This document shows, piece after piece, positions 1-64,000 of a DNA stretch of 64,000 bases. Origin of the DNA: Calditrichota bacterium. GTDB lineage: Bacteria > Zhuqueibacterota > Zhuqueibacteria > Zhuqueibacterales > Geothermadaptataceae. The position numbers and the translations under genes were made by a program. The notes under the pieces were generated by a model. It worked only from the letters and a program-made list of their open reading frames with translations. It did no database searches and was not told the DNA's origin. Positions within the stretch are counted from its first letter, which is position 1, and every line of letters starts with the position of its first letter. The DNA is taken from contig QQUE01000007.1 of NCBI GenBank assembly GCA_008501765.1, forward strand, positions 186,001-250,000, read 5' to 3'.

Positions 1-1716
1 GATGCTTGTCCGAACGTCAGTTTGGGTTTTATAAAGGCTCTCGATATTTAATTTATATTCATTACCGGGCATGACTTTTTTATTTTGGATGAGCTTTGTA
101 GCGGCGGTAATAATATCTTTTTGCAATTTTGCAAATTGTGGCGCATCGCCGCCCCCGCCGCCGCCCCCACCCGAGCTTGTTGCCACTCTATAAATATTGT
201 CAAAGTTCGTAATTTCAATATAATACATATCAGAAACTGTCGAGCCGCTTTGCCCCTCATGGGCCTTAAAATAATAAGAAGCAAAATCACCGGGTTTCAG
301 GTTTAAATCTTCAAGATAGAGCAGCGTCGAAAATTCGTGGGTTTGGTAGGTGAGCGCATCTTTTGTATTCACTCCCGACTTTTGCCGCAGTTGAAATTCC
401 TTTTCCTTCTCGCTGTTCACCTGCACTACGAGAACAGCCTTATCAAGTCCGAAATCATCGCTGATTTCAGCTGAGACCGGAATTTCTTCCAGCATCGTCG
501 CTTTAATATCCCTGTTTGGCTTTAAAACCGTGATCGAGGGCGGCTGATTTTGCAAGGCACGAATAAAGTATTCAGCCAGCGGTTTGTTATCCAATCCATC
601 GGAGGTTGCGAGCCTGATTTTGTAGAATGAATCTTTTTCCACTTTGAACGACGCACGTGCTGTGCTGTCCGAGATTAAATTCATTGCCAATGATTTATTA
701 TCCCCCAACAACAATTCTGCTTCAGTAACCACCACGGTACTGAGAACTTCAACCGTCACTTTCGTCCCAGCAGGCGCCCAGACATCCCCGGAATCTTTTT
801 CTTTTCGTGGTTTTAACTGGGTGAATGCCGGATAACGGAAAGCTAGGTCGATCTGTTTTATTTGCGGCGCCTCAAAAACTGAAACATTGAAAACTTCACT
901 GATTTCAGTGCCAGCTTTTACATAATATTGAAAGCCACTTTGAATATCGAATAACTCATAGCCGACATCGGCTTTTTTATCGCCTTGTGGTTGCATTGTG
1001 AAATTTTGCCAAACTGAATCGGGGCCACTAAAATAAAGCTGGACAGCATCGGGTATATAATTTTTTAAGGTGGCGGCAACCTGCAAACTTGCTCCACGTT
1101 TGACGCGTGAATCCCCTGGGGTAACGTAAAGCTCGGGCAGGGGCTGTGGAGCGGTAAAGTCAGAATTTATCATTGTAGCTATGTGTGGTTGCCATTCTGT
1201 TTTTGAAAAGAGAACAAAAATGAGAAGGGCTCCGGCAGCCACGGAAAGCAACGCCCAAAAAGGCGTTTTGCTGCTGGTGACTTCCTGTTCAAATGAAATT
1301 TTGCGTGTGTGAGCGTCGGCTTGATCTATTACTTTTGTGAGCCAGAAAATATCAAGACTGCCCCTGCGAATGGATGCGTCGAGGGCGGTCACCAAACGAT
1401 CTTCAAGCTCCGGATGTTCTGTTTCTAAAAATCGGGCTATTTTTTCCGGGGATATATCCTTGCGGAATGGTAAAATAATGTAGCGAATTAATGAATACAA
1501 AAAAGCGATTCCAGTTACAATGGCCACAGCCGGAATTAAGTAAGGGGCTGCGGTCCAATAGGCTGAAAACAAAGCCATAAATCCGAGGCCAAAAGCGAAA
1601 ATACTCAGCACAATCGCGACGCCTTTAACAGCCGTGTCGCGCCGCCAGCGGTGAATTGCCGCATTTATTTTTTCATAGAGCTGCGATTGTTGTCTGTAAA
1701 TATTTGGATTTCCCAT
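1..1716 (-). CDS. DUF4175-like membrane protein (3' part cut by window edge)
   Basis: The frame is open from an ATG at 1716 to the first base of the window, so 572 codons are visible and the C-terminus is missing. Two membrane segments lie at about residues 33-52 and 56-77 and a third at about 150-172. A long beta-rich, Ig-like extracytoplasmic region follows, then a run of eight glycines at about residues 516-523 (nt 148-171), a likely flexible linker before a helical C-terminal part. Start and arrangement match DUF4175-type proteins that sit downstream of MoxR/DUF58/BatA genes. The start is 7 nt after the stop of the vWA gene, so the two are probably co-translated. The exact function is unknown; an envelope role is inferred from topology and neighbours. 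Confidence 0.75.
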   Translation of the reverse strand, partial: MGNPNIYRQQSQLYEKINAAIHRWRRDTAVKGVAIVLSIFAFGLGFMALFSAYWTAAPYLIPAVAIVTGIAFLYSLIRYIILPFRKDISPEKIARFLETEHPELEDRLVTALDASIRRGSLDIFWLTKVIDQADAHTRKISFEQEVTSSKTPFWALLSVAAGALLIFVLFSKTEWQPHIATMINSDFTAPQPLPELYVTPGDSRVKRGASLQVAATLKNYIPDAVQLYFSGPDSVWQNFTMQPQGDKKADVGYELFDIQSGFQYYVKAGTEISEVFNVSVFEAPQIKQIDLAFRYPAFTQLKPRKEKDSGDVWAPAGTKVTVEVLSTVVVTEAELLLGDNKSLAMNLISDSTARASFKVEKDSFYKIRLATSDGLDNKPLAEYFIRALQNQPPSITVLKPNRDIKATMLEEIPVSAEISDDFGLDKAVLVVQVNSEKEKEFQLRQKSGVNTKDALTYQTHEFSTLLYLEDLNLKPGDFASYYFKAHEGQSGSTVSDMYYIEITNFDNIYRVATSSGGGGGGGGDAPQFAKLQKDIITAATKLIQNKKVMPGNEYKLNIESLYKTQTDVRTSI

Positions 1717-1723
1717 AGAAAAT

Positions 1724-3763
1724 TTACCTCGGAACACGGTTTGCAAAAACAGTTTCGGCGATTATGAGTAACAGAAGAGACAACAAAATGAAACGCCAGA
1801 GTTTTTGTTGCTGTTCAATGTCAATTTCTGAAAACTGGCCGGCGCGAAGCACTTGATTGTTGCTTGAAATTTCGCCATCTGTACTCAGGCGCGCCTGAAA
1901 ACTTTCGGCAGTGTAAAATTCAGTCTCACTTTCACGGCGGTCAACATTAACTGCGACTTGCATCTGTTTTCCGTTTTGTGAAAAGGAATACACGCCCGGT
2001 GCATCCGTATTGGTGAAAACATTCAAAGGCAGGCGTTGACTGACTGTCCTGCCGGCAGGATCAGTGATTTTAATTGTATTTGTGAGATCAAAATCTTTGC
2101 CAAGAGAAATTGGATCACCGACATTGATATAGGCATTTTTTAATCTTTCAGGTGCACAATAGGCAAACAGGCTGTGAAATAAGGGTAAAAACTCGGATTG
2201 CACCGGTAAGTTTGACCACTCCGAATCAACTGGAAACGCGATAACGATGCTCTTCCCTTCGCCAATTCTTGACTCGAATATCGCGGCATTGCCTTTTGGA
2301 AATGAAAAAATCCGTGCCGCTCCAGCACGTGGCCGTAATTTCCAATATTGATAAAAACGCGAATTGCTGTTGCCGCTGCCAATTGATTTTTCTACGATTT
2401 TGTGTTCTGTGTTCTCTGCCAGGAGAATTTCACCAACCTGCGATTGAACATCTGCGTACGCTTTCCCGATGAGGGTGCATGCGGCCAATTCCGAAAAAAA
2501 CGTGTTAAATAGTTGTTGGTCAATCTTATCGCCCAATGCAAAAATGATACTTCCACCCTTTTGTACAAACGATTTTAATTGCTGAATACTTTGCTGATCA
2601 AGCCCACGAACGTTCGCCAACAACACGATATCAAAGCCCTGAATTCCAACTGAATTCGCCTGCATTGGGATCGACTCAACGAGTTCGAAAGCACTGTTTT
2701 TTATCTCAAGGGCTGAACGTAAATAAAAAAGTTCATCTGCCACACCGGGCATTTTCTCACCATTAATAGCTAAAATTCGAACTTTTCGTTTTTGGTTGAG
2801 CACAAAATGGAGCTGATTATCGAAATCAAATGCATCGTCAACACGGAAAGAAACAGAGCCGTGCATTTGTGAAGTGAGTGGCAGCGGAACCTTTTTAAAG
2901 GTGGTAAAATTATTATCCTCATTTTCATCAAGTGGGACCGTTGCTTTGCCCATTTCCCGGTTATTGAGCTGAAGTTGCAGGTCAATTCGATGCATGCTTT
3001 TCAAGTTTTTTTGCGAAATTTGGGCGTGGAATCCATCACCCGGTTGTCTTGGTATCGCAATTTCTGTGACCGATAAATTTTCCAAATCAGCATCGGCGAC
3101 AGGCAATAACTTAATTCGTGCTTTACTTTGCAAATTCATATCACGAATATATTCCGGCCAGTTGCCGATTTGAAAATCAGAAATTAAATAGATTTCCCTG
3201 TTTGTGTTGGGCAGGGTTGCCAAATAATTGTCTGCTTTTCGGAGCGCATCGTGCAGGTTGCCAACACCAAAATCTGGCTCTAAATTTTTCTTGATTAGTT
3301 CTTTAACCGCTGTCGTTAGGGGCGCGCTTTCAATTACGGTCTTGTTGAAAAAACCCGTGGTTAAAAAACTGACCATCGTTTTTTCAGTGAAGCCATCTAA
3401 AATTGCATTTAACTCTTCCCGAGCCTTCCTTTGATGTCTCTCATAGGACATGCTGGCAGAATTATCATAAATAATTAAAACCTCCTTCTCAGCATCATCC
3501 CAAAGAGGAAGTAGCGTCTTATTCGCAAAATACGGCCGGGCAAATAATAAGGCTAATAAGGCAAAAATCAGCATGCGCATCAGGAGCAACAAAATTTGTT
3601 TCCAGCGCAACCAGCGCGAGATGGGTTTCTTGTTGGTCATCAGAAAACGCATGGCCGGAAAATCGATCCGGATGGCTTTATTGCGCCAAATCATGTGAAT
3701 GATGACCGGGATCAAAACGGCCGCACCGAGAATGGGTAAAAACAATGTGTTTAACAGATGCAT
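1724..3763 (-). CDS. BatA-domain / von Willebrand factor A membrane protein
   Basis: 679 residues. The N-terminus carries the BatA-type pair of membrane helices (about residues 5-25 and 55-77), with the typical 'RIDFPAMRFL' stretch between them. A vWA domain follows from about residue 90, and its metal-binding motif is intact as DNSAS (DxSxS). The middle region (about 330-450) looks like the glutamine-amidotransferase-like fold often seen in these proteins ('GFDIVLLANV', 'FVQKGGSIIFAL'). A final membrane helix lies near the C-terminus ('LWRFILLSLLLLIIAETVF'). Proteins of this family form envelope complexes with MoxR ATPases and DUF58 proteins, and those genes lie directly upstream. The function is probably MoxR-assisted assembly or stress tolerance at the membrane, but the client is unknown. 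Confidence 0.85.
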   Translation of the reverse strand: MHLLNTLFLPILGAAVLIPVIIHMIWRNKAIRIDFPAMRFLMTNKKPISRWLRWKQILLLLMRMLIFALLALLFARPYFANKTLLPLWDDAEKEVLIIYDNSASMSYERHQRKAREELNAILDGFTEKTMVSFLTTGFFNKTVIESAPLTTAVKELIKKNLEPDFGVGNLHDALRKADNYLATLPNTNREIYLISDFQIGNWPEYIRDMNLQSKARIKLLPVADADLENLSVTEIAIPRQPGDGFHAQISQKNLKSMHRIDLQLQLNNREMGKATVPLDENEDNNFTTFKKVPLPLTSQMHGSVSFRVDDAFDFDNQLHFVLNQKRKVRILAINGEKMPGVADELFYLRSALEIKNSAFELVESIPMQANSVGIQGFDIVLLANVRGLDQQSIQQLKSFVQKGGSIIFALGDKIDQQLFNTFFSELAACTLIGKAYADVQSQVGEILLAENTEHKIVEKSIGSGNSNSRFYQYWKLRPRAGAARIFSFPKGNAAIFESRIGEGKSIVIAFPVDSEWSNLPVQSEFLPLFHSLFAYCAPERLKNAYINVGDPISLGKDFDLTNTIKITDPAGRTVSQRLPLNVFTNTDAPGVYSFSQNGKQMQVAVNVDRRESETEFYTAESFQARLSTDGEISSNNQVLRAGQFSEIDIEQQQKLWRFILLSLLLLIIAETVFANRVPR

Positions 3764-3793
3764 TTTATTCCAGGGTGATTGGTTTTTTCAGAT

Positions 3794-4687
3794 TTACATT
3801 TTTCCAGAACGTGCGGCAAGAAATGCCTGTAAAGCAAAATCAAGTGGTTTGCTGGTATCCATCAGTGTATAATTTATCCTATTGGCGCCAAATCCTTTTT
3901 CCAGAATAGAGATATGATTATTAAGCTTGTTCAAATAATCATCCCGAATACTGTGCGGAACGGCTGTATATTGGCCTTCGCCTTCCAAACCGACAAATTT
4001 GATTGTATTGTGATAGGGAAATGTGATTTCTGCAGAATCAAATATATTAAAAACAATAACTTCATGACCGCGAAAACGAAAATGTTGTACCGCATGGATA
4101 ATTTTCTCCGGATCATCCAATAAATCCGAAACGATGACGATCAACCCTTTTTTGTTGATAGCGTCAGCGATTTGGTGCAAAGGCAAGCCAATATCGGTGC
4201 GGTCAGCCGTTTTCAAATTGCTCAGCGCCAGTAAAATCGATTGTAAATGTCCCGGTCGCAGCTGTGCCGGAATATGCGTTTCTATTTTATCACCGAAAGT
4301 TACCAACCCGACTCCGTCACGTTGTTTTGAGATTAAATAGGCTAACGAAGCAACCAGGTACGATGCATAATCAAGTTTTGTAATCCCGTTTGAAGCAAAA
4401 TTCATCGAATTTGATAAATCGAGAACCAGATGGCAGTTGAGATTTGTTTCCTCTTCGAATTCTTTTACGTAATAGCGGTCAAAGCGGGCGAACACTTTCC
4501 AGTCGATGTGCCGCGGATCATCTCCCGGGGTATATTGGCGGTATTCGGCAAACTCAACACTAAATCCCTTGTAGGGACTTTTGTGCAATCCCGAAAGAAA
4601 ACCTTCGACGACTGTTTTTGCCCGTAAATCCATTCCGGAAATGGATGCGAGAATATGTGGATCGATGAATCGTAATACTTTTTCCAT
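3794..4687 (-). CDS. DUF58 domain protein (vWA-like MoxR partner)
   Basis: 297 residues, a normal length for the family, with no membrane segment. The conserved DUF58 core is visible: 'YTPGDDPRHIDWKVFAR' around residues 52-68, then a vWA-like fold starting 'LVLDLSNSMNF' with a DxSxS-type site. DUF58 proteins are encoded beside MoxR ATPases and are thought to act as adaptors for them. Here the MoxR gene ends 16 nt upstream and the BatA/vWA gene begins 30 nt downstream, the classic order MoxR - DUF58 - BatA. The family assignment is firm; the biological client is not known. Confidence 0.9.
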   Translation of the reverse strand: MEKVLRFIDPHILASISGMDLRAKTVVEGFLSGLHKSPYKGFSVEFAEYRQYTPGDDPRHIDWKVFARFDRYYVKEFEEETNLNCHLVLDLSNSMNFASNGITKLDYASYLVASLAYLISKQRDGVGLVTFGDKIETHIPAQLRPGHLQSILLALSNLKTADRTDIGLPLHQIADAINKKGLIVIVSDLLDDPEKIIHAVQHFRFRGHEVIVFNIFDSAEITFPYHNTIKFVGLEGEGQYTAVPHSIRDDYLNKLNNHISILEKGFGANRINYTLMDTSKPLDFALQAFLAARSGKM

Positions 4688-4703
4688 GAGAATCCGCTAA
4701 TTT

Positions 4704-5723
4704 TTATGCACCTGGTGTCGGTACGGTTTCAAGCAAGCGCTTGATGATATCGTCCGGTTTTATTTTTTCAGATTCGGCGAAAAAGTTGGTCAAAACACGG
4801 TGGCGTAAAACTGGCAATGCCAGCGCCTGAATATCTTTGATTGACACATTATAGCGGCCGAGCATCAAAGCGCGCGCTTTACTTCCCAAAATGATATGCT
4901 GGGATGCACGCAATCCGGCGCCCCAACTTACCCAGTTTTTGACAAAATCGGGGCTGTTCCCGTCGGATGGACGACTGGCTGCAACCAGCCGAACCGCATA
5001 ACGGGCCACTTCTTCGGCGACCGGCACATTGCGAATAAGTTTTTGAAATTCAACAACATCGGCGCCGGTGACAACGCGGGTAAATGTCGGTTCGTAATTT
5101 GAAGTTGTGCTGGTGACGACTTTAACTTCCTCATCTTCCGGTAAATAGTCCATCACAATATTGAACATAAATCTGTCGAGCTGGGCTTCGGGCAGCGGGT
5201 ATGTGCCCTCAAGTTCGATTGGATTTTGCGTGGCAAGAACAAAAAACGGCTGTTCCAATTTGTATGTTTTACCACCGGTTGTGATGCGGTGTTCCTGCAT
5301 GGCTTCGAGCAGCGCAGCTTGTGTTTTCGGAGGCGTTCGGTTGATTTCGTCTGCGAGAATTATGTTTGCAAACAAAGGGCCTGGTAAAAACTGCATCACT
5401 CTTTTGCCCGTAGTGCGATCTTCCTCAATCACATCAATTCCGGTTATATCTGCCGGCATTAAATCGGGCGTAAACTGGATGCGATTGAAGTTTATTTCAA
5501 GTATCTTGGACAGACTGCGGATGAGCAGTGTTTTTGCCAAACCCGGCACGCCCGTCAACAGGCAGTGGCCGCCGGTAAACAGCGCTATCAAAACCTGTTC
5601 GATAACCTCATCCTGGCCAACTATCAGCTTTCGTAATTCCTGGATGATCGTGTTCCGTCCGACCTGCAACTTGTCAATTATGGCTTCATTTTCCTGTGAC
5701 TTCGCTTGTAAATCATCAACCAT
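4704..5723 (-). CDS. MoxR-family AAA+ ATPase
   Basis: 339 residues when started at the ATG at 5723, which is preceded by AAAGGA at a good distance; an in-frame ATG at 5774 would add 17 residues with no such site. Walker A is 'GVPGLAKT', Walker B 'ILADEINR', and the sensor and lid regions follow ('LATQNPIELEGTYPLPEAQ', 'RVLTNFFAESEKIKPDDII'). MoxR ATPases are chaperone-like AAA+ proteins that work with DUF58 and vWA partners, which follow immediately here. The ATPase is cytoplasmic and probably remodels the membrane complex formed by the downstream gene products. There is no sign of damage. Confidence 0.92.
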   Translation of the reverse strand: MVDDLQAKSQENEAIIDKLQVGRNTIIQELRKLIVGQDEVIEQVLIALFTGGHCLLTGVPGLAKTLLIRSLSKILEINFNRIQFTPDLMPADITGIDVIEEDRTTGKRVMQFLPGPLFANIILADEINRTPPKTQAALLEAMQEHRITTGGKTYKLEQPFFVLATQNPIELEGTYPLPEAQLDRFMFNIVMDYLPEDEEVKVVTSTTSNYEPTFTRVVTGADVVEFQKLIRNVPVAEEVARYAVRLVAASRPSDGNSPDFVKNWVSWGAGLRASQHIILGSKARALMLGRYNVSIKDIQALALPVLRHRVLTNFFAESEKIKPDDIIKRLLETVPTPGA

Positions 5724-5827
5724 GCGAAATTCCTTTTCATTGTAGTATTTTGATTTTATAACAACTCGAAGCATTTAATTGCAATTTCCCGGTGCTTCTC
5801 AGTGCTGTATTTAGTTAATGTATTTGC

Positions 5828-6577
5828 TTAATGAGTTAATGCATAAATTAAATAATTGATTCCAAGTTTATAGCCCAGAATAGAATATTTCGATTCATAA
5901 CGGTAATCGTTGGCATGTTCCCAACTATCCCCCAGATCCATATTATGATTGATGAGCACCATCAATCGGCCATTGCCATCAAAAATACCTTTGCAATGCG
6001 CTTCTCTTCCTCCCTTTTCAAACATTCTTCCCTGATAAATACTGGCCAAACCAGGCACAATTGGATATTCATCAAAATCATAATAGCAATGAAATATCGG
6101 ATGGGTTGGTTTTACATCAACAATTTGGTGATCAGGAAAAACCCGTGAAAACTCGTCATAAAAATTTTGCCATTCCCGCGGCCCGTGAAAATCGTCGATC
6201 AGTAAAAATCCGCCTCGTAGCAACCATTCACGCAACGTGCTTGCTTCTTTCGCGGTCAATTTCATAAAACCAACTTCAACCACATAGGCAAATGCGAAAT
6301 TAAACAATTCTTTGTCAGTGATTGAAAATGAAGTGGCATTTCTGGATGTACTGATATTTGTTTGATGCTTGACAGCACGCATAAAATGTTCTTCGGCTTC
6401 GGGGAAATCAACTTGCCAAGATTCGATGCCGCCGTATCGCGCATAAAATCCAATGGCGAAATCACCCATGCTATAGCGCAAACGCACAAAAGTCAGGTCG
6501 TCATATGGTTGCGATTGAGCAAAGGATTCCAGCGATGCAAAAAATATTAGAAACGCTGTCAGGCTGATTCTTTTCAT
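5828..6577 (-). CDS. DUF4159 domain secreted protein (copy 2)
   Basis: 249 residues with an N-terminal signal peptide ending near 'ESFAQS'. The rest is a single DUF4159 domain, recognised by 'LTFVRLRYSM', the acidic 'GGFLLIDDFHG' strand-turn and the later 'FDEYPIVPG' region. DUF4159 is usually fused to, or encoded with, BatA/vWA proteins; here it is free-standing and is the second of two adjacent copies. It starts 2 nt after the stop of the first copy, so they are translated together. A periplasmic location is inferred. The fold is predicted to resemble glutamine amidotransferases, but I see no catalytic triad to support an activity. Confidence 0.82.
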   Translation of the reverse strand: MKRISLTAFLIFFASLESFAQSQPYDDLTFVRLRYSMGDFAIGFYARYGGIESWQVDFPEAEEHFMRAVKHQTNISTSRNATSFSITDKELFNFAFAYVVEVGFMKLTAKEASTLREWLLRGGFLLIDDFHGPREWQNFYDEFSRVFPDHQIVDVKPTHPIFHCYYDFDEYPIVPGLASIYQGRMFEKGGREAHCKGIFDGNGRLMVLINHNMDLGDSWEHANDYRYESKYSILGYKLGINYLIYALTH

Positions 6578-6579
6578 TA

Positions 6580-7386
6580 TTAATGTGTCATTGAATAAAT
6601 TATATAATTAATGCCGAGCTCAAATGCTTCAAAGGAGAACTCACCCAGTTGTTCCGGCAGTTCCCAGCCATCGCCAATGTCATTATTATAGTTGACGATA
6701 GCTGCAAGCCGTCCGTCATCATCGTACCAGCCCCAAAATTGCGGAATATATCCATCACGCAGGTACGGTGAATTCATGGGGATTTCTTTTAAATCAAAAA
6801 AGCAGTGAAATATTGGATCTGAAATTTTGAGCTTGCGTTTTGTATATCCCGGAACAATCTTGTTCATTTGTTTGGTGAAATTATACCATTCCGGCGGGCT
6901 GCGAAAATCATCAACGATTAACAGCCCCCCTCTTTGCAGGTATTCACGCAATCGATCAACTTCATCATTTTCCGGTTCCCAAACACCAATTTCGCAGATA
7001 TAAAGCAATGGAAAACTGAATATCTCATCATCTTGCAGGGTGAAAACCTGCGGAATATTGGTGATGTCGATAGCCGCTGTTTTATCCAATTGATAATACA
7101 TGTGTTGCTCGGCGATCGGAAAATCGTGCGCCCACGGTGGCACCGGGCCGGAAAAATATCGCATATACCGGATGTCAACTTTTGGCATCCATTCGATACG
7201 TACAAAGGTAAATTTATCCAATTGGGGCTTTGATTTCCTTCGCCAGGATTGCCCGGAAACAGCCTGCGATAGAATGAGAAATGTTAATAGGAAAAATATC
7301 GACGATACGAAAAATTTCTTCGCCAAAAGTGTGAGATGTTCAATTAATTTCACGTCTAAATTGATCACTTTATATTTCAGTCGCAA
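6580..7386 (-). CDS. DUF4159 domain secreted protein (copy 1)
   Basis: Up to 268 residues. The signals shared with its neighbour are clear: 'FTFVRIEWMP', 'GGLLIVDDF' and 'GINYIIYSMTH' at the end, the latter close to 'GINYLIYALTH' in copy 2, so the pair arose by duplication. The listed start is a TTG at 7386, 5 nt after the previous stop. An in-frame TTG at 7326 would give a textbook signal peptide beginning MAKKFF, so the true start is uncertain. No ATG is available before the mature domain. It probably acts in the periplasm with the MoxR/BatA system encoded downstream. Confidence 0.78.
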   Translation of the reverse strand: MRLKYKVINLDVKLIEHLTLLAKKFFVSSIFFLLTFLILSQAVSGQSWRRKSKPQLDKFTFVRIEWMPKVDIRYMRYFSGPVPPWAHDFPIAEQHMYYQLDKTAAIDITNIPQVFTLQDDEIFSFPLLYICEIGVWEPENDEVDRLREYLQRGGLLIVDDFRSPPEWYNFTKQMNKIVPGYTKRKLKISDPIFHCFFDLKEIPMNSPYLRDGYIPQFWGWYDDDGRLAAIVNYNNDIGDGWELPEQLGEFSFEAFELGINYIIYSMTH

Positions 7387-7391
7387 TTAAA

Positions 7392-9986
7392 CTAATTCGT
7401 TTTACTTTGCATTAACAATTGTTGGGCCGGTAAAAATGTTGGCGCAATTTCAAGCGATTTTAAAGCGTGGCGTTTTGCTCTTGTCTTCTGGTTATCGCCA
7501 AGATACGCCTGAGCCAGACGAAAATGTGTGCTCGCCAAATCTGTTGGATTTAAGCTGAGTTCAATTTTAAATTCACGGATGGCATCGATATAATTCTTTT
7601 GTGTCAATAATATTTCGCCCCAATTTTTATGCATTTCATAATCATAAGGATAAATTTCAATTAAATTTTGATAAGCAAATGCTTCCAATTCAATATCCTT
7701 GCGTTTTCGGGCGAGTTGTTGGAGCAGCCTGTTTGCTTCGTAACTTTCGCCGTTACGGCTGGTTAGTTCTTTTAAATAGTAAGACGCTTGTTCGTCCATT
7801 TTTGCCTTGCTGTAGTAATTCGCTAATAACCAATAACCATTGCCCTGACTTACATATTCCGGAAACAACTTAATGGATCGCTTTAAAGGGCCGACACCGG
7901 ATGAATCGTTTTTAGCTAATTTTGTCGTACCGACCTGCAACAGTGCGTAGAAATCTGAGCTGTCTTTTTCCAACCGTTTTTCGAAGTCATCCATCGTTTT
8001 TGGTGGATGGTTTTCGTCTTTTTGGTCGGTAAATACAAATTTAACATGCGTGTAGCTATATTCCTGCTTCGCCCAGGCAAGAAATTTCTCATCAAATTGC
8101 TTATCATTTAAATCCAGCACATTTTGCAACGCTGAAGATGTTGTAAAATCTTTCTTAAATTCTTCAAAAAGTGAAAGTAAGGCTTGCATGCCGAACTGAC
8201 TATAAATGAATTCAACCATCAATGAAGATTGATAATAGGAAAATGTAACACGCGCCGGATCGCCACCGAATCCTCTGTTTAATTCGTGGATAGGGATAAC
8301 ATTGTCCTCTTGTAACGCACGGATAATCATCAATTCCATATTCATCGACCAAGCCCTTTTGGCCCGTGTTGCTTCCCATACAGCCACACCTTCGGCCAAC
8401 CAGCGGGGGATGCGATTATTGGTCATTGTGAGATGAATTACGTGCGCCAATTCATGCCACAGCGTTTCCTGCCAGTTAAAACTTCCAACAGGGCGTGCTC
8501 GTGGGGAATTCATTGTTACGAGCGGCCCAAAACAAATTCCGAGAAATACCTGCGAGCCGGGCAATCCAAAACAGCGCACGGCAAAATCATCGTGTTTGGG
8601 AAAAATCTCAATGGTTATCGGGAAATTGATCTTAAATTTATAGCGGGACTGATAATCTGCAAAAGCTTTTTCAGCGAGTTCTGCTGCATAAGGCCCAATA
8701 ACAGGTTTATCCTGTTCGTGCATTCGAATTATAAAGTGGGCCGTTTTTACCGTGTCATATTCAATATAACTATCAAAAAGTTTGAGAAGGTTGCCAGTCC
8801 AAACATTGTAGGGATCGTTTTTGAAGGCTTTTTCAAGATCAATTTTCGCTTCATCTAATCGTGCCAAACGTGATAATGCCGTGCCGCGTCCGGCACGTGC
8901 TTTTTCATTCTCTGGATCGATTTTCAACGCTTTACTAAAACAATCTACGGCTTCTTCGAACAAATAAGTACGTGCGAGAAATGCCCCGGCTTCCGCCCAG
9001 AAATCGCTGTAAAATGGATTGATGCGGAAAACTTTATTTTCGATAGATTGAAAAGATTTATGGTCCTTTTTCTTTAACTCAATCAGGGCGGAAATCGTTA
9101 GCAATTCCAAATCGTTGGGGTACTTTTGTAAGGCTATCCTTATATTGCGACTCGCATCCGTTGTTTTATTTGCCATACTGTTTAGTTGCGCTGCAAATGC
9201 CAGCACATTTTTGTGGCCGCCATCCGACTTCAGCATATCTTCCAGGATTTTAAATGATACCTCTGCATTTTGATCCAGATTTGCTCGTGCAAGTCCAATT
9301 TTAGCCGGGATACAGGCAGGATTAATTTTTAATGCGTCAGTATAAGTGGAAATTGCATCGGGGTAGTTAAATTTGGACAAAAACAAATCTGCCCACGTTA
9401 TAAGAATTCGCCAGTCATTTTTATCCAGCTGGTGCGCATCATGAAATAAATCGTTGGCATCCTCGAATCTTTTTAAATAGACACAGGCTTTTGCCGTATA
9501 AAAAGTGAGTTGTGCATTGGGATAAGGCGTGTTTCTGAATGTATTGATAATTACGTTAAAATGTTCATTTGCACTCTTTACTTCGCCCCATTCAAACAAC
9601 ATTTTACCTAAGTTAAACTGGCCGGGAATATATTTGGGGTTTTGATTTACAGCCTGTTGGAAAAGTGGTTTCGCTTTTTCATAATTACCCAGATTATATT
9701 CAATCTCCCCTACTCTATTTATCAACGGGACAAATCTTTGCCAGTCCGGCACATTATTAAAAACCGCAAGTGCTTTGTCGATTTCACCCTTTTCTTCATA
9801 AACAAGCGATAACCACAGTAAGGATTCAACAGTGACTTTGCTGGCTTTAAGTTGAGTTATGGCATCGTCATACGTGCCGGCAAAAAATAGTTTTTTTCCA
9901 TCTTCGACATTTTGTGCGTAGAGCACCCCGATCATTAAACAGATAGCAGCACCGAAAGAAAAAAGATTTCTTCCTTGTCTTTTCAT
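7392..9986 (-). CDS. TPR protein with gluzincin-type metallopeptidase domain
   Basis: 864 residues. A signal peptide is followed by about ten tetratricopeptide repeats (to about residue 410). A peptidase-MA-like domain carries the zinc site 'WHELAHVIH', with the third ligand likely in 'WLAEGVAVWEA', about 18 residues later. More TPRs make up the last 200 residues. HExxH followed by a glutamate in a 'GxAxxxE'-like helix is the gluzincin signature, so a zinc peptidase of the periplasm or cell surface is a reasonable call. The flanking TPRs probably hold substrates or partners. The gene leads directly into the DUF4159 pair (5 nt gap) and is preceded by the sigma/anti-sigma/lipoprotein genes. Substrates are unknown. 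Confidence 0.85.
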   Translation of the reverse strand: MKRQGRNLFSFGAAICLMIGVLYAQNVEDGKKLFFAGTYDDAITQLKASKVTVESLLWLSLVYEEKGEIDKALAVFNNVPDWQRFVPLINRVGEIEYNLGNYEKAKPLFQQAVNQNPKYIPGQFNLGKMLFEWGEVKSANEHFNVIINTFRNTPYPNAQLTFYTAKACVYLKRFEDANDLFHDAHQLDKNDWRILITWADLFLSKFNYPDAISTYTDALKINPACIPAKIGLARANLDQNAEVSFKILEDMLKSDGGHKNVLAFAAQLNSMANKTTDASRNIRIALQKYPNDLELLTISALIELKKKDHKSFQSIENKVFRINPFYSDFWAEAGAFLARTYLFEEAVDCFSKALKIDPENEKARAGRGTALSRLARLDEAKIDLEKAFKNDPYNVWTGNLLKLFDSYIEYDTVKTAHFIIRMHEQDKPVIGPYAAELAEKAFADYQSRYKFKINFPITIEIFPKHDDFAVRCFGLPGSQVFLGICFGPLVTMNSPRARPVGSFNWQETLWHELAHVIHLTMTNNRIPRWLAEGVAVWEATRAKRAWSMNMELMIIRALQEDNVIPIHELNRGFGGDPARVTFSYYQSSLMVEFIYSQFGMQALLSLFEEFKKDFTTSSALQNVLDLNDKQFDEKFLAWAKQEYSYTHVKFVFTDQKDENHPPKTMDDFEKRLEKDSSDFYALLQVGTTKLAKNDSSGVGPLKRSIKLFPEYVSQGNGYWLLANYYSKAKMDEQASYYLKELTSRNGESYEANRLLQQLARKRKDIELEAFAYQNLIEIYPYDYEMHKNWGEILLTQKNYIDAIREFKIELSLNPTDLASTHFRLAQAYLGDNQKTRAKRHALKSLEIAPTFLPAQQLLMQSKTN

Positions 9987-10090
9987 GTGAATTCTCGCTG
10001 TTTGTGTAGCATTTTAAGCCGGCCTGGCTGTTTGGGGGCGGCAAAGGTATTCCAAACCTTGAGGTTTATAAGCGGCTTTAAGATAAGTTT

Positions 10091-10972
10091 TTATTTCTGA
10101 GAATCGATTTCCTTTTTTTGAACACCCATAAGTTGAATGGTTTCCTTGTCGCTTTTCACTCTGAAAGATTGCTTTTCTTTTCCGTCCTTGTCAATAATTT
10201 CACTATTTGAATTGATCTGCATCAAGCGTTCTTTTCTGATGAGATAGCCATGCTTGGTGGCAAAATAAATTTTCCCTTTGCTGATAGTTTCGATACTCCA
10301 AAGCCACTTTTGATAACCGTTTTTATTGTACTCACTATCCGTTAGATTGTTTTCTCTTTTCACACGGCTGCGAAAAGAAATGACAGCACATTTTTCCTCG
10401 TTAACCGTTTCATAGCCAATGAATTTAAATTTTGTAGTTACACAGAAAGGGGCATCATCACCGTATTCGATGTAGACATTTTTATTCCACTTGTAACCTG
10501 GCTGAATCTTTTTATCAGGGAAAACCGGGGCATTTGATTTATAGGCTTCTTCATAAAACATGGTGCTTTTTTTATCTTCACCTTGCACATCATATATTTT
10601 CCCCATGGAGGACATTTTTATCTTATACTGATTTTTATGGTTGACCATTTCACTGCGACGTTTCTTTGTTTCCGGGAAATTTTCAGAGTAAACGGCAGAA
10701 TCGTTGGTAACCTCAAAATTTATAACCAGGTCATAAACGTTGTTCTTGTTTTTCTGCAAAGCTTCAATCGAAATATTCTGTGCTTGAAATATACTGATAT
10801 CTATAGTGTCTGACTTCTGTTCACCAAATTTATCAACGACAACATCTGTCATTTCATAGTTGTATGATGTACCAGGTTCATATTTAAATTCCAGATGCAC
10901 GCCTTCACCGGAATTTTGCGTGCATGCAAGAAATAACAACAGCAAAATAAACTTCAAATTCTTCAGCCTCAT
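10091..10972 (-). CDS. Lipoprotein of unknown function
   Basis: 293 residues. The N-terminus has a lipoprotein signal with lipobox LACT (Cys at about residue 17), so the protein is anchored in a membrane facing the periplasm or outside. The mature part is beta-rich with paired motifs such as 'HLEFKYEPGTSYNYEM' and 'FPDKKIQPGYKW', reminiscent of DUF6263-like lipoproteins, but I cannot assign a family firmly. Its ATG overlaps the stop of the anti-sigma gene (ATGA), so it is translationally coupled to it. It may be a sensor or an output of the sigma/anti-sigma switch; this is inference from position only. Confidence 0.75.
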   Translation of the reverse strand: MRLKNLKFILLLLFLACTQNSGEGVHLEFKYEPGTSYNYEMTDVVVDKFGEQKSDTIDISIFQAQNISIEALQKNKNNVYDLVINFEVTNDSAVYSENFPETKKRRSEMVNHKNQYKIKMSSMGKIYDVQGEDKKSTMFYEEAYKSNAPVFPDKKIQPGYKWNKNVYIEYGDDAPFCVTTKFKFIGYETVNEEKCAVISFRSRVKRENNLTDSEYNKNGYQKWLWSIETISKGKIYFATKHGYLIRKERLMQINSNSEIIDKDGKEKQSFRVKSDKETIQLMGVQKKEIDSQK

Positions 10973-11553
10973 TTAAGGATGGCCTCCGCGCGCAACCCCT
11001 GCGAAACAGGACTGATGATACCCATTGCAGCTCCGGAAAACTTGCTAAAATCAGCATCCGGCTGAAAATTAACGTGCATATCTTGCGATGCCGGCAACGC
11101 CCGCCACTCAGGTTCTACAATTATAACCGTATCAAATTCTTCGTCTGGATTTTCTTTTAATGTATCGGTCATCCAATAGCCGGCGACAATAAAAATGAGC
11201 ATGGCGGCCACGCTTATCGAGTAGGATAAGCGTTTGTACCAATTTGTTTTACTGTCACCATTGAGTAAAAAATCATCGGGGATTTCATTGGTGTTAGCTT
11301 CATTAATCGGCATTTCAACAATACGTGCAGCCATTCTTTCGCTGATGGCATCAAATGTATTTTCCCAATAAGATTCATCAGGCTGCGGAACATTACGCAG
11401 CTGGATGAGCATGTTGGTTTTTTTAAATGCTTCCAACTCGCAACGGCAATTTGTGCATTGGTTTAAATGCTCCTCTACTGCCTGAGATGTGGATGCCGGT
11501 GTTTCATTATCGAGGTAATCGAGTAAATACTTTTCAAATTCTGTACAGTCCAT
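10969..11553 (-). CDS. Zinc-finger (zf-HC2) anti-sigma factor, membrane-anchored
   Basis: 194 residues. The N-terminal anti-sigma zinc finger shows the pattern HxxxCxxC ('HLNQCTNC', about residues 29-36), preceded by a Cys near the start ('MDCTEFEKYLLDYLD'). One membrane helix lies at about residues 112-127 ('SVAAMLIFIVAGYWM'), giving a cytoplasmic finger and a periplasmic tail. Such proteins bind and hold the cognate ECF sigma factor, whose gene ends 15 nt upstream. The periplasmic tail has no recognised sensor domain. The stop overlaps the next start, so finger protein and lipoprotein are made together. Confidence 0.88.
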   Translation of the reverse strand: MDCTEFEKYLLDYLDNETPASTSQAVEEHLNQCTNCRCELEAFKKTNMLIQLRNVPQPDESYWENTFDAISERMAARIVEMPINEANTNEIPDDFLLNGDSKTNWYKRLSYSISVAAMLIFIVAGYWMTDTLKENPDEEFDTVIIVEPEWRALPASQDMHVNFQPDADFSKFSGAAMGIISPVSQGLRAEAILK

Positions 11554-11568
11554 ATGCCACTCTTTTCT

Positions 11569-12186
11569 CTACTCTTGTATATATTTGGTTAAATTCTGGC
11601 GCAATTTTTTTCGTGCGTGATGTAAATTTGTTCTCACGGTGACCAACGAACAATTAAGCACATCGGATATCATTTTTTTTGACATTCCTTCCACTTCATG
11701 CATAATGATTACGGCACGCTGCTGTTCTGGTAAATCGTCAATGGCGAGGTTTATTTGACCCAACAATTCTTTGTTTTCCAAAACTTGCCCGGGATTTCGA
11801 ACATGTTTTGTCGTCGCCAATTCGTAATTGCTGACATAATCCGGATTTTCATCAAGCGGTTGCATCCGCCGGCGTGTCCTCACCTTACGGTGATCGATGC
11901 TCAGATTCATCGCGATTTGATAGAGCCAGGAGGTAAATGCTTTTGTGTTTCGCAAGCGATGCAGATTTTTAAATACACGAATAAAAGTTTCCTGCACGAC
12001 TTCATCGGTATCGCTGTGGTTTCCCAGCATTTGATACGCCAAAGTGTAAACAACTCTACAATACCGTTTATACAATTCCTTGTAAGCAAGTTCGCAACCA
12101 TCCTGGGCGCGTTCAATGATGGATTCTTGCATTTCCCGTGAATTGTTAAGGCGTGATTTTTTTTGATTCAAGTTCAAATTTAACAT
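11569..12186 (-). CDS. ECF-family RNA polymerase sigma factor
   Basis: Up to 205 residues. Region 2 is clear ('AYKELYKRYCRVVYTLAYQM', 'DEVVQETFIRVFKNLHR', 'FTSWLYQIAMNLSIDHRK') and region 4 has its helix-turn-helix ('DLPEQQRAVIIMHEVEGMS', then 'VLNCSLVTVRTNLHHARKKL'). It lacks regions 1 and 3, as ECF sigma factors do. An in-frame ATG at 12132 would give a more usual N-terminus (MQESIIERAQDG); neither start has a strong ribosome site. It is followed by its anti-sigma factor and probably controls this operon, a frequent but here unproven arrangement. Confidence 0.9.
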   Translation of the reverse strand: MLNLNLNQKKSRLNNSREMQESIIERAQDGCELAYKELYKRYCRVVYTLAYQMLGNHSDTDEVVQETFIRVFKNLHRLRNTKAFTSWLYQIAMNLSIDHRKVRTRRRMQPLDENPDYVSNYELATTKHVRNPGQVLENKELLGQINLAIDDLPEQQRAVIIMHEVEGMSKKMISDVLNCSLVTVRTNLHHARKKLRQNLTKYIQE

Positions 12187-12555
12187 AACCTAAGCGAATA
12201 TTGTGGGGTTTATATTTGCCTCATTAGACCTTTTAGGCAAAAAAGCGTTTAATGAATATAAAGTTTTTTTTGGTGCGAGCAAAATAATTTGTTCAACTCT
12301 CATAAATTCTTCAATTTGGGTTGTTTTATTGAGACATATTTCAATGATTCAAATATCACGTTTTATGAAAGATGCAGAACCAGGATACATATGAATTGTG
12401 AATTTTCCATTTTAATATCCTGTCATATTCAAGCAGAAAACACGAATAAAATAGTATCGTAATGTGTTCATTTTTTTCCAGTTGCATTTTGATGATTTTG
12501 TCTTAAATTGAATGACCCTCACCATAATTTAATTATTTAAAACAATAATTCGACT
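12187..12555. other. Divergent intergenic region, 369 bases, no gene seen
   Basis: This AT-rich stretch separates the minus-strand sigma-factor operon from the plus-strand gene at 12556, so it must hold promoters for both. I see no convincing -35/-10 pair; TTGTCT about 60 bases before the plus-strand start and CATAAT 19 bases later are a weak match. A GTG-started 63-codon frame (12203-12394) has no ribosome site and no protein-like composition, so I do not call it. Confidence 0.6.
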
Positions 12556-13425
12556 ATGAAGCCATTGAATAAAAAAAGACCATTTTCATCTCTAATAATT
12601 GATATTCCAACAATTAATGAAAATGATCTTGTGGATCAACTGACAACCCATTCCGGATCTTCACTTTTATTAGGAATGTTTTCAGCGAACGAAATAAGGA
12701 AAGTGCTGGAAAAAGTTGGCATTTTATCGGCCCTGCGTGAAAAAGGGATAGATGATTTCATCATAAAAATTCATCCTATTGAAGATTTTGATCAAGTTCT
12801 GAAAATATATTCACAGAAGACTGATAAGGCCCATCAACTTGCCGAGGTCCGATTAAAAGAAGGGTGCCTGAGTCAACCCGCCAAATCAAGCATAAATCCA
12901 GATATTTCTCAATCCCATATTCTCTCCATCGAATGGATGATGATGCAGAATCCATTCAAAGAATTTTCTCCACACCATCCCGGTCTGCCCGGCCAGGACC
13001 ATCCCGGCCTTGGCCAAGCACGTAAAGTCCTTAAATTGATCATTGCCTATTGCCGGCTAAAAAACCTTGACGGTGTCGTAAATTTTCCGGAATATTACCA
13101 TAATGCTTTCCTTTACCGGGAAGTATTTAAATTTTATGATCCCTGCAAAGAAGCTGAATTTAGAGCCGTTTTACGCGATATCTCTCACCTGTCCCTTGCG
13201 GAAATGTCCTGGGCTGTCAATACGGGCTGCATCGTCAATATGCAAAATAATTCTACTTATGACTGGGTTTCGGATATCCAAATATTTCCATTGAATGAAA
13301 ATCTGCAACAGTATTTTCAATCCGCTGCCTATCTGGAAACATACAACACTACTTTTTCCGATAGCCGGTTTATAGTTGATGAGGAAAAATTCAAAAATAT
13401 AAAAAACCAACCACAAACACCCTAA
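12556..13425 (+). CDS. Unrecognised protein, possibly GNAT-like
   Basis: 289 residues, no signal peptide or membrane segment. The most conserved-looking stretch is 'HPGLPGQDHPGLGQARKV' near residue 140, which resembles the acyl-CoA pyrophosphate-binding turn of GNAT acetyltransferases (Q/RxxGxG/A) but is not diagnostic. A second distinctive part is 'NFPEYYHNAFLYREVFKFYDP'-like sequence near 180-200. The gene sits 56 nt upstream of an acyl-CoA synthetase and is probably in the same operon, which would suit an acyl-CoA-dependent enzyme. No Shine-Dalgarno is evident at the start. I do not recognise the family; the GNAT suggestion is weak. Confidence 0.7.
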   Translation: MKPLNKKRPFSSLIIDIPTINENDLVDQLTTHSGSSLLLGMFSANEIRKVLEKVGILSALREKGIDDFIIKIHPIEDFDQVLKIYSQKTDKAHQLAEVRLKEGCLSQPAKSSINPDISQSHILSIEWMMMQNPFKEFSPHHPGLPGQDHPGLGQARKVLKLIIAYCRLKNLDGVVNFPEYYHNAFLYREVFKFYDPCKEAEFRAVLRDISHLSLAEMSWAVNTGCIVNMQNNSTYDWVSDIQIFPLNENLQQYFQSAAYLETYNTTFSDSRFIVDEEKFKNIKNQPQTP

Positions 13426-13481
13426 AACGGATATTTTCTTATTTCGCCAAAACCGTTTTTACGAACAGGAGGAATTGAAGA

Positions 13482-15263
13482 ATGAGTGAAAAGTCTATTT
13501 ACCAACTTTTTAAAAAAGTCTGTGATGATCAGCCGGAGAAATTAGCCTACACATTCAAATCCGGCGATTCCTGGGTAGAGAAAACCTGGAAGGATACCGG
13601 CGAGGAATGCAAACACATTTCCAAAGCTCTCATCGCACTTGGCCTTGAACACGGCGATAAAGTAGATATTCTCAGTAATACCCGATATGAATGGGTTGCC
13701 TTGGATTTTGGGATAGTTAGTGCTGGTGGTGCCACAGTTGGTATTTATGCTTCTAATTTAGCGGAAGATTGTGCTTATATTATCAATCACAGTGACGCCA
13801 AAATAGTTTTCGTCGAAAACCAGGAACAGCTCGATAAAATTATCGCAATTAAAGATCAACTCGATAATTTAGAGCATGTTGTCATGATTGAAGGGAATCC
13901 CCAGGGACATGATAACGCAATGAACTGGGCTGCATTTATAGCTAAATCCGAAGAAACGACGGACGCAGTCTTTGAAGAGCGTGCGGGCAAGATAAAAGAA
14001 GATGATCTTGCAGCTCTCGTTTATACTTCCGGGACTACCGGTGTTCCAAAAGGTGTCATGATTTCCAATGGCAATCTCCTTTTCGCATCCGAGAGCTCCG
14101 GCCAGTGCCTGCCATTAAAAAGTACCTACATAACATTGCTTTTTCTCCCGTTGGCGCATGTTTTTGCACGCCTTATCATCCATTTTAGTATGCGGGGTGG
14201 TTGTGCTGTTGCTTTTGCCGAGGGCATGGATAAAATTGTGGAAAATTTAAAAGAAATTCAGCCCCAATATTTTGCCAGTGTGCCGCGTATTTATGAAAAA
14301 GTGTATGAAAAAATCACCACCGGCGCTCAGGATTCCGGTGGATTAAAAGAAAAGATATTCAATTTTGCCATTTCGACCGGTCATGCGGTGAGCGAATTGC
14401 AACAGAATAAAAAACCAATCCCCGCTGGGCTTGCCCTGAAGCGGAAACTGGCCAATAAACTTGTCTTCTCTAAAATTCAGGCTGCATTAGGCGGCCGGGT
14501 TGTTTTTGCAATTTCAGGTGCGGCGCCATTTAACGTTGTTGTGGCAAAGTTTTTTCACGCCTGTGGCATTTCCATTTTAGAGGGATTGGGTATGACTGAA
14601 AACACCTCATTCACCAATGTAAACAGGATCGATAACAATCGATTCGGCACAGTTGGACAGACAGGACCTGGAATTGAACAAAAAATTGCTCCGGATGGCG
14701 AAGTCCTTTTTCGCGGCCCAAACAATATGCTTGGCTATTATAAAAATCCTGAAGCAACAGCGGAGACAATCGATAAAGACGGCTGGCTATATACCGGCGA
14801 TGTTGGTGAAATTGACGAAGATGGATTCCTGAAAATTACCGATCGTAAAAAAGATCTGATCATCACGGCTGGTGGAAAAAACATTGCACCACAACGCGTT
14901 GAAAAAATCATCAGTTCCTCACGCTACATCAATCAGGCGGTGGCTTACGGTGACAAAAAGAAGTTCCTTTCCGCTGTGGTAACGCTTGATCAGGAACAAG
15001 TTGAAGCCTGGGCTACGGCACAAGGCATTCAATTTGATAATTGGGAAGAACTGGTAAAAGATAATCGTGTTGTTGAATTAATTGACAATGAAGTCAATGC
15101 ACAAAATCAATTTCTTGCTTCGTTTGAGTCTATTAAAAAAATTATAATTCTTCCCCACGAGTTTACAATTGAAAGCGGTGAACTGACACCTTCCATGAAA
15201 ATCAAAAGAAAGGCCGTTGTCGAAAACAACAAAAAACGTTTTGAAGCATTATACACAGACTAA
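13482..15263 (+). CDS. Long-chain acyl-CoA synthetase (AMP-forming), copy 1
   Basis: 593 residues, typical for the FadD15/LACS group of the ANL superfamily. Visible motifs: the phosphate loop 'YTSGTTGVPKGVMIS', the AMP site 'GLGMTENTSFT', 'DGWLYTGDVGEIDEDGFL', the hinge 'DRKKDLIITAGGKNIAP' and the catalytic lysine region near the C-terminus ('PSMKIKRK'). It activates fatty acids to acyl-CoA through acyl-AMP in the cytoplasm. A strong AGGAGG (13467-13472) lies 9 nt before the ATG. The next gene is a close paralogue, so the pair is a tandem duplication. Chain-length preference cannot be read from the sequence. Confidence 0.93.
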   Translation: MSEKSIYQLFKKVCDDQPEKLAYTFKSGDSWVEKTWKDTGEECKHISKALIALGLEHGDKVDILSNTRYEWVALDFGIVSAGGATVGIYASNLAEDCAYIINHSDAKIVFVENQEQLDKIIAIKDQLDNLEHVVMIEGNPQGHDNAMNWAAFIAKSEETTDAVFEERAGKIKEDDLAALVYTSGTTGVPKGVMISNGNLLFASESSGQCLPLKSTYITLLFLPLAHVFARLIIHFSMRGGCAVAFAEGMDKIVENLKEIQPQYFASVPRIYEKVYEKITTGAQDSGGLKEKIFNFAISTGHAVSELQQNKKPIPAGLALKRKLANKLVFSKIQAALGGRVVFAISGAAPFNVVVAKFFHACGISILEGLGMTENTSFTNVNRIDNNRFGTVGQTGPGIEQKIAPDGEVLFRGPNNMLGYYKNPEATAETIDKDGWLYTGDVGEIDEDGFLKITDRKKDLIITAGGKNIAPQRVEKIISSSRYINQAVAYGDKKKFLSAVVTLDQEQVEAWATAQGIQFDNWEELVKDNRVVELIDNEVNAQNQFLASFESIKKIIILPHEFTIESGELTPSMKIKRKAVVENNKKRFEALYTD

Positions 15264-15375
15264 TATTTATGGATTTAGGGCATAAAGCAGCTTATTCGAT
15301 TTCAATGCAATTCTGCATGTTTATTGGGTCGGCTGCTTTCATGATTATGGGCTACAATTGAAGGAGGATGCCGGG

Positions 15376-17151
15376 ATGGACAAAAAATCAATTTATGCGT
15401 TGTTTCATGACGTTGTTACTGCAAATAAAGACAGCGTCGCCTACCGTTACAAGAAGAAAGACAATTGGGTTGAGGTGACCTGGGATGAGCAAAACCAAAC
15501 CTGCAAAGCAATTTCAAAATCATTGATTGCTTTAGGTCTCGAAAAAGACGATAAAATCAACATTCTTAGCAATACAAACATCAAATGGATTCAATTGGAC
15601 TTGGGGGCTGTGAATATTGGCTGCGTCAATGTTGGAATTTATGCCTCCAATCTGCCGCGTGATTGTGCCTATATTATCAATCATTGTGAAGCTAAAATTA
15701 TATTCGTGGAAGATAAAGATCAATTGGAGAAAATTGCTGAAGTCCGGTCCCAATTGCCGGCTCTTAAACATGTCGTAACAATGGAATCGTTCGTAAATAA
15801 ACATGATTGGGTCATGAGTTGGGATGAATTTATCAAAAAGGGAAGCAAAATTGGGGATGATAAATTTGAGGAAAGAACGCGTGCCGTTGAACCCAATGAC
15901 GTCGCTTCCATCGTTTATACTTCAGGGACAACCGGTGTCCCGAAAGGCGCGATGATTTCACATCAAAACCTGATTTTTGCTTCGTGGTCAGCGTCGCAGA
16001 GTTTACTCATAAAACCGGGGTTTGAAAATTTATTATTCTTGCCCCTTGCCCATGTTTTTGCCCGAATAATTCTCTACGTATGCCTGCGGAATAATATAAC
16101 TATTTCCATTTCTGAAGGCATTGAAAAAGTCGCTGAAAATCTTCAGGAAATAAAACCTCACTTTTTCGCCAGCATCCCTCGTATTTATGAAAAAGTTTAT
16201 GAAAAAATAACGATTGGCGTCCAGGACGCTGGCGGCGTAAAAGAAAAGCTTTTTAATTGGGCCCTTGGGGTGGGTTCGCAAGTTAGCAAATTGAAACTGG
16301 AAAAGAAAAGTATTCCGGCCGGATTAAGCATCAAGTATAACCTCGCAAACAAATTGGTGTTCACCAAGATTCAGGCTGCACTCGGTGGACGCATCGTTTA
16401 CACTATTTCCGGTGCTGCACCTTTGAACAAAAAAATTGCAGAGTTTTTCCACGCCTGTGGTATTCTCATTCTTGAGGGCCTTGGCATGACTGAGAATTCT
16501 TCGTTTACAAATGTCAACAGATTTGACAACTGCCGTTTTGGAACTGTTGGCCAAACCGGGCCTGACATCGAACAAAAGATTGCTCAGGACGGAGAAGTCT
16601 TGTTCCGCGGCGAAAATGTGATGCTTGGATATTTTAAAAATGAGGAAGCTACGGCGGAAACTATCGACAAAGATGGCTGGCTTTACACCGGAGATATCGG
16701 AGAAATTGACGATGACGGATTTTTAAAAATCACCGACCGGAAAAAGGACTTGATTATCACTGCGGGCGGGAAAAATATTGCGCCTCAACATGTGGAAAGA
16801 GCAATTCGCTCATCGCGTTATTTTAGCCAGGTTGTGGCGATTGGTGACCAAAGAAAATATTTATCTGCATTAATAACACTGGTTCCTGATGAAATAAAAC
16901 CCTGGGCTATTGAGCAAGGAATTCAATTTTCATCCTGGGAAGAATTACTTGGTCACGAAAAAGTTATCGCATTGGTTGAAGCAGAAATTGCTCGTGGGAA
17001 TGAAGAACTGGCTTCCTATGAAACCATCAAAAAGTTTACAATTCTGCCAGCCGATTTTACAATTGAAGCCGGAGAATTAACACCTACTTTAAAGGTGAAG
17101 AGGAAAGCCATTATGGAAAAATATTCTGCTGAAATCTCGGCTATGTACTAA
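15376..17151 (+). CDS. Long-chain acyl-CoA synthetase (AMP-forming), copy 2
   Basis: 591 residues. The start is the ATG at 15376, preceded by AAGGAGG (15361-15367) at 8 nt; a longer TTG start would place that site inside the gene. All ANL motifs are present: 'YTSGTTGVPKGAMIS', 'GLGMTENSSFTNVNRF', 'DGWLYTGDIGEIDDDGFL', 'DRKKDLIITAGGKNIAP' and the C-terminal lysine in 'PTLKVKRK'. It is very similar to the preceding gene along its whole length. Differences are concentrated in the middle (about residues 130-170) and in the C-terminal small domain, which may change substrate or expression needs. It ends at the hairpin shared with the converging moaC gene. Confidence 0.93.
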   Translation: MDKKSIYALFHDVVTANKDSVAYRYKKKDNWVEVTWDEQNQTCKAISKSLIALGLEKDDKINILSNTNIKWIQLDLGAVNIGCVNVGIYASNLPRDCAYIINHCEAKIIFVEDKDQLEKIAEVRSQLPALKHVVTMESFVNKHDWVMSWDEFIKKGSKIGDDKFEERTRAVEPNDVASIVYTSGTTGVPKGAMISHQNLIFASWSASQSLLIKPGFENLLFLPLAHVFARIILYVCLRNNITISISEGIEKVAENLQEIKPHFFASIPRIYEKVYEKITIGVQDAGGVKEKLFNWALGVGSQVSKLKLEKKSIPAGLSIKYNLANKLVFTKIQAALGGRIVYTISGAAPLNKKIAEFFHACGILILEGLGMTENSSFTNVNRFDNCRFGTVGQTGPDIEQKIAQDGEVLFRGENVMLGYFKNEEATAETIDKDGWLYTGDIGEIDDDGFLKITDRKKDLIITAGGKNIAPQHVERAIRSSRYFSQVVAIGDQRKYLSALITLVPDEIKPWAIEQGIQFSSWEELLGHEKVIALVEAEIARGNEELASYETIKKFTILPADFTIEAGELTPTLKVKRKAIMEKYSAEISAMY

Positions 17152-17171
17152 TCGAAAATTTTACGAATCCC

Positions 17172-17202
17172 CCCCCTGCCGATCATCATTTTCGGCAGGG
17201 GG
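17172..17202. terminator. Hairpin between converging genes
   Basis: An 11-bp perfect stem, CCCCCTGCCGA (17172-17182) pairing with TCGGCAGGGGG (17192-17202), with a 9-base loop, lies between the stops of the acyl-CoA synthetase and moaC. There is no T-run on either side, so it may be a stabilising or factor-assisted terminator serving both strands rather than a classic intrinsic one. Confidence 0.6.
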
Positions 17203-17215
17203 CATGATAAGTCAA

Positions 17216-17692
17216 TCATTCGAGATCAAAATCACCACTTTTCCCCCCTGATTTATGCACTAGTTTAATATCCCCGATTACCATATTTTTATCAACCGCT
17301 TTGCACATGTCGTAAATCGTTAATGCAGCGATACTGCACGCTGTCAATGCCTCCATTTCAACTCCGGTTTTACCATCACAAACCACAGTAGATTTGATAT
17401 TTACACATTCATCAAGCACTGTCATTTCCACATCAATTTTAGATAATAAGATCGGGTGACACAAGGGGATGATTTCAGATGTTTTTTTAGCAGCCATGAT
17501 CCCCGCAATTTTTGCTGTTTGTATAGCATCGCCCTTTTTTAGTGCATTTTCGCGCAACAAATGGATTGTTGTTTTCGCCATTTTTATGGAGCCAAGAGCA
17601 ACTGCACGCCGTGTGGTTATTTTTTTTGTACCAATATCAACCATATTTATCGTACCATCTTCACGAACATGACTCAATTCGTTTTTTTTCAC
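17216..17692 (-). CDS. moaC: Cyclic pyranopterin monophosphate synthase MoaC
   Basis: 158 residues, the usual MoaC length. Hallmarks: 'MVDIGTKKITTRRAVALG' near the N-terminus, 'LCHPILLSKIDVEM' and 'GVEMEALTACSIAALTIYDM', followed by 'AVDKNMVIGDIKLVHKSGGK'. MoaC converts the MoaA product to cyclic pyranopterin monophosphate in molybdenum cofactor synthesis, in the cytoplasm as a hexamer. The start is a GTG at 17692 with only a weak purine stretch upstream. No other moa or mob genes are nearby, so it is an isolated pathway gene here. Confidence 0.95.
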   Translation of the reverse strand: MKKNELSHVREDGTINMVDIGTKKITTRRAVALGSIKMAKTTIHLLRENALKKGDAIQTAKIAGIMAAKKTSEIIPLCHPILLSKIDVEMTVLDECVNIKSTVVCDGKTGVEMEALTACSIAALTIYDMCKAVDKNMVIGDIKLVHKSGGKSGDFDLE

Positions 17693-17915
17693 TTAATAAA
17701 TCTTTCTTTTAATGGATTAACCTAACTGCATCGATGCCAATTTATTTAATTGTAATCAATTAAAAACATAAAACTTATTCTAAAAATAATTTTCCGCATT
17801 TTAGCATTTAAAAACTAATATTATTTTAGGCTCTCACCTGATTTATACTGGGATCGCACGGTTATCATCTATTTACATCGACCACTTTTAGATTGAGTTA
17901 CACAAGGCAAACAAA

Positions 17916-19520
17916 ATGCAAAAGCGCAATTGGCACGCATCATTGCACTTTCTGATAGCGGCAGCAATAATAATTTTCGCTGCAAGTGCTATTCTTTATC
18001 CGATAACAATTCTGGCACAAGATAATAGTTCCTCAAAAATTTACAAAAAAGCGATCAAAGAAAAAAATGTTATTCTTCGTTTAAAAAAACTCAATGAGGT
18101 TATTAATCAGGACCCGACACACGCCCTCGCCTTATATGAAATTGGCCTGATATACAAAGCACAGCAAAACTATCGGCTCGCACAAAATTACTTTGTTTTG
18201 GCACGTAACAGCTTTACGGATGAGATGAAAGATGAAAATAAAATTGCAATTTTATATGATTTGGCCAATACATATGAGCACAATGGAAAATATCAGCTTT
18301 ATGAAAAAGCACTAAATGAGCTCCAACTCTTGCAAATTTCGAATAATTTTCGCAGTCGGATAAATTTTGAATTAGGGCGATTATATTATAAACAAAGCCG
18401 GTACGAAAAAGCGCTTGTGATCTTAGAAGATGCAAAAGACTTGAATAAAAAAGATCAGGTAATTTATTCAAACTTAATTGATATTATAAAAGCGACTCAG
18501 ACTCTTGAACTCAAATATGCCCAAGCCGAACAAGAGCGCCTTACCGGAAATTATCAAAAATCCCTTGCACTTTTTACTGAAATCAACCAAACTACACCGG
18601 ATTTTAAAAATGTTAGCACGAAAATCAGAGCAGTAAAAGCAGCGATCAGACGTGCTGAAAAATCTGCCCACAATCGGCTTCCCGAACTCGATACGACGAA
18701 AACGACTGCTGAAACTGGGATTTCTGAGGCCGAACCTGCCGATAGAACGCAAGAAAAATCAAAGACGCCACCGAAGCGCCCAATTGCAAATAATCCACCT
18801 GGAACGACTTTAGAAAATCTTGTACAAAACAAGGATGCATTAATAAAAACCCCAAACTCGGAACGCGATTCGAACACCGAATCAAAAATCGAAGAAATCA
18901 ACAAGATTAACACGACTATCCTTTCAGAGTCGTTTCAAATTGAGGTTGATTCTCTTTTCAGGCGGGGAAAAATTGCGTTTGAAAATAAAAATTGGCTTGA
19001 CGCCACGATTGATTTTGAGGTTTTACAAAATTTGAATCGCAATTACAAAGGCGCAGATTCATTATTAACCCAGGCACGCGCAGAATTGCATAAGCAAAAT
19101 ACGGCAAAAATTCCAAAAATTTCCAGGAATCATTCCGTCTCCTATTTTTTTATAGGTTTAACTACCATATTTCTCGTTCCATTGTTCGGATTTGTTTTCC
19201 TGCCTGAAGTACGGGCGCACTATTATCTAATTCGAAAAGATTTTTATGCGGCATCCAGAATTTATGAAAAAATTATCGCTCGAAATCCTACGAAAATGAA
19301 AGTCTACCCAAAACTCGCACAAATTTATTTGCTGAGCGGCCGTGTTGATAAAACGGCAATTCATGTATATAAGCGTGCCCTCCATTTATCGATTGATACC
19401 AACCAACGCGATGAAATTGCATCCCTGGTGATGCAGAAGTCCTTGCAGGAAGGACATTCAGATAACGATGCCATCGAGGTTCTGGAAAAAGTGTTGAAGC
19501 ATGAAGTCGTAAAAAAATAG
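17916..19520 (+). CDS. Membrane TPR protein 1 of the kinase/FHA/phosphatase cluster
   Basis: 534 residues. An N-terminal signal or anchor helix (about 10-34) precedes TPRs (about 50-200) and two copies of a longer, about 60-residue helical repeat with the signature 'W..A...FE......YK....L' (around residues 195-240 and 345-385). A Lys/Pro/Thr-rich linker separates them. A membrane helix at about 409-430 ('IGLTTIFLVPLFGFVFLP') leads into a C-terminal TPR-like domain ('DFYAASRIYEKIIARNPTK', 'YPKLAQIYLLSGR'). This last part is shared with the proteins at 27155 and 29073, so the three are paralogues. Predicted topology is periplasmic repeats, one helix, cytoplasmic tail. The biochemical role is unknown; scaffold is the likeliest. 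Confidence 0.82.
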   Translation: MQKRNWHASLHFLIAAAIIIFAASAILYPITILAQDNSSSKIYKKAIKEKNVILRLKKLNEVINQDPTHALALYEIGLIYKAQQNYRLAQNYFVLARNSFTDEMKDENKIAILYDLANTYEHNGKYQLYEKALNELQLLQISNNFRSRINFELGRLYYKQSRYEKALVILEDAKDLNKKDQVIYSNLIDIIKATQTLELKYAQAEQERLTGNYQKSLALFTEINQTTPDFKNVSTKIRAVKAAIRRAEKSAHNRLPELDTTKTTAETGISEAEPADRTQEKSKTPPKRPIANNPPGTTLENLVQNKDALIKTPNSERDSNTESKIEEINKINTTILSESFQIEVDSLFRRGKIAFENKNWLDATIDFEVLQNLNRNYKGADSLLTQARAELHKQNTAKIPKISRNHSVSYFFIGLTTIFLVPLFGFVFLPEVRAHYYLIRKDFYAASRIYEKIIARNPTKMKVYPKLAQIYLLSGRVDKTAIHVYKRALHLSIDTNQRDEIASLVMQKSLQEGHSDNDAIEVLEKVLKHEVVKK

Positions 19521-19812
19521 TTATTTAATTTTATCACTTGCGTTCTCAATAAACGCTCATTTTTGTTTCAGCATATCACAGCAAATAGCGGTACATAAAA
19601 ATAATTAAAACTTGGAATTTCGTTATTATAAGCAATTATTTCGCAAGAAGCTGGGATATCAAGTAAAATAGTGTGTGTTTTGGTAAAGCCTCGCGAGTTA
19701 AATTTATACTTGTTAATAAAACAATCCGGACCAGTTGCTTTTTACACAACCATTTATACTTGAACGGCATGTTTAATTCCCTGTGGTAATTAAAAAGGAG
19801 CAAAGCCCAAAA
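19521..19812. other. Intergenic region before the kinase gene, 292 bases
   Basis: No gene is supported here. A weak hairpin, GCGTT (19540-19544) with AACGC (19552-19556) followed by TCATTTTTG, could end part of the transcription of the TPR gene upstream. The rest is AT-rich and probably holds a promoter for the kinase-led run, but I see no convincing promoter boxes. Confidence 0.45.
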
Positions 19813-22800
19813 ATGAGTGTCACCAAAGTCATTGACGAAAAATATGAAATTCATCGCGAGATCAAACGAGGTGGTTTTGGATTAATTTATGAAGGAGTTG
19901 ACCTCACTTTTGGTAAGCCAATTGCCATCAAGGCCGTTGATCCCAACCTCTTGGGTGAAGCAAAGTATATTGATATGTTCCAGGCGGAAGCGCTTAATAT
20001 TGCACAATTTAGCCACCACAATATAGTTCATATTTTTGATATTAAAAGAGATCCAACAGGCCAATTTTATATTATAATGGAATTTATCGATGGGCCAGAT
20101 CTCGGGACAATGATTAAAGAATGTCTGACAAAAAAGGTAAAACTTCCACTTCATTTAGGGCTTTATATAATCGCAGAAGCATGTGCGGGGCTTGACTACG
20201 CTCACAACCGGCGTGACTCCCAAACCAATGAGCCTCTGAATATCGTTCACCAGGATATTTCTCCCTCCAATATCATGATCACCCGAACCGGAGAAGTAAA
20301 ACTCATCGATTTTGGCCTCGCTAATTTACGGCGTAAACAACCAAAAAATAAAAAAGAAGTGGTCATCCAAGGGAAGCTGAATTATATCGTCCCGGAAATG
20401 GTGAAAAACTCAAATCAACTGGATCGCCGCTCTGATATCTTTGCGCTCGGTCTGGTCTTGTATGAAATTTTAACCGGTGAACGTGTAATAAAACAAAAAT
20501 CTCCGGAAGCTGTCATAAATCATTTAATCGCTGGCAAGCTTGATTTGAGTGGAATTACCGATGGCAGCATTCCAGATAAAGTTGCTGAGGCGATTCAAAA
20601 AGCACTGGCAATTGACCCGGATAATCGCTATCCCACCGCGAATCATTTTTATATGGATTTAATGCATCAGCTAATCGTTTACGCTCCGACAGCAGATTTT
20701 ATGACAGAATTAAGTGATTTCATAAACGAGATTGTACCGTTAAAACCGCAACCAGATGTCAATGGGGTGCCTTCGGAAGACACGATCAGCACCATCAATG
20801 GATTTAAGAGTGGGAACGAATTTGATGCAACTGATTTTTATGAAGTTGGAATAGAAACAGATGAGGATGGGCAGGGTGCTCTCTATGAAAAAAAACCGGA
20901 ACCGGAGCCTGTAAATAACGGAATTTCGGCGGACGAAATTCCGGATTCTGAAATTTCTGAATCCACGGAAATCGAATTATTAAATGATGACTTGGTTGAC
21001 TTAACAGAATCAGCAGCTATTGTTGAAAATGAAAGCCCGGCAAACCCGGACTTCCCGGAAAATTCAGATGCAAAAGTTGCTTCTGATGCGACAGATAAGG
21101 GGGAACTCTCTGAAGCGGAGATAATTTCTGCGGATTTAGACTCTGATGAAACAGCCCTCATTGAAACGGCTGAAGTTGAATCTATTGATTTGCAAGATGA
21201 GACATCAAAAGAAAGTTTGTCTGTAGATAGTGAGTCCCCTTCCGACACACCCGATGATGATCCAGATAGTAACGATGAAGGATCGACTGATTCTGTACCT
21301 GCGGATGAGGTGCGTTTAGGCCAGATTAAAGATGAAGATTTCTCCTCGGATTCAAGCCTGACAATTGATATTACTGATAAGCTCGCAAATGAAATTTCAT
21401 CAGAAGAAGAGATTTTTACAATCGATGAGCAGGCAGCTGATACTTTTCAGGAAAGTAAATCTGAAGAAACAGTCGAAGTAGTATCCGGGTCGATTATAGA
21501 AAACCGGGAAGTAAGTCATTCCTCATCATCCCCGGAAAAGCCATTTGAAATCAAAGAGTTGTCGGATGATGAAGAACTCAAAACAATCATTGATATTGTT
21601 CGGCTTTCAACGCGAAATCATAAAAAATCTATTATATTTTCCCTCATAGCAATTTTTGTGCTCGCTGTTTGCTATTCGGTATTTGATGTAATGACCCAAA
21701 GAACAGCAATGGGTGTCAAGATTTACGATTTAATTTCTCCACCAGCAGCTAAAATTAATTCGTATCCTTCGGGAGCACAGGTTTATCTGGATGACGTATT
21801 GCAGGCAGATACTACACCATTGAGGTTGGAGAAAATTAAACCTGGAATTCACAAGTTAAAGCTGGTTTTGCCGCGGTTTGAACCTATAATTCGCTCGATA
21901 AACGTGCCGAGTAAGGGTGTGTTAAAAATTGCAGGGGAAAATGAAAAAGATCCCACAGATCCCTTTGTCTTCAATTTTTCATCGAAGTTAAACATTTCTT
22001 CCACACCACCGGGTGCAACTATTCAAGTTAATGATGTTCTGATGTCCAGCTTAACGCCCACACAAATCAATTGGGAAATTACTGAAGAACCTATTGAAAT
22101 AAAATTAACAATAGCTGGCTATCCTGATTTAACAGGATTTATGATAAACTCCGAGGATGGAAGTGAAATTATTCCTGACCGGCGATTTTGGAAATTTTCC
22201 CGTAATGATCCAGTGAAGGATGATTTTGAAATCGGGGGTATTTTTCGCAAATTTATTACCATAAAATCTGTTCCTTCCCGGGCACAAATCGTCATAAATA
22301 ATAGCCCGGTCGGCACAACCGGAATAAACGGAGAAGTTGCTCTCACACCCGGAAAACATGAAATAATTCTTCGAAAAAAAGGCTACATCGACCGAAGAAA
22401 GACGCTGACGGTCAGCGAAAAAACACCGGAACAAATTACAGAAGCGCTTTTACGAAAGGTTCGCGTTTTCGTTAAAAACAGCACGAGGACGGATGATAGT
22501 GATATTGGTGCATCCATCGTTTCTTTGCGCGGCAGTGGCAGAACAACGCGATTGAATAAAAGAACACCGGCGGAGATAACCCTCCTGCCCTACACTTATG
22601 CGGCCATGCTGAAAAAACAAGGATTTCACGATAAAGAAATTACCATAGGAAGAAACCAGACAAATATTGTTGTCCGGATGGATCCCATCCCTGCCGAAGT
22701 TGAAATATATATCGTAGATAGTTTAACAAACATGGAAGTTGAAGATGTTGCTATCTCCTATAAACTGCTCCAAACCAAGGAACCGGAAAAATCCCTTGGC

Positions 22801-22956
22801 ACTGCAAACGAAAAAGGGGAAATGTTTTTCGAATTACCACCGGGAATGTATCAGTTCACAATTAACAAAGCTGGATATCAGCCAGTAACAAAAAATTTAC
22901 GCGTAAAAACTGGCAGGCGAAATCGTTTGACTTTTCGATTTGTCATCCAAAATTAA
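19813..22956 (+). CDS. Transmembrane Ser/Thr protein kinase with PEGA repeats
   Basis: 1047 residues from the ATG at 19813, with AAGGAG 12 nt upstream; a GTG at 19783 would put that site inside the gene. The kinase domain (about 9-285) looks active: glycine loop 'KRGGFGLIYEG', Lys40 in 'IAIKAV', catalytic 'HQDISPSN' (Asp148, Asn153) and DFG at 166-168. It is followed by an acidic, Ser/Thr-rich linker of about 300 residues. A membrane helix lies at about 606-625, then three PEGA-type repeats (about 645-700, 724-776, 813-870) and two more beta-sandwich units to the end. Kinase and linker are cytoplasmic and the PEGA part periplasmic, where it may bind cell wall or partner proteins. It heads a run with FHA and PP2C genes. 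Confidence 0.93.
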   Translation: MSVTKVIDEKYEIHREIKRGGFGLIYEGVDLTFGKPIAIKAVDPNLLGEAKYIDMFQAEALNIAQFSHHNIVHIFDIKRDPTGQFYIIMEFIDGPDLGTMIKECLTKKVKLPLHLGLYIIAEACAGLDYAHNRRDSQTNEPLNIVHQDISPSNIMITRTGEVKLIDFGLANLRRKQPKNKKEVVIQGKLNYIVPEMVKNSNQLDRRSDIFALGLVLYEILTGERVIKQKSPEAVINHLIAGKLDLSGITDGSIPDKVAEAIQKALAIDPDNRYPTANHFYMDLMHQLIVYAPTADFMTELSDFINEIVPLKPQPDVNGVPSEDTISTINGFKSGNEFDATDFYEVGIETDEDGQGALYEKKPEPEPVNNGISADEIPDSEISESTEIELLNDDLVDLTESAAIVENESPANPDFPENSDAKVASDATDKGELSEAEIISADLDSDETALIETAEVESIDLQDETSKESLSVDSESPSDTPDDDPDSNDEGSTDSVPADEVRLGQIKDEDFSSDSSLTIDITDKLANEISSEEEIFTIDEQAADTFQESKSEETVEVVSGSIIENREVSHSSSSPEKPFEIKELSDDEELKTIIDIVRLSTRNHKKSIIFSLIAIFVLAVCYSVFDVMTQRTAMGVKIYDLISPPAAKINSYPSGAQVYLDDVLQADTTPLRLEKIKPGIHKLKLVLPRFEPIIRSINVPSKGVLKIAGENEKDPTDPFVFNFSSKLNISSTPPGATIQVNDVLMSSLTPTQINWEITEEPIEIKLTIAGYPDLTGFMINSEDGSEIIPDRRFWKFSRNDPVKDDFEIGGIFRKFITIKSVPSRAQIVINNSPVGTTGINGEVALTPGKHEIILRKKGYIDRRKTLTVSEKTPEQITEALLRKVRVFVKNSTRTDDSDIGASIVSLRGSGRTTRLNKRTPAEITLLPYTYAAMLKKQGFHDKEITIGRNQTNIVVRMDPIPAEVEIYIVDSLTNMEVEDVAISYKLLQTKEPEKSLGTANEKGEMFFELPPGMYQFTINKAGYQPVTKNLRVKTGRRNRLTFRFVIQN

Positions 22957-22986
22957 AACGCCTGGAATTGCAAGGGAGATGCTTTC

Positions 22987-25392
22987 ATGCCTAAATTGAT
23001 TTTAAAACACAAAGCAGAAGTGATAGACGAAATTATCATCAAAGCTTCAATTAATGCTTTCGCAATAGGTCGGGATGATCAAAATGATTTGGTTATCAAC
23101 GACAAGCTAATTTCTGGCTCACATGTGCGTATCGAAAGAAACGGTAACCAATATGTTATCCGGGATATGAAAAGTGCGTTTGGTACTTTTTTAAATAATG
23201 AACGCGTTGAAAAATCTGTTGATCTCAGTAGTGGAGACGAGATTCGATTGGGAGACCATCTGGTAGTTTTTGACAATCCCCTGGAGCACCTGGACAAAGC
23301 TTTTGCCGGCCATTCAGAGGAAGAAGAAGTACATGAAAACCAGGTAAATGGCCCTGTTCTGGAAGCCGATTCACTACAGAGCAAACATCAAGATTTTAAC
23401 ATCGACCAACTGGAAGAAGAATTTAAAGCCACCACTGAAAGTGTGATAGCTTCTCAACACAGCCAATCTGATGAGATGGCTCCATTTTATTTGCTCGCAA
23501 TTTGGGGCCCATATGCTGGCAAGAAATACCAGTTAAAGTACGGTGAAACGCGCATCGGCAGGGATAGCAAGTTAAACGATATTATTATTCGGAAGAATAA
23601 GAAAGGGGAAGTCGATCCGAGTATATCACGGCGGCACGCAACCATATCGTTTCTTGATGACAATTTTCATTTAATCGATAAACGGAGCAAAACCAGAACT
23701 TATGTAAATCAATCACTCGTTTCTGAAAATGATGATATTGTTTTACAACCCGGCGATGAAATTGAAATTGTCAGCGATCAGCAAAGTTCGATTTTCCGTT
23801 TCGTTGAAAAAAATGAATGGAATTTTACACCCCCGAAAAAAGCTGGAGTGTGGTGGATACGCCACAAAGCCAAAGTCTTAACAATTGCTGCGCTCTTTGC
23901 CATCGGCATCGGTAGTTTTCTGGCGGGAACGGGTTTTATAAAACGATCGATTATCACACAACAACCGGGCACCCTGGTTGTTGAAGCCACAAAATGGCGT
24001 TCACTTGAAAGTGGCGAAAATTCAGGTGCAAGAATTCAAAACCTGCCTGACACAGCCAATGATATGGCAATTCATGCCCTTGGTGATTTTGATGGTGATG
24101 GTTTCGTTGATATTGCCAGTTTAAATATCAATAAAAACCCAATTCTGCTGGATGGAAAAAGTAAACGGATGCGCTGGGCGATTTCATCCTTCAATGCAGA
24201 CCCGACAATTCCGGTTGTGGTTGCAGACATAAATAACAATAATCTGCCTGATCTGCTCTATGTGAGTAACAATGGGCAAATTATCGCCGTTGATGGCATG
24301 ATTGGAGCAGAAATATGGACAAGCCCATATTTTCACGGCCCGTTCACTGGCCGGCCAGTCGCCAGTGATTTTAACGGTGATGGCGCGATGGACGTGGCCA
24401 TAGTTCAGCAAAATGGACAACTGCATATTGGAATTAATCAGATCAGGAAGCTCAACTGGATCAATGTCGATTTACAAATTGAGACGCATGCTCCCCTTTC
24501 AACAGCAGATATTGATCTGGACGGTGATTTTGAAATCCTCTGTGGCACGGAACGGGGTTTAGCGATTATTGTGGATGGCACAAATGGTTCGGTTCTTGGC
24601 GTAATTGACATAAATGATGAGCTGAACAAAGCCCGCGGTACTTTTTACGAAGAAAACCAAATTCGTTATCCCGTCGGTGTTGCTGATCTTTCAGGTGACA
24701 AAAAGCCGGACTTGGTAATTTCCAGTGTTCAGGGGAATATAATTGCCATCGATGGTGCATCCCGTTCACGTTTGTGGGAAGACAGGCTCATAAATGATAT
24801 CTCCTTAAGCTCAGATTTCGTCTTTCCCTTTTCCATTGCCGATTTAACCGGCAATGGAATCGCAGATGTGGTTGTATCCACCGCCACGGGTGAAATAAGG
24901 GCTTATTCAGGTGTTGGAGAAAATCAAAACAACAAAAAACTCTGGTCATTGAATTCCGGGAGCAATGGAATTGCAAATAGCGCTATTGCGGATATTAACA
25001 AGGACAAAATTAGTGATTTGGTTTATCAAACTGATGCAGGATTACTGATTGTCATCGATGGGAGCAATGGAAAACCGTTGTGGACAAGTGCAAACATTAT
25101 AAAGGAAAAAACAAGCGCGCCTTTTGTTGCTGATCTGCAAAAAGATAATTTTCTCGATATTATGCTGGTAACAGAGGCCAGCCGTGTTTTTCAGTTCAAA
25201 ACAAATAGCAAAATTCCTGAAGGTTCTGTCGTTTGGGGACAAAAATATGGCAGCCAGGATAATGTTTTGCAAGCAGCATTTGTCTTACCTTCCGCTATGA
25301 ACGCGACCCTGGTGCTGGGTTTGGGTATCGTATTATTTATCATCGGAATCGTTTTAATTTTATTGGTTAGAAAAAGCAGTACTGTCGCATAA
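22987..25392 (+). CDS. Membrane protein with two FHA domains and an eight-repeat FG-GAP propeller
   Basis: 801 residues; GGGAG lies 8 nt before the ATG. FHA domain 1 (about 3-95) has GR at 28-29 and SGSH at 43-46; FHA domain 2 (about 170-270) has 'RIGR' and 'SRRH' ending at 217. Both keep the residues used to bind phosphothreonine. A membrane helix (about 296-318) follows. Then come eight FG-GAP/VCBS-like repeats (about 365-735), several with Ca-binding patterns such as 'DFDGDGFVDIA' (367-375) and 'DFNGDGAMD', interleaved with PQQ-like 'W' strands. A second helix (about 771-793) closes the protein. FHA domains would face the cytoplasm and the propeller the periplasm. The substrate of the kinase upstream is a natural partner. 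Confidence 0.92.
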   Translation: MPKLILKHKAEVIDEIIIKASINAFAIGRDDQNDLVINDKLISGSHVRIERNGNQYVIRDMKSAFGTFLNNERVEKSVDLSSGDEIRLGDHLVVFDNPLEHLDKAFAGHSEEEEVHENQVNGPVLEADSLQSKHQDFNIDQLEEEFKATTESVIASQHSQSDEMAPFYLLAIWGPYAGKKYQLKYGETRIGRDSKLNDIIIRKNKKGEVDPSISRRHATISFLDDNFHLIDKRSKTRTYVNQSLVSENDDIVLQPGDEIEIVSDQQSSIFRFVEKNEWNFTPPKKAGVWWIRHKAKVLTIAALFAIGIGSFLAGTGFIKRSIITQQPGTLVVEATKWRSLESGENSGARIQNLPDTANDMAIHALGDFDGDGFVDIASLNINKNPILLDGKSKRMRWAISSFNADPTIPVVVADINNNNLPDLLYVSNNGQIIAVDGMIGAEIWTSPYFHGPFTGRPVASDFNGDGAMDVAIVQQNGQLHIGINQIRKLNWINVDLQIETHAPLSTADIDLDGDFEILCGTERGLAIIVDGTNGSVLGVIDINDELNKARGTFYEENQIRYPVGVADLSGDKKPDLVISSVQGNIIAIDGASRSRLWEDRLINDISLSSDFVFPFSIADLTGNGIADVVVSTATGEIRAYSGVGENQNNKKLWSLNSGSNGIANSAIADINKDKISDLVYQTDAGLLIVIDGSNGKPLWTSANIIKEKTSAPFVADLQKDNFLDIMLVTEASRVFQFKTNSKIPEGSVVWGQKYGSQDNVLQAAFVLPSAMNATLVLGLGIVLFIIGIVLILLVRKSSTVA

Positions 25393-25502
25393 AACCGGGA
25401 ATTTATGCAGAAAAAACGGTTCTTATTTTCCGCTTTTTGTATACGGGTAGCGTACTTAATTATTCGGAAATGAAGTGTTGCATTTTTATTTGAGGATATG
25501 GA

Positions 25503-27119
25503 ATGGAAGAAACTGTTACTCAAGACACTATTTTTATGGCCGCCGGGACAGATGTGGGGACAGTTCGCAAAAAAAATGAGGATAGTTATTATTTTTCCAG
25601 GAAGGACCAGTTTTTCTTTCTTTGTGATGGAATGGGAGGACATAATTCTGGTGAAGTAGCCAGTAAGCTCGCCATCGAAACAATGAAACATGTTGTAAGC
25701 CAACCTCTTTCCTTCAGTACAGAGTCTGTTTGTGCTGATGTTAGTCAAAACATACCCAAAGAGCTAAAAGCCCTGATTTCGGGAGTTCGCTACGCTAACA
25801 GGCGTATATTACACCACGCCATAAAACATCCCCAGATGCGTGGGATGGGCACAACAATTGTTGCCGCTCACTACGATAACGGGATGATTTATATGGCTCA
25901 CGTTGGCGACAGCCGGATTTACCGTCTCCGAAAAGGCAAGATATTATTATTAACTTCGGATCATTCATGGTTAAACGAACTTCTCGAAGACAAAGAAATC
26001 ACCGAAAAAGATGTGAAAGATTTCAACGAAAAAAATGTACTCACCCGAGCATTGGGAACCTATCCATCTGTCAAAATAGATGTTCATATTGAAAATGTTG
26101 AAGAAGGTGATTTATATATTTTATGCTCCGACGGGTTGCATAATGCCTTGAGTGATCATTCCATTGAAGGACTTTTAAACTCATCTTCTCATGCTTCTTT
26201 GCAGGATGCAGTTGATGGACTCATCTCCAAAGCCAAACAAATTGACGGCTCTGACAACATAACTGCCGGTTTAATATATGTGCCGACAACCACCGCAAAA
26301 ACGAAAGCCTATCGTTTTAAAAAAATAATCAAAGATGAAAATGATGCCATTAGTCAACAATTGGATAAAACAATCAAAAATTATTATTCGACAACTGAGA
26401 ACAAGTCCAGCAGCATAAAAAAATGGGCGGTCCCTGCTGTCATTGTATTATCATTTTTATGTGTCGCTTTATACGCGAACTTGCGTCAAGTACCGGTGGA
26501 AATTGAAAAACCAATCACCTCAAGCGCATTATTCACTGAAGAGCCAGAGCCAGGAAACCAGGCTGCCGGAGATTTGAGACCAACGAAAATCAAAAAGGCT
26601 GGACAGCTTGTTTTGCTGCAAGTACGTGATCCCAAATATATTGATTTACTACGTTCATTAAAAAATGTAAAAGTACTGGATGCGCCTAAAAATTTCAAAA
26701 AAAATATACCAATTCATGCAGGCATGTTCACCTGGGCGATCGCTGACAGTTCTGACTACATACTTTATAAAAACGATAAAATCCGATTATCATCGCTTGA
26801 TAATTGGACAACCAACAATAATGAGAGTGTATCAACAAAAAGAACAGGACAAAATAATGGCGTATCATATTATACAAAAGTGCCTGTTAATAGAGGTCTT
26901 ATATACCTGGTTGGGATATTTCAAACCACAAAATATTCGGAATCGCAGATATTTCTTGACGACCGCCGAATTGGAAAATTGCAAGATAATCTGGAAGATG
27001 GCTTTGCGGTTCAACCAGGAAATTATACGCTGACAATTCGATCGGCATCAGGACAAGTTCAACACTCAAAAAGAAATATTGAAGTTGTAAACGGCCAAAT
27101 ATTAGCGGTTGAATTTTAA
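25503..27119 (+). CDS. Membrane PP2C-type (PPM) protein phosphatase
   Basis: 538 residues; GAGG lies a few bases upstream of the ATG. The PPM catalytic domain (about 10-255) is intact: 'RKKNED' (Asp27), 'CDGMGG' (Asp42), 'HVGDSRIYR', 'CSDGLHNALSD' (Asp210) and 'GSDNITAG' (Asp251), the acidic residues that bind the two metal ions. A membrane helix at about 306-327 ('WAVPAVIVLSFLCVALYANL') leads to a periplasmic part whose last 80 residues look PEGA-like ('IFLDDRRIGKL', 'VQPGNYTLTIRS'). It should reverse phosphorylation by the kinase encoded two genes upstream. Sharing a PEGA-like outer domain with that kinase is notable. Confidence 0.93.
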   Translation: MEETVTQDTIFMAAGTDVGTVRKKNEDSYYFSRKDQFFFLCDGMGGHNSGEVASKLAIETMKHVVSQPLSFSTESVCADVSQNIPKELKALISGVRYANRRILHHAIKHPQMRGMGTTIVAAHYDNGMIYMAHVGDSRIYRLRKGKILLLTSDHSWLNELLEDKEITEKDVKDFNEKNVLTRALGTYPSVKIDVHIENVEEGDLYILCSDGLHNALSDHSIEGLLNSSSHASLQDAVDGLISKAKQIDGSDNITAGLIYVPTTTAKTKAYRFKKIIKDENDAISQQLDKTIKNYYSTTENKSSSIKKWAVPAVIVLSFLCVALYANLRQVPVEIEKPITSSALFTEEPEPGNQAAGDLRPTKIKKAGQLVLLQVRDPKYIDLLRSLKNVKVLDAPKNFKKNIPIHAGMFTWAIADSSDYILYKNDKIRLSSLDNWTTNNNESVSTKRTGQNNGVSYYTKVPVNRGLIYLVGIFQTTKYSESQIFLDDRRIGKLQDNLEDGFAVQPGNYTLTIRSASGQVQHSKRNIEVVNGQILAVEF

Positions 27120-27154
27120 TTGGTATAATCTCCAAGCCAAATTTAGAGGAGCAA

Positions 27155-29068
27155 ATGCATAACGTTACATTCAAATGGAGACTTGCCCAATTCCTGTTAA
27201 TTTCCGGGTTAATTTGTGGTTTAATCCCAGCCGCAAACAGTGCAACAATATCCGTGTTTGCCACACCTGCACCCGGGGCGAAAGACTTTTATAAGAGCGC
27301 CATGAAAGAAACCGATTTAAACAAAAAAATCGAACTTCTTTTATCGGCGGTAAAAGAGGCGCCAGATTATATTGATGCGCTTCGTGAACTCGGGCTTGCC
27401 TACGGTAAAATTGCCAATTATACGGAATCTGAAAAGTATTTATTAGCAGCCTATTCGACCAATGCTCAAGAGCAAAACAAGCAACAAAAAATTTTGTTAT
27501 TATACGAATTAAGCCAGGTTTATCAGGAACTCAATCGCCTGATCGAAGGCGAAGAATCATTGCGAGGCGCGTTGGGCTTGGCATTGGAATCGGACGATAT
27601 CTGGAAGCTGAATATGGCTTTGGCGAAAAACCTGGTCAAACAAGAAAAATTTAACGACGCAATGCTCGCAGCAAACAATGCCAACGACTCCCCTGGAGTT
27701 AAGCGGGTGGAAACGGTTGTATTAATTAAATCCATTGAACAACAGATCAATTTACGAGCAATATATACTGAAGCCACCAAAGCACAAAAGGCTGAAAATT
27801 TTAGCAAAGCCAAAGAATTGTTTGATTCAATATTGCAAACAGCAGGCAGCAAATATAAAGACGTGGGGGAACGCCTCAGTCAGGTCAATGCTGAAATTTC
27901 ATCGAATCAGAACACACAAATTCTTGAGAACGTTTATAATAAAGCCGTCGCGTTAGAAGAAAATGGGAAAAATAAAGCCGCATTGCGCTTATATAAAAAC
28001 ATCAACTTCGAAGGTGGATACAAAGACAGTGCAATACGATTTGAAAATCTTGCTGCGCAAATTGATAAAATTGAACAAGAAACTGAATTAAACAGGCTTT
28101 ATTCGCAGGGGATCGCCGCTGCCGAGGAGTCAAACTGGTTCGAAGCCTGGGTTGCATTCGAAGAAATAATTGGCAAAAACCCACAATTTAAAGATGTACC
28201 GCTAAGACTGGCAGAAGCCAAATTACAGGTAAATAAAAATCAGTCAGAATCGCTTCTCGCACGATTCTATGCGGAAGGTCTTGCCGCACAGTCCCGGGGG
28301 GAATTAATTAAAGCACGAACTTTCTTTCTGAAAATATGCAAAATCGATCCAAATTATGAGGACGCCCAAATTTTACTCGAAGATTTGGAGAGTAAAATTT
28401 CTGAAAAAAAGCTCACTAATTCAAGAGATGCCCGCATTTCCAACCCGGAATTGGAAAAATTATATCTTTCAGTCGAAAAAGAAATCAGTCTTAAAAACTG
28501 GAAAAGAGCGATTGTCCTACTTGAAAAAATCCAAATAATTGAAAAAGGATTTCTTCAAAGCGACACATTGCTCACATACTGCAAAAGGCAGCTCTTTGGA
28601 TACGGAGACGATTCCAAGGCAAACCTTGAATCAGATTCGGATTTATTTTTAAGCAGCGTCATTTTATCCATAATTTTAGTTCCGCTGCTTGGATTTCTGG
28701 CCGTATCCCCCGCTCTGCGTGTCCGCTTTCTCTTAGCAAAGAAAAAATATGTTGCTGCCGCACAAATATATGAAAAAATCTTGATAAAGCATCCAAATCG
28801 AATCAATATTTTTCCGAAATTAGCACACATTTATTTGCTCGCTGGGAGAAAAGATGATCAGGCAATCAAAATTTACAAAATGATTATGCACCTGAATTTA
28901 AGTGCTGAGTATCATTCACAAATTAGTTCGATTTTAACACAAAATTACATCTCAGAAACCAATACAGCCGATGCGGATGGCATTCATCTATTGGAGGCTG
29001 CATTGGCAGACGAATTCAAAAAAAAGAATAAAGATGATGATCAAGCGGACGGCTTCACTGGAGAGTAA
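27155..29068 (+). CDS. Membrane TPR protein 2 of the kinase/FHA/phosphatase cluster
   Basis: 637 residues; GAGGAG lies immediately upstream. A signal peptide (about 1-30) is followed by TPRs (about 45-190) and five copies of an about 60-residue repeat with the pattern 'LY..G...E...W..A...FE.I....P.YKD...RL..' (about 200-480). A membrane helix at about 500-521 ('SIILVPLLGFLAVSP') and a C-terminal TPR-like tail ('YVAAAQIYEKILIKHPNR', 'FPKLAHIYLLAGR') match the paralogues at 17916 and 29073. Predicted topology is a periplasmic repeat domain with a cytoplasmic tail. It is probably a scaffold of the signalling complex; no enzymatic motif is visible. Confidence 0.85.
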   Translation: MHNVTFKWRLAQFLLISGLICGLIPAANSATISVFATPAPGAKDFYKSAMKETDLNKKIELLLSAVKEAPDYIDALRELGLAYGKIANYTESEKYLLAAYSTNAQEQNKQQKILLLYELSQVYQELNRLIEGEESLRGALGLALESDDIWKLNMALAKNLVKQEKFNDAMLAANNANDSPGVKRVETVVLIKSIEQQINLRAIYTEATKAQKAENFSKAKELFDSILQTAGSKYKDVGERLSQVNAEISSNQNTQILENVYNKAVALEENGKNKAALRLYKNINFEGGYKDSAIRFENLAAQIDKIEQETELNRLYSQGIAAAEESNWFEAWVAFEEIIGKNPQFKDVPLRLAEAKLQVNKNQSESLLARFYAEGLAAQSRGELIKARTFFLKICKIDPNYEDAQILLEDLESKISEKKLTNSRDARISNPELEKLYLSVEKEISLKNWKRAIVLLEKIQIIEKGFLQSDTLLTYCKRQLFGYGDDSKANLESDSDLFLSSVILSIILVPLLGFLAVSPALRVRFLLAKKKYVAAAQIYEKILIKHPNRINIFPKLAHIYLLAGRKDDQAIKIYKMIMHLNLSAEYHSQISSILTQNYISETNTADADGIHLLEAALADEFKKKNKDDDQADGFTGE

Positions 29069-29072
29069 AGTT

Positions 29073-30932
29073 ATGAAAAAGCAAACTTTAATAAGATTTT
29101 TTGCGGTGCTCATTTTAGCAGCTATGAACATGTCAGTTTATGCAGAATTGCCACAAAATCGTGACGCAGTTACGTGGTACAATCAGGCATTAAAAGCACA
29201 AACTGATGCAGAGAAAATTACCGGGTACGAAAATGCAATTAAGGCAGATCCTGATTTTGGACAGGCGCATTTTCAGCTTGCTTTAGTTTATAAACAGCAA
29301 AAAGAATTTGAAAATGCAAAAAAACACCTGCAGCTTGCGCTTACCATCAATAAAGGCAAAGATGCCCGAAAAATTCATTTTAATGCGGCATTTGAGCTTG
29401 CTCGACTCTTTAAATCGCTAAAAAATTATCAGGAAGCTGCTAATTATTATCTTAAAGCCAAAGAAAATGTGCCATCTAAAAAATTTGAGAGCACCCTGCT
29501 ATTTGAATTGGCAACCTGCTATTTCCGCCTGGAACAATTTGACAAGGCATATGCTGAAGCACAGAGTGGAATGAAAAACAGTTCTGACAACAGAATCTAT
29601 TTCCAAAATTTCTTGCAGGCCCTCGATAAAGCCCGTGAAATAGCGGAAAATTATGCTACCGCTGTTCGAATAATTAAAGAGGACAGTTTACTGGAAGCCA
29701 AAATGCTTCTATCAAATATTGAGAAACAATCCCCGGGCTATAAAAATACACAAGAATTATTAAATCAACTAAATATTAGTATTAATAAAAAAGAAACAGG
29801 TGAAATTCTTACCTCACTGTATGAAAAAGGAATTGATTTTGAAAAGAATAACAAGTCGGAGTTAGCCATAGCAACCTTTGAACAGATTCTTGAAAAGGAT
29901 AAAAATTTCAAGGATACGGCTGTACGATTGAACAATCTTGAAAATCAAATAGCAGAAAAAAATAAGGTTAATTTATTAAAGCTGTCCTATAATGAGGGAA
30001 TTGCAGCCATCGAATCCGGCGAGTGGACGCAGGCGATAATTGCTTTTGAACGCGTCTTAAAAAATGATGCAAAATATCTCGATACCTCGAAAAAATTGCA
30101 ACTTGCAAAACAAGGATTAAACCAGGAAAACCAGTCTACAATTATCCAGCAGTTTTATGAAAATGGCCGGCAGGCTATCTTTGCACGAAATTGGGGCACT
30201 GCACTCATTGCGTTGGAAAAAGTAAAGAACATCGATCACAAATACAAAGATGTGCAGCGCTTACTGGCGCAAGTGGAAATGCGTATATCTTCCCCATCAG
30301 AAAGAAATAACAGTACAATTGACCTTAAAACAGCATCTTTGTTAGATTCTTTGTATACAGATGCCCAGGGATTTATCCAGTTGCAAGATTGGTTTCAGTC
30401 CGTAGCTCTTCTTGAAAAAATTCAAATCATAAAACCCGGCTATCGGGATGTGATCGATTTGCTTGCTACATCACGGACAAATCTGGCCTTGAGCAATAAT
30501 GATTTGCAAAATTCATTTGCAAGTCAAAAGTCGGAAGAGTCTTCGCTGTTTTTAAGTGGGTTGTTAATATCGCTCCTGTTTCTACCGTTGGTAGGAGCAG
30601 TCGTCTTTGTACCACAAGCGCGGGCAAAGGCATTTACTCTGATTGGAAAACACCACCTTGCCGCAGATATTTATGAAAGACTGTTACAACAGAACCCCGG
30701 GAAATTAAAATTATATTCTCCGCTCGCTAACGCTTATCTCTTGAATGGCCGGCAGGATCAACGTGCTCTGGAGTTATTTAATACTATTTTAAAATTGAAC
30801 TTAAATATACCAAACAGAAAAAAATTGGAGCAAATTGTCCAGAAAAAATATCTGAAAAAAGGATCACGTTCATCGGATGCAATCGAGGCTTTTAACACAG
30901 CTTCAAGATCTGCATCTGCACATTCGCAATAG
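29073..30932 (+). CDS. Membrane TPR protein 3 of the kinase/FHA/phosphatase cluster
   Basis: 619 residues from the ATG at 29073, which follows GGAGAG and lies 4 nt after the previous stop; a longer frame exists but overlaps that gene by about 100 bases and lacks the signal peptide at its start. A signal peptide (about 1-22) is followed by TPRs (about 25-190) and five copies of the about 60-residue 'YKD' repeat (about 195-480). A helix at about 490-512 ('LLFLPLVGAVVFVPQ') and the tail 'HLAADIYERLLQQNPGK...' correspond to the paralogues. It is translated in close coupling with TPR protein 2, so the two may form a heteromer. Confidence 0.85.
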   Translation: MKKQTLIRFFAVLILAAMNMSVYAELPQNRDAVTWYNQALKAQTDAEKITGYENAIKADPDFGQAHFQLALVYKQQKEFENAKKHLQLALTINKGKDARKIHFNAAFELARLFKSLKNYQEAANYYLKAKENVPSKKFESTLLFELATCYFRLEQFDKAYAEAQSGMKNSSDNRIYFQNFLQALDKAREIAENYATAVRIIKEDSLLEAKMLLSNIEKQSPGYKNTQELLNQLNISINKKETGEILTSLYEKGIDFEKNNKSELAIATFEQILEKDKNFKDTAVRLNNLENQIAEKNKVNLLKLSYNEGIAAIESGEWTQAIIAFERVLKNDAKYLDTSKKLQLAKQGLNQENQSTIIQQFYENGRQAIFARNWGTALIALEKVKNIDHKYKDVQRLLAQVEMRISSPSERNNSTIDLKTASLLDSLYTDAQGFIQLQDWFQSVALLEKIQIIKPGYRDVIDLLATSRTNLALSNNDLQNSFASQKSEESSLFLSGLLISLLFLPLVGAVVFVPQARAKAFTLIGKHHLAADIYERLLQQNPGKLKLYSPLANAYLLNGRQDQRALELFNTILKLNLNIPNRKKLEQIVQKKYLKKGSRSSDAIEAFNTASRSASAHSQ

Positions 30933-30960
30933 AATTACCTGATAAAGAAGGTCTTTATAT

Positions 30961-33273
30961 ATGTCAACTACTGAGCAATACCAACCCACAGATCGTATCA
31001 GTCAGCTTTTGTTCACCCTGGGGAATGCTTATCTTGACAGGCAACAATATCCGGAGGCATATGAAAAATTTGACCAATTAATTGACCGGGGTGTTACAAC
31101 TCCGGATATTTTACATAAAACAGCTATCAGTGCAATCGGTTCAAATTATATCACTGAAAAAGCGTTGGAAGTTTACCACAAAGCGATCGAATCCAACCCG
31201 GAGTCCAGTGCCTTGAAAATAGGATTGGCAACCCTGTTCGCGCAACACAATATTGTGACACCATTTGTTTTGGAAGTTTGTGAATCTGCGTTGCGCTACA
31301 AACCAGCAAATGCACAGAAAATTCATTTTTTCCTGAAAAATGCATATTCGGAATCCGGTCATTCTCAAAAAGTATACGAGCATGAGCAAAAAGTAATTTT
31401 TGGCAGCGATAATAAAAAAGCCATTCGATCTTATCTTGAAAGTTTATGGTGGGAACATAAATTTGAAGAAGCGCACAGATCTTTAACTACAGCGTACAAT
31501 CCAAACAATCCCACTTATCAATTTGATGTGGAGCGTGCGCTGACCCAGGCCTACGATTTATTGGCGAAAGAGAAACAAGGCGATAACGATATAGATCGTT
31601 CCAATCTCGAAATTGGCTTGAAACAAATCAATCCAGCCAATTCATTACTTGACCTTCGCTCCTACCTTATTCTTCGGTCCTGCTTTCCCGATATTAAGCC
31701 CTCCGATGGAGAGCTGGATGAAAATCGATTTGAGGAATACCAGTTTATTTTAGGTAATATTTCAATTAAAGATGCGATGCATACATCCAATGGCAAAGCT
31801 GTTTCTGGAATGAGCAATATTTTTGATTTCAGCCGGGATGTTTTGAATATTTTCCCATTGACAGAAGTCTCCGGGGAGCCGTATGAGGATAGTAATTCCA
31901 ATTGCGTCTGTTTTATGCAAATCTTTACGCATGGGGCCAATCAGGTTTCGGAGAAAATAATTAACCTCGTTGAAGAACACCTGGTACAAAGCAATATATC
32001 CATGTCAGTCCGGCGGGTCGGTGTCGGATTTATCGTTCTCTCCGATGATTTGCCCAGTTTGGTCAAAACGATTACTTTATTGCTGCACCATCTCGATGAT
32101 TATAATCAAAAAATTAACAAGCAATATCGGATAAGTTTGCTCACAGGTGTATGGCTGTTAAATTTCCGAAAGTTGAAATCAGAGAGAAAAAAGCTCAATC
32201 AATTTCTCCATGCCTTGCATTTGATTCGAATTGTCGAACTCAATATCACCAAAGATGCTGGGGCAGGTATGCTGCTCATTGCTGGTGAAGATAATGAAAT
32301 GAAATCCATCGAAAAGGACTTATCCGACATTTCCATGCTTAAACGAGGACCTGTGGAATTACTTCCGCACAAATCTATTCCCTATTTTGAAGTGGTGTGG
32401 AAAACCCCTCTGGATTCAATGCAGGAAGGAAAAAGTTATTATCTTGGTCGATTTGAGATAAAAAAATGTTTGACAAAACATCAAACTTATGCAACATACA
32501 GTGCCTTTGATGAGCAACTTTCACGCACTGTCTTAATAAAAGTCTTGATGATCAAAGAGTCTATTCGTTACCTGGAAGATGCCAATGCACGACAGGACCT
32601 TTTTGACCAAATTCGAGGAGTCGGAAGACTGAACCACCCTCATATTACGAACTTATACGATATGGGTGAACATAAAAATATGTTCTACTACGTGCGGGAG
32701 TTTGTTGACGGGAAAAAATTAAATGAGATTGAATTTGATGCAAAAAGCCGTGAAAATAAAATACTCGATATTATGCAAAAATTGGTGCGGGCGCTTGCCT
32801 ATGCCCAACACAAAAACATTCTGCATCTCAATTTAAAACCTTCCAATATCTGGATCAATGGTGCACAGGAATTAAGCATTACTGATTTTCGAATCCGGGG
32901 ATTTGCGGCGAATTTAGCTGAAAATGATGTCTTGTACCCCGGGTATTGGCGCTACATGGCCCCGGAAATGTTTGACTCGGAAAACAATGACAGGCGCTCG
33001 GATTTTTATTCGATTGGCGTTATTGCCTACGAACTTTTAACAGGCACCCATCCCTACGATTGTGATTCCACAAATAATATCAAGGGGCCAAAAGATTTAA
33101 AACATGTCGTCATTGAGCCTTTAAATGGGGGGATAAAAATGCAGAGCGACGCATGGCAAGCTTTAATTGATAGTACTCTTGCCTATAATATAGAAGATCG
33201 ATTTGATAGCTATTCTCAAATTGATATGCAATTACGCAAAATTCAAATGGAGCTTATGGCTAACTCCAGCTGA
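30961..33273 (+). CDS. Soluble TPR / degenerate cyclase-like / pseudokinase protein
   Basis: 770 residues, no membrane segment. TPRs fill about 1-200. A middle domain (about 313-480) resembles a class III nucleotide cyclase in order of motifs ('CVCFMQIF', 'VRRVGVGFIVL', 'YRISLLTGVW'), but the metal aspartates appear as Gln320 and Val355. The C-terminal kinase fold (about 493-760) keeps the ATP lysine (Lys527 in 'VLIKVLM') and 'MAPEMF'. It has lost the catalytic aspartate (HLN at 622-624 instead of HRD), has DFR at 642-644 instead of DFG, and lacks a proper glycine loop. I therefore call it a pseudokinase. It closes the cluster and may be a cytoplasmic regulator or scaffold for the active kinase. 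The cyclase resemblance is less certain than the kinase one. Confidence 0.88.
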   Translation: MSTTEQYQPTDRISQLLFTLGNAYLDRQQYPEAYEKFDQLIDRGVTTPDILHKTAISAIGSNYITEKALEVYHKAIESNPESSALKIGLATLFAQHNIVTPFVLEVCESALRYKPANAQKIHFFLKNAYSESGHSQKVYEHEQKVIFGSDNKKAIRSYLESLWWEHKFEEAHRSLTTAYNPNNPTYQFDVERALTQAYDLLAKEKQGDNDIDRSNLEIGLKQINPANSLLDLRSYLILRSCFPDIKPSDGELDENRFEEYQFILGNISIKDAMHTSNGKAVSGMSNIFDFSRDVLNIFPLTEVSGEPYEDSNSNCVCFMQIFTHGANQVSEKIINLVEEHLVQSNISMSVRRVGVGFIVLSDDLPSLVKTITLLLHHLDDYNQKINKQYRISLLTGVWLLNFRKLKSERKKLNQFLHALHLIRIVELNITKDAGAGMLLIAGEDNEMKSIEKDLSDISMLKRGPVELLPHKSIPYFEVVWKTPLDSMQEGKSYYLGRFEIKKCLTKHQTYATYSAFDEQLSRTVLIKVLMIKESIRYLEDANARQDLFDQIRGVGRLNHPHITNLYDMGEHKNMFYYVREFVDGKKLNEIEFDAKSRENKILDIMQKLVRALAYAQHKNILHLNLKPSNIWINGAQELSITDFRIRGFAANLAENDVLYPGYWRYMAPEMFDSENNDRRSDFYSIGVIAYELLTGTHPYDCDSTNNIKGPKDLKHVVIEPLNGGIKMQSDAWQALIDSTLAYNIEDRFDSYSQIDMQLRKIQMELMANSS

Positions 33274-33335
33274 TTTTGCAGAAGGCACCTTCTCGGATGG
33301 ATAATCCGATCCCCCTAACTTTCACTATCGACTTT

Positions 33336-33374
33336 AAAAACAGCCTGTAGAATACTTCCCAGGCTGTTTTTTTT
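33336..33374 (+). terminator. Intrinsic terminator after the signalling cluster
   Basis: Stem CAGCCTG (33341-33347) pairs with CAGGCTG (33360-33366), extended by an A-run before and a run of eight Ts after (33367-33374). It lies 60 nt after the pseudokinase stop and ends the plus-strand run. The A-run makes it usable also from the other strand, for the converging nuclease gene. Confidence 0.9.
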
Positions 33375-33402
33375 CAAGTCAACTCCATCCCTGTTTCAGT
33401 CG

Positions 33403-36400
33403 TTAGCGAAGAACCAACATTTTTCTCGTGGCTACAAAACCATTACTTTCTAATCTTAAATAGAAAAGCCCGGTATTTACTAATTGGTTCTGATTATCTC
33501 TCCCATCCCATTTATAGTGTACATATCCTGCAGGATGAAATTTATTTTCCAGCAAAGATTTCACCTCTTTTCCGAGAAGGTTGTAGATTTTCAGCGTAAC
33601 ATTAGCTGGTTTTGGCAACCCAAAAGAGATGGTCGTTTCCGGATTGAATGGATTGGGATAATTCTGTTCCAAGGTGATTTTTTCCGGTAAAATCGAAAAT
33701 TCTTCATCCACATTGCTTGGCAGAAATGTTTCATTTACAGGTCCGTGGAAGAATAATTGACCTGCGAGTGAAACATCGGCCAGTTTGTAGAAGTACGATT
33801 CCGAGAATTCTACATCGAAATCGTTGTAGGTGTATGTGCTACCAGTTCCGCTATTTCCCTGCCCCGGAATAAGTTCATTGTTAATGCGATTATAGCCGCC
33901 ATTTTCTGTCGAGCTTCGATAAATATCAAAACCAGCATTTTCTGATTCTGTCGCTGTTTCCCATTGCAATTGAATGGAGCCGCTCTGGCTTGCCGCTGTA
34001 AAAGATACAACTTCGACAGGAATTGCCTGCTGTTCTCTTATGAATAATACCATTCCATCGTGATCCGAACTATATAAAGCTGTGGCTGGAGAATCATATC
34101 GGAAATTTTCAGAAACATCAGCATTCCCACGGGCAAATTCAAAGCCGGAAACAAATGAATTTAGATTTTGTGAAGTAAGTATATGATCAAGAACCTGTGA
34201 ATCGCCTGCAAAATTATAGGAATATCGCTTTTCTGCAGGAACAGAATACACCTGATTTATCAAATTTGGATTAACAATGTCGGTACCCGGAATCAATACC
34301 TGTGAATTATCCGAAGGCTCCCCACTAATTTGACCGAGCACATCAACATAACCATCGGTGAATTCAAACGCATTGAAATCGCCTAATACGATGAGGTTTA
34401 TATCGGGATCTGAAATCTGCATAGATTGCACCATATTTGAAACTGAAGTCGCAGCTTTATCTCGTTTAAATTGAACACGTGGCCCTTCAGAAGCATCATC
34501 GATATTATTTAATGAACGTAAATGCAAATTAAGAACCGTAATCGGATCCCCATTGGGCAGCGTGGCATTCAATTTTAGCGGTGGACGATCATGCAACAGG
34601 CTTGTTTGGCCACCAAAAGTATATGTTTCTGATCCCCCAAGTTCGGTAACATCATCAACCGGCACATCGTTTTTGACGAGGTATCCCAGGAAAATATCGC
34701 TGGCTGCGTTACTGCCAACAAAATAAGACGCGTATTGCACTGCGGGTACATCTGCAAGAATTTTGGCTGCCAGCGCATTCAATTCAGACAATCCGCCAAC
34801 TTCTTGAATGGCCAAAATATCCGGGGATTTCATGGCAATTCGAATGTATTGTGACAACTTTGAGAGCCGGTCTGTGTAAATATCTTCATTGCTGAACAAA
34901 CGCTCAACATTCAAAGAGCCAATTGTGAATTCGTCGCTTATTTTGTCCCGCACGGCAATTGGTAGGTCAGGAATATTTGACAAACTTAATGAATTTGGCC
35001 AGAGCTCATAATCGTTGAATTCAAAGCCGATGATACCGGTGGCCTCAAAGTTTGTTCCGGCCGACAGGAGTGAATTGGTTAGACCCAGCCGATCGACATC
35101 CATCTCGAATTTCTCGGGGTTGCCATCCCACACAGGAAGATTTGGCAGACCGGGAAATTCTATGCCCGGTTCACGAAATGTGCGTTCCGGTTTTGCGACA
35201 ATATGGACTTCAGCAATGGGATCGGATGAAAATTCCTGGTTAGCCCCGGTCACCGTTCCGTTGGCAATATGAACCAGCATTCCTTCAAATCGTTCTAAAT
35301 CAGGCATTCCGTCTGAAACGATTGGCGATGGAACCGCGCTGTCCAGTTCAACAGCCACCGGCAACGGATTGCCTGAGGAAACAATTGTGACTGCCGGCGA
35401 ATTGGTAAATTCAGTTAATCCAAAAAACTCGGCGACATCTCCGCTCACTGAAACTAAATCACCAACACGTACTGTGGGTTCTGCTCCGGTGTACACCCAA
35501 ATTCCATTGGAAGATTGTGGATTTTCGTCATCGCGTGTGTCCGGCGTTTGCATGGCAAATCCGTCAGATGCGACTGCGGTAACTATATTATTTTCAGTGG
35601 TGACGCTTTGCCCTTCGTACGGGCTTGCGAGGCCAGAACCCTGGATGTCAAATATTTCGTAGGTCGATGTGCTGCTAATCGTGATAAATGAAAAGATTTG
35701 ATCTGCATTCATGTTGTCCGGTGGATCATCGGCATCATTATCAAACACAGCCGACGCCAATACAGTGATTGTCACGGTCTCATTATTTACAAAATCGGAA
35801 TCTGGATTCAGCGAATAATTTGACGGCCCACCGGTGACCACGGCTGAATGGATACCGCTATTCGACCCTGAAATCTCGAACCATGGATTTTCTGTCGTCA
35901 CAGCTTCACTGAAAACGATATCGATATTCGTAGAAATTGGGACACTGGTCGCACCATTTGCGGGTGTGACAGTGCTCACGATCGGCGCCGAGTCCCCCGC
36001 TCCGGCTCGGGTATAACTTCCAAGAGGAAATGGATTGGCTGCCGAGGAATTCGTCGATTCACCGTCCAGTGAATTAGGCCCACTGAAAGTCCAGTTGCTG
36101 ATAACAAAAGTGTTGCCATCGGGGCCAGAACTATTCTTGCGATAACTCCATCCATCCAAATATTCCCAGGCGGAGCCAGAACCATCAGTATTTATATCCC
36201 CGAAAATATCCACGACGCTGCCATTTTTAAACAACTCAAGAGCATCGTCCCCATTAATATTTGCTGCGCTTCCGGTAAAATTTGGCACAAAGCCAAAAAA
36301 TTTTTGAAATTCGGTCGATTCAGAAGCCAGATATAAAAAATCACCTGCCGTCGCCGGTTCTGAGGGAAATGTAAATTCTTCGCCGTCCGTTCCACCACCA

Positions 36401-36594
36401 TTATTGGCGGAGCCAAAACCGTATTCGCTCAAATCAGCAATATTGTTTACGACATAAAATTCAATTGCTTTTGGGACTCCCCCAGTGAGCGGTCCGTCGA
36501 TTGTACCAGTTATTATGAGGTCGGTTTGAGCAAATGCAGTGGGTGCCAAAATCAAAAACATCAAACATCCAATAAAAGTTTTTATTTGTAGCAT
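33403..36594 (-). CDS. Secreted multidomain endonuclease/exonuclease/phosphatase-family nuclease with sorting domain
   Basis: 1063 residues from the ATG at 36594, 8 nt after GGAGG; an upstream ATG at 36618 lacks a site. Order: signal peptide, lamin-tail-like domain (about 20-180), Ig-like Big_5 domain ('VTPANGATSVPISTNIDIVF'), OB-fold of the ExeM/YhcR type (about 315-420), and an EEP nuclease domain (about 555-850). Catalytic-looking motifs there are 'LAIQEVGG', 'VLGDFNAF' and 'SDHDGMV'. The C-terminus is a sorting domain with 'NYPNPFNPETTISFGLP' and ends in 'RKMLVLR'. It is probably an extracellular nuclease that degrades DNA for nutrients or in biofilm, exported by a type IX-like route. Substrate is inferred from the ExeM family. 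Confidence 0.88.
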   Translation of the reverse strand: MLQIKTFIGCLMFLILAPTAFAQTDLIITGTIDGPLTGGVPKAIEFYVVNNIADLSEYGFGSANNGGGTDGEEFTFPSEPATAGDFLYLASESTEFQKFFGFVPNFTGSAANINGDDALELFKNGSVVDIFGDINTDGSGSAWEYLDGWSYRKNSSGPDGNTFVISNWTFSGPNSLDGESTNSSAANPFPLGSYTRAGAGDSAPIVSTVTPANGATSVPISTNIDIVFSEAVTTENPWFEISGSNSGIHSAVVTGGPSNYSLNPDSDFVNNETVTITVLASAVFDNDADDPPDNMNADQIFSFITISSTSTYEIFDIQGSGLASPYEGQSVTTENNIVTAVASDGFAMQTPDTRDDENPQSSNGIWVYTGAEPTVRVGDLVSVSGDVAEFFGLTEFTNSPAVTIVSSGNPLPVAVELDSAVPSPIVSDGMPDLERFEGMLVHIANGTVTGANQEFSSDPIAEVHIVAKPERTFREPGIEFPGLPNLPVWDGNPEKFEMDVDRLGLTNSLLSAGTNFEATGIIGFEFNDYELWPNSLSLSNIPDLPIAVRDKISDEFTIGSLNVERLFSNEDIYTDRLSKLSQYIRIAMKSPDILAIQEVGGLSELNALAAKILADVPAVQYASYFVGSNAASDIFLGYLVKNDVPVDDVTELGGSETYTFGGQTSLLHDRPPLKLNATLPNGDPITVLNLHLRSLNNIDDASEGPRVQFKRDKAATSVSNMVQSMQISDPDINLIVLGDFNAFEFTDGYVDVLGQISGEPSDNSQVLIPGTDIVNPNLINQVYSVPAEKRYSYNFAGDSQVLDHILTSQNLNSFVSGFEFARGNADVSENFRYDSPATALYSSDHDGMVLFIREQQAIPVEVVSFTAASQSGSIQLQWETATESENAGFDIYRSSTENGGYNRINNELIPGQGNSGTGSTYTYNDFDVEFSESYFYKLADVSLAGQLFFHGPVNETFLPSNVDEEFSILPEKITLEQNYPNPFNPETTISFGLPKPANVTLKIYNLLGKEVKSLLENKFHPAGYVHYKWDGRDNQNQLVNTGLFYLRLESNGFVATRKMLVLR

Positions 36595-36767
36595 TAATCT
36601 TCCTCCCTGCTTGTCCATTAACGAAATTATTGAATTGATTTACGAAAAGAAGGCGGTAGGGCTCATTGCGCGTAATTTGACTATTCTTGAATTTATGCGA
36701 TAGAGTTCATATTTCAACGGGTAAATTAATTTCTTGAAATTACATTTATTGTTCCCAAAAGCTGATT

Positions 36768-37799
36768 TTATAACGGAGCTGTCGTCTGTCTTTCAACCAA
36801 TGTTGGCGATAGTTGAACTTGCCTGACCGGTGATTCTTTATCCTCGAATTTTTCCATAATTCGTTCGACAGCCATGCAACCAATTTCGTACATTGGCTGC
36901 TGCATCGTTGTCAGGGAAAGATAAGAAGCAAGTTCGATATCGTCAAAGCCAATGATCGAATAGTCTTTTGGGATCGATAGTCCAGCTTCCCGGATCGCTT
37001 TCATCGCGCCGATAGCCAATATATCTGATCCTGCAAAAATCGCTGTTATTCCTTTTCTGTCCATTTGCAGGAGGCGTTTCATGGCGCTCTCGCCGACGTG
37101 TTCATTAAAACCGTCATTTTGCTGTAAAAGATCAGGATTATCCAGCGCATCAGCACTAATAAACAGATCAGGTGTGACCGTTAAACCGGATTCCTGCATG
37201 GCCCGTTCATAGCCGCGGTACCTTTCCCGACTCGGTGCGCTTTCTTTGTGCCCGGAAATCATGGCAATATTTTTGTGTCCAAGTTCGATTAAGTGTTTTG
37301 TTGCGGCAAAAGCACCCTCTTCATTTTTAACCTGGATGCAGTCGATTTTGTCGTGTGCCCTGTCGACTATCAATAGGGGAACTTTCGATTTGCTGAATTT
37401 CTCAGCATATTCGTCCGAAATCTCCATCGAGAAAGTAAGGACACCATCACACCGTCTTTCCTGCAGAGTCCTGTTAAGAAAATTATTTTTAACTTCCAGC
37501 CGGTCAACATAATAGAGGATGAGATCATATTCGTATTTACTCAAAGTTTTCATTATTCCGCGCAAGAGCTCATGATAAAAATGACCGGTATAAAACGGCA
37601 TAATTGCAGCAAGAATTCCGGTTTTTTTTCGTGCTAATCCCTGGGCGATGGCATGGGGTGTGTAGCCGAGTTCCTTGATTGCATGCAGAACTATTTTCTT
37701 TGTCTCCGGTCTGATTTGCGGACTGTTATTTATCGCTCTGGATACAGTTCCGATTCCAACTTTTGCAACACGGGCAACATCGTAAATTGTAACAGCCAT
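36768..37799 (-). CDS. LacI-family transcriptional regulator
   Basis: 343 residues. The N-terminal helix-turn-helix is textbook LacI ('TIYDVARVAKVGIGTVSRAI', then 'LGYTPHAIAQGLARKKTG' as hinge helix), followed by a periplasmic-binding-protein-like sugar-sensing domain ('DGVLTFSM', 'IAMISGHKES', 'AIFAGSDILAIGAMKA', 'IIGFDDIELASYLSLTTM'). Such regulators normally repress sugar-use genes and are released by a sugar ligand. No sugar transporter or glycosidase is adjacent; the nearest downstream gene is the secreted nuclease, 173 nt away. The ligand and targets cannot be told from this window. Confidence 0.93.
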   Translation of the reverse strand: MAVTIYDVARVAKVGIGTVSRAINNSPQIRPETKKIVLHAIKELGYTPHAIAQGLARKKTGILAAIMPFYTGHFYHELLRGIMKTLSKYEYDLILYYVDRLEVKNNFLNRTLQERRCDGVLTFSMEISDEYAEKFSKSKVPLLIVDRAHDKIDCIQVKNEEGAFAATKHLIELGHKNIAMISGHKESAPSRERYRGYERAMQESGLTVTPDLFISADALDNPDLLQQNDGFNEHVGESAMKRLLQMDRKGITAIFAGSDILAIGAMKAIREAGLSIPKDYSIIGFDDIELASYLSLTTMQQPMYEIGCMAVERIMEKFEDKESPVRQVQLSPTLVERQTTAPL

Positions 37800-38041
37800 A
37801 AGCTCTAAACCTTCAAATAGTTGTCTTAAAAATTTTTCGGAGAGTTGATTTTTCTATTTCCCCAACGGAAAGGCTTCCAACCGTTTCCAAATATATAAAA
37901 AAAAAAGGAGCATTCCAGTATTTTCTTACAGCTAAAATTTTAATTGCTGAAAATACAAACTCCATAATTCTGATTGCATAAATCTGAGAAAACGCTTATG
38001 TTTGGCTTCAATTATAATAAAAATCAACAAAAGGGCGATCC

Positions 38042-38203
38042 ATGTCAAAAAAAGATACAATTATCATAGTTTTGATAGCCATCTCAATTGTTGTACTTCT
38101 GTTTTTTGGGTACAACGATTACAAACGGCAAAAAGGATTAAAGAATGACGCGGTGGGTGAAATCATTTATGAATCGAATAATGCTCGGTCAAGTTTGGGT
38201 TGA
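38042..38203 (+). CDS. Small single-pass membrane protein, 53 residues
   Basis: An ATG at 38042 follows AAGGG at 6 nt and opens a 53-codon frame. The peptide starts MSKKDT, then has one hydrophobic helix (about residues 7-22) and a charged tail ('YNDYKRQKGLKND'). Composition and ribosome site make it look real. It is flanked by the LacI gene (divergent) and the hairpin at 38259, which would end its transcript. The function is unknown. Confidence 0.55.
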   Translation: MSKKDTIIIVLIAISIVVLLFFGYNDYKRQKGLKNDAVGEIIYESNNARSSLG

Positions 38204-38249
38204 ATGGAGATAAACAAGATGTGTCCGATATAGCCCCTGTTTAAAAATT

Positions 38250-38621
38250 TCATAAAATGCAAAAAGCCTGATCTTTATTCGTAGGATCAGGCTTTTTGCG
38301 TGTGTTTTTTAACAGGCTTCGTTTCTTTTTTATTCGCAGCCGCGCTTCTTTCACCCGGCCGGGGATATTTGTGGGCTTCCGTGGCTTTCGCCGGGCAAAT
38401 TTTGATTGCAGGCTTGCTCTCAGCCGCAACCACGCCATTTTTCTATTTTTATGCTGTGACCGGCTCTCACTTGCCGTGACGATCAGGCCGGTTGGCTGAT
38501 GCAGCAAGCGTACGGCAGATTCGGTTTTGTTGCGATGCTGCCCACCTGGCCCCGATGCTTTATAGGTCGAAAGAACGGTGTCCTTCTCCAGGTTTTTTAA
38601 ATAATTTTCAAGTTCATTCAT
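38250..38621 (-). CDS. GGQ-domain release-factor-like ribosome rescue protein
   Basis: 123 residues from ATG 38621; an ATG at 38636 would add five, but it abuts the T-run of the terminator upstream. The catalytic loop is 'SGPGGQHRNKTESAVRLLHQ', the class I release-factor GGQ motif that hydrolyses peptidyl-tRNA. No codon-recognition domain is present. The basic tail ('RVKEARLRIKKKRSLLKNTR') resembles the ArfB/ICT1 tail that enters the empty mRNA channel of stalled ribosomes. The protein therefore probably rescues ribosomes on nonstop mRNA. Oddly, a strong terminator hairpin (38259-38299) lies inside the last codons, so many transcripts may lack a stop codon. Whether it is ArfB proper or a related RF-like family is open. 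Confidence 0.85.
   Translation of the reverse strand: MNELENYLKNLEKDTVLSTYKASGPGGQHRNKTESAVRLLHQPTGLIVTASESRSQHKNRKMAWLRLRASLQSKFARRKPRKPTNIPGRVKEARLRIKKKRSLLKNTRKKPDPTNKDQAFCIL
38259..38299. terminator. Intrinsic terminator inside the rescue-factor coding sequence
   Basis: A 15-bp perfect stem (38259-38273 with 38285-38299) and an 11-base loop. The core GCCTGATC/GATCAGGC is flanked by five As and five Ts, so it can work on both strands. On the plus strand it lies 55 nt after the small membrane protein. On the minus strand its U-run ends about four codons before the TGA of the GGQ gene. Confidence 0.85.
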
Positions 38622-38636
38622 TTCAGTTATTCTCAT

Positions 38637-38667
38637 AAAAAAAGCGGCTGTAAAAAAAACAACCGCT
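38637..38667 (-). terminator. Intrinsic terminator after trxA
   Basis: Read on the minus strand: AGCGGTTG (38667-38660) pairs with CAGCCGCT (38650-38643) with one G-U pair, and is followed by a run of Ts that touches the possible ATG at 38636. It lies 29 nt after the thioredoxin stop. It should limit read-through into the GGQ gene. Confidence 0.8.
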
Positions 38668-38695
38668 GATATTTAATTCAGATTTTATAATGGAA

Positions 38696-39016
38696 TTATG
38701 CAACAACACTGTCGAGACGACGCTGAATTTCGGTTTTCGGAACCGCACCAATAATCGTATCGACAACTTCGCCGTCTTTAAATATAAGCAAAGACGGGAT
38801 GCTGCGAATGCCATAAGTTCCTGCGACAGATCCATTGTTGTCCACGTTTAATTTTCCAATCTTGACGGAATCGGAATATTCAGTCGAAAGTTCTTCTATG
38901 ACCGGGCCTATCATTTTACAAGGGCCACACCATTCCGCCCAAAAATCAACCAAAACAGGTTTGTCAGATTTAATAACTTCCTGATCGAAATTGCTATCAT
39001 TGAATTCTAAAGCCAT
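38696..39016 (-). CDS. trxA: Thioredoxin
   Basis: 106 residues, normal thioredoxin length. The active site is 'WAEWCGPCKM' with the redox pair CGPC, and the conserved cis-proline is in 'RSIPSLLIF'. It is a cytoplasmic disulfide reductase that serves many enzymes with thioredoxin reductase. AAGGAG lies 8 nt before the ATG. It has its own terminator, so it is probably a single-gene unit or the end of one starting further upstream. Confidence 0.97.
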   Translation of the reverse strand: MALEFNDSNFDQEVIKSDKPVLVDFWAEWCGPCKMIGPVIEELSTEYSDSVKIGKLNVDNNGSVAGTYGIRSIPSLLIFKDGEVVDTIIGAVPKTEIQRRLDSVVA

Positions 39017-39095
39017 CTTATAAACTCCTTATTATTAATGTAAAAAATAACCAGCAAAAATAGTTTGTTTAAATACAAAATACAACAGAATTAAT

Positions 39096-40568
39096 CTATT
39101 TATTCCTCAGCGATCCGGAACCTTGAAAAAAGCTGGAAAATGCGATATAATAGTAGCCAAATTGGAACAATATAAAAAAAGGTATCGACAGATAAAGCTC
39201 ATTTACAAAGAAATAACTCATTCCGGCAGTGAAATAAAGCGCTAATAATAGTTCGATAAAATGAACCCGTGATGCCGGTGGTTTATAAGTTTTTTTCTTC
39301 CAGGTGTCTTTTTGTGATTCTATCTTAAATTTTGGTGTACGTAGGAAATCGGTCTTTATGCCCATCAGTGCTTCAATTACAGCCTTTCCGTTGTTGACAG
39401 ACAATCCGATGCCCAGCCCCATCAACGCTGGAACATATATTATGTGGGGCCATAATTTTTTATGAACCAGTTTTAATGTGTAGGCATAATAATTGATCAC
39501 GGAAAGTGTTGCTGCAAAAAACATTACCAAATACGGTAAAATAGTCCATTTTACCGAAAGCATAACCTGCAGATTTAGCATTGGAATTAATAAAAATGCC
39601 GGCACAGCCATGAGTAAATAGGCGAAGTTACTGCCGAGATGCAACAATGCCTCAATGCGGACAGCAAGCGGTAATTTGGATTTTAATACCAACGGCAAAA
39701 GTTTTATAGCTGTTTGAACAGAACCTTTCGCCCAGCGGTGCTGCTGACTTTTGTAAGCGTTCATGTCCACTGGCAGTTCCGCGGGTGCGATGACATCCGG
39801 AAGAAATATGAACTTCCACCCTGCCAATTGCGATCGATAACTTAAATCGAGGTCTTCAGTTAAAGTATCGTGCTGCCATCCGCCGGCATCGACAATGGCC
39901 TGACGGCGCCAAATTCCGGCGGTTCCATTAAAATTAAAAAACTTTCCCGAGCGATTGCGGGTGAAATGTTCAATTAAAAAATGGGCATCAAGAAAACATC
40001 CTTGCAATTTCGTTAAAAGCGAATAGTTTAGATTCAAATGCCCCCACCGTGCCTGTACCATGCCAACTTCTTTATTGGAAACAAGATGGGGTATTGTTTT
40101 TTTTAAGAAATCAGATTCAGGTACGAAATCAGCATCAAAAACCGCGATAAACTCCTCGTTGGAATTATTGAGTCCATATTCAAGGGCACCGGCTTTAAAG
40201 CCAACGCGGTTTGGGCGCCGGACGTGTTCTATCTGTACGCCTTTGGAAACTAAAATGTTTGTGAGTCTGGCAGCCAGGCGCGACGTATTATCAGTCGAAT
40301 CATCGAGAATTTGAATGCGGAGTTTGTCCTTCGGATAGTTAATCTGCACAACTGCCTTGATCAGTCTTTTTAAAACGTATTTCTCGTTAAATATTGGCAA
40401 CTGGATTAAAACCTCCGGCCAGTTTTCAGGCATTGGCGGGCTATCAACAGACAATTTACTGTATTTGTAATGTCTGAAAATCAATACATATTTATGAATG
40501 CCAAATAGGCCCAATCCGAACAAGGCAAGAATATACAGACCCATAAGCACGGCAAATAAAAAATCCAT
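39096..40568 (-). CDS. Membrane processive glycosyltransferase, family GT2 (cellulose-synthase-like)
   Basis: 490 residues. An N-terminal membrane helix is followed by a GT-A catalytic domain with 'ILDDSTDN', 'VFDADFVP', 'TEDLDLSYR' and the processive motif 'QQHRW'. Four or more C-terminal membrane helices follow (from about residue 300). The D, DxD, D, QxxRW set marks a processive inverting transferase of the cellulose synthase/mannan synthase/glucosylceramide synthase group. It probably polymerises or adds sugars at the inner membrane from a nucleotide-sugar. No PilZ domain or co-synthase gene is next to it, so the product is unknown. It lies downstream of the polysaccharide genes on the same strand. 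Confidence 0.9.
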   Translation of the reverse strand: MDFLFAVLMGLYILALFGLGLFGIHKYVLIFRHYKYSKLSVDSPPMPENWPEVLIQLPIFNEKYVLKRLIKAVVQINYPKDKLRIQILDDSTDNTSRLAARLTNILVSKGVQIEHVRRPNRVGFKAGALEYGLNNSNEEFIAVFDADFVPESDFLKKTIPHLVSNKEVGMVQARWGHLNLNYSLLTKLQGCFLDAHFLIEHFTRNRSGKFFNFNGTAGIWRRQAIVDAGGWQHDTLTEDLDLSYRSQLAGWKFIFLPDVIAPAELPVDMNAYKSQQHRWAKGSVQTAIKLLPLVLKSKLPLAVRIEALLHLGSNFAYLLMAVPAFLLIPMLNLQVMLSVKWTILPYLVMFFAATLSVINYYAYTLKLVHKKLWPHIIYVPALMGLGIGLSVNNGKAVIEALMGIKTDFLRTPKFKIESQKDTWKKKTYKPPASRVHFIELLLALYFTAGMSYFFVNELYLSIPFFILFQFGYYYIAFSSFFQGSGSLRNK

Positions 40569-40810
40569 TAACTACTTTCCTCCGGTACTCCATCGTAAAT
40601 CACAATTGCTTAGTAATTTTATATAAAACAATGCTACTTGAACGCACGGTAATATATAAATATTCCTCTCCCTAAAGAATTGACATTAAAATAAGCTTTT
40701 CAATACAAGCATCAACTGTAAATATTAATAATCTCGAAGTAAAAAATCAGGTTAAATTTGAAAATCAGGGATCGAATGCTGAGGTAAGCCTGAAGGAAGC
40801 TGCTGTTAAG

Positions 40811-41737
40811 CTAAGAGAACGAAAGCATGAATAACGGAACCGATGCAAAAATCAAGGCAACCAACGCAAGAATAATCACAGAGAAGGCGGGACTAAATCC
40901 TTTTTTTACGAGTTGGTGCGACAGGTGTTTTTGGTCTGCAACATAAATTGGATTACCGGCAGCAAGGCGTGATATTGTCACAAACAGTGTGTCACTAAAA
41001 GGAATTATCAGGAAACATAGGGTGAAGAAAATAGGAACAGACTGTAATTCGAGTGCGATGCTATTGTTAAATTTGATCGATACCAAGCTTATCAACGCGC
41101 CGATAAAAAGACTGCCTGCGTCCCCCATAAAAATTTTGGCCCGGGGAAAGTTAAACATGAGAAATCCGGCAATTGAGCCAGCTAACACGAGAGACAAAAC
41201 GACTAAATCATGTAAGTGGTGCGATATAAAAAATATACCCATAAAACCTGAAGCGATTAGTGCGACGCTTGCACTGTGTCCGTTCATATTATCTAAAAGG
41301 TTAAAGGCGTTTATAAAGCCAATAACCCAGATTAAAGTGATGATTTTATCCACAATAATTATTTGTGTTAAAATCAGGACAAATCCACTCTGAATAAACC
41401 CGATTGCCAGAATGGCTTCTATGAATAATTTTATTTTATAATCGAGTGTGGTTTTTCTAAAATCATCGTACAAACCTAATAAAAATAGTACCATTGGGAG
41501 AAAATAAATAAACGGGGCATGGAAGCCAGTTCCGGTTCGAATTGAAAAATATGTCAGGCAAAAGTAAAAACTGATCACGATTGCCGCTCCACCCAAAAGA
41601 GGAGTTGGCTCTTTATGCGAGGAACGTTCATTGGGGTAATCGAGAAAATTCAATTTCCGGGCAATCCAAATTAGCGGGATAACAAGAATTGCGGATAGGA
41701 AAAAGGGAATGAGCATATAAATTGTGAGATCGATCAT
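40811..41737 (-). CDS. WecA/MraY-like undecaprenyl-phosphate sugar-1-phosphate transferase
   Basis: 308 residues, with about ten membrane helices. Characteristic motifs: 'GLYDDFRKT' and 'NAFNLLDNMNGHS', the Asp-rich cytoplasmic loops that bind Mg and substrate, and 'IFMGDAGSLFIGAL'. The family transfers a HexNAc-1-phosphate from a UDP-sugar to undecaprenyl phosphate, starting lipid-linked O-antigen or capsule synthesis. The absence of MraY-specific cell-wall neighbours, and the polysaccharide cluster upstream, favour a WecA-type role. It would supply the first sugar for the Wzx/Wzy pathway encoded at 47-59 kb. Confidence 0.9.
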   Translation of the reverse strand: MIDLTIYMLIPFFLSAILVIPLIWIARKLNFLDYPNERSSHKEPTPLLGGAAIVISFYFCLTYFSIRTGTGFHAPFIYFLPMVLFLLGLYDDFRKTTLDYKIKLFIEAILAIGFIQSGFVLILTQIIIVDKIITLIWVIGFINAFNLLDNMNGHSASVALIASGFMGIFFISHHLHDLVVLSLVLAGSIAGFLMFNFPRAKIFMGDAGSLFIGALISLVSIKFNNSIALELQSVPIFFTLCFLIIPFSDTLFVTISRLAAGNPIYVADQKHLSHQLVKKGFSPAFSVIILALVALIFASVPLFMLSFS

Positions 41738-41798
41738 TTCGGGGCTTGAATTTTCAAAATTTGTTGGCAGATTGCGCTTCGTTTAGCGCATTTATCTG

Positions 41799-44700
41799 TT
41801 ATCGTGCAACAGCGACCTTTCCAATAAATTCGACAGATTTTGTGTCGGTCTTCGCAATTATCTTAAATAAGTAAACACCGTTTGCTAAAATATCATTATC
41901 CCGATCCCGGCCATCCCATAAAAGTTGATTAAATCCAATTTCCGGAGCATAGTCTTCGAGAACTTGGATCAGTTTTCCACTAATCGTATAAATTTTAATA
42001 AAAACCGAATTCGCTTCCTGGGTGAGAAAGAAGGTGAAATTGGTTTCAAATTCAAACGGATTCGGATAATTCAACACATTCTGCAGCGCAAACTTTTCTG
42101 CCACTTGCAGACTCAATGTCTCGACATTTGTATAACCAAAATCATCAGTTACGAGAACCGAAAAAATGTGATTTCCAGGTGTTAATTGCGGTCTAAATAT
42201 AATTTGAGCCCGATGTTTTCCATCTTCAATCTTGATAAACTCAAGCAGATCACCGGAAGCAGCAAAATTCACACGCCGGGTATCCAGCGTGATATGAAAA
42301 TTGGAGGTGTCGGAAATAGCGGCAGGGCTGTCATCAAAAACATCACAAATAATTGTCGGATTTATTGAAACGTATTCGCCCTCAATCAGCTTTTGTTCAT
42401 CCACAAGGATTTCAAGCCCGGGAGCATTTTCATCCTGGCCAACGAACACGGATATTTCGTAGGCATTATTCAACTCATTAATCTCAGCGATACTTCCCCG
42501 GTTATCGATCGCAAGTTTCAACCGATTTTCACCTTGTTTGGCCAACGAAAAATCGAAGACGATCTCTTTCGCACCATTTGCAGGGATTTTAATTTTTTTC
42601 TCGCCTATTAACTTTGTAACATTCGCATTTTCAACGAGATAAAGCCCGGTAAAAACCGAATCAGAGAGAAACGCATCAAAGGCATAAAACGTTGCAGTTA
42701 GTTTCATGGTTTCCCCGGCCAGCAAAGAATCCTGCAGAATGGCCATCGAGCCCGGATCAATAATTATATCACCGGCAGGTTGATAGCTGACTTTCCACGA
42801 TGCTAACAGAGGAGAATCCAAACCGTCGTCGTCGGCAAATTCAGCACGCAAGCGCAAATACGGATATTCTGCTGTCGAAATATCGGATAGATTTAAATTT
42901 TCCAATTGGCTGTGTTCGCGAAGTGCAATCCATTCAGTGCCTTGCCCGGAATTGCCATCGACAAAGACATTACTGGTGGAATTGTTTGATTCGGGCTTGC
43001 CAAAGACTGCCTGAATTTGATTCTTTTTTAATACCAGTTGTTGCCAGGTTAGAGCTGGCCCAATTTGTTTTGAAAGAATTTCGCCCCGTTTTAAAAACTG
43101 CCGCAGGGTGTCATTCGCCACTGCCTGGCCAAGGCCATTTTTGATTAATAATTCAGATGCCATTCCGGGTAACATCCCTTTTACACCAATCATGCTCCAG
43201 GAGTCGCGAAAACCGACATCGGAAGCGAGCGAACTGCCATACAATTCCAGCGCCTGCAGCGCGCGTTCAGTCATGGCGACACTGCCTTCGTCATGAATAC
43301 CAATTAATAAAATGGCTCTTTCAGGCAAGTTTTCGATAATTTCTGCCATGCTATCTGCGGCGGCTTGTGAAGCAAAAGTATCGAAATTAAAAGGTCCACT
43401 TATCACTTCTTGCGTTGCTGGATCCAATGCAATGAAGTTATGCCCGCGCAGATCATTATTAAAATTGATTTTAATGCCATCGATGATCAGATCACAATGG
43501 CCGGCGCCTTCCCAAAATCCAAGTGAGCGTACTTGTAAAATCCGTGTTTTTTCGATGTCCCACGGCAAAGATACGCCTTTGGCAAACGTTGCATGGGTCG
43601 TCCCGGACTTCGGCCAAAAATTATCACTTTGGCGGAACGAATGAGGTGCCTCGGAACTTTGGATCCAAAATGATGCATTTTCCCAGGGACTTTGGATCTT
43701 TTCCGAGATTCTTCTGCTGCGCCAAAAGTATAAACCGTCGCTCAATGCAGTGGGAACGTGCCATCCTGTTCTTAATTTTTCTTCTTCAACAGGGCCGGAT
43801 TGAATTAAACGATTGCTGGTAAAAGAGCTGCTTGTATCAATCTCAAATTCATAAAATGCCTGTGCCGTACCCGTAATTTCAGGATTATAAATAATTAAAG
43901 TTGGCTGAGTCTCTGCAATCTGTGTCAAGGTTTGCGGGCTGGCAATTGTGAGAGAAGACGAATAAAAATAAAAGTTTTGCGAATGAAAATTGTTATCCGC
44001 CCTTGCTTCCTGGATCGTGCCTTTGGAGTTGACATGCACGTCAATTTTATAAAGCCCACGCCGATTTTTGCCCGTCCAATTAAAGTGGACGGAATCGATA
44101 AGTCCAATCGGGCCGGTGTGTATTTCTTTATTTAAAACCAATTGATTGTCCGCCGTAAAAATTCGCGCTGTAATGTCAACGGAGTCTGTGGTGGCGAGAC
44201 CGATATTTTCAACGGCTATCTTAACAGTAATTGCACTATCTGCTTCACTCAACAATGCAGGTACAGTTGAAATAGTCCGGGGTGACAAATACAAATCAGG
44301 CTGCAAGGGTAGCTTAATTTGCATCGAAGGGTCACCGAAAAGCGTGTATTGGTCGATTACGTTGACATTGCTGCCACTCCACTCTAAATGGCTTTGGTGT
44401 AGTTTGATTTTTGATGCTGTCACCAGCGCGCCAACTTCCCGAATGCTATCTATTGCCATCGATCGGAACAGTCCATCGAGGAGCCAGCCATCCTGAGTGA
44501 TCCACCCCCAGCCGCTCGTCCCCCAAAATGCGACAGATCCGCGTTGCGGTAGCCGCATAAAATCTTCGGCAAAACTGATTTGCCGCGGTTCTGCAAATTT
44601 TCCAGTGTGGCAAGTCATGCTGAAAATAACTGGCAGTTTGTCGTAATTTTGTAATTTGGTGATGTCCTCATTTTGCAGCATGGTTTCCCAGGTACTGCTG

Positions 44701-47003
44701 GCTGCATGTCCGGAAAATGAAAATGTACCGATCCCATCGGCAAAAGCGTCCAAAATCTCGGGTTGCAGTTCTCCCACCGTTCGCCCTTGTGATCCTTTGT
44801 AAATTCGAACTGGTTGGCCGGCCACCGGATTTGGTTCGATATATCGGCTGATCAATTCTTCGCTTTGCGCACGAAATAAATGCTGTTCGTAGTCATTTAT
44901 GCCGCCATTGAGAAAGGCAAATTTTTTAATGTGGACGGGTGCCGGGGATAAGTCGTAATTAATTATTTTATCGACGATTACAGCCGCTTCATCCGGTGAT
45001 TCTACGGGAATTCGACCGATAAACATTTCAGGAAGAAAATCATCCGGCCCATCAAAACAGACGAGTCGGTTATCACTGACGGGATTTCCCCAGACAGGAA
45101 TATATGTCGGGTGGACACTGCTCCCCCCTAACTTTTTCGGGTCCCACGTGCCGTCGCCAAAAAGAACAACATATTGTGGTGCAGGTTTTTGCCAATTGGC
45201 ATAAGTGTACTGCAAAAAAGCAGTTATCGCACCTGCTGAGAAAATGCCGTTGTTGAATTCATCATAAACATCTGCAATATCTGCCACAAAAACACGCAAT
45301 CCGGAATGTGATTGTCGGTGGATCGCTAACCGCTCTGCATCCTGCATGAAGTTTTTGTGTGCGATAATGATTACATCGGCACTATTGGTTTGAGATTTTA
45401 AATCCGATATTTTATCGAGATACAAAGTGTCCGGGCTCAGCAATCCCGATTCTGTCAATGCAAAGTAAGCGGTTGAGTCTATCGATTCATCAACGAAGTT
45501 GAGCGCATATTTGTCGCCAATAAGATTAACCGCACCGCCGGCATATTTTGTCTCTGATTTCAAATTGAACAGATGGACAGCGTTTTCATGAAAATTGGTT
45601 ATCTGAAAACGGATGCTATCGCCGGCCGAATTCGGTGGCGGCATAAACGCAAGCTGATGCGAACTGGCCACAAAAGCTCTGGTATACTCAGCCTCAATCC
45701 AATTCAAATCGATACGTTCATTTGCAGCTTCGGTGTCTCCCGGTAAATCGATACCTAATGTGTTAGTACCATTTTGCATCCAGTTTGATGGCACGGCAAA
45801 ACGAAATACAATATCAGCATTATCCGAAAACAATGTATCTGTCAGGGCGTGACCATTAATTGAAAGAATTAGATGGTGATTTGGTTTGACAGGATTTGAA
45901 GTTTTGCCACGAATATTTACCATTAAACTACAGACATCTGCTGACGCTATAAAGTTCGGCAAAACAAATGTTTGGATATAACTTCCCGGGCCAAATCGCC
46001 GCCAGTACCAGCCTTCCCCATCCACACGTTCACTGATATATAAATCCTGGTCGCTATCCCCATGATTGTATTCTTTATCAATTTCGAAGTGCAAACGTTG
46101 CCGGAAGCCGGGATGCATGGCAAGAGAATTATTATCAGCACTATTTTTAGTTTGATAACGCTTTCCTGCTGGCGTGGATTGGGTCAATTGATAGACATTG
46201 ATATCGGTCTCTTCATTAAACCAACCGGTCCCCCCGGCCAATCTTTCCCCATAAAACCAGATCGCATCATTTGGCGTAATAGATATGCTATCGGCTTGAT
46301 GTAAATAAATTGGGATTTCTTTGCCGCGATTGTAAATATGAATTTCCGCAGGGGCATTTTGATTGAAATCAAAACCTGACTCAAGAATAGAGTTTACTGA
46401 AACTTTGTAAAAACCAGTTTCACGGATATGAAATTTGACATTTTGTGTACTGGAGACTTGATTGTTCGCCTGAATCGGGCTTCGAATTGCATTCCGAAAA
46501 TAAATGGCGTGTTGTTTATTTAAAACTCCTGACAAGATTTTTCGCTCACCCTCAAGGAGTGCGGCTCCCTTTGTTAGGGATGGATATTTTATGGTTACTT
46601 CTGTTTTTTCTCTGGCGGCAATTTTGTCTGCGTCACCTGTATAAACAATTGCACCAAAACTAAAACCGCGCCACTGGCCTAATTTTTCTATTCTGAAAAG
46701 TTCGGCGCTTTCAGTTTCTGACAGAATTCGTTCGCCAAATTTTACCTCAAATCTGACAGCCCCCTCTGGCGGAAGAAAAAACACAGATGCTGCAATTGTA
46801 CTAAATGCAGAGTCCGCTGATTTGAAGTCAGAATTCAGATTGTTCGTTTTCGCGAGATTTATGGAATTAGAATTGAGGTGGAATTTTAATTCCTTCGGTG
46901 TATTCACTAAAATCGCTGCATCTGTACTTTGTGCTGCAATCTTTACCCAGGGAATCATTAAAAAAAGGAGTGCGATATAAAGTTTTTTATTATTAGAAAT
47001 CAT
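41799..47003 (-). CDS. Giant C25 (gingipain/PorU-like) cysteine peptidase with sorting domain
   Basis: 1734 residues. A signal peptide is followed by a PorU-like N-terminal region ('FHIRETGFYKVSVNSIL') and a C25 caspase-like domain. The catalytic His is probably in 'FSFSGHAASSTW' and the Cys in 'SMTCHTGKF'; 'FLPEMFIGRIPVES' is also typical. Long Ig-like and CARDB-like beta regions follow, and the end is a sorting domain ('NYPNPFEFETNFTF', 'LLWDGRDRDNDILANGVYLF'). PorU is the sortase that removes such C-terminal domains in type IX secretion; surface gingipain-like peptidases are the alternative. The extra length and its own sorting domain leave both options open. The gene follows the polysaccharide genes after an 82-nt gap. 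Confidence 0.87.
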   Translation of the reverse strand: MISNNKKLYIALLFLMIPWVKIAAQSTDAAILVNTPKELKFHLNSNSINLAKTNNLNSDFKSADSAFSTIAASVFFLPPEGAVRFEVKFGERILSETESAELFRIEKLGQWRGFSFGAIVYTGDADKIAAREKTEVTIKYPSLTKGAALLEGERKILSGVLNKQHAIYFRNAIRSPIQANNQVSSTQNVKFHIRETGFYKVSVNSILESGFDFNQNAPAEIHIYNRGKEIPIYLHQADSISITPNDAIWFYGERLAGGTGWFNEETDINVYQLTQSTPAGKRYQTKNSADNNSLAMHPGFRQRLHFEIDKEYNHGDSDQDLYISERVDGEGWYWRRFGPGSYIQTFVLPNFIASADVCSLMVNIRGKTSNPVKPNHHLILSINGHALTDTLFSDNADIVFRFAVPSNWMQNGTNTLGIDLPGDTEAANERIDLNWIEAEYTRAFVASSHQLAFMPPPNSAGDSIRFQITNFHENAVHLFNLKSETKYAGGAVNLIGDKYALNFVDESIDSTAYFALTESGLLSPDTLYLDKISDLKSQTNSADVIIIAHKNFMQDAERLAIHRQSHSGLRVFVADIADVYDEFNNGIFSAGAITAFLQYTYANWQKPAPQYVVLFGDGTWDPKKLGGSSVHPTYIPVWGNPVSDNRLVCFDGPDDFLPEMFIGRIPVESPDEAAVIVDKIINYDLSPAPVHIKKFAFLNGGINDYEQHLFRAQSEELISRYIEPNPVAGQPVRIYKGSQGRTVGELQPEILDAFADGIGTFSFSGHAASSTWETMLQNEDITKLQNYDKLPVIFSMTCHTGKFAEPRQISFAEDFMRLPQRGSVAFWGTSGWGWITQDGWLLDGLFRSMAIDSIREVGALVTASKIKLHQSHLEWSGSNVNVIDQYTLFGDPSMQIKLPLQPDLYLSPRTISTVPALLSEADSAITVKIAVENIGLATTDSVDITARIFTADNQLVLNKEIHTGPIGLIDSVHFNWTGKNRRGLYKIDVHVNSKGTIQEARADNNFHSQNFYFYSSSLTIASPQTLTQIAETQPTLIIYNPEITGTAQAFYEFEIDTSSSFTSNRLIQSGPVEEEKLRTGWHVPTALSDGLYFWRSRRISEKIQSPWENASFWIQSSEAPHSFRQSDNFWPKSGTTHATFAKGVSLPWDIEKTRILQVRSLGFWEGAGHCDLIIDGIKINFNNDLRGHNFIALDPATQEVISGPFNFDTFASQAAADSMAEIIENLPERAILLIGIHDEGSVAMTERALQALELYGSSLASDVGFRDSWSMIGVKGMLPGMASELLIKNGLGQAVANDTLRQFLKRGEILSKQIGPALTWQQLVLKKNQIQAVFGKPESNNSTSNVFVDGNSGQGTEWIALREHSQLENLNLSDISTAEYPYLRLRAEFADDDGLDSPLLASWKVSYQPAGDIIIDPGSMAILQDSLLAGETMKLTATFYAFDAFLSDSVFTGLYLVENANVTKLIGEKKIKIPANGAKEIVFDFSLAKQGENRLKLAIDNRGSIAEINELNNAYEISVFVGQDENAPGLEILVDEQKLIEGEYVSINPTIICDVFDDSPAAISDTSNFHITLDTRRVNFAASGDLLEFIKIEDGKHRAQIIFRPQLTPGNHIFSVLVTDDFGYTNVETLSLQVAEKFALQNVLNYPNPFEFETNFTFFLTQEANSVFIKIYTISGKLIQVLEDYAPEIGFNQLLWDGRDRDNDILANGVYLFKIIAKTDTKSVEFIGKVAVAR

Positions 47004-47085
47004 AGAAAATTAATGTATTTTTTACTCAATTTATACAGGAGTACCACCCATGTATGGTTTTTGGTTAAACAGACCGAAGCGAGAA

Positions 47086-48273
47086 TTATTCCAATTTGAG
47101 GATTTCGAGCAATGGTTCGATTGCTTTTTCCAGCGTAAATCGAACTTCCACCGTCCTTCTGGCTCTTTTAATCTGGTATTCCCTTTTTTTGCGGTCCCGC
47201 AACAATGAAATAATTTCCTCAGCAAATTCTTCCGCAGTATCTTTTATGGCCACCCCATCATTCGAATTCAATCCCAATCCTTCGACACCGATTGAAGTTG
47301 AAACCACAGGCGTACCAATTGCCATAGATTCAATTACTTTGTTTTTTGACCCGGCCCCGAGTCGCATTGGACAAATGCTCACTGCGGCATTTCTTAAAGG
47401 TGTACGAATATCTGCAACTTTTCCTGTGACCTGAATATTATTATTTGCTGACAGCAGCTTAACCGCTGTTGGTGGTTCAATGCCAACAATTGAAAGCATC
47501 GTCTGTGGAATTTCTTTTCGGATGAGCGGAAGTATTTTGTTAGCAAAATAAAGTATTGCGTCACTATTTGGTACGGTATTCATTTTACCTGTAAATATAA
47601 TATTAAATGGATCATAATCATAATTTGAAAATGTAAAATATTTTGTATCAACCGCCGCGGGAACTATTTTAAAAGAATCGTATTTAATGCGCCGCTTCAA
47701 AAAGTTTTTATCAATGTCTGAAATCAACAATGTATAGTCGAATTGTTTGGCTATTTTATTTTCATAATCCCGAATGCGGGAATGTTCAAACATTTGGAGC
47801 CATTTTTTTGGTGCTATAAGAAGTCCGGTTTTCGATTTCAACAAACGGGCATAATTCAGGCTTAGCGCATCAGTTAAATCGAGTATTTTCCTGTCGACCT
47901 GGACATATTTTGCGTATTCTGCCGTTCGAAGTAAATGGCAGAGAAGCACATCATAATGTGTGTTTAAACACATCGCCTGCATTTTATTTTTATAATGCGA
48001 CGACCTGTAATAATGAACCTGCAACGGTTTTTTTGAGAAAAGACCTTTTATGCAATTTATCCAGGATTTAAGTCGTGATTGAAAAATCAATTCACATTCT
48101 GTCAAGTAAGGCGCAAGTGCATTTATCTCCGGCGCGAGAATTTTTTTATCTGTGCATGAAAGAAGTGAAACCTGGTGAAATCGAGAAAGTTCACGGATAA
48201 AATGAAAAATGCGAATGCGATCGCCACTGAGCGGTGGATATGGAAATCTCGATGTTAAAATAAGAATTTTCAT
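47086..48273 (-). CDS. Glycosyltransferase, GT4 family (EpsH1/TIGR03087-like)
   Basis: 395 residues from ATG 48273, which overlaps the upstream stop as ATGA; an ATG at 48294 would lengthen the overlap. The N-terminus 'MKILILTSRFPYPPLSGDR' is typical of the sugar transferase group associated with EpsH/PEP-CTERM polysaccharide loci. The C-terminal nucleotide-binding domain shows 'IIFTGKMNTVPNSDA' and 'SICPMRLGAGSKNKVIESMA', with the retaining-GT glutamate in 'NKVIESMAIGTPVV'. It is cytoplasmic and adds one sugar to the lipid-linked repeat unit. The sugar is unknown. Confidence 0.9.
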   Translation of the reverse strand: MKILILTSRFPYPPLSGDRIRIFHFIRELSRFHQVSLLSCTDKKILAPEINALAPYLTECELIFQSRLKSWINCIKGLFSKKPLQVHYYRSSHYKNKMQAMCLNTHYDVLLCHLLRTAEYAKYVQVDRKILDLTDALSLNYARLLKSKTGLLIAPKKWLQMFEHSRIRDYENKIAKQFDYTLLISDIDKNFLKRRIKYDSFKIVPAAVDTKYFTFSNYDYDPFNIIFTGKMNTVPNSDAILYFANKILPLIRKEIPQTMLSIVGIEPPTAVKLLSANNNIQVTGKVADIRTPLRNAAVSICPMRLGAGSKNKVIESMAIGTPVVSTSIGVEGLGLNSNDGVAIKDTAEEFAEEIISLLRDRKKREYQIKRARRTVEVRFTLEKAIEPLLEILKLE

Positions 48274-49217
48274 TGTCTGGTACGGCCCGTCCATTTTACT
48301 TTTTTCAGGCTATGCCAGTATCCACTCAAAACCGCTTTACAACATTCCATTCTTGTTGTTTTGCTATTGGTAAAAAAGATAAAAATTGTACGAAATAATA
48401 CAAATACAAGCAAATTAACAATCTGAAAATATATTCGATAAAAGAACCCGGAATAACTGCTGAAAAAATAAGCCCGGTTTCGTGTTTGATAATACAAATA
48501 TTCTGGGGTGTAGCTCCGGTTCTGCATGGCTCCGACATCGTGTTTGGCAAGGACGTCCGGGGTGACTATCGGGTAAAAACCGGATCTTTGAGCACGAGAA
48601 CAAAAATCGACATCCTCAAAATAGAGGAAGTAATCCGTGGAAAATAAACCGATTTCTGTAAATACCTCGCGTTCGACCAGCATCATTGCACCAGTTATGA
48701 AATCATTGGATTTTTTGAAATTTGTGATTGTCGCTCTGTTTTTTTTGAAAAATTTATGTTTAGTGCGGCAGAGCGCCGGCTGAATTTCTCCTCCACCAAA
48801 CCAGATGATTTCTGGATTGTCGCTTAAAACGAGCGTCCCTCCCCATAACCCCGCTGCCGGACTTTCCACTACAGCGTGATAAAGTTTAGCGAGCGCCTCG
48901 GGTTCTAAAATCAAATCATTATTGAGTAAAAGAAAAAACGCGGTGTCGTCATTTTCAGAAAAACGAATTCCGTGATTCAGTGCGGCTGCATACCCCTCAT
49001 TTGCCTCGACAGAAATTATTGTGACGCGATCATATATTTTATCAAATTCACTTTTATACAACTGCTTTTCACCGGAATTATCAATGACCACAATTTGATA
49101 CTTCCACGGATTTTCGATACAGTTTTGAATACTTTTAACACAATTGCCGGTTTTGTTTACATCACCGAAGTGAACGATTAGTATACGAAGTGAATTGGAA
49201 AATGTCATGTGTTTCAC
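48270..49217 (-). CDS. Glycosyltransferase, GT2 family
   Basis: 315 residues. The GT-A domain is clear: 'ILIVHFGDVNKTGNCVKSI' at the start, 'VVIDNSGE', 'FLLLNNDLILEPEAL' as the DxD-like metal site, and 'FEDVDFCSRAQRSGF'. A C-terminal membrane or amphipathic helix is present around 250-275. It resembles rhamnosyltransferase-type enzymes of O-antigen clusters. The listed start is a GTG overlapping the previous stop (GTGA); an ATG three codons later (49208) is also possible. It sits between the Wzy-like polymerase and another glycosyltransferase in an overlapping run. Confidence 0.9.
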   Translation of the reverse strand: MKHMTFSNSLRILIVHFGDVNKTGNCVKSIQNCIENPWKYQIVVIDNSGEKQLYKSEFDKIYDRVTIISVEANEGYAAALNHGIRFSENDDTAFFLLLNNDLILEPEALAKLYHAVVESPAAGLWGGTLVLSDNPEIIWFGGGEIQPALCRTKHKFFKKNRATITNFKKSNDFITGAMMLVEREVFTEIGLFSTDYFLYFEDVDFCSRAQRSGFYPIVTPDVLAKHDVGAMQNRSYTPEYLYYQTRNRAYFFSSYSGFFYRIYFQIVNLLVFVLFRTIFIFFTNSKTTRMECCKAVLSGYWHSLKKVKWTGRTRQ

Positions 49218-50653
49218 GTATTGATTCTATTATAAATTGATGTTTTTTCAAACAAGCTTACGAGAGCGCCACAGCAAATCCAGGAAGTTGGATTGAGGGA
49301 ATCGAGTGTTGCCGGCAGTAAAAGCAGCAAAAACACAGCGGCCGCAATTAAAAAATAGGATTTATTCACGGGAGTTTTTTTAATGGAGCCGTGCAAATAC
49401 CGCATGTAATAGCCAAGCCAAATCAAAAAACACAACGAAAATAAAAAACCAAATCGATAAAAAACTGAAATGAATGGCAAATGAAATTGGGAATACCAAT
49501 TGCTCGTGGGGCGTATCTTGCGGGTCAAAGGATCGACCGGTTGATTGTGCACTTCCTGCCACATCGTGCCGTAGCCGAATCCGGTAAAAATTGCGTACGG
49601 GCGGGATCGCATATTCGCCATTAAATTTTGCCCCTCAGCCAATCTCATATCCCCGCTGTGCCTGCGGCCAATCTGCGAAGAAATATTAAACGAGTGCATG
49701 ACGGACTTAATATTTTTGCTGAAATCAGGCACATAAAAAATTGAAATCGCTAGCAAAATAATAACAGGAGCACCGACCCTGGCAGTTTGCACAAAAAACT
49801 GCTTGGGATCAACTCTCAATATTGATTTCGAATAGACCAATGTGAGCGAAATTCCTGCAAAAACCAATATATAGTTTAATCGCCTGGTGCTGATTAATAC
49901 CAGCACCAGGCCCATTATTGCCAGAAAACCAAAAATAATTTTATTGTTTTGTTCTTTATTTATCAAACGTGAAAAAAACAAAAATACAGGAATATAGAAA
50001 AAGACAAGCCGGTCATAGATAATCACTGGAAATGAAAATAGCCACATTGTCTGAATCGTGCCGTTGATAATAAAAAAAAATCGCAGAATTGCATACAAAC
50101 TCAGGGAAATTAAACACATTGTGATAAAATGCAAAACGGATTGTAGACGCTGGCCGGAGGTAATTGAATTTGTGAAAATTAAATAGACGAGAATTAAATA
50201 GACCGGTCCTGTAAATGCAATTAGAACGCGCCGGAATTCTGTCGGCCCAAATGAAAATATCCCAAATTCTGAATGCAACAAGCCGACCAGAAAGACTAAT
50301 GACAATCCCAAAAACAGCAATGGTATTCCGTGCCAATGGCCACCGTTCAGGCTCAGTTTTCCACGAAAAATATTCCGGGCACATAGTATAGAAATGACTA
50401 AAAGCAAATAAACATCCCAAATGGAAATAAATTTCAGGAAGTGATAATAAATTGAAAACTGTTTTTCCGCCGGGCCAGTTGCGCTGCTTACATTCGTATA
50501 TGGGAAAGCAAAAAACATCCCCACCAATAAAAGTAAGTACCAAATTTCTTTTACAGCGGCCCAGTTCGTCTTATTTCGCTGAATTAGAATAACCAGCAGA
50601 GTCGTTCCCACGAAAAGTGCAGGCTCAAAATATTGTATTAAAAATGATTTCAT
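49214..50653 (-). CDS. Wzy-like polysaccharide polymerase / O-antigen ligase family membrane protein
   Basis: 479 residues with about twelve membrane helices. A large periplasmic loop before the last helices contains 'GFGYGTMWQEVHNQPVD' and 'YSQFHLPFISVFYRFG', typical of the Wzy/WaaL superfamily in which a loop His or Arg is catalytic. In a Wzx/Wzy pathway it would polymerise repeat units on the outer face of the inner membrane. The order flippase - GT4 - this gene - GT2 supports a Wzy role over a ligase, but sequence alone does not decide. Confidence 0.85.
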   Translation of the reverse strand: MKSFLIQYFEPALFVGTTLLVILIQRNKTNWAAVKEIWYLLLLVGMFFAFPYTNVSSATGPAEKQFSIYYHFLKFISIWDVYLLLVISILCARNIFRGKLSLNGGHWHGIPLLFLGLSLVFLVGLLHSEFGIFSFGPTEFRRVLIAFTGPVYLILVYLIFTNSITSGQRLQSVLHFITMCLISLSLYAILRFFFIINGTIQTMWLFSFPVIIYDRLVFFYIPVFLFFSRLINKEQNNKIIFGFLAIMGLVLVLISTRRLNYILVFAGISLTLVYSKSILRVDPKQFFVQTARVGAPVIILLAISIFYVPDFSKNIKSVMHSFNISSQIGRRHSGDMRLAEGQNLMANMRSRPYAIFTGFGYGTMWQEVHNQPVDPLTRKIRPTSNWYSQFHLPFISVFYRFGFLFSLCFLIWLGYYMRYLHGSIKKTPVNKSYFLIAAAVFLLLLLPATLDSLNPTSWICCGALVSLFEKTSIYNRINT

Positions 50654-52042
50654 TTAAAGTGTCGACTGATAATCGCAATTATTTTTATTTCTTATATTTT
50701 CATAAGTTGAATAACAATTCCGAAAAAATGTGTTCGAATTCATGTTGTTTTCAATGGATTTATTGAAAACTTTGATGAGATCTTTGGTTAAACTTTCATA
50801 TTGATATTTGGAGTCATCATTAAATGAAAAGTGCAACTCCCCTGCTTCGAAAAGCTGCAATAAATTTTTCAGCTTTACCGCGATGTGCTGACACTGATGC
50901 TTTTCAAAATGCCAGCCTCGATTTTCTGTCTCAATAATTTGTGAACTGGCGCCTATCGGGCCAATAGATAGTATTGGTTTTTTAGCACCAATATATTCGA
51001 ATAACTTCCCGGGGATCATCTCGCGCGCATGATTTATTGTCCCCGTTAGTAACAGTAAAACTGTTGACTTTTGAACGAGTGCCATCGTTTGTGCATGCGG
51101 GAGTGTACCGAGAATCTGAATATTTTCTTGCATTCCGTATCGCTCGATTAAACGCAATTCACTTTGAGGAATCAGCCCGGCCAATTTAATAGTAATTTTA
51201 TGGCGATATTTCGGCGCAGATTCAAACAAAACGGCAAGGCTCTGTAACACCGGTTCAAGTGATCGCCAGGGAAATAAATTCCCAGCGTGCACTATCGTTA
51301 AAACATCGGAGCTTTTGGTGCTGTTTAATCTGAAAAAATCATGAGGGTCATAACCATTTGTTATTGTATGAATTTTTGCTGCCGGGAATTTGGGAAGACA
51401 TTTAATCAGAGAATCCCGCATTTCGGTTGAGGTGAGAATAATGTGATTAGCCTGGATGAGCGTTTCTAATTCAATACGCATATCGTACAATTTTCGCCAT
51501 TTCCAGCTAAAAGGATTATAACTGTGGGGGTACATATTCCAAAGGTCCCGCAAATCCGCTACCCAGGGAATATGAGTGAATTTCGTCAAGTGCATGGCAA
51601 TTATATGGCAACTGTTTGGTGGACCGGAAGAGTAAATTAAATCAATTTTGTTTTTTGCTATTATTTTTTTTCCAGCGTGCACGCCAAACGGAATCCATCC
51701 TCTGAATTCATCCGGTTTGCAAAATAGTGTAAAGATCAAATTTCTTAAATATGAAAAAATTCCTGTTCGCTGAGGGGAAAAAATGCCTGTATTCGTTTTA
51801 TGCCCGAACATTCTTTGCAAAAACTGGACTGGTAAAAAAGCTGAAGTTTCATGAACTTTTGTGATGCTTTCCACTTGTTTTTGCAGGTCTTTGTCTTCTG
51901 AATAAAAAGCGCGCTTTTTAGGGGTGAGAATTTGAGGTTCCCATCCATAGTGAACAATATTCTGGGAAAACTTCAGGGTACGCCGCGTTCCAACGCCACC
52001 CAGTGGCGGGAAATAATATGTAATCATTAAAATTTTTGGCAT
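50654..52042 (-). CDS. Glycosyltransferase, GT4 family
   Basis: 462 residues. The GT-B N-terminal domain begins 'KILMITYYFPPLGGVGTRR', with 'DLIYSSGPPNSCHIIAM' and 'WVADLRDLWN' following. The C-terminal domain includes 'LTIVHAGNLFPWRSLEPVL' and 'PGKLFEYIGAKKPILSIGP', where the Glu binds the donor nucleotide-sugar. This subgroup is common in exopolysaccharide and glycan loci of the FCB group. It ends directly against the start of the Wzy-like gene, so translation is coupled. Donor and acceptor are unknown. Confidence 0.9.
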   Translation of the reverse strand: MPKILMITYYFPPLGGVGTRRTLKFSQNIVHYGWEPQILTPKKRAFYSEDKDLQKQVESITKVHETSAFLPVQFLQRMFGHKTNTGIFSPQRTGIFSYLRNLIFTLFCKPDEFRGWIPFGVHAGKKIIAKNKIDLIYSSGPPNSCHIIAMHLTKFTHIPWVADLRDLWNMYPHSYNPFSWKWRKLYDMRIELETLIQANHIILTSTEMRDSLIKCLPKFPAAKIHTITNGYDPHDFFRLNSTKSSDVLTIVHAGNLFPWRSLEPVLQSLAVLFESAPKYRHKITIKLAGLIPQSELRLIERYGMQENIQILGTLPHAQTMALVQKSTVLLLLTGTINHAREMIPGKLFEYIGAKKPILSIGPIGASSQIIETENRGWHFEKHQCQHIAVKLKNLLQLFEAGELHFSFNDDSKYQYESLTKDLIKVFNKSIENNMNSNTFFRNCYSTYENIRNKNNCDYQSTL

Positions 52043-52049
52043 AAAAAAA

Positions 52050-53288
52050 TCACGATAAATTTGTTAATAACGATGGAGATTTCGAGCTTTTTGCTGCGGC
52101 AAGCGATAGAAAAAACAGTAAAATAAATACGAAACTTGTGACCGTAGCTGCGCCCACCATTCCCCAACTCGGAATAAATAATAGATTGAGGATTAATACA
52201 AGAAGTGCTCCGAAACCATTGACAAACGCATTAAGTTTTACATTTGCATTTGCGATGTGCCATGAAGACAAAACTTTCAGTCCGTTGCGCGCAACTATTC
52301 CCGGCAATGTCAACAATATAATTGGTACAGCCGGCAAAAAACTTTCACCAAAAAACATATTCACTAAATATGGTGCACTCATTCCGACCAGTAAAGCAAG
52401 TACAGTGGTTATCGACAAACTATAGCGCAGGGCTTTACTTAAAAATTGTGAATTCTTATTTCCAAAAGTTGCAATAATATAAGGAAAAATAACTTCGCCC
52501 AGTGTGCTGCCAAATAAACCCATTCCCTCGGCAATGAAAAATGATACAGCATAAATCCCGCATGTTTCGTGGTCCCACCAAAGACTTAAAATGAACAAAT
52601 CTATGCGGTAGAATAAGAACCCACTTACATGTGCTATCCAGATTGGAAAAGAAAAACGGATAATTTTATAAATATTACCCTTTGATGGTTGCGCGATATT
52701 AAACGAATTTGGGGAAATGAAAAATAACAGGATTGCAGGAAGAAGAAATGAAAACATAAAAACGGCAATAAAATAACTTATTGAGATTAAACCAAATAAG
52801 TTAAGAAAAAGCATACCGGTCAAAAAAGCAAAAGGACGCATAAACTGGATTAAACCGATCGCACGAAAACGTTTTTGCCCAAGCAGGCTTCCCGCCCCAT
52901 TTTGCATAATTAACATCAAAGGAATTGCTAAAATTAAGAACTTTAATTCAAATAAATTATTATACACCCCCATCATTTTAGCAAGTAGTGGGCTTAATAT
53001 GTAAAAAATGCCAGCGATTACTACAACTATGATCAGTTGCAGATAGAGCGTATAACCGGCAATGTTTTTTAAATAAAAGTTTGGGTGTTCAATAAAAAAC
53101 GCGTTAGTGAAATTAAAACCGAAGGATCCTATCTGTCCGCATAAAGTCGGGACCAATACCAGTAATGCAAAGACGCCTCTGCTTTCGGGGCCAAGAAGCC
53201 GCGCCAGGATAATTCCACTGAGCATCTGCGCAATTACCGTCAATCCACGAAAAAGAAATAGGTCCCGGCTGTTCTTTTTTATGCACAA
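52050..53288 (-). CDS. Wzx-type polysaccharide flippase
   Basis: About 412 residues with 12-14 membrane helices, from the MATE/MOP superfamily ('LFLFRGLTVIAQMLSGIILA', 'LLGPESRGVFALLVLVP'). The start chosen is a TTG at 53288, 10 nt after GGGAG and overlapping the upstream stop by a few bases. The only ATG, at 53351, would overlap the upstream gene by about 70 bases and add a non-typical charged extension. The protein moves undecaprenyl-linked repeat units across the inner membrane for Wzy. Its neighbours include every other part of that pathway. Confidence 0.88.
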   Translation of the reverse strand: MCIKKNSRDLFLFRGLTVIAQMLSGIILARLLGPESRGVFALLVLVPTLCGQIGSFGFNFTNAFFIEHPNFYLKNIAGYTLYLQLIIVVVIAGIFYILSPLLAKMMGVYNNLFELKFLILAIPLMLIMQNGAGSLLGQKRFRAIGLIQFMRPFAFLTGMLFLNLFGLISISYFIAVFMFSFLLPAILLFFISPNSFNIAQPSKGNIYKIIRFSFPIWIAHVSGFLFYRIDLFILSLWWDHETCGIYAVSFFIAEGMGLFGSTLGEVIFPYIIATFGNKNSQFLSKALRYSLSITTVLALLVGMSAPYLVNMFFGESFLPAVPIILLTLPGIVARNGLKVLSSWHIANANVKLNAFVNGFGALLVLILNLLFIPSWGMVGAATVTSFVFILLFFLSLAAAKSSKSPSLLTNLS

Positions 53289-54460
53289 GTTAGATGCTCT
53301 CCCAAAACGGAAATATAAGTTTTTTCCATTTTTAATCTGAAATTTTGCCAATCAAACGGCAGGGCTGTTTGCCGAATTTTCTGGGCGTCCCACTGATTTT
53401 CTGCTATGTAATCCATCGCTTTCGCCATTGCAAATATATCACCGATTTCAACAAGTTTTCCGCATTCGGGGTGAATAATTTCTGAAGCAAAGCCTACTTT
53501 GGTTGCAACGACAGGTTTGCCGCAACTGAGAGCTTCAAGTAAGACTTTTGGGCCACCCTCATGTCGGCTACCGATTATCAAGGCATCCGATTTTTGCAAT
53601 AATTCAGGAATTTCCTCCGGATTTTTAGCACCGGTAAAAACTACGCGATCGCGCAAATTATAAGATGCTGTTTCATAAACCAAACGCAGCATTTCCGGGC
53701 CATCGCCAATCACCACGAGCCGGATATCAGGATTGCACATCGATAAACTTTGCAGCACTTCCTGATGGCCCTTATCGCGAAATAAGTTTCCAATAATCGC
53801 GAAGGTGAAATTCTTATTCGGTTTTTTGGCGTGTTTTATTGTGAATATCTGCGTGTCAATTCCCATGGGATTGATGACTATTTTATCATTTGGAACGCCA
53901 AATTGGAGTAATTTTTCTTTGTGAGACTTATTTTGTGTGATTATTTTATATGCTTTTTCAAGTGCTTGGAAAATATATCTCTGCTTTCTTTTTTCGTGAA
54001 TCCAGATGTCAATATCCGAGCCCCAAATTGTTAATATGAGCGGAATATTTAGATATTCAGAAACTTGGGAAGCAATATAACCACTGCGATATGCCCAATT
54101 TGCATGAATTATATCGAAGTCGTTTCCCCGCCATTGCAGCAAAGCAAGACTATCAACTATAATTTTTTTCACCAAAAATTTTTCACCGAATACAGGAAAA
54201 TAGTATCCCGGGATTCGAAATACATTCTTTTCGCAATTCTGCCAGCCAGATTCAGGACGGTGGGAACGCACATAACGATATCTTGGAAACGGTGGATATT
54301 TGATTGATGGAGCCAATACCAATGCATTCTCAGAGCCTGGAAGATGAGGAATTTGTTCATGGACACACAATCCCTCGTGGGAATGGCTCTGTGATGGATA
54401 AAAATCTGTAAAAATAAGTGGTACAATTTTATTGTTAATTTTGTTTTTTTGGTCAATCAT
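53279..54460 (-). CDS. Glycosyltransferase, GT4 family
   Basis: 393 residues. A GT-B enzyme: the N-terminal domain has 'IIHANWAYRSGYIASQVSE' and 'ILTIWGSDIDIW'. The C-terminal domain has 'FAIIGNLFRDKGHQEVLQ', 'RLVVIGDGPEM', 'VVFTGAKNPEEIPELLQKSD' and 'SRHEGGPKVLLEALSCGKPV', the retaining GT4 donor site. It starts 8 bases inside the end of the Wzi-like gene. It should add a sugar to the lipid-linked unit in the cytoplasm. Confidence 0.92.
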   Translation of the reverse strand: MIDQKNKINNKIVPLIFTDFYPSQSHSHEGLCVHEQIPHLPGSENALVLAPSIKYPPFPRYRYVRSHRPESGWQNCEKNVFRIPGYYFPVFGEKFLVKKIIVDSLALLQWRGNDFDIIHANWAYRSGYIASQVSEYLNIPLILTIWGSDIDIWIHEKRKQRYIFQALEKAYKIITQNKSHKEKLLQFGVPNDKIVINPMGIDTQIFTIKHAKKPNKNFTFAIIGNLFRDKGHQEVLQSLSMCNPDIRLVVIGDGPEMLRLVYETASYNLRDRVVFTGAKNPEEIPELLQKSDALIIGSRHEGGPKVLLEALSCGKPVVATKVGFASEIIHPECGKLVEIGDIFAMAKAMDYIAENQWDAQKIRQTALPFDWQNFRLKMEKTYISVLGEHLTCA

Positions 54461-56159
54461 TATAATTCCAGCTTAATCCAAATTGGAACGTGATATGCGA
54501 TGCAGTTCTATTTTCAGGGCTATTATCAAGTTGCCAGGCAGCATTAGCATGCACAGTACAATTCATAAATAAAGTATAATTCAATGAAGCTTTTAATCGA
54601 GTTTGAACGGTCAACTTCCCATCTAAAAAAGGCGCTGTTTGCGAGTCGTGCGTATCAAATGCCCTGTCAATATCCCCGCCAACATTCTTTTCAGCGAGGT
54701 TGCTGCCATGTGTAATTCGCCATCCTTCCAGGTAAAATTGCCAATTCCATCGTATAAATCCTGAATAGCGCACATAGAATGCTTCGGAATTTGGTTGTAA
54801 CATTGATCCTAAGTTTGTGTTATAGTGTGTGTAACGATTAATCGGAAACGTGTGTGAGTAAACATAGGGGCGAATATGAATGTATTCCATGCAAAGGAGG
54901 CCTGAAACATATTTTGCAAATGCTGTCGTTCGAATTCCAAAAGTCCAGGCCTGCTTGTTGCCATACCAATCTGATCCCAGCATGCTAAATGAAAAATCGT
55001 CAAGAAGCAGCTCAGAATAAAACACGAAATCTCGGGTGGCTCGATATTTCAGATCAAATCCGAGTGCCACGTTATCGCGATCCCCGTAATAGTGTTCGGC
55101 GCTGCGGAAAAACATGAGTGGGTTCAAATACCCGAATTGAACACCGCGCTCACCGTAAACCACTGTTTCACTCAATGCAAGTTGCAGCCGGGAATGGGCT
55201 TGAATTTCAAATCGATGTCCTACAAAGTATTTATTGGCATAGAACTCCCGATCGACACCGTTGCTTCGATACATGTGCTGTGTAATTCGAGGAAACGGCT
55301 GTAATTCAGCGTGAAAAAATGTAAATCTGAGTTTACCGATCGAAGTATTAACTCGAATTTGATCGTAAGAAGTGGCCGTATTATTTAATATCAATCCACC
55401 AGAATTTGCCGGACCCCACCTGTTCTGGTTTTTGCCAAATTGAAGTTGAAAATGGCGCATATCGACATTTATAAACGCGATTGCCTCATCATAAAAAACA
55501 GACTCTCCCCGCCCTTCAGCATAGCCGGCACCCGGCCATGCCAGCCTGTGTCCATTTGGGAAATAGGAATGCCCCCACTCCTTTGTATCACGAAAATCGA
55601 GAAAAAATGAAATACGTGAACCCAGCAGGCCAAGAATTTGTCCTCCACTAGTGCGTTTAAACTCATTTACTTCCCCCAGGGAATCCAAATTGGTGGTCCC
55701 GGCAGAAAATGCAAATATTGGGTTGAAAGTCACGGTGTAATTTGAATCTGAACTAAAAAATAAAAAGCGATTATTTTTGCACAAGCGATTATTTAAAAAT
55801 GGAATTCGCTCCACTAAACTAATCAAATCCGGTTCCCCGGAATAAGGCGTTGAATTCGTCATCTTTTTTATCGAATTGAATTCGAATAAATACAATTGCA
55901 GGCGTTCCTTTTCCGATGAACTCAGTTTTGATTTATGATGTTGCAGTGCAGAATTCAGAATATGATATATTTCGTGTCTGAAGAACGGTTTTGTTTCGCT
56001 AATACACTCTTTTGTCAAACCCCGTGTTTCCAGATAATCGAGAAAATTATAGACCGGATGATTGATGGGTACATCAATTCCCTGGGCAGGACAACGATGT
56101 GTAAATCCTAAAAGTATGAATATGATAAAGATGGATGCATGGTTTACTGTAGTCAGCAC
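54453..56159 (-). CDS. Wzi-like outer-membrane capsule assembly protein
   Basis: 568 residues from a GTG start at 56159; the signal peptide ('IFIIFILLGFTHRCPAQG') directly follows it. A helical N-terminal region (about 30-110) precedes a beta-barrel part, with 'FGKNQNRWGPANSGGLILN', 'FTFFHAELQPFPR' and 'YGERGVQFGYLNPLMFF' matching the Capsule_Assembly_Wzi family. Wzi proteins sit in the outer membrane and help attach capsule to the cell surface. It lies between the chain-length protein and the first glycosyltransferase. A transport or lectin role is likely; lipid anchoring is not evident. Confidence 0.85.
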   Translation of the reverse strand: MLTTVNHASIFIIFILLGFTHRCPAQGIDVPINHPVYNFLDYLETRGLTKECISETKPFFRHEIYHILNSALQHHKSKLSSSEKERLQLYLFEFNSIKKMTNSTPYSGEPDLISLVERIPFLNNRLCKNNRFLFFSSDSNYTVTFNPIFAFSAGTTNLDSLGEVNEFKRTSGGQILGLLGSRISFFLDFRDTKEWGHSYFPNGHRLAWPGAGYAEGRGESVFYDEAIAFINVDMRHFQLQFGKNQNRWGPANSGGLILNNTATSYDQIRVNTSIGKLRFTFFHAELQPFPRITQHMYRSNGVDREFYANKYFVGHRFEIQAHSRLQLALSETVVYGERGVQFGYLNPLMFFRSAEHYYGDRDNVALGFDLKYRATRDFVFYSELLLDDFSFSMLGSDWYGNKQAWTFGIRTTAFAKYVSGLLCMEYIHIRPYVYSHTFPINRYTHYNTNLGSMLQPNSEAFYVRYSGFIRWNWQFYLEGWRITHGSNLAEKNVGGDIDRAFDTHDSQTAPFLDGKLTVQTRLKASLNYTLFMNCTVHANAAWQLDNSPENRTASHITFQFGLSWNYND

Positions 56160-56187
56160 GGGTGTCCGTCATGTTAAAATGTGAGGA

Positions 56188-57489
56188 TTATAAAACCTTT
56201 TTGGGCGCAGGAGATTTTTTGTGCGTTTGGAAATGATTTCCATTTTTCTCAGGTTTAATCGGTATCCCGGTTTCACGAAAAAATGTGCGCCAATTATCGG
56301 CATGGGAAGAGTGTTTAATGGCATTTGCAAATGCTTCATAAATAATTATGAGGATTATACTGGCTGCAGTGCAAACAAATACACCGGTAAAAAGAAAATA
56401 AAACGGTTCCGGCCACACGGGTTTATCAATCGGAGTGGCTTTTTCCAAAAATTGAATCACCGGCATATCTTCCTGTTCGCGAAATTTACTGCGATGCATT
56501 TGTTCAGTGAGAAATTGCCAAACATGTTCGAGCGATTTTACATTTCTCTCAAACTCTGCAAGACGGGCGATAATTTCCGGGAGAGCATTTATTGGTTGAA
56601 ACGCATCATTGTTCACTTCAGTTTTACCCGTTTGCAGCTTCTTATATTGTGCAGCAAGTGCATCGTATTCATCCTGGACTTTTTCGATCTGAGGATTGTC
56701 AGGCTGCATTGACAATCGATACATTTCAATCTGAATTTCCTTTGCGATCATCTTGCTCTTCAATTCGCCCAATTGACCAAAGACACCCGCCGCTTGTTCC
56801 GCCGGGGCGACAACTTTATAGTGCGAACGATAAAACGCCAAACTATCGCTGGCAAATCGTAATTTTTTTCCATATTTATGCATCTGAGTTTGCAAATATT
56901 TGTTTGTGGCCGCAAATTGCGAACTCCTGTTCAAATGCAAAATGGAATCTAAAACAGTAAAATATAAATTAGCGATCGTCGCCGCAATAAACGGATTTCC
57001 AAGTGTAATCTCAACGCTCACCAAGCCACCTGGCGTCTCATCGATAACCGTCGCTTGCAAAAGTCTATCAAGGGCTTCGTCCAGTGGAGGATTTTCCCAA
57101 TAGGCGCGTAAGTTTTGCTGGCGTTCATTCAGCATAAACGGTGAATCCAATATTTGAATTGCAGCCGCTCTGCTTTGCAGAATATCGATATAAAATTCCC
57201 GGTTATTGAGTTGATTGTTCAAGGCAAGCATAAAAAAGGGTGATGATTCAGAAATTTGCTGCTGTAAAGAATTGCTCTCATTCTCCGGAGGCATTATAAC
57301 TGCGGTGGCTGCATATTTTCGAGGCACTATGAGCAATAATAGTGACAACAAACCAAGGGAGAGAATGAAAATAAAAGCAATTATTTTCCGGCGTCGAAAT
57401 AGAATTTTAAGAAGAGCGAGAAAGTCCAAAGTATTTTGTTCTTGCAGATCTGGTTGAACTTGTGTTTGATTTGATTTTATGGCTGACAT
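56188..57489 (-). CDS. Wzz-type polysaccharide chain-length / co-polymerase protein
   Basis: 433 residues. An N-terminal membrane helix (about 35-55, 'IIAFIFILSLGLLSLLLLIV') and a C-terminal one (about 365-388) bracket a long periplasmic coiled-coil region ('EIQIEMYRLSMQPDNPQIEK'). A proline-rich stretch lies just before the second helix ('ATPIDKPVWPEPFYF'). That is the polysaccharide co-polymerase layout. It lacks the Walker-type tyrosine kinase domain found on Wzc, so chain-length control here does not come with a fused BY-kinase. It lies 3 nt downstream of the exporter gene. Confidence 0.9.
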   Translation of the reverse strand: MSAIKSNQTQVQPDLQEQNTLDFLALLKILFRRRKIIAFIFILSLGLLSLLLLIVPRKYAATAVIMPPENESNSLQQQISESSPFFMLALNNQLNNREFYIDILQSRAAAIQILDSPFMLNERQQNLRAYWENPPLDEALDRLLQATVIDETPGGLVSVEITLGNPFIAATIANLYFTVLDSILHLNRSSQFAATNKYLQTQMHKYGKKLRFASDSLAFYRSHYKVVAPAEQAAGVFGQLGELKSKMIAKEIQIEMYRLSMQPDNPQIEKVQDEYDALAAQYKKLQTGKTEVNNDAFQPINALPEIIARLAEFERNVKSLEHVWQFLTEQMHRSKFREQEDMPVIQFLEKATPIDKPVWPEPFYFLFTGVFVCTAASIILIIIYEAFANAIKHSSHADNWRTFFRETGIPIKPEKNGNHFQTHKKSPAPKKVL

Positions 57490-57492
57490 TCG

Positions 57493-59439
57493 CTACTCTT
57501 TTCGCGTGCGATCAATGATAAAAAAGATAGTTGCCAATTGGGATGCAACCGTCGCCATTTCTCTAAAAGAAGCCCAAAATCCTTTACCGCGTTTGGTCGG
57601 CACCCAAATAATATCACCTGGCGCCAGCTTTTTGACTTTATCTTGATTAACTATCGCGCCTGTCATCCGGATAATTTTTGTATTACTTTTGTCCGCATCC
57701 CAGATAAATCCGCCGGCTTTTTCAATATAATAGGCACATTGCTGCTTTTGACGAAAGGAAACCGCTCCTGGCCGACCGACTCGGCCTGCAACATAAATCA
57801 GGTCAGTCATTTCAGGTACAAAAATTATATCGCCCTTTTTGAGCAATGGATTCTCATCAACGGCGACCGAGTTAAAAAGACTGGCATCGTCAAAAGTAAA
57901 ATTCTCCAATTTTCGTAAATCATTGGCCAGTAAAAGTTGACTGTATTCCTGCTTCGAAATCTGAAGTGGAGATACCTGGTCGAATCGTTGCGCATCCTGC
58001 CTGGAAAATAAATTCGGAAGATCACGCAAAATACGGATGCCGTCTTTTTGGGCAAATTTAGTGATTCCACCAGCCCGGTTTATAATTTCATGGAGCCTTG
58101 TTTTGTTTTTTTCTATTGAAAATTGGCCACCATGAATTACTTCACCGCGAACGGTCACAAATTCTTCATCTGCCCATAAATTATTTTTGCGAATGAAAAT
58201 GGAAGTTTCACCCACCAGAAGTGGATCAAATTCCAATCGGGGATTTTTTAATGCAGCACCCGGATTTATATCCAAATAAATGTCATCGCTTTTAAAATTT
58301 ACAAACGTGAGGTTGCCTTTTAGCGAATCAGCCCTTCCAGTTAATCCGCCTGCCATTCGAAGTCCATCGCTTAAATGCATGCCCTGCGCCCAAAGAAATG
58401 TGCCCGGATTTCGAACTTCTCCCTCAATATGAATATATATTTTGTCAGCCCTTTGCATGGGGACGAGTGTAATTATATCGCCAGATTGAATTTCAGTTTC
58501 ATTCAATTTGGAACCGCTTATGTGAAGAAATTCTCGCGCATCATTTTTTAACCGATTGATAAAAATGGATTGATCTTCCATAATTTGTTTATTTGTGCCT
58601 GCCCATTGCAGCCCATCCATTAAGCGCATTTTTTTTCGTTCATCAAATTGATACAACCCCGGGATAGGCACGGCGCCATCAATGGCGAACCACTCTGTCT
58701 GTGGTTTTATAACAATTTTAGCATCAGCATATAATCGTGGAGGAATAGCTTTTTTTTGATACAAATTGGCATTTAAATCGAACGAACTTATCCTTCCATC
58801 CGCAAAAACGACCTCAATATTGCGGATATTTGCCGTTGGCAAAAATCCGTGCGCCATGTGCAGGAGTGACAATAAATCGAATCCGGCAGGCACTGTATAA
58901 ATGCCCGGCTGATAAACTTCTCCAACGACTTGAATTTGCAAAAAGCGCGGCCGCTCAATGTGAATATCCACGACAATGTTGGTTAGCCGCTTCTCAATTA
59001 AAATTGTAATTGCCTTTTTTGCAAGTTCAGGTTTTAAACCGGAAATTTTTGCATAGCCAATGGTTGGCAAATAAATCCGTCCATCCGGCTGTATTGTTGG
59101 GTGATATTCTCTTTCAATTTTCCCGGAAATATAGATTCCGAGTTGATCGCCTGACCCCGTTTTATAGTTTTCATTAATCGACAAAGTCGTGGCAAACTCT
59201 GTAGAAAACAATCTTTCCACTGGTAGCGCATCTGGTTTAATCGATAATTTGGGCAACCCTTGTTTTTCAACAGTTGAGTAGACTTTTAAAGTGCTTTCAT
59301 CATAAATTTTGAAAAAGCGTTCATAAACCGACTTTTGTATTTTCGGCTGGGCAAATACATTGCCGACAATGGCAATTAAAATAATTGAACATGTGAGGCT
59401 GGCTCGACGATTTATTTTTGGGCTTGGATAATTGTTCAT
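57493..59439 (-). CDS. Wza-type polysaccharide export protein with SLBB domains
   Basis: 648 residues. The signal peptide ends near 'NVFAQP'; there is no lipobox, unlike E. coli Wza. A Poly_export domain ('GSGDQLGIYISGKIEREYH', about 97-115) is followed by about five SLBB repeats ('LQIQVVGEVYQPGIYTVPA', 'IYIHIEGEVRNPGTFLWA', 'EFVTVRGEVIHGGQFSIEK', 'DLIYVAGRVGRPGAVSF'). The C-terminus has a hydrophobic helix ('ATVASQLATIFFIID'). It should form the outer-membrane/periplasm channel for the capsule. It is the first gene of the capsule run; the 206-base gap before it likely holds the promoter. Confidence 0.92.
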   Translation of the reverse strand: MNNYPSPKINRRASLTCSIILIAIVGNVFAQPKIQKSVYERFFKIYDESTLKVYSTVEKQGLPKLSIKPDALPVERLFSTEFATTLSINENYKTGSGDQLGIYISGKIEREYHPTIQPDGRIYLPTIGYAKISGLKPELAKKAITILIEKRLTNIVVDIHIERPRFLQIQVVGEVYQPGIYTVPAGFDLLSLLHMAHGFLPTANIRNIEVVFADGRISSFDLNANLYQKKAIPPRLYADAKIVIKPQTEWFAIDGAVPIPGLYQFDERKKMRLMDGLQWAGTNKQIMEDQSIFINRLKNDAREFLHISGSKLNETEIQSGDIITLVPMQRADKIYIHIEGEVRNPGTFLWAQGMHLSDGLRMAGGLTGRADSLKGNLTFVNFKSDDIYLDINPGAALKNPRLEFDPLLVGETSIFIRKNNLWADEEFVTVRGEVIHGGQFSIEKNKTRLHEIINRAGGITKFAQKDGIRILRDLPNLFSRQDAQRFDQVSPLQISKQEYSQLLLANDLRKLENFTFDDASLFNSVAVDENPLLKKGDIIFVPEMTDLIYVAGRVGRPGAVSFRQKQQCAYYIEKAGGFIWDADKSNTKIIRMTGAIVNQDKVKKLAPGDIIWVPTKRGKGFWASFREMATVASQLATIFFIIDRTRKE

Positions 59440-59595
59440 TGGAGGAATATTAAAAAAGACAATGGCCTGGTTTTGTGTTCAAAATTTTGTCGATACAATT
59501 TAATATCAGAATTTTGATGTCAGAGAGGATATCGGATAAATAGAGAAAAAGGTAATATTTAGAAGGTTTTTTAAAATATCAGGAAGGATTGAGAA

Positions 59596-59626
59596 ATTAA
59601 AAGAGGGAAAGTATTTACCTTCCCTC
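59596..59626 (-). terminator. Intrinsic terminator after pgk
   Basis: Read on the minus strand: GAGGGAA (59626-59620) pairs with TTCCCTC (59609-59603) and is followed by TTTTAATTT. It lies 20 nt after the pgk stop and separates pgk from the capsule genes. Confidence 0.85.
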
Positions 59627-59646
59627 AATTTTGTTGAAAAAAAGAT

Positions 59647-60840
59647 TTAAATTTCCGACAATGCTTCAACACCAGGCAGTTTTTTTCCAGTCATAAATTC
59701 CAAAGACGCGCCACCACCAGTTGAAACGTGGGAGATTTTATCACTTAAACCGGATTTATTCAAAGCTGAAACGCTGTCACCGCCGCCAACCACACTAAAT
59801 GCACCATTGTCTGTCGCTTCAGCAACAGCTTCAGCTATTGCAAAAGTTCCTTTGGCAAAAGCCGGATTCTCAAAAACGCCCATCGGGCCATTCCAGAAAA
59901 TAGTTTTGGCATTTTTTATTATGGCCATATATTCGGCTGTGGTTTTCGGGCCAATATCCGCGCCAAGTTTTTCACCTTTTATCGCAACACCCGCCGAAAT
60001 CTCGCCACCACCGGCATCGATGCTATCAGTTACAATATGATCGGAAGGTAAATTTATTGTTACCCGACTCCCCTGCCCGGATTTTCCAAGGGCATCCGTA
60101 GCAACATCAATTTTTTCCGCTTCCAGCAACGATTTCCCAATGGCAATACCCTGAGCTTTCAGAAAAGTATAAGCCATACCACCGCCAATCAAAATATTGT
60201 TCACACTGCTGAGTAAATTAGTAATAACTTCAATTTTATCAGAAACTTTTGCCCCTCCTAAAATTGCAACATAAGGTTTTTCAGCGCCATGTAACAAACG
60301 GTTGAGCGATTCCAGTTCTTTTGACATTAAATATCCGGCAGCACAAACATCAATATATTTTGTCACCCCTTCGGTGCTGGCGTGTGCACGATGCGCGGCA
60401 CCAAATGCATCATTTATATAAACATCAGCGAATGCCGCTAATTCCTGTGAAAATGCATCATCATTTTTTGTTTCAGCCGCATGAAACCGCAGATTTTCGA
60501 GTAACAAAACATCGCCATTTCCAAGCCTGTTCACCATTTCATTTGTGTCTTCGCCAACACAATCTGGTGCAATGGCGACAAATTTCCCCAGCAGATAGCT
60601 TAATCTCTCCGCGGCTGGTTTTAGTGAAAGCTCCGGTTTTACTTCGCCATTCGGGCGACCAAGGTGGGACATCAGGATTAATTTTCCACCGGATTCAACA
60701 ACTTTTTTTATACTCGGAAGTGCGCTGCGAATGCGGGTATCATCAGTCACAGATCCATTTTTAAGCGGCACGTTAAAATCAACACGCATCAAAACACGTT
60801 TATCATGCAAATCAATTTTGTCAATTGTCAATTTATTCAT
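59647..60840 (-). CDS. pgk: Phosphoglycerate kinase
   Basis: 397 residues, full length. Signatures: 'KRVLMRVDFNVPLKNG', 'LMSHLGRPNG', 'LLLENLRFHAAE', 'VAILGGAKVSDKIEVI', 'FWNGPMGVFE' and 'FSVVGGGDSVSAL...STGGGASLEFM'. It makes ATP and 3-phosphoglycerate from 1,3-bisphosphoglycerate in glycolysis (reverse in gluconeogenesis), in the cytoplasm. No gapA or tpiA gene is adjacent within the window. It has its own terminator downstream. Confidence 0.98.
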   Translation of the reverse strand: MNKLTIDKIDLHDKRVLMRVDFNVPLKNGSVTDDTRIRSALPSIKKVVESGGKLILMSHLGRPNGEVKPELSLKPAAERLSYLLGKFVAIAPDCVGEDTNEMVNRLGNGDVLLLENLRFHAAETKNDDAFSQELAAFADVYINDAFGAAHRAHASTEGVTKYIDVCAAGYLMSKELESLNRLLHGAEKPYVAILGGAKVSDKIEVITNLLSSVNNILIGGGMAYTFLKAQGIAIGKSLLEAEKIDVATDALGKSGQGSRVTINLPSDHIVTDSIDAGGGEISAGVAIKGEKLGADIGPKTTAEYMAIIKNAKTIFWNGPMGVFENPAFAKGTFAIAEAVAEATDNGAFSVVGGGDSVSALNKSGLSDKISHVSTGGGASLEFMTGKKLPGVEALSEI

Positions 60841-60929
60841 TCAAGATTCTCCTGCAAATTTTTATAATAGTTTTAATGTAATTCCCCCTTATTCCCTGCT
60901 GAAATTAAAGAACTTAAAAGCCTGATTAC

Positions 60930-62063
60930 TTAATTTCTGGAAGATGAAATAATCAGTGATGCCGGTATGACACTCGTTATTCCCAGCATGTTTGCCAGCC
61001 CCTGATTAGTGCAAATTCCGTTATAAGTCAAAAGGCCGTGTTGATAATGATGATTCTGTCTTAATGCATCTTCAAATCCAAATTCAGCGATGGCATTGAC
61101 AATTTCCAGCACAACATGATTTAAGACATGGGATGCTGAGCGTGCCACGCTTGATAAAATATTGGGGACGCAATAGTGAATAATGTCATGTTCTTTGTAG
61201 ACCGGATGGCTCAAGGTGGTTGGTTTTGATGTTTCAAAACAACCGCCCTGGTCAATCGACATGTCGATAATTACAGCACCGGCTTTCATTTCACGCACGA
61301 CTTTCCGGGAAATAATTCGTGGCGTTTGTTCGCCAAAAACATGAATAGCACCGATTAAAACATCGGCAAAGCGTGCAGTTTTATCAATATCCAATGGAGT
61401 TGCCGGCAAGGTAATTACCCGGCCGTCGAACAGGCGATCGACTGTTCTCAGCGCATCGATATTTTGGTCGAGCATATGAACCTGGCACCCAATTCCTAAA
61501 AAACATTTGGCGGCACTAATTCCTACAGCTCCGGCCCCGAGAATAACAACATTGGCTGAGGGAACTCCGGGACCTCCACCGAGAATAATTCCACGGCCGC
61601 CATAAGTGCTCTCGAGGTATCGTCCAGCAATTTGCGGCAACATTTTACCTGCGATTTCACTCATCGCCACCAGGATGGGGTATGATTGATCCTGCGATAA
61701 AATGAGTTCAATCCCCATGGAATTTACTTTATTTCGCAAAAGAGAATCGATGCTGTTTCGTGTGCGAAGGGATAATTGATTAAATGAAAATAAAACGTGA
61801 TTGGATCGCAGTTTAGCCGCTTCTTTTTCATCTGGCGGCAAAACTTTTACAATAATATCGGCAAAGTCGAGGGCTTCCTGAAAATCAGCCGCGTGTTTGG
61901 CACCGGCCAAAAAATAGGTTTCATCCGTAAATCCACTGCCTATCCCTGCCCCTTCTTCGATTATAATCTCCAGTCCTGCTTTAACAAGCGCATGCACACC
62001 GGCCGGTGTGATCGCAACACGATTTTCTTCGATGCTTGTTTCTTTGATTATGGCAATTCGCAT
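60930..62063 (-). CDS. ald: Alanine dehydrogenase
   Basis: 377 residues. N-terminal 'IKETSIEENRVAITPAGV', substrate-site 'MSEIAGKMLPQIAGRY' and NAD-binding 'NVVILGAGAVGISAAKCFLG' are typical, with 'VIIDMSIDQGGCFETS' and 'HYCVPNILSSVARSASHVL' following. It interconverts L-alanine and pyruvate plus ammonia with NAD in the cytoplasm. The C-terminal 'GICTNQGLANMLGI' fits the family. It is divergent from the DUF1684 lipoprotein gene, and the shared promoter region has an 11-bp inverted repeat. Confidence 0.95.
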   Translation of the reverse strand: MRIAIIKETSIEENRVAITPAGVHALVKAGLEIIIEEGAGIGSGFTDETYFLAGAKHAADFQEALDFADIIVKVLPPDEKEAAKLRSNHVLFSFNQLSLRTRNSIDSLLRNKVNSMGIELILSQDQSYPILVAMSEIAGKMLPQIAGRYLESTYGGRGIILGGGPGVPSANVVILGAGAVGISAAKCFLGIGCQVHMLDQNIDALRTVDRLFDGRVITLPATPLDIDKTARFADVLIGAIHVFGEQTPRIISRKVVREMKAGAVIIDMSIDQGGCFETSKPTTLSHPVYKEHDIIHYCVPNILSSVARSASHVLNHVVLEIVNAIAEFGFEDALRQNHHYQHGLLTYNGICTNQGLANMLGITSVIPASLIISSSRN

Positions 62064-62140
62064 TTCAAACCTTGTTCATTTTATGAAAATTAAAGGAAAA
62101 TTTTATTCAAGGGAACCGGGAATATTTCTATGAAGAATTG

Positions 62141-62175
62141 GTTATAAAAACGGAGCTGTAAGTTGTTTTTATAAC
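62141..62175. repeat. 11-bp perfect inverted repeat in a divergent promoter region
   Basis: GTTATAAAAAC (62141-62151) and GTTTTTATAAC (62165-62175) are exact reverse complements with a 13-base spacer. It lies between divergently transcribed ald and the DUF1684 gene, so it cannot be a terminator for either. A regulator binding site or a leader hairpin are the options. Confidence 0.6.
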
Positions 62176-62244
62176 GGCTTACGAACTTTGAGCAGATTGC
62201 ATTGAAAATAAGATTTTTCACTGAAAAGTCAAGGGTTTAAAGTA

Positions 62245-62895
62245 ATGGAAATGAAGGATTGTCCGCAATTACTTTGCAGGATTTTTGCATCGGTAATTTT
62301 GTTTCTTTTTGGCATTTTAGTTTCAAATTGCATATCCGAAAAAGTATCAGAAAATCAGAATTCCTATTTTCTTGAAATTAGTGAATACAGGCAGAAAAAG
62401 GACAATTTTATTAAAACATCCAATCGCTCCCCTCTCTCTGAATCTGACCGTATTAATTTTCAGAATCTATCCTATTTTGCAATTGATGGGATGTATCGAA
62501 TTTCTGTCAAACTGCGGAAATACGCGGAACTGGACACGATTCAAATGTTCACCTCAAAAGGAACTAAAAGAAGGGCATTAAAATATGGGTTTTTTAATTT
62601 CACACTTCATGGAAAAAATCATAAATTAGTCGCGTACAAATCTTTAAAAAATGGTTCAGTGCAAAATGACTACTTGTTTTTACCATTCTATGATAAAACC
62701 AACGGTGTGGAAACCTATGGTGGTGGTCGTTTTTTAGACCTGCATGAAAATAAAAATAATGAATATATTCTCGATTTCAACCTGGCTTACAATCCCTATT
62801 GTGCTTATGGTAATGAGAATTACATTTGCCCGAAACCACCCGAAGAAAACACAATTCACGCATTAATCGAAGCCGGGGAGAAAAAATGGAAATAA
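62245..62895 (+). CDS. DUF1684 lipoprotein
   Basis: 216 residues. A signal with lipobox 'LVSNC' (Cys near residue 29) marks a lipoprotein. The mature part matches DUF1684: 'YFLEISEYRQKKDNF' and the conserved end 'ETYGGGRFLDLHE', 'DFNLAYNPYCAYGNENYICP', 'PPEENTIHALIEAGEK'. The cysteines and His/Asp in this block are conserved in the family, but no reaction is known. AAGGG lies upstream of the ATG. Its end overlaps the start of the next gene by 10 bases. Confidence 0.88.
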   Translation: MEMKDCPQLLCRIFASVILFLFGILVSNCISEKVSENQNSYFLEISEYRQKKDNFIKTSNRSPLSESDRINFQNLSYFAIDGMYRISVKLRKYAELDTIQMFTSKGTKRRALKYGFFNFTLHGKNHKLVAYKSLKNGSVQNDYLFLPFYDKTNGVETYGGGRFLDLHENKNNEYILDFNLAYNPYCAYGNENYICPKPPEENTIHALIEAGEKKWK

Positions 62896-63092
62896 AACTT
62901 GCTTCAATTATGACCTGCCCTAATTGTGGCTATAAAAAAGAAGAAAGCATGCCAATAAATGCCTGCACGTATTTTTATATATGTGAGAATTGTTCCATAA
63001 AATTAAGCCCCAAAGATGGGGATTGCTGTGTTTTCTGCTCATATGGCTCCACACAATGCCCACCTGTTCAGGCGAGTAAAAATTGCTGTTAG
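62886..63092 (+). CDS. Small GDCCVxC domain protein
   Basis: 68 residues from the ATG at 62886, preceded by GGGGAG; the start lies inside the end of the DUF1684 gene in another frame. It is cysteine-rich: 'MTCPNCGYKKEE', 'YICENCSIKL' and the hallmark 'GDCCVFCSYGSTQCPP', ending in a Cys pair. In some relatives the second Cys of GDCC is selenocysteine; here it is an ordinary cysteine codon. The family is linked to metal or mercury resistance loci and redox or metal binding is likely, but no mer genes are nearby. Confidence 0.88.
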   Translation: MEIKLASIMTCPNCGYKKEESMPINACTYFYICENCSIKLSPKDGDCCVFCSYGSTQCPPVQASKNCC

Positions 63093-63151
63093 ATGGCAAA
63101 AGTGCCAGCTACATTTTTACAAATTTATCAACAGTTCGAATAGAAAATATT

Positions 63152-64000
63152 TCATTTCACCGGTTTGACATCCCAAATTTCTTTGGCATATTCCATAATC
63201 GTTCTGTCACTGGAAAAGTAACCTGAGCGTGCCACATTTAATATAGATTTATTGGTCCACTGTTCCCTGTTTTTATAATCATCACTGGCCTTTTCCTGAA
63301 TATTTATATAGGAATCTAAATCGGCCAGATGAAAGTATTGGTCGATTTGGGAAACCAGTTTTTCAAATATCGGTTTAAAAAGCCCCGGTTCTTTGGTGCA
63401 AAATAAATCGGATTTGATGGCATCCATAACGCGTTTTATATTTCTGTTTGTGTTATAAATTTCTAAAGAAATATTTCGCTGTTTGCCAAGCATTTGCTGA
63501 ATTTGTTCCGAAGTATGGCCGAATATATAAATATTCTCTTCACCCACCTCATCACGGATTTCAATATTGGCTCCATCCAGAGTTCCGATTGTAACAGCCC
63601 CGTTCAATATGAATTTCATATTGCCGGTCCCTGATGCCTCTTTCCCGGCTGTCGATATTTGTTCGCTCAGTTCGGTAGCGGGAATAATGTTTTCAGCCAA
63701 AGTCACGCGATAGTCCGGGATAAATACGACCTTCAGCTGATCTCGAATCAGGGGTTCATTATTAACAACATCCGCGACAGAGTTTATGAGTTTAATGATC
63801 AGTTTTGCTATATCGTAGCCAGGTGCAGCCTTGCCGGCAAAAATGTAAGTTTTGGGCCATGGCAGGTTTTTGCCATCTTCGACTATCATAAAATACTGAT
63901 GAATTACATTAAGAATATTCAGTAATTGTCTTTTGTATTCATGAATTCTTTTAATCTGAACATCAAATAAAGAATCGGGGTCAATTATTAAATGAGACTC
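63152..64000 (-). CDS. glgP: Glycogen/alpha-glucan phosphorylase (5' part cut by window edge)
   Basis: The frame is open to the last base of the window, so only the C-terminal 282 residues are seen and the start is missing. Motifs of the family are clear: 'FDVQIKRIHEYKRQLLN', 'IFAGKAAPGYDIAKLII', 'VVFIPDYRVTLAENIIPA' and the pyridoxal-phosphate site 'STAGKEASGTGNMKFILNGA' with its lysine. 'IGTLDGANIEI' follows. The enzyme releases glucose-1-phosphate from glycogen in the cytoplasm. The C-terminal end looks complete. Confidence 0.96.
   Translation of the reverse strand, partial: ESHLIIDPDSLFDVQIKRIHEYKRQLLNILNVIHQYFMIVEDGKNLPWPKTYIFAGKAAPGYDIAKLIIKLINSVADVVNNEPLIRDQLKVVFIPDYRVTLAENIIPATELSEQISTAGKEASGTGNMKFILNGAVTIGTLDGANIEIRDEVGEENIYIFGHTSEQIQQMLGKQRNISLEIYNTNRNIKRVMDAIKSDLFCTKEPGLFKPIFEKLVSQIDQYFHLADLDSYINIQEKASDDYKNREQWTNKSILNVARSGYFSSDRTIMEYAKEIWDVKPVK

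Follow-up and report, generated by a model that had tools for sequence, protein, structure and literature searches.

Gene content of the locus and the in-frame hairpin

We analyzed the window, a 64,000-nucleotide stretch of contig QQUE01000007.1, at a minus-strand reading frame (38250-38636) that encodes a GPGGQ motif and crosses a perfect hairpin before its TGA stop codon. An earlier note on this DNA had claimed that a GGQ frame on the minus strand runs through a 15-bp hairpin at 38259-38299, and these coordinates proved exact. The likely start of the gene, hereafter the rescue gene, is ATG 38621 (MNELENYL) by comparison with the orthologues in G001, a species of the same genus, and in a third species, G002; an in-frame ATG at 38636 lies upstream, and residues of the rescue protein are numbered from the Met at 38621. 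The features of the locus are as follows.

38042..38203, plus strand: convergent gene for a 53-aa membrane protein, which can share the hairpin as its terminator (orthologue with 52% identity in the corresponding position of G001)
38250..38252, minus strand: TGA stop codon, 3' of the terminator (reading frame)
38254..38265, minus strand: U-run TTTTTGCATTTT, the predicted RNA 3' end, 5' of the stop (tail score 4.13)
38259..38299, minus strand: in-frame hairpin, 15 bp and symmetrical, predicted intrinsic terminator (fold and genome scan; conserved in G001)
38298..38360, minus strand: coding region for residues 88-108, the basic C-terminal helix that includes the counterparts of ArfB R118, L119, K122, K129 and R132 (AlphaFold, alignment, ArfB mutants in PMC3950681)
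38538..38546, minus strand: codons of the catalytic GGQ motif (GPGGQ invariant in 51 homologues)
38250..38621, minus strand: ArfB/C12orf65-like GGQ rescue-factor gene (RF-1 domain, 85 bits; start by the G001 and G002 orthologues)
38637..38667, minus strand: trxA terminator, 5' of the rescue gene (stem 38667-38643, U-run 38642-38637)
38696..39016, minus strand: trxA, thioredoxin, 5' of the rescue gene (TIGR01068, 134 bits, over the cut-off; syntenic in G001 and G002)

The hairpin has 15 pairs, an 11-nt loop and no mismatch, and its fold z-score was -5.73, with none of 200 shuffles folding equally well. The 3' end of the gene reads, on the minus strand, CGC-AAAAAGCCTGATC-CTACGAATAAA-GATCAGGCTTTTT-GC-ATTTTA-TGA, and its end codons are CTG TTA AAA AAC ACA CGC AAA AAG CCT GAT CCT ACG AAT AAA GAT CAG GCT TTT TGC ATT TTA TGA; the U-run (38265-38254) was thus found before the TGA (38252-38250), as had been claimed. 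No stop codon occurs in this frame upstream of or within the hairpin. The TransTerm-like tail score in the direction of the rescue gene (4.13) stands at the 48th percentile of the 63 stop-proximal terminators of the genome and is reached by 0.4% of random 15-mers. Because the exact palindrome was found only once in the genome, a genome-wide repeat was ruled out. The presence of a predicted terminator before the stop in this GGQ gene is confirmed.

The position of the hairpin was compared with a background sample of 1.21 Mb of the window genome containing 925 genes by a hexamer model, in which terminators were scanned as stems of at least 9 pairs with at least 4 G-C pairs and a T-rich tail. The scan returned 133 terminator-like hairpins. 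For 63 of them the start falls in the interval from -5 to +80 nt relative to a stop, most often 0-40 nt past it. Only 1 of 64 stop-proximal hairpins lies entirely within the final 40 nt before the stop, and it is the rescue-gene hairpin, a gene chosen post hoc (the earlier note had selected it for its in-frame terminator) and entered by hand into the 925-gene set since it falls below the threshold of the hexamer caller. The runner-up in the same scan ends 42 nt ahead of its stop. The neighbours of the rescue gene (38250-38636, minus strand) score over the hexamer threshold that it fails to reach; possible causes of the low score are its short and lysine-rich product, low expression or an atypical origin.

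Upstream, the short stretch that separates trxA from the rescue gene carries a hairpin in 3 of 3 species (window, 38637-38667; G001, locus L042, ~2953-2984; and locus L023), which is a U-tract terminator in the window and in G002 and a 14-bp stem without a U-tract in G001. A second terminator had been proposed to abut the start of the rescue gene at 38637-38667; the terminator is real, but it ends trxA and lies ~16 nt from the start ATG 38621. Because a hairpin precedes the rescue gene in three species, read-through or an unseen promoter would probably be needed, and expression of the gene is probably low.

Identity of the encoded protein

Pfam returned the RF-1 domain alone (85 bits) for the rescue protein, which scored under the model cut-offs of prfA, prfB, prfH and ArfB, reaching 64.3 bits against a cut-off of 100 bits for the class-1 ArfB model NF006718 and 78 bits against the 166.65 required by the PrfH model. 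The protein consists of the GGQ part alone, with no codon-recognition domain, and RtcB, the neighbour expected of PrfH, was absent among the neighbour genes seen at the locus; a PrfH identity was ruled out on these three grounds. In the AlphaFold model (mean pLDDT 87) an RF-like GGQ domain is followed by a C-terminal helix at residues 88-108, and only 5 residues lie between strands 36-41 and 47-50, so that the alpha-i helical insert is missing. This absence, together with the score, led us to reject membership of class-1 ArfB (YaeJ/ICT1). By sequence, the protein matches PDB entries for RF1/RF2, PrfH, ArfB and C12orf65 among others, with query residues 44-115 aligned to ArfB 63-134 at equal lengths and with the tail included, and Foldseek matched the GGQ domains of RF1/RF2, ArfB, PrfH, ICT1 and mtRF-R. 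An RF-like GGQ domain without alpha-i, joined to a positively charged C-terminal helix, defines the 'classical ArfB'/C12orf65 type (Burroughs and Aravind, PMC6514570), and because the alpha-i insert of class-1 ArfB is missing, the predicted architecture fits a 'classical ArfB'/C12orf65-like protein.

In E. coli ArfB, R118, L119, K122, K129, R132 and the linker residue R105 are required and T108 is less so (Kogure et al., PMC3950681). The positions R105, T108, R118, L119, K122, K129 and R132 correspond to R81, T84, R94, L95, K98, K105 and R108 of the rescue protein at a constant offset of 24; K98, R108 and R81 are invariant in 51 homologues, and R94, K105 and T84 are nearly so. The claim of a rescue-like GGQ protein thus holds, the protein being ArfB-type with all six required linker and tail residues matched. 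R108, the equivalent of ArfB R132, is encoded by the CGC codon at which the stem starts. Since the hairpin begins only at the codon of this last required residue, a transcript terminated in the U-run would encode every residue known to be required and ~12 more, in agreement with the earlier view that a stop-less transcript would still encode the basic tail. ArfB carrying 44 additional C-terminal residues was unharmed (PMC3950681).

Rescue systems in the genome, order and phylum

The window genome encodes both tmRNA (tag ADDYSYAMAA) and SmpB. The rescue gene occurs in 12 of the 15 genomes of the order and class-1 ArfB in none of them (0/15), while class-1 ArfB was found in 41 of the 67 genomes searched in the rest of the phylum. 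These counts suggest that the rescue protein may stand in for class-1 ArfB in the order, an apparent replacement. Bacterial members of the C12orf65-like family occur in Planctomycetota, Myxococcota, Cyanobacteriota, Desulfobacterota-type and other MAGs, and no experimental study of them was found in the literature searched.

Conservation of the hairpin within the genus

The closest orthologue (65% identity) is that of G001 (locus L042), and the order glycosyltransferase, trxA, rescue gene, convergent small gene, LacI-type regulator is common to both species. An alignment of homologues had been proposed as a check, and the hairpin still lies within the frame in this sister species, where the 3' end reads CGA AAA AAG CCT GAT CAG GAT TTA GAT GAT CAG GCT TTG TTC GTC. 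The arm codons are identical at 7 of 7 positions and the loop codons at 0 of 4, as against an identical-codon rate of 0.28 outside the arms and a third-position identity of 0.54 at matching residues, and one pair at the foot of the hairpin is switched on both sides, from C-G in the window to A-T in G001. The third species, G002, gave no 3' half, its contig ending inside the rescue gene.

The G001 stem gains outer pairs, reaching 17 bp with one mismatch, and its U-tract is broken, features that recall the mismatched stem of arfA and would suit a hairpin that, like the one in E. coli, is chiefly a target of RNase III-type cleavage, with termination secondary and the non-stop outcome unchanged. 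The tail is normal in the window, however, and that of G001 still ranks at the 29th percentile when set against real terminators, and we consider a principal role in cleavage improbable. No stop lies upstream of the hairpin in the G001 frame, which is open for ~35 more codons past it, into repeat-like intergenic sequence; the residues downstream of the hairpin are therefore not conserved. A repeat-like CCTGAGCTTGCCGAAAGGGGG element is found within this extension at ~3425-3450 of L042. Such open frames, which in the window continue to the TGA, would be expected if ribosomes trailing RNA polymerase blocked the hairpin, full-length messages with a stop were normal and the overlap had no effect, and translation-coupled antitermination is a known phenomenon. 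The in-frame terminators of brfA and arfA are functional, however, and the C-terminus past the hairpin shows no conservation, its G001 extension being repeat-like, and we regard an overlap without effect as very improbable.

Outside the genus, no in-frame terminator was found in ~80 related loci, in 12 class-level ArfB genes or in 30 phylum-wide ArfB genes (partly the same genes as the 12), that is, nothing comparable in about 100 further homologues overall. Most of these have no hairpin and stop about where the window hairpin starts, and some distant ones have a longer or divergent C-terminus. Because most outside relatives stop where the hairpin starts, the genus has lost the ancestral stop, and the in-frame terminator is, so far, genus-specific. 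A hairpin that always lies past the stop in homologues, which had been named as evidence contrary to non-stop control, was not the pattern seen. In the class-1 ArfB gene of another genome, G039 (locus L290), a very strong bidirectional terminator starts at the stop (TAAAAAAAGGCGGACGG...), one step from the arrangement in the window.

The convergent gene and the direction of termination

The 53-aa protein encoded opposite the rescue gene (window, 38042-38203, plus strand; L042, 3545-3670, minus strand) is conserved and unannotated, with one predicted membrane segment, a GY(N/Q)DYKRQK motif and no Pfam match over the cut-off. In the window, 54 nt separate the end of its gene from the hairpin. 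Tail scores of the window hairpin were 4.13 toward the rescue-gene stop and 3.95 in the opposite direction, and those of the G001 hairpin were 3.40 in the rescue-gene direction and 4.45 in the convergent-gene direction; the value of 3.40 stands at the 29th percentile of the 63 stop-proximal terminators of the window genome and is reached by 1.4% of random 15-mers. Because the tails are adequate in both directions, the hairpin can terminate both genes. The earlier note had allowed for a shared bidirectional terminator, and this fits the DNA, as each species has a conserved small gene pointing toward the hairpin from the other side.

The main rival explanation is accordingly that the hairpin persists because it terminates both members of a convergent pair, and that the rescue gene of this genus drifted into it after losing its ancestral stop, with tmRNA control not selected and some non-stop message possibly arising as a by-product. 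The conserved partner close by, the tails that are good both ways and in G001 better for the convergent gene, and the commonness of symmetrical A/T-flanked terminators in the window genome all favor it. It accounts less readily for arms conserved at every letter, while an ordinary convergent terminator nearby has kept its place and changed its arms between the window species and G001 (one case, the baseline for other terminators comprising few orthologous pairs and one informative convergent pair), for the loss of a near-universal family stop position exactly at the terminator, and for the fact that no other terminator in 1.21 Mb overlaps a gene end likewise. We therefore hold this explanation to be possible though doubtful. 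The two functions are compatible, and neither non-stop control nor bidirectional termination excludes the other.

Discussion

We lean, if only slightly, toward selected non-stop-mRNA control, in the style of ArfA and BrfA, of an ArfB-type enzyme. Non-stop control is favored because the in-frame terminator with a good U-run is the only one among 64 stop-proximal hairpins, because G001 keeps the arms exactly with a changed loop and no earlier stop, because the predicted non-stop product would be complete in its required tail residues, because the stop was lost where most outside relatives have it, because tmRNA and SmpB are present in the genome, because an order without class-1 ArfB carries the rescue gene in 12 of 15 genomes, and because brfA and arfA are precedents. 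It is weakened because the feature is seen in two species of one genus, because the G001 U-tract is poorer toward the rescue gene than in the opposite direction, because the conserved convergent gene provides another reason for the hairpin, because ~15 codons without a stop are not rare (~0.4 by a base-composition estimate) and because constraint on the encoded residues partly explains the identity of the arms. The interpretation offered in the earlier note is, overall, partly supported.

Under selected non-stop control, RNA polymerase would mostly terminate at the hairpin in the last codons, so that most rescue-gene messages would probably be without a stop codon while encoding all residues known to be important, and ribosomes would stall at the stop-less end. 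With tmRNA-SmpB active, the product would be tagged with ADDYSYAMAA and then degraded; with tmRNA overloaded, untagged product would be released, accumulate and assume rescue. The rescue protein may thus build up only when tmRNA falls behind. At first, this release could be due to residual enzyme that attacks the complexes in which it is itself being made. Unlike ArfA and BrfA, the rescue protein would need no RF2 to hydrolyse the peptidyl-tRNA complex that carries it. We infer termination in vivo, tagging and induction upon tmRNA failure by analogy with brfA and arfA.

In brfA (YqkK) of Bacillus subtilis, an intrinsic terminator lies in the coding region before the stop and control is proven (PMC6881298). 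The window gene resembles it in the terminator before the stop, in the complete protein predicted from a non-stop message and in the presence of tmRNA; BrfA differs in having no GGQ domain, an unrelated sequence, a dependence on RF2 and a control that is proven rather than inferred. In E. coli arfA, a stem-loop before the stop, cut by RNase III, yields the non-stop message (PMC3989581, PMC10107115). The stem-loop before the stop is shared, and the hydrophobic end AFCIL of the full-length window protein is a loose parallel (PMC3989581), but ArfA recruits RF2 and its message is cut by RNase III, and the full-length end in G001 is not hydrophobic. With C12orf65 (mtRF-R) the window protein has in common a GGQ domain without alpha-i and a basic C-terminal helix (PMC6514570), although the eukaryotic member works in mitochondria. 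With class-1 ArfB/YaeJ and mitochondrial ICT1 it shares the GGQ domain, the linker, the basic C-terminal helix and the equal spacing of the required residues; it differs from class-1 ArfB in lacking alpha-i, in scoring under the ArfB cut-off and in its in-frame terminator, present in 0 of 30 phylum ArfB genes.

To our knowledge, non-stop control of arfB is not known, and no report of such control of an ArfB/GGQ-type factor was found in the open-access literature. Reviews name ArfA and BrfA as the factors under non-stop control and report that arfT has neither an RNase III site nor a tmRNA-dependent change (PMC8874680). On the comparisons made here, we see an even chance that the window gene represents a further independent origin of non-stop control and the first in a peptidyl-tRNA-cutting enzyme, in an order that is without class-1 ArfB and mostly carries the gene.

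ArfA and BrfA, both RF2 helpers, wire backup rescue to tmRNA failure by leaving out the stop. If the rescue gene is controlled in the same way, non-stop logic would be a recurrent solution regardless of rescue chemistry, and the self-release of the enzyme would constitute a simple positive feedback. Such control would also give the bacterial C12orf65-like proteins, a widespread family, a role that can be tested.
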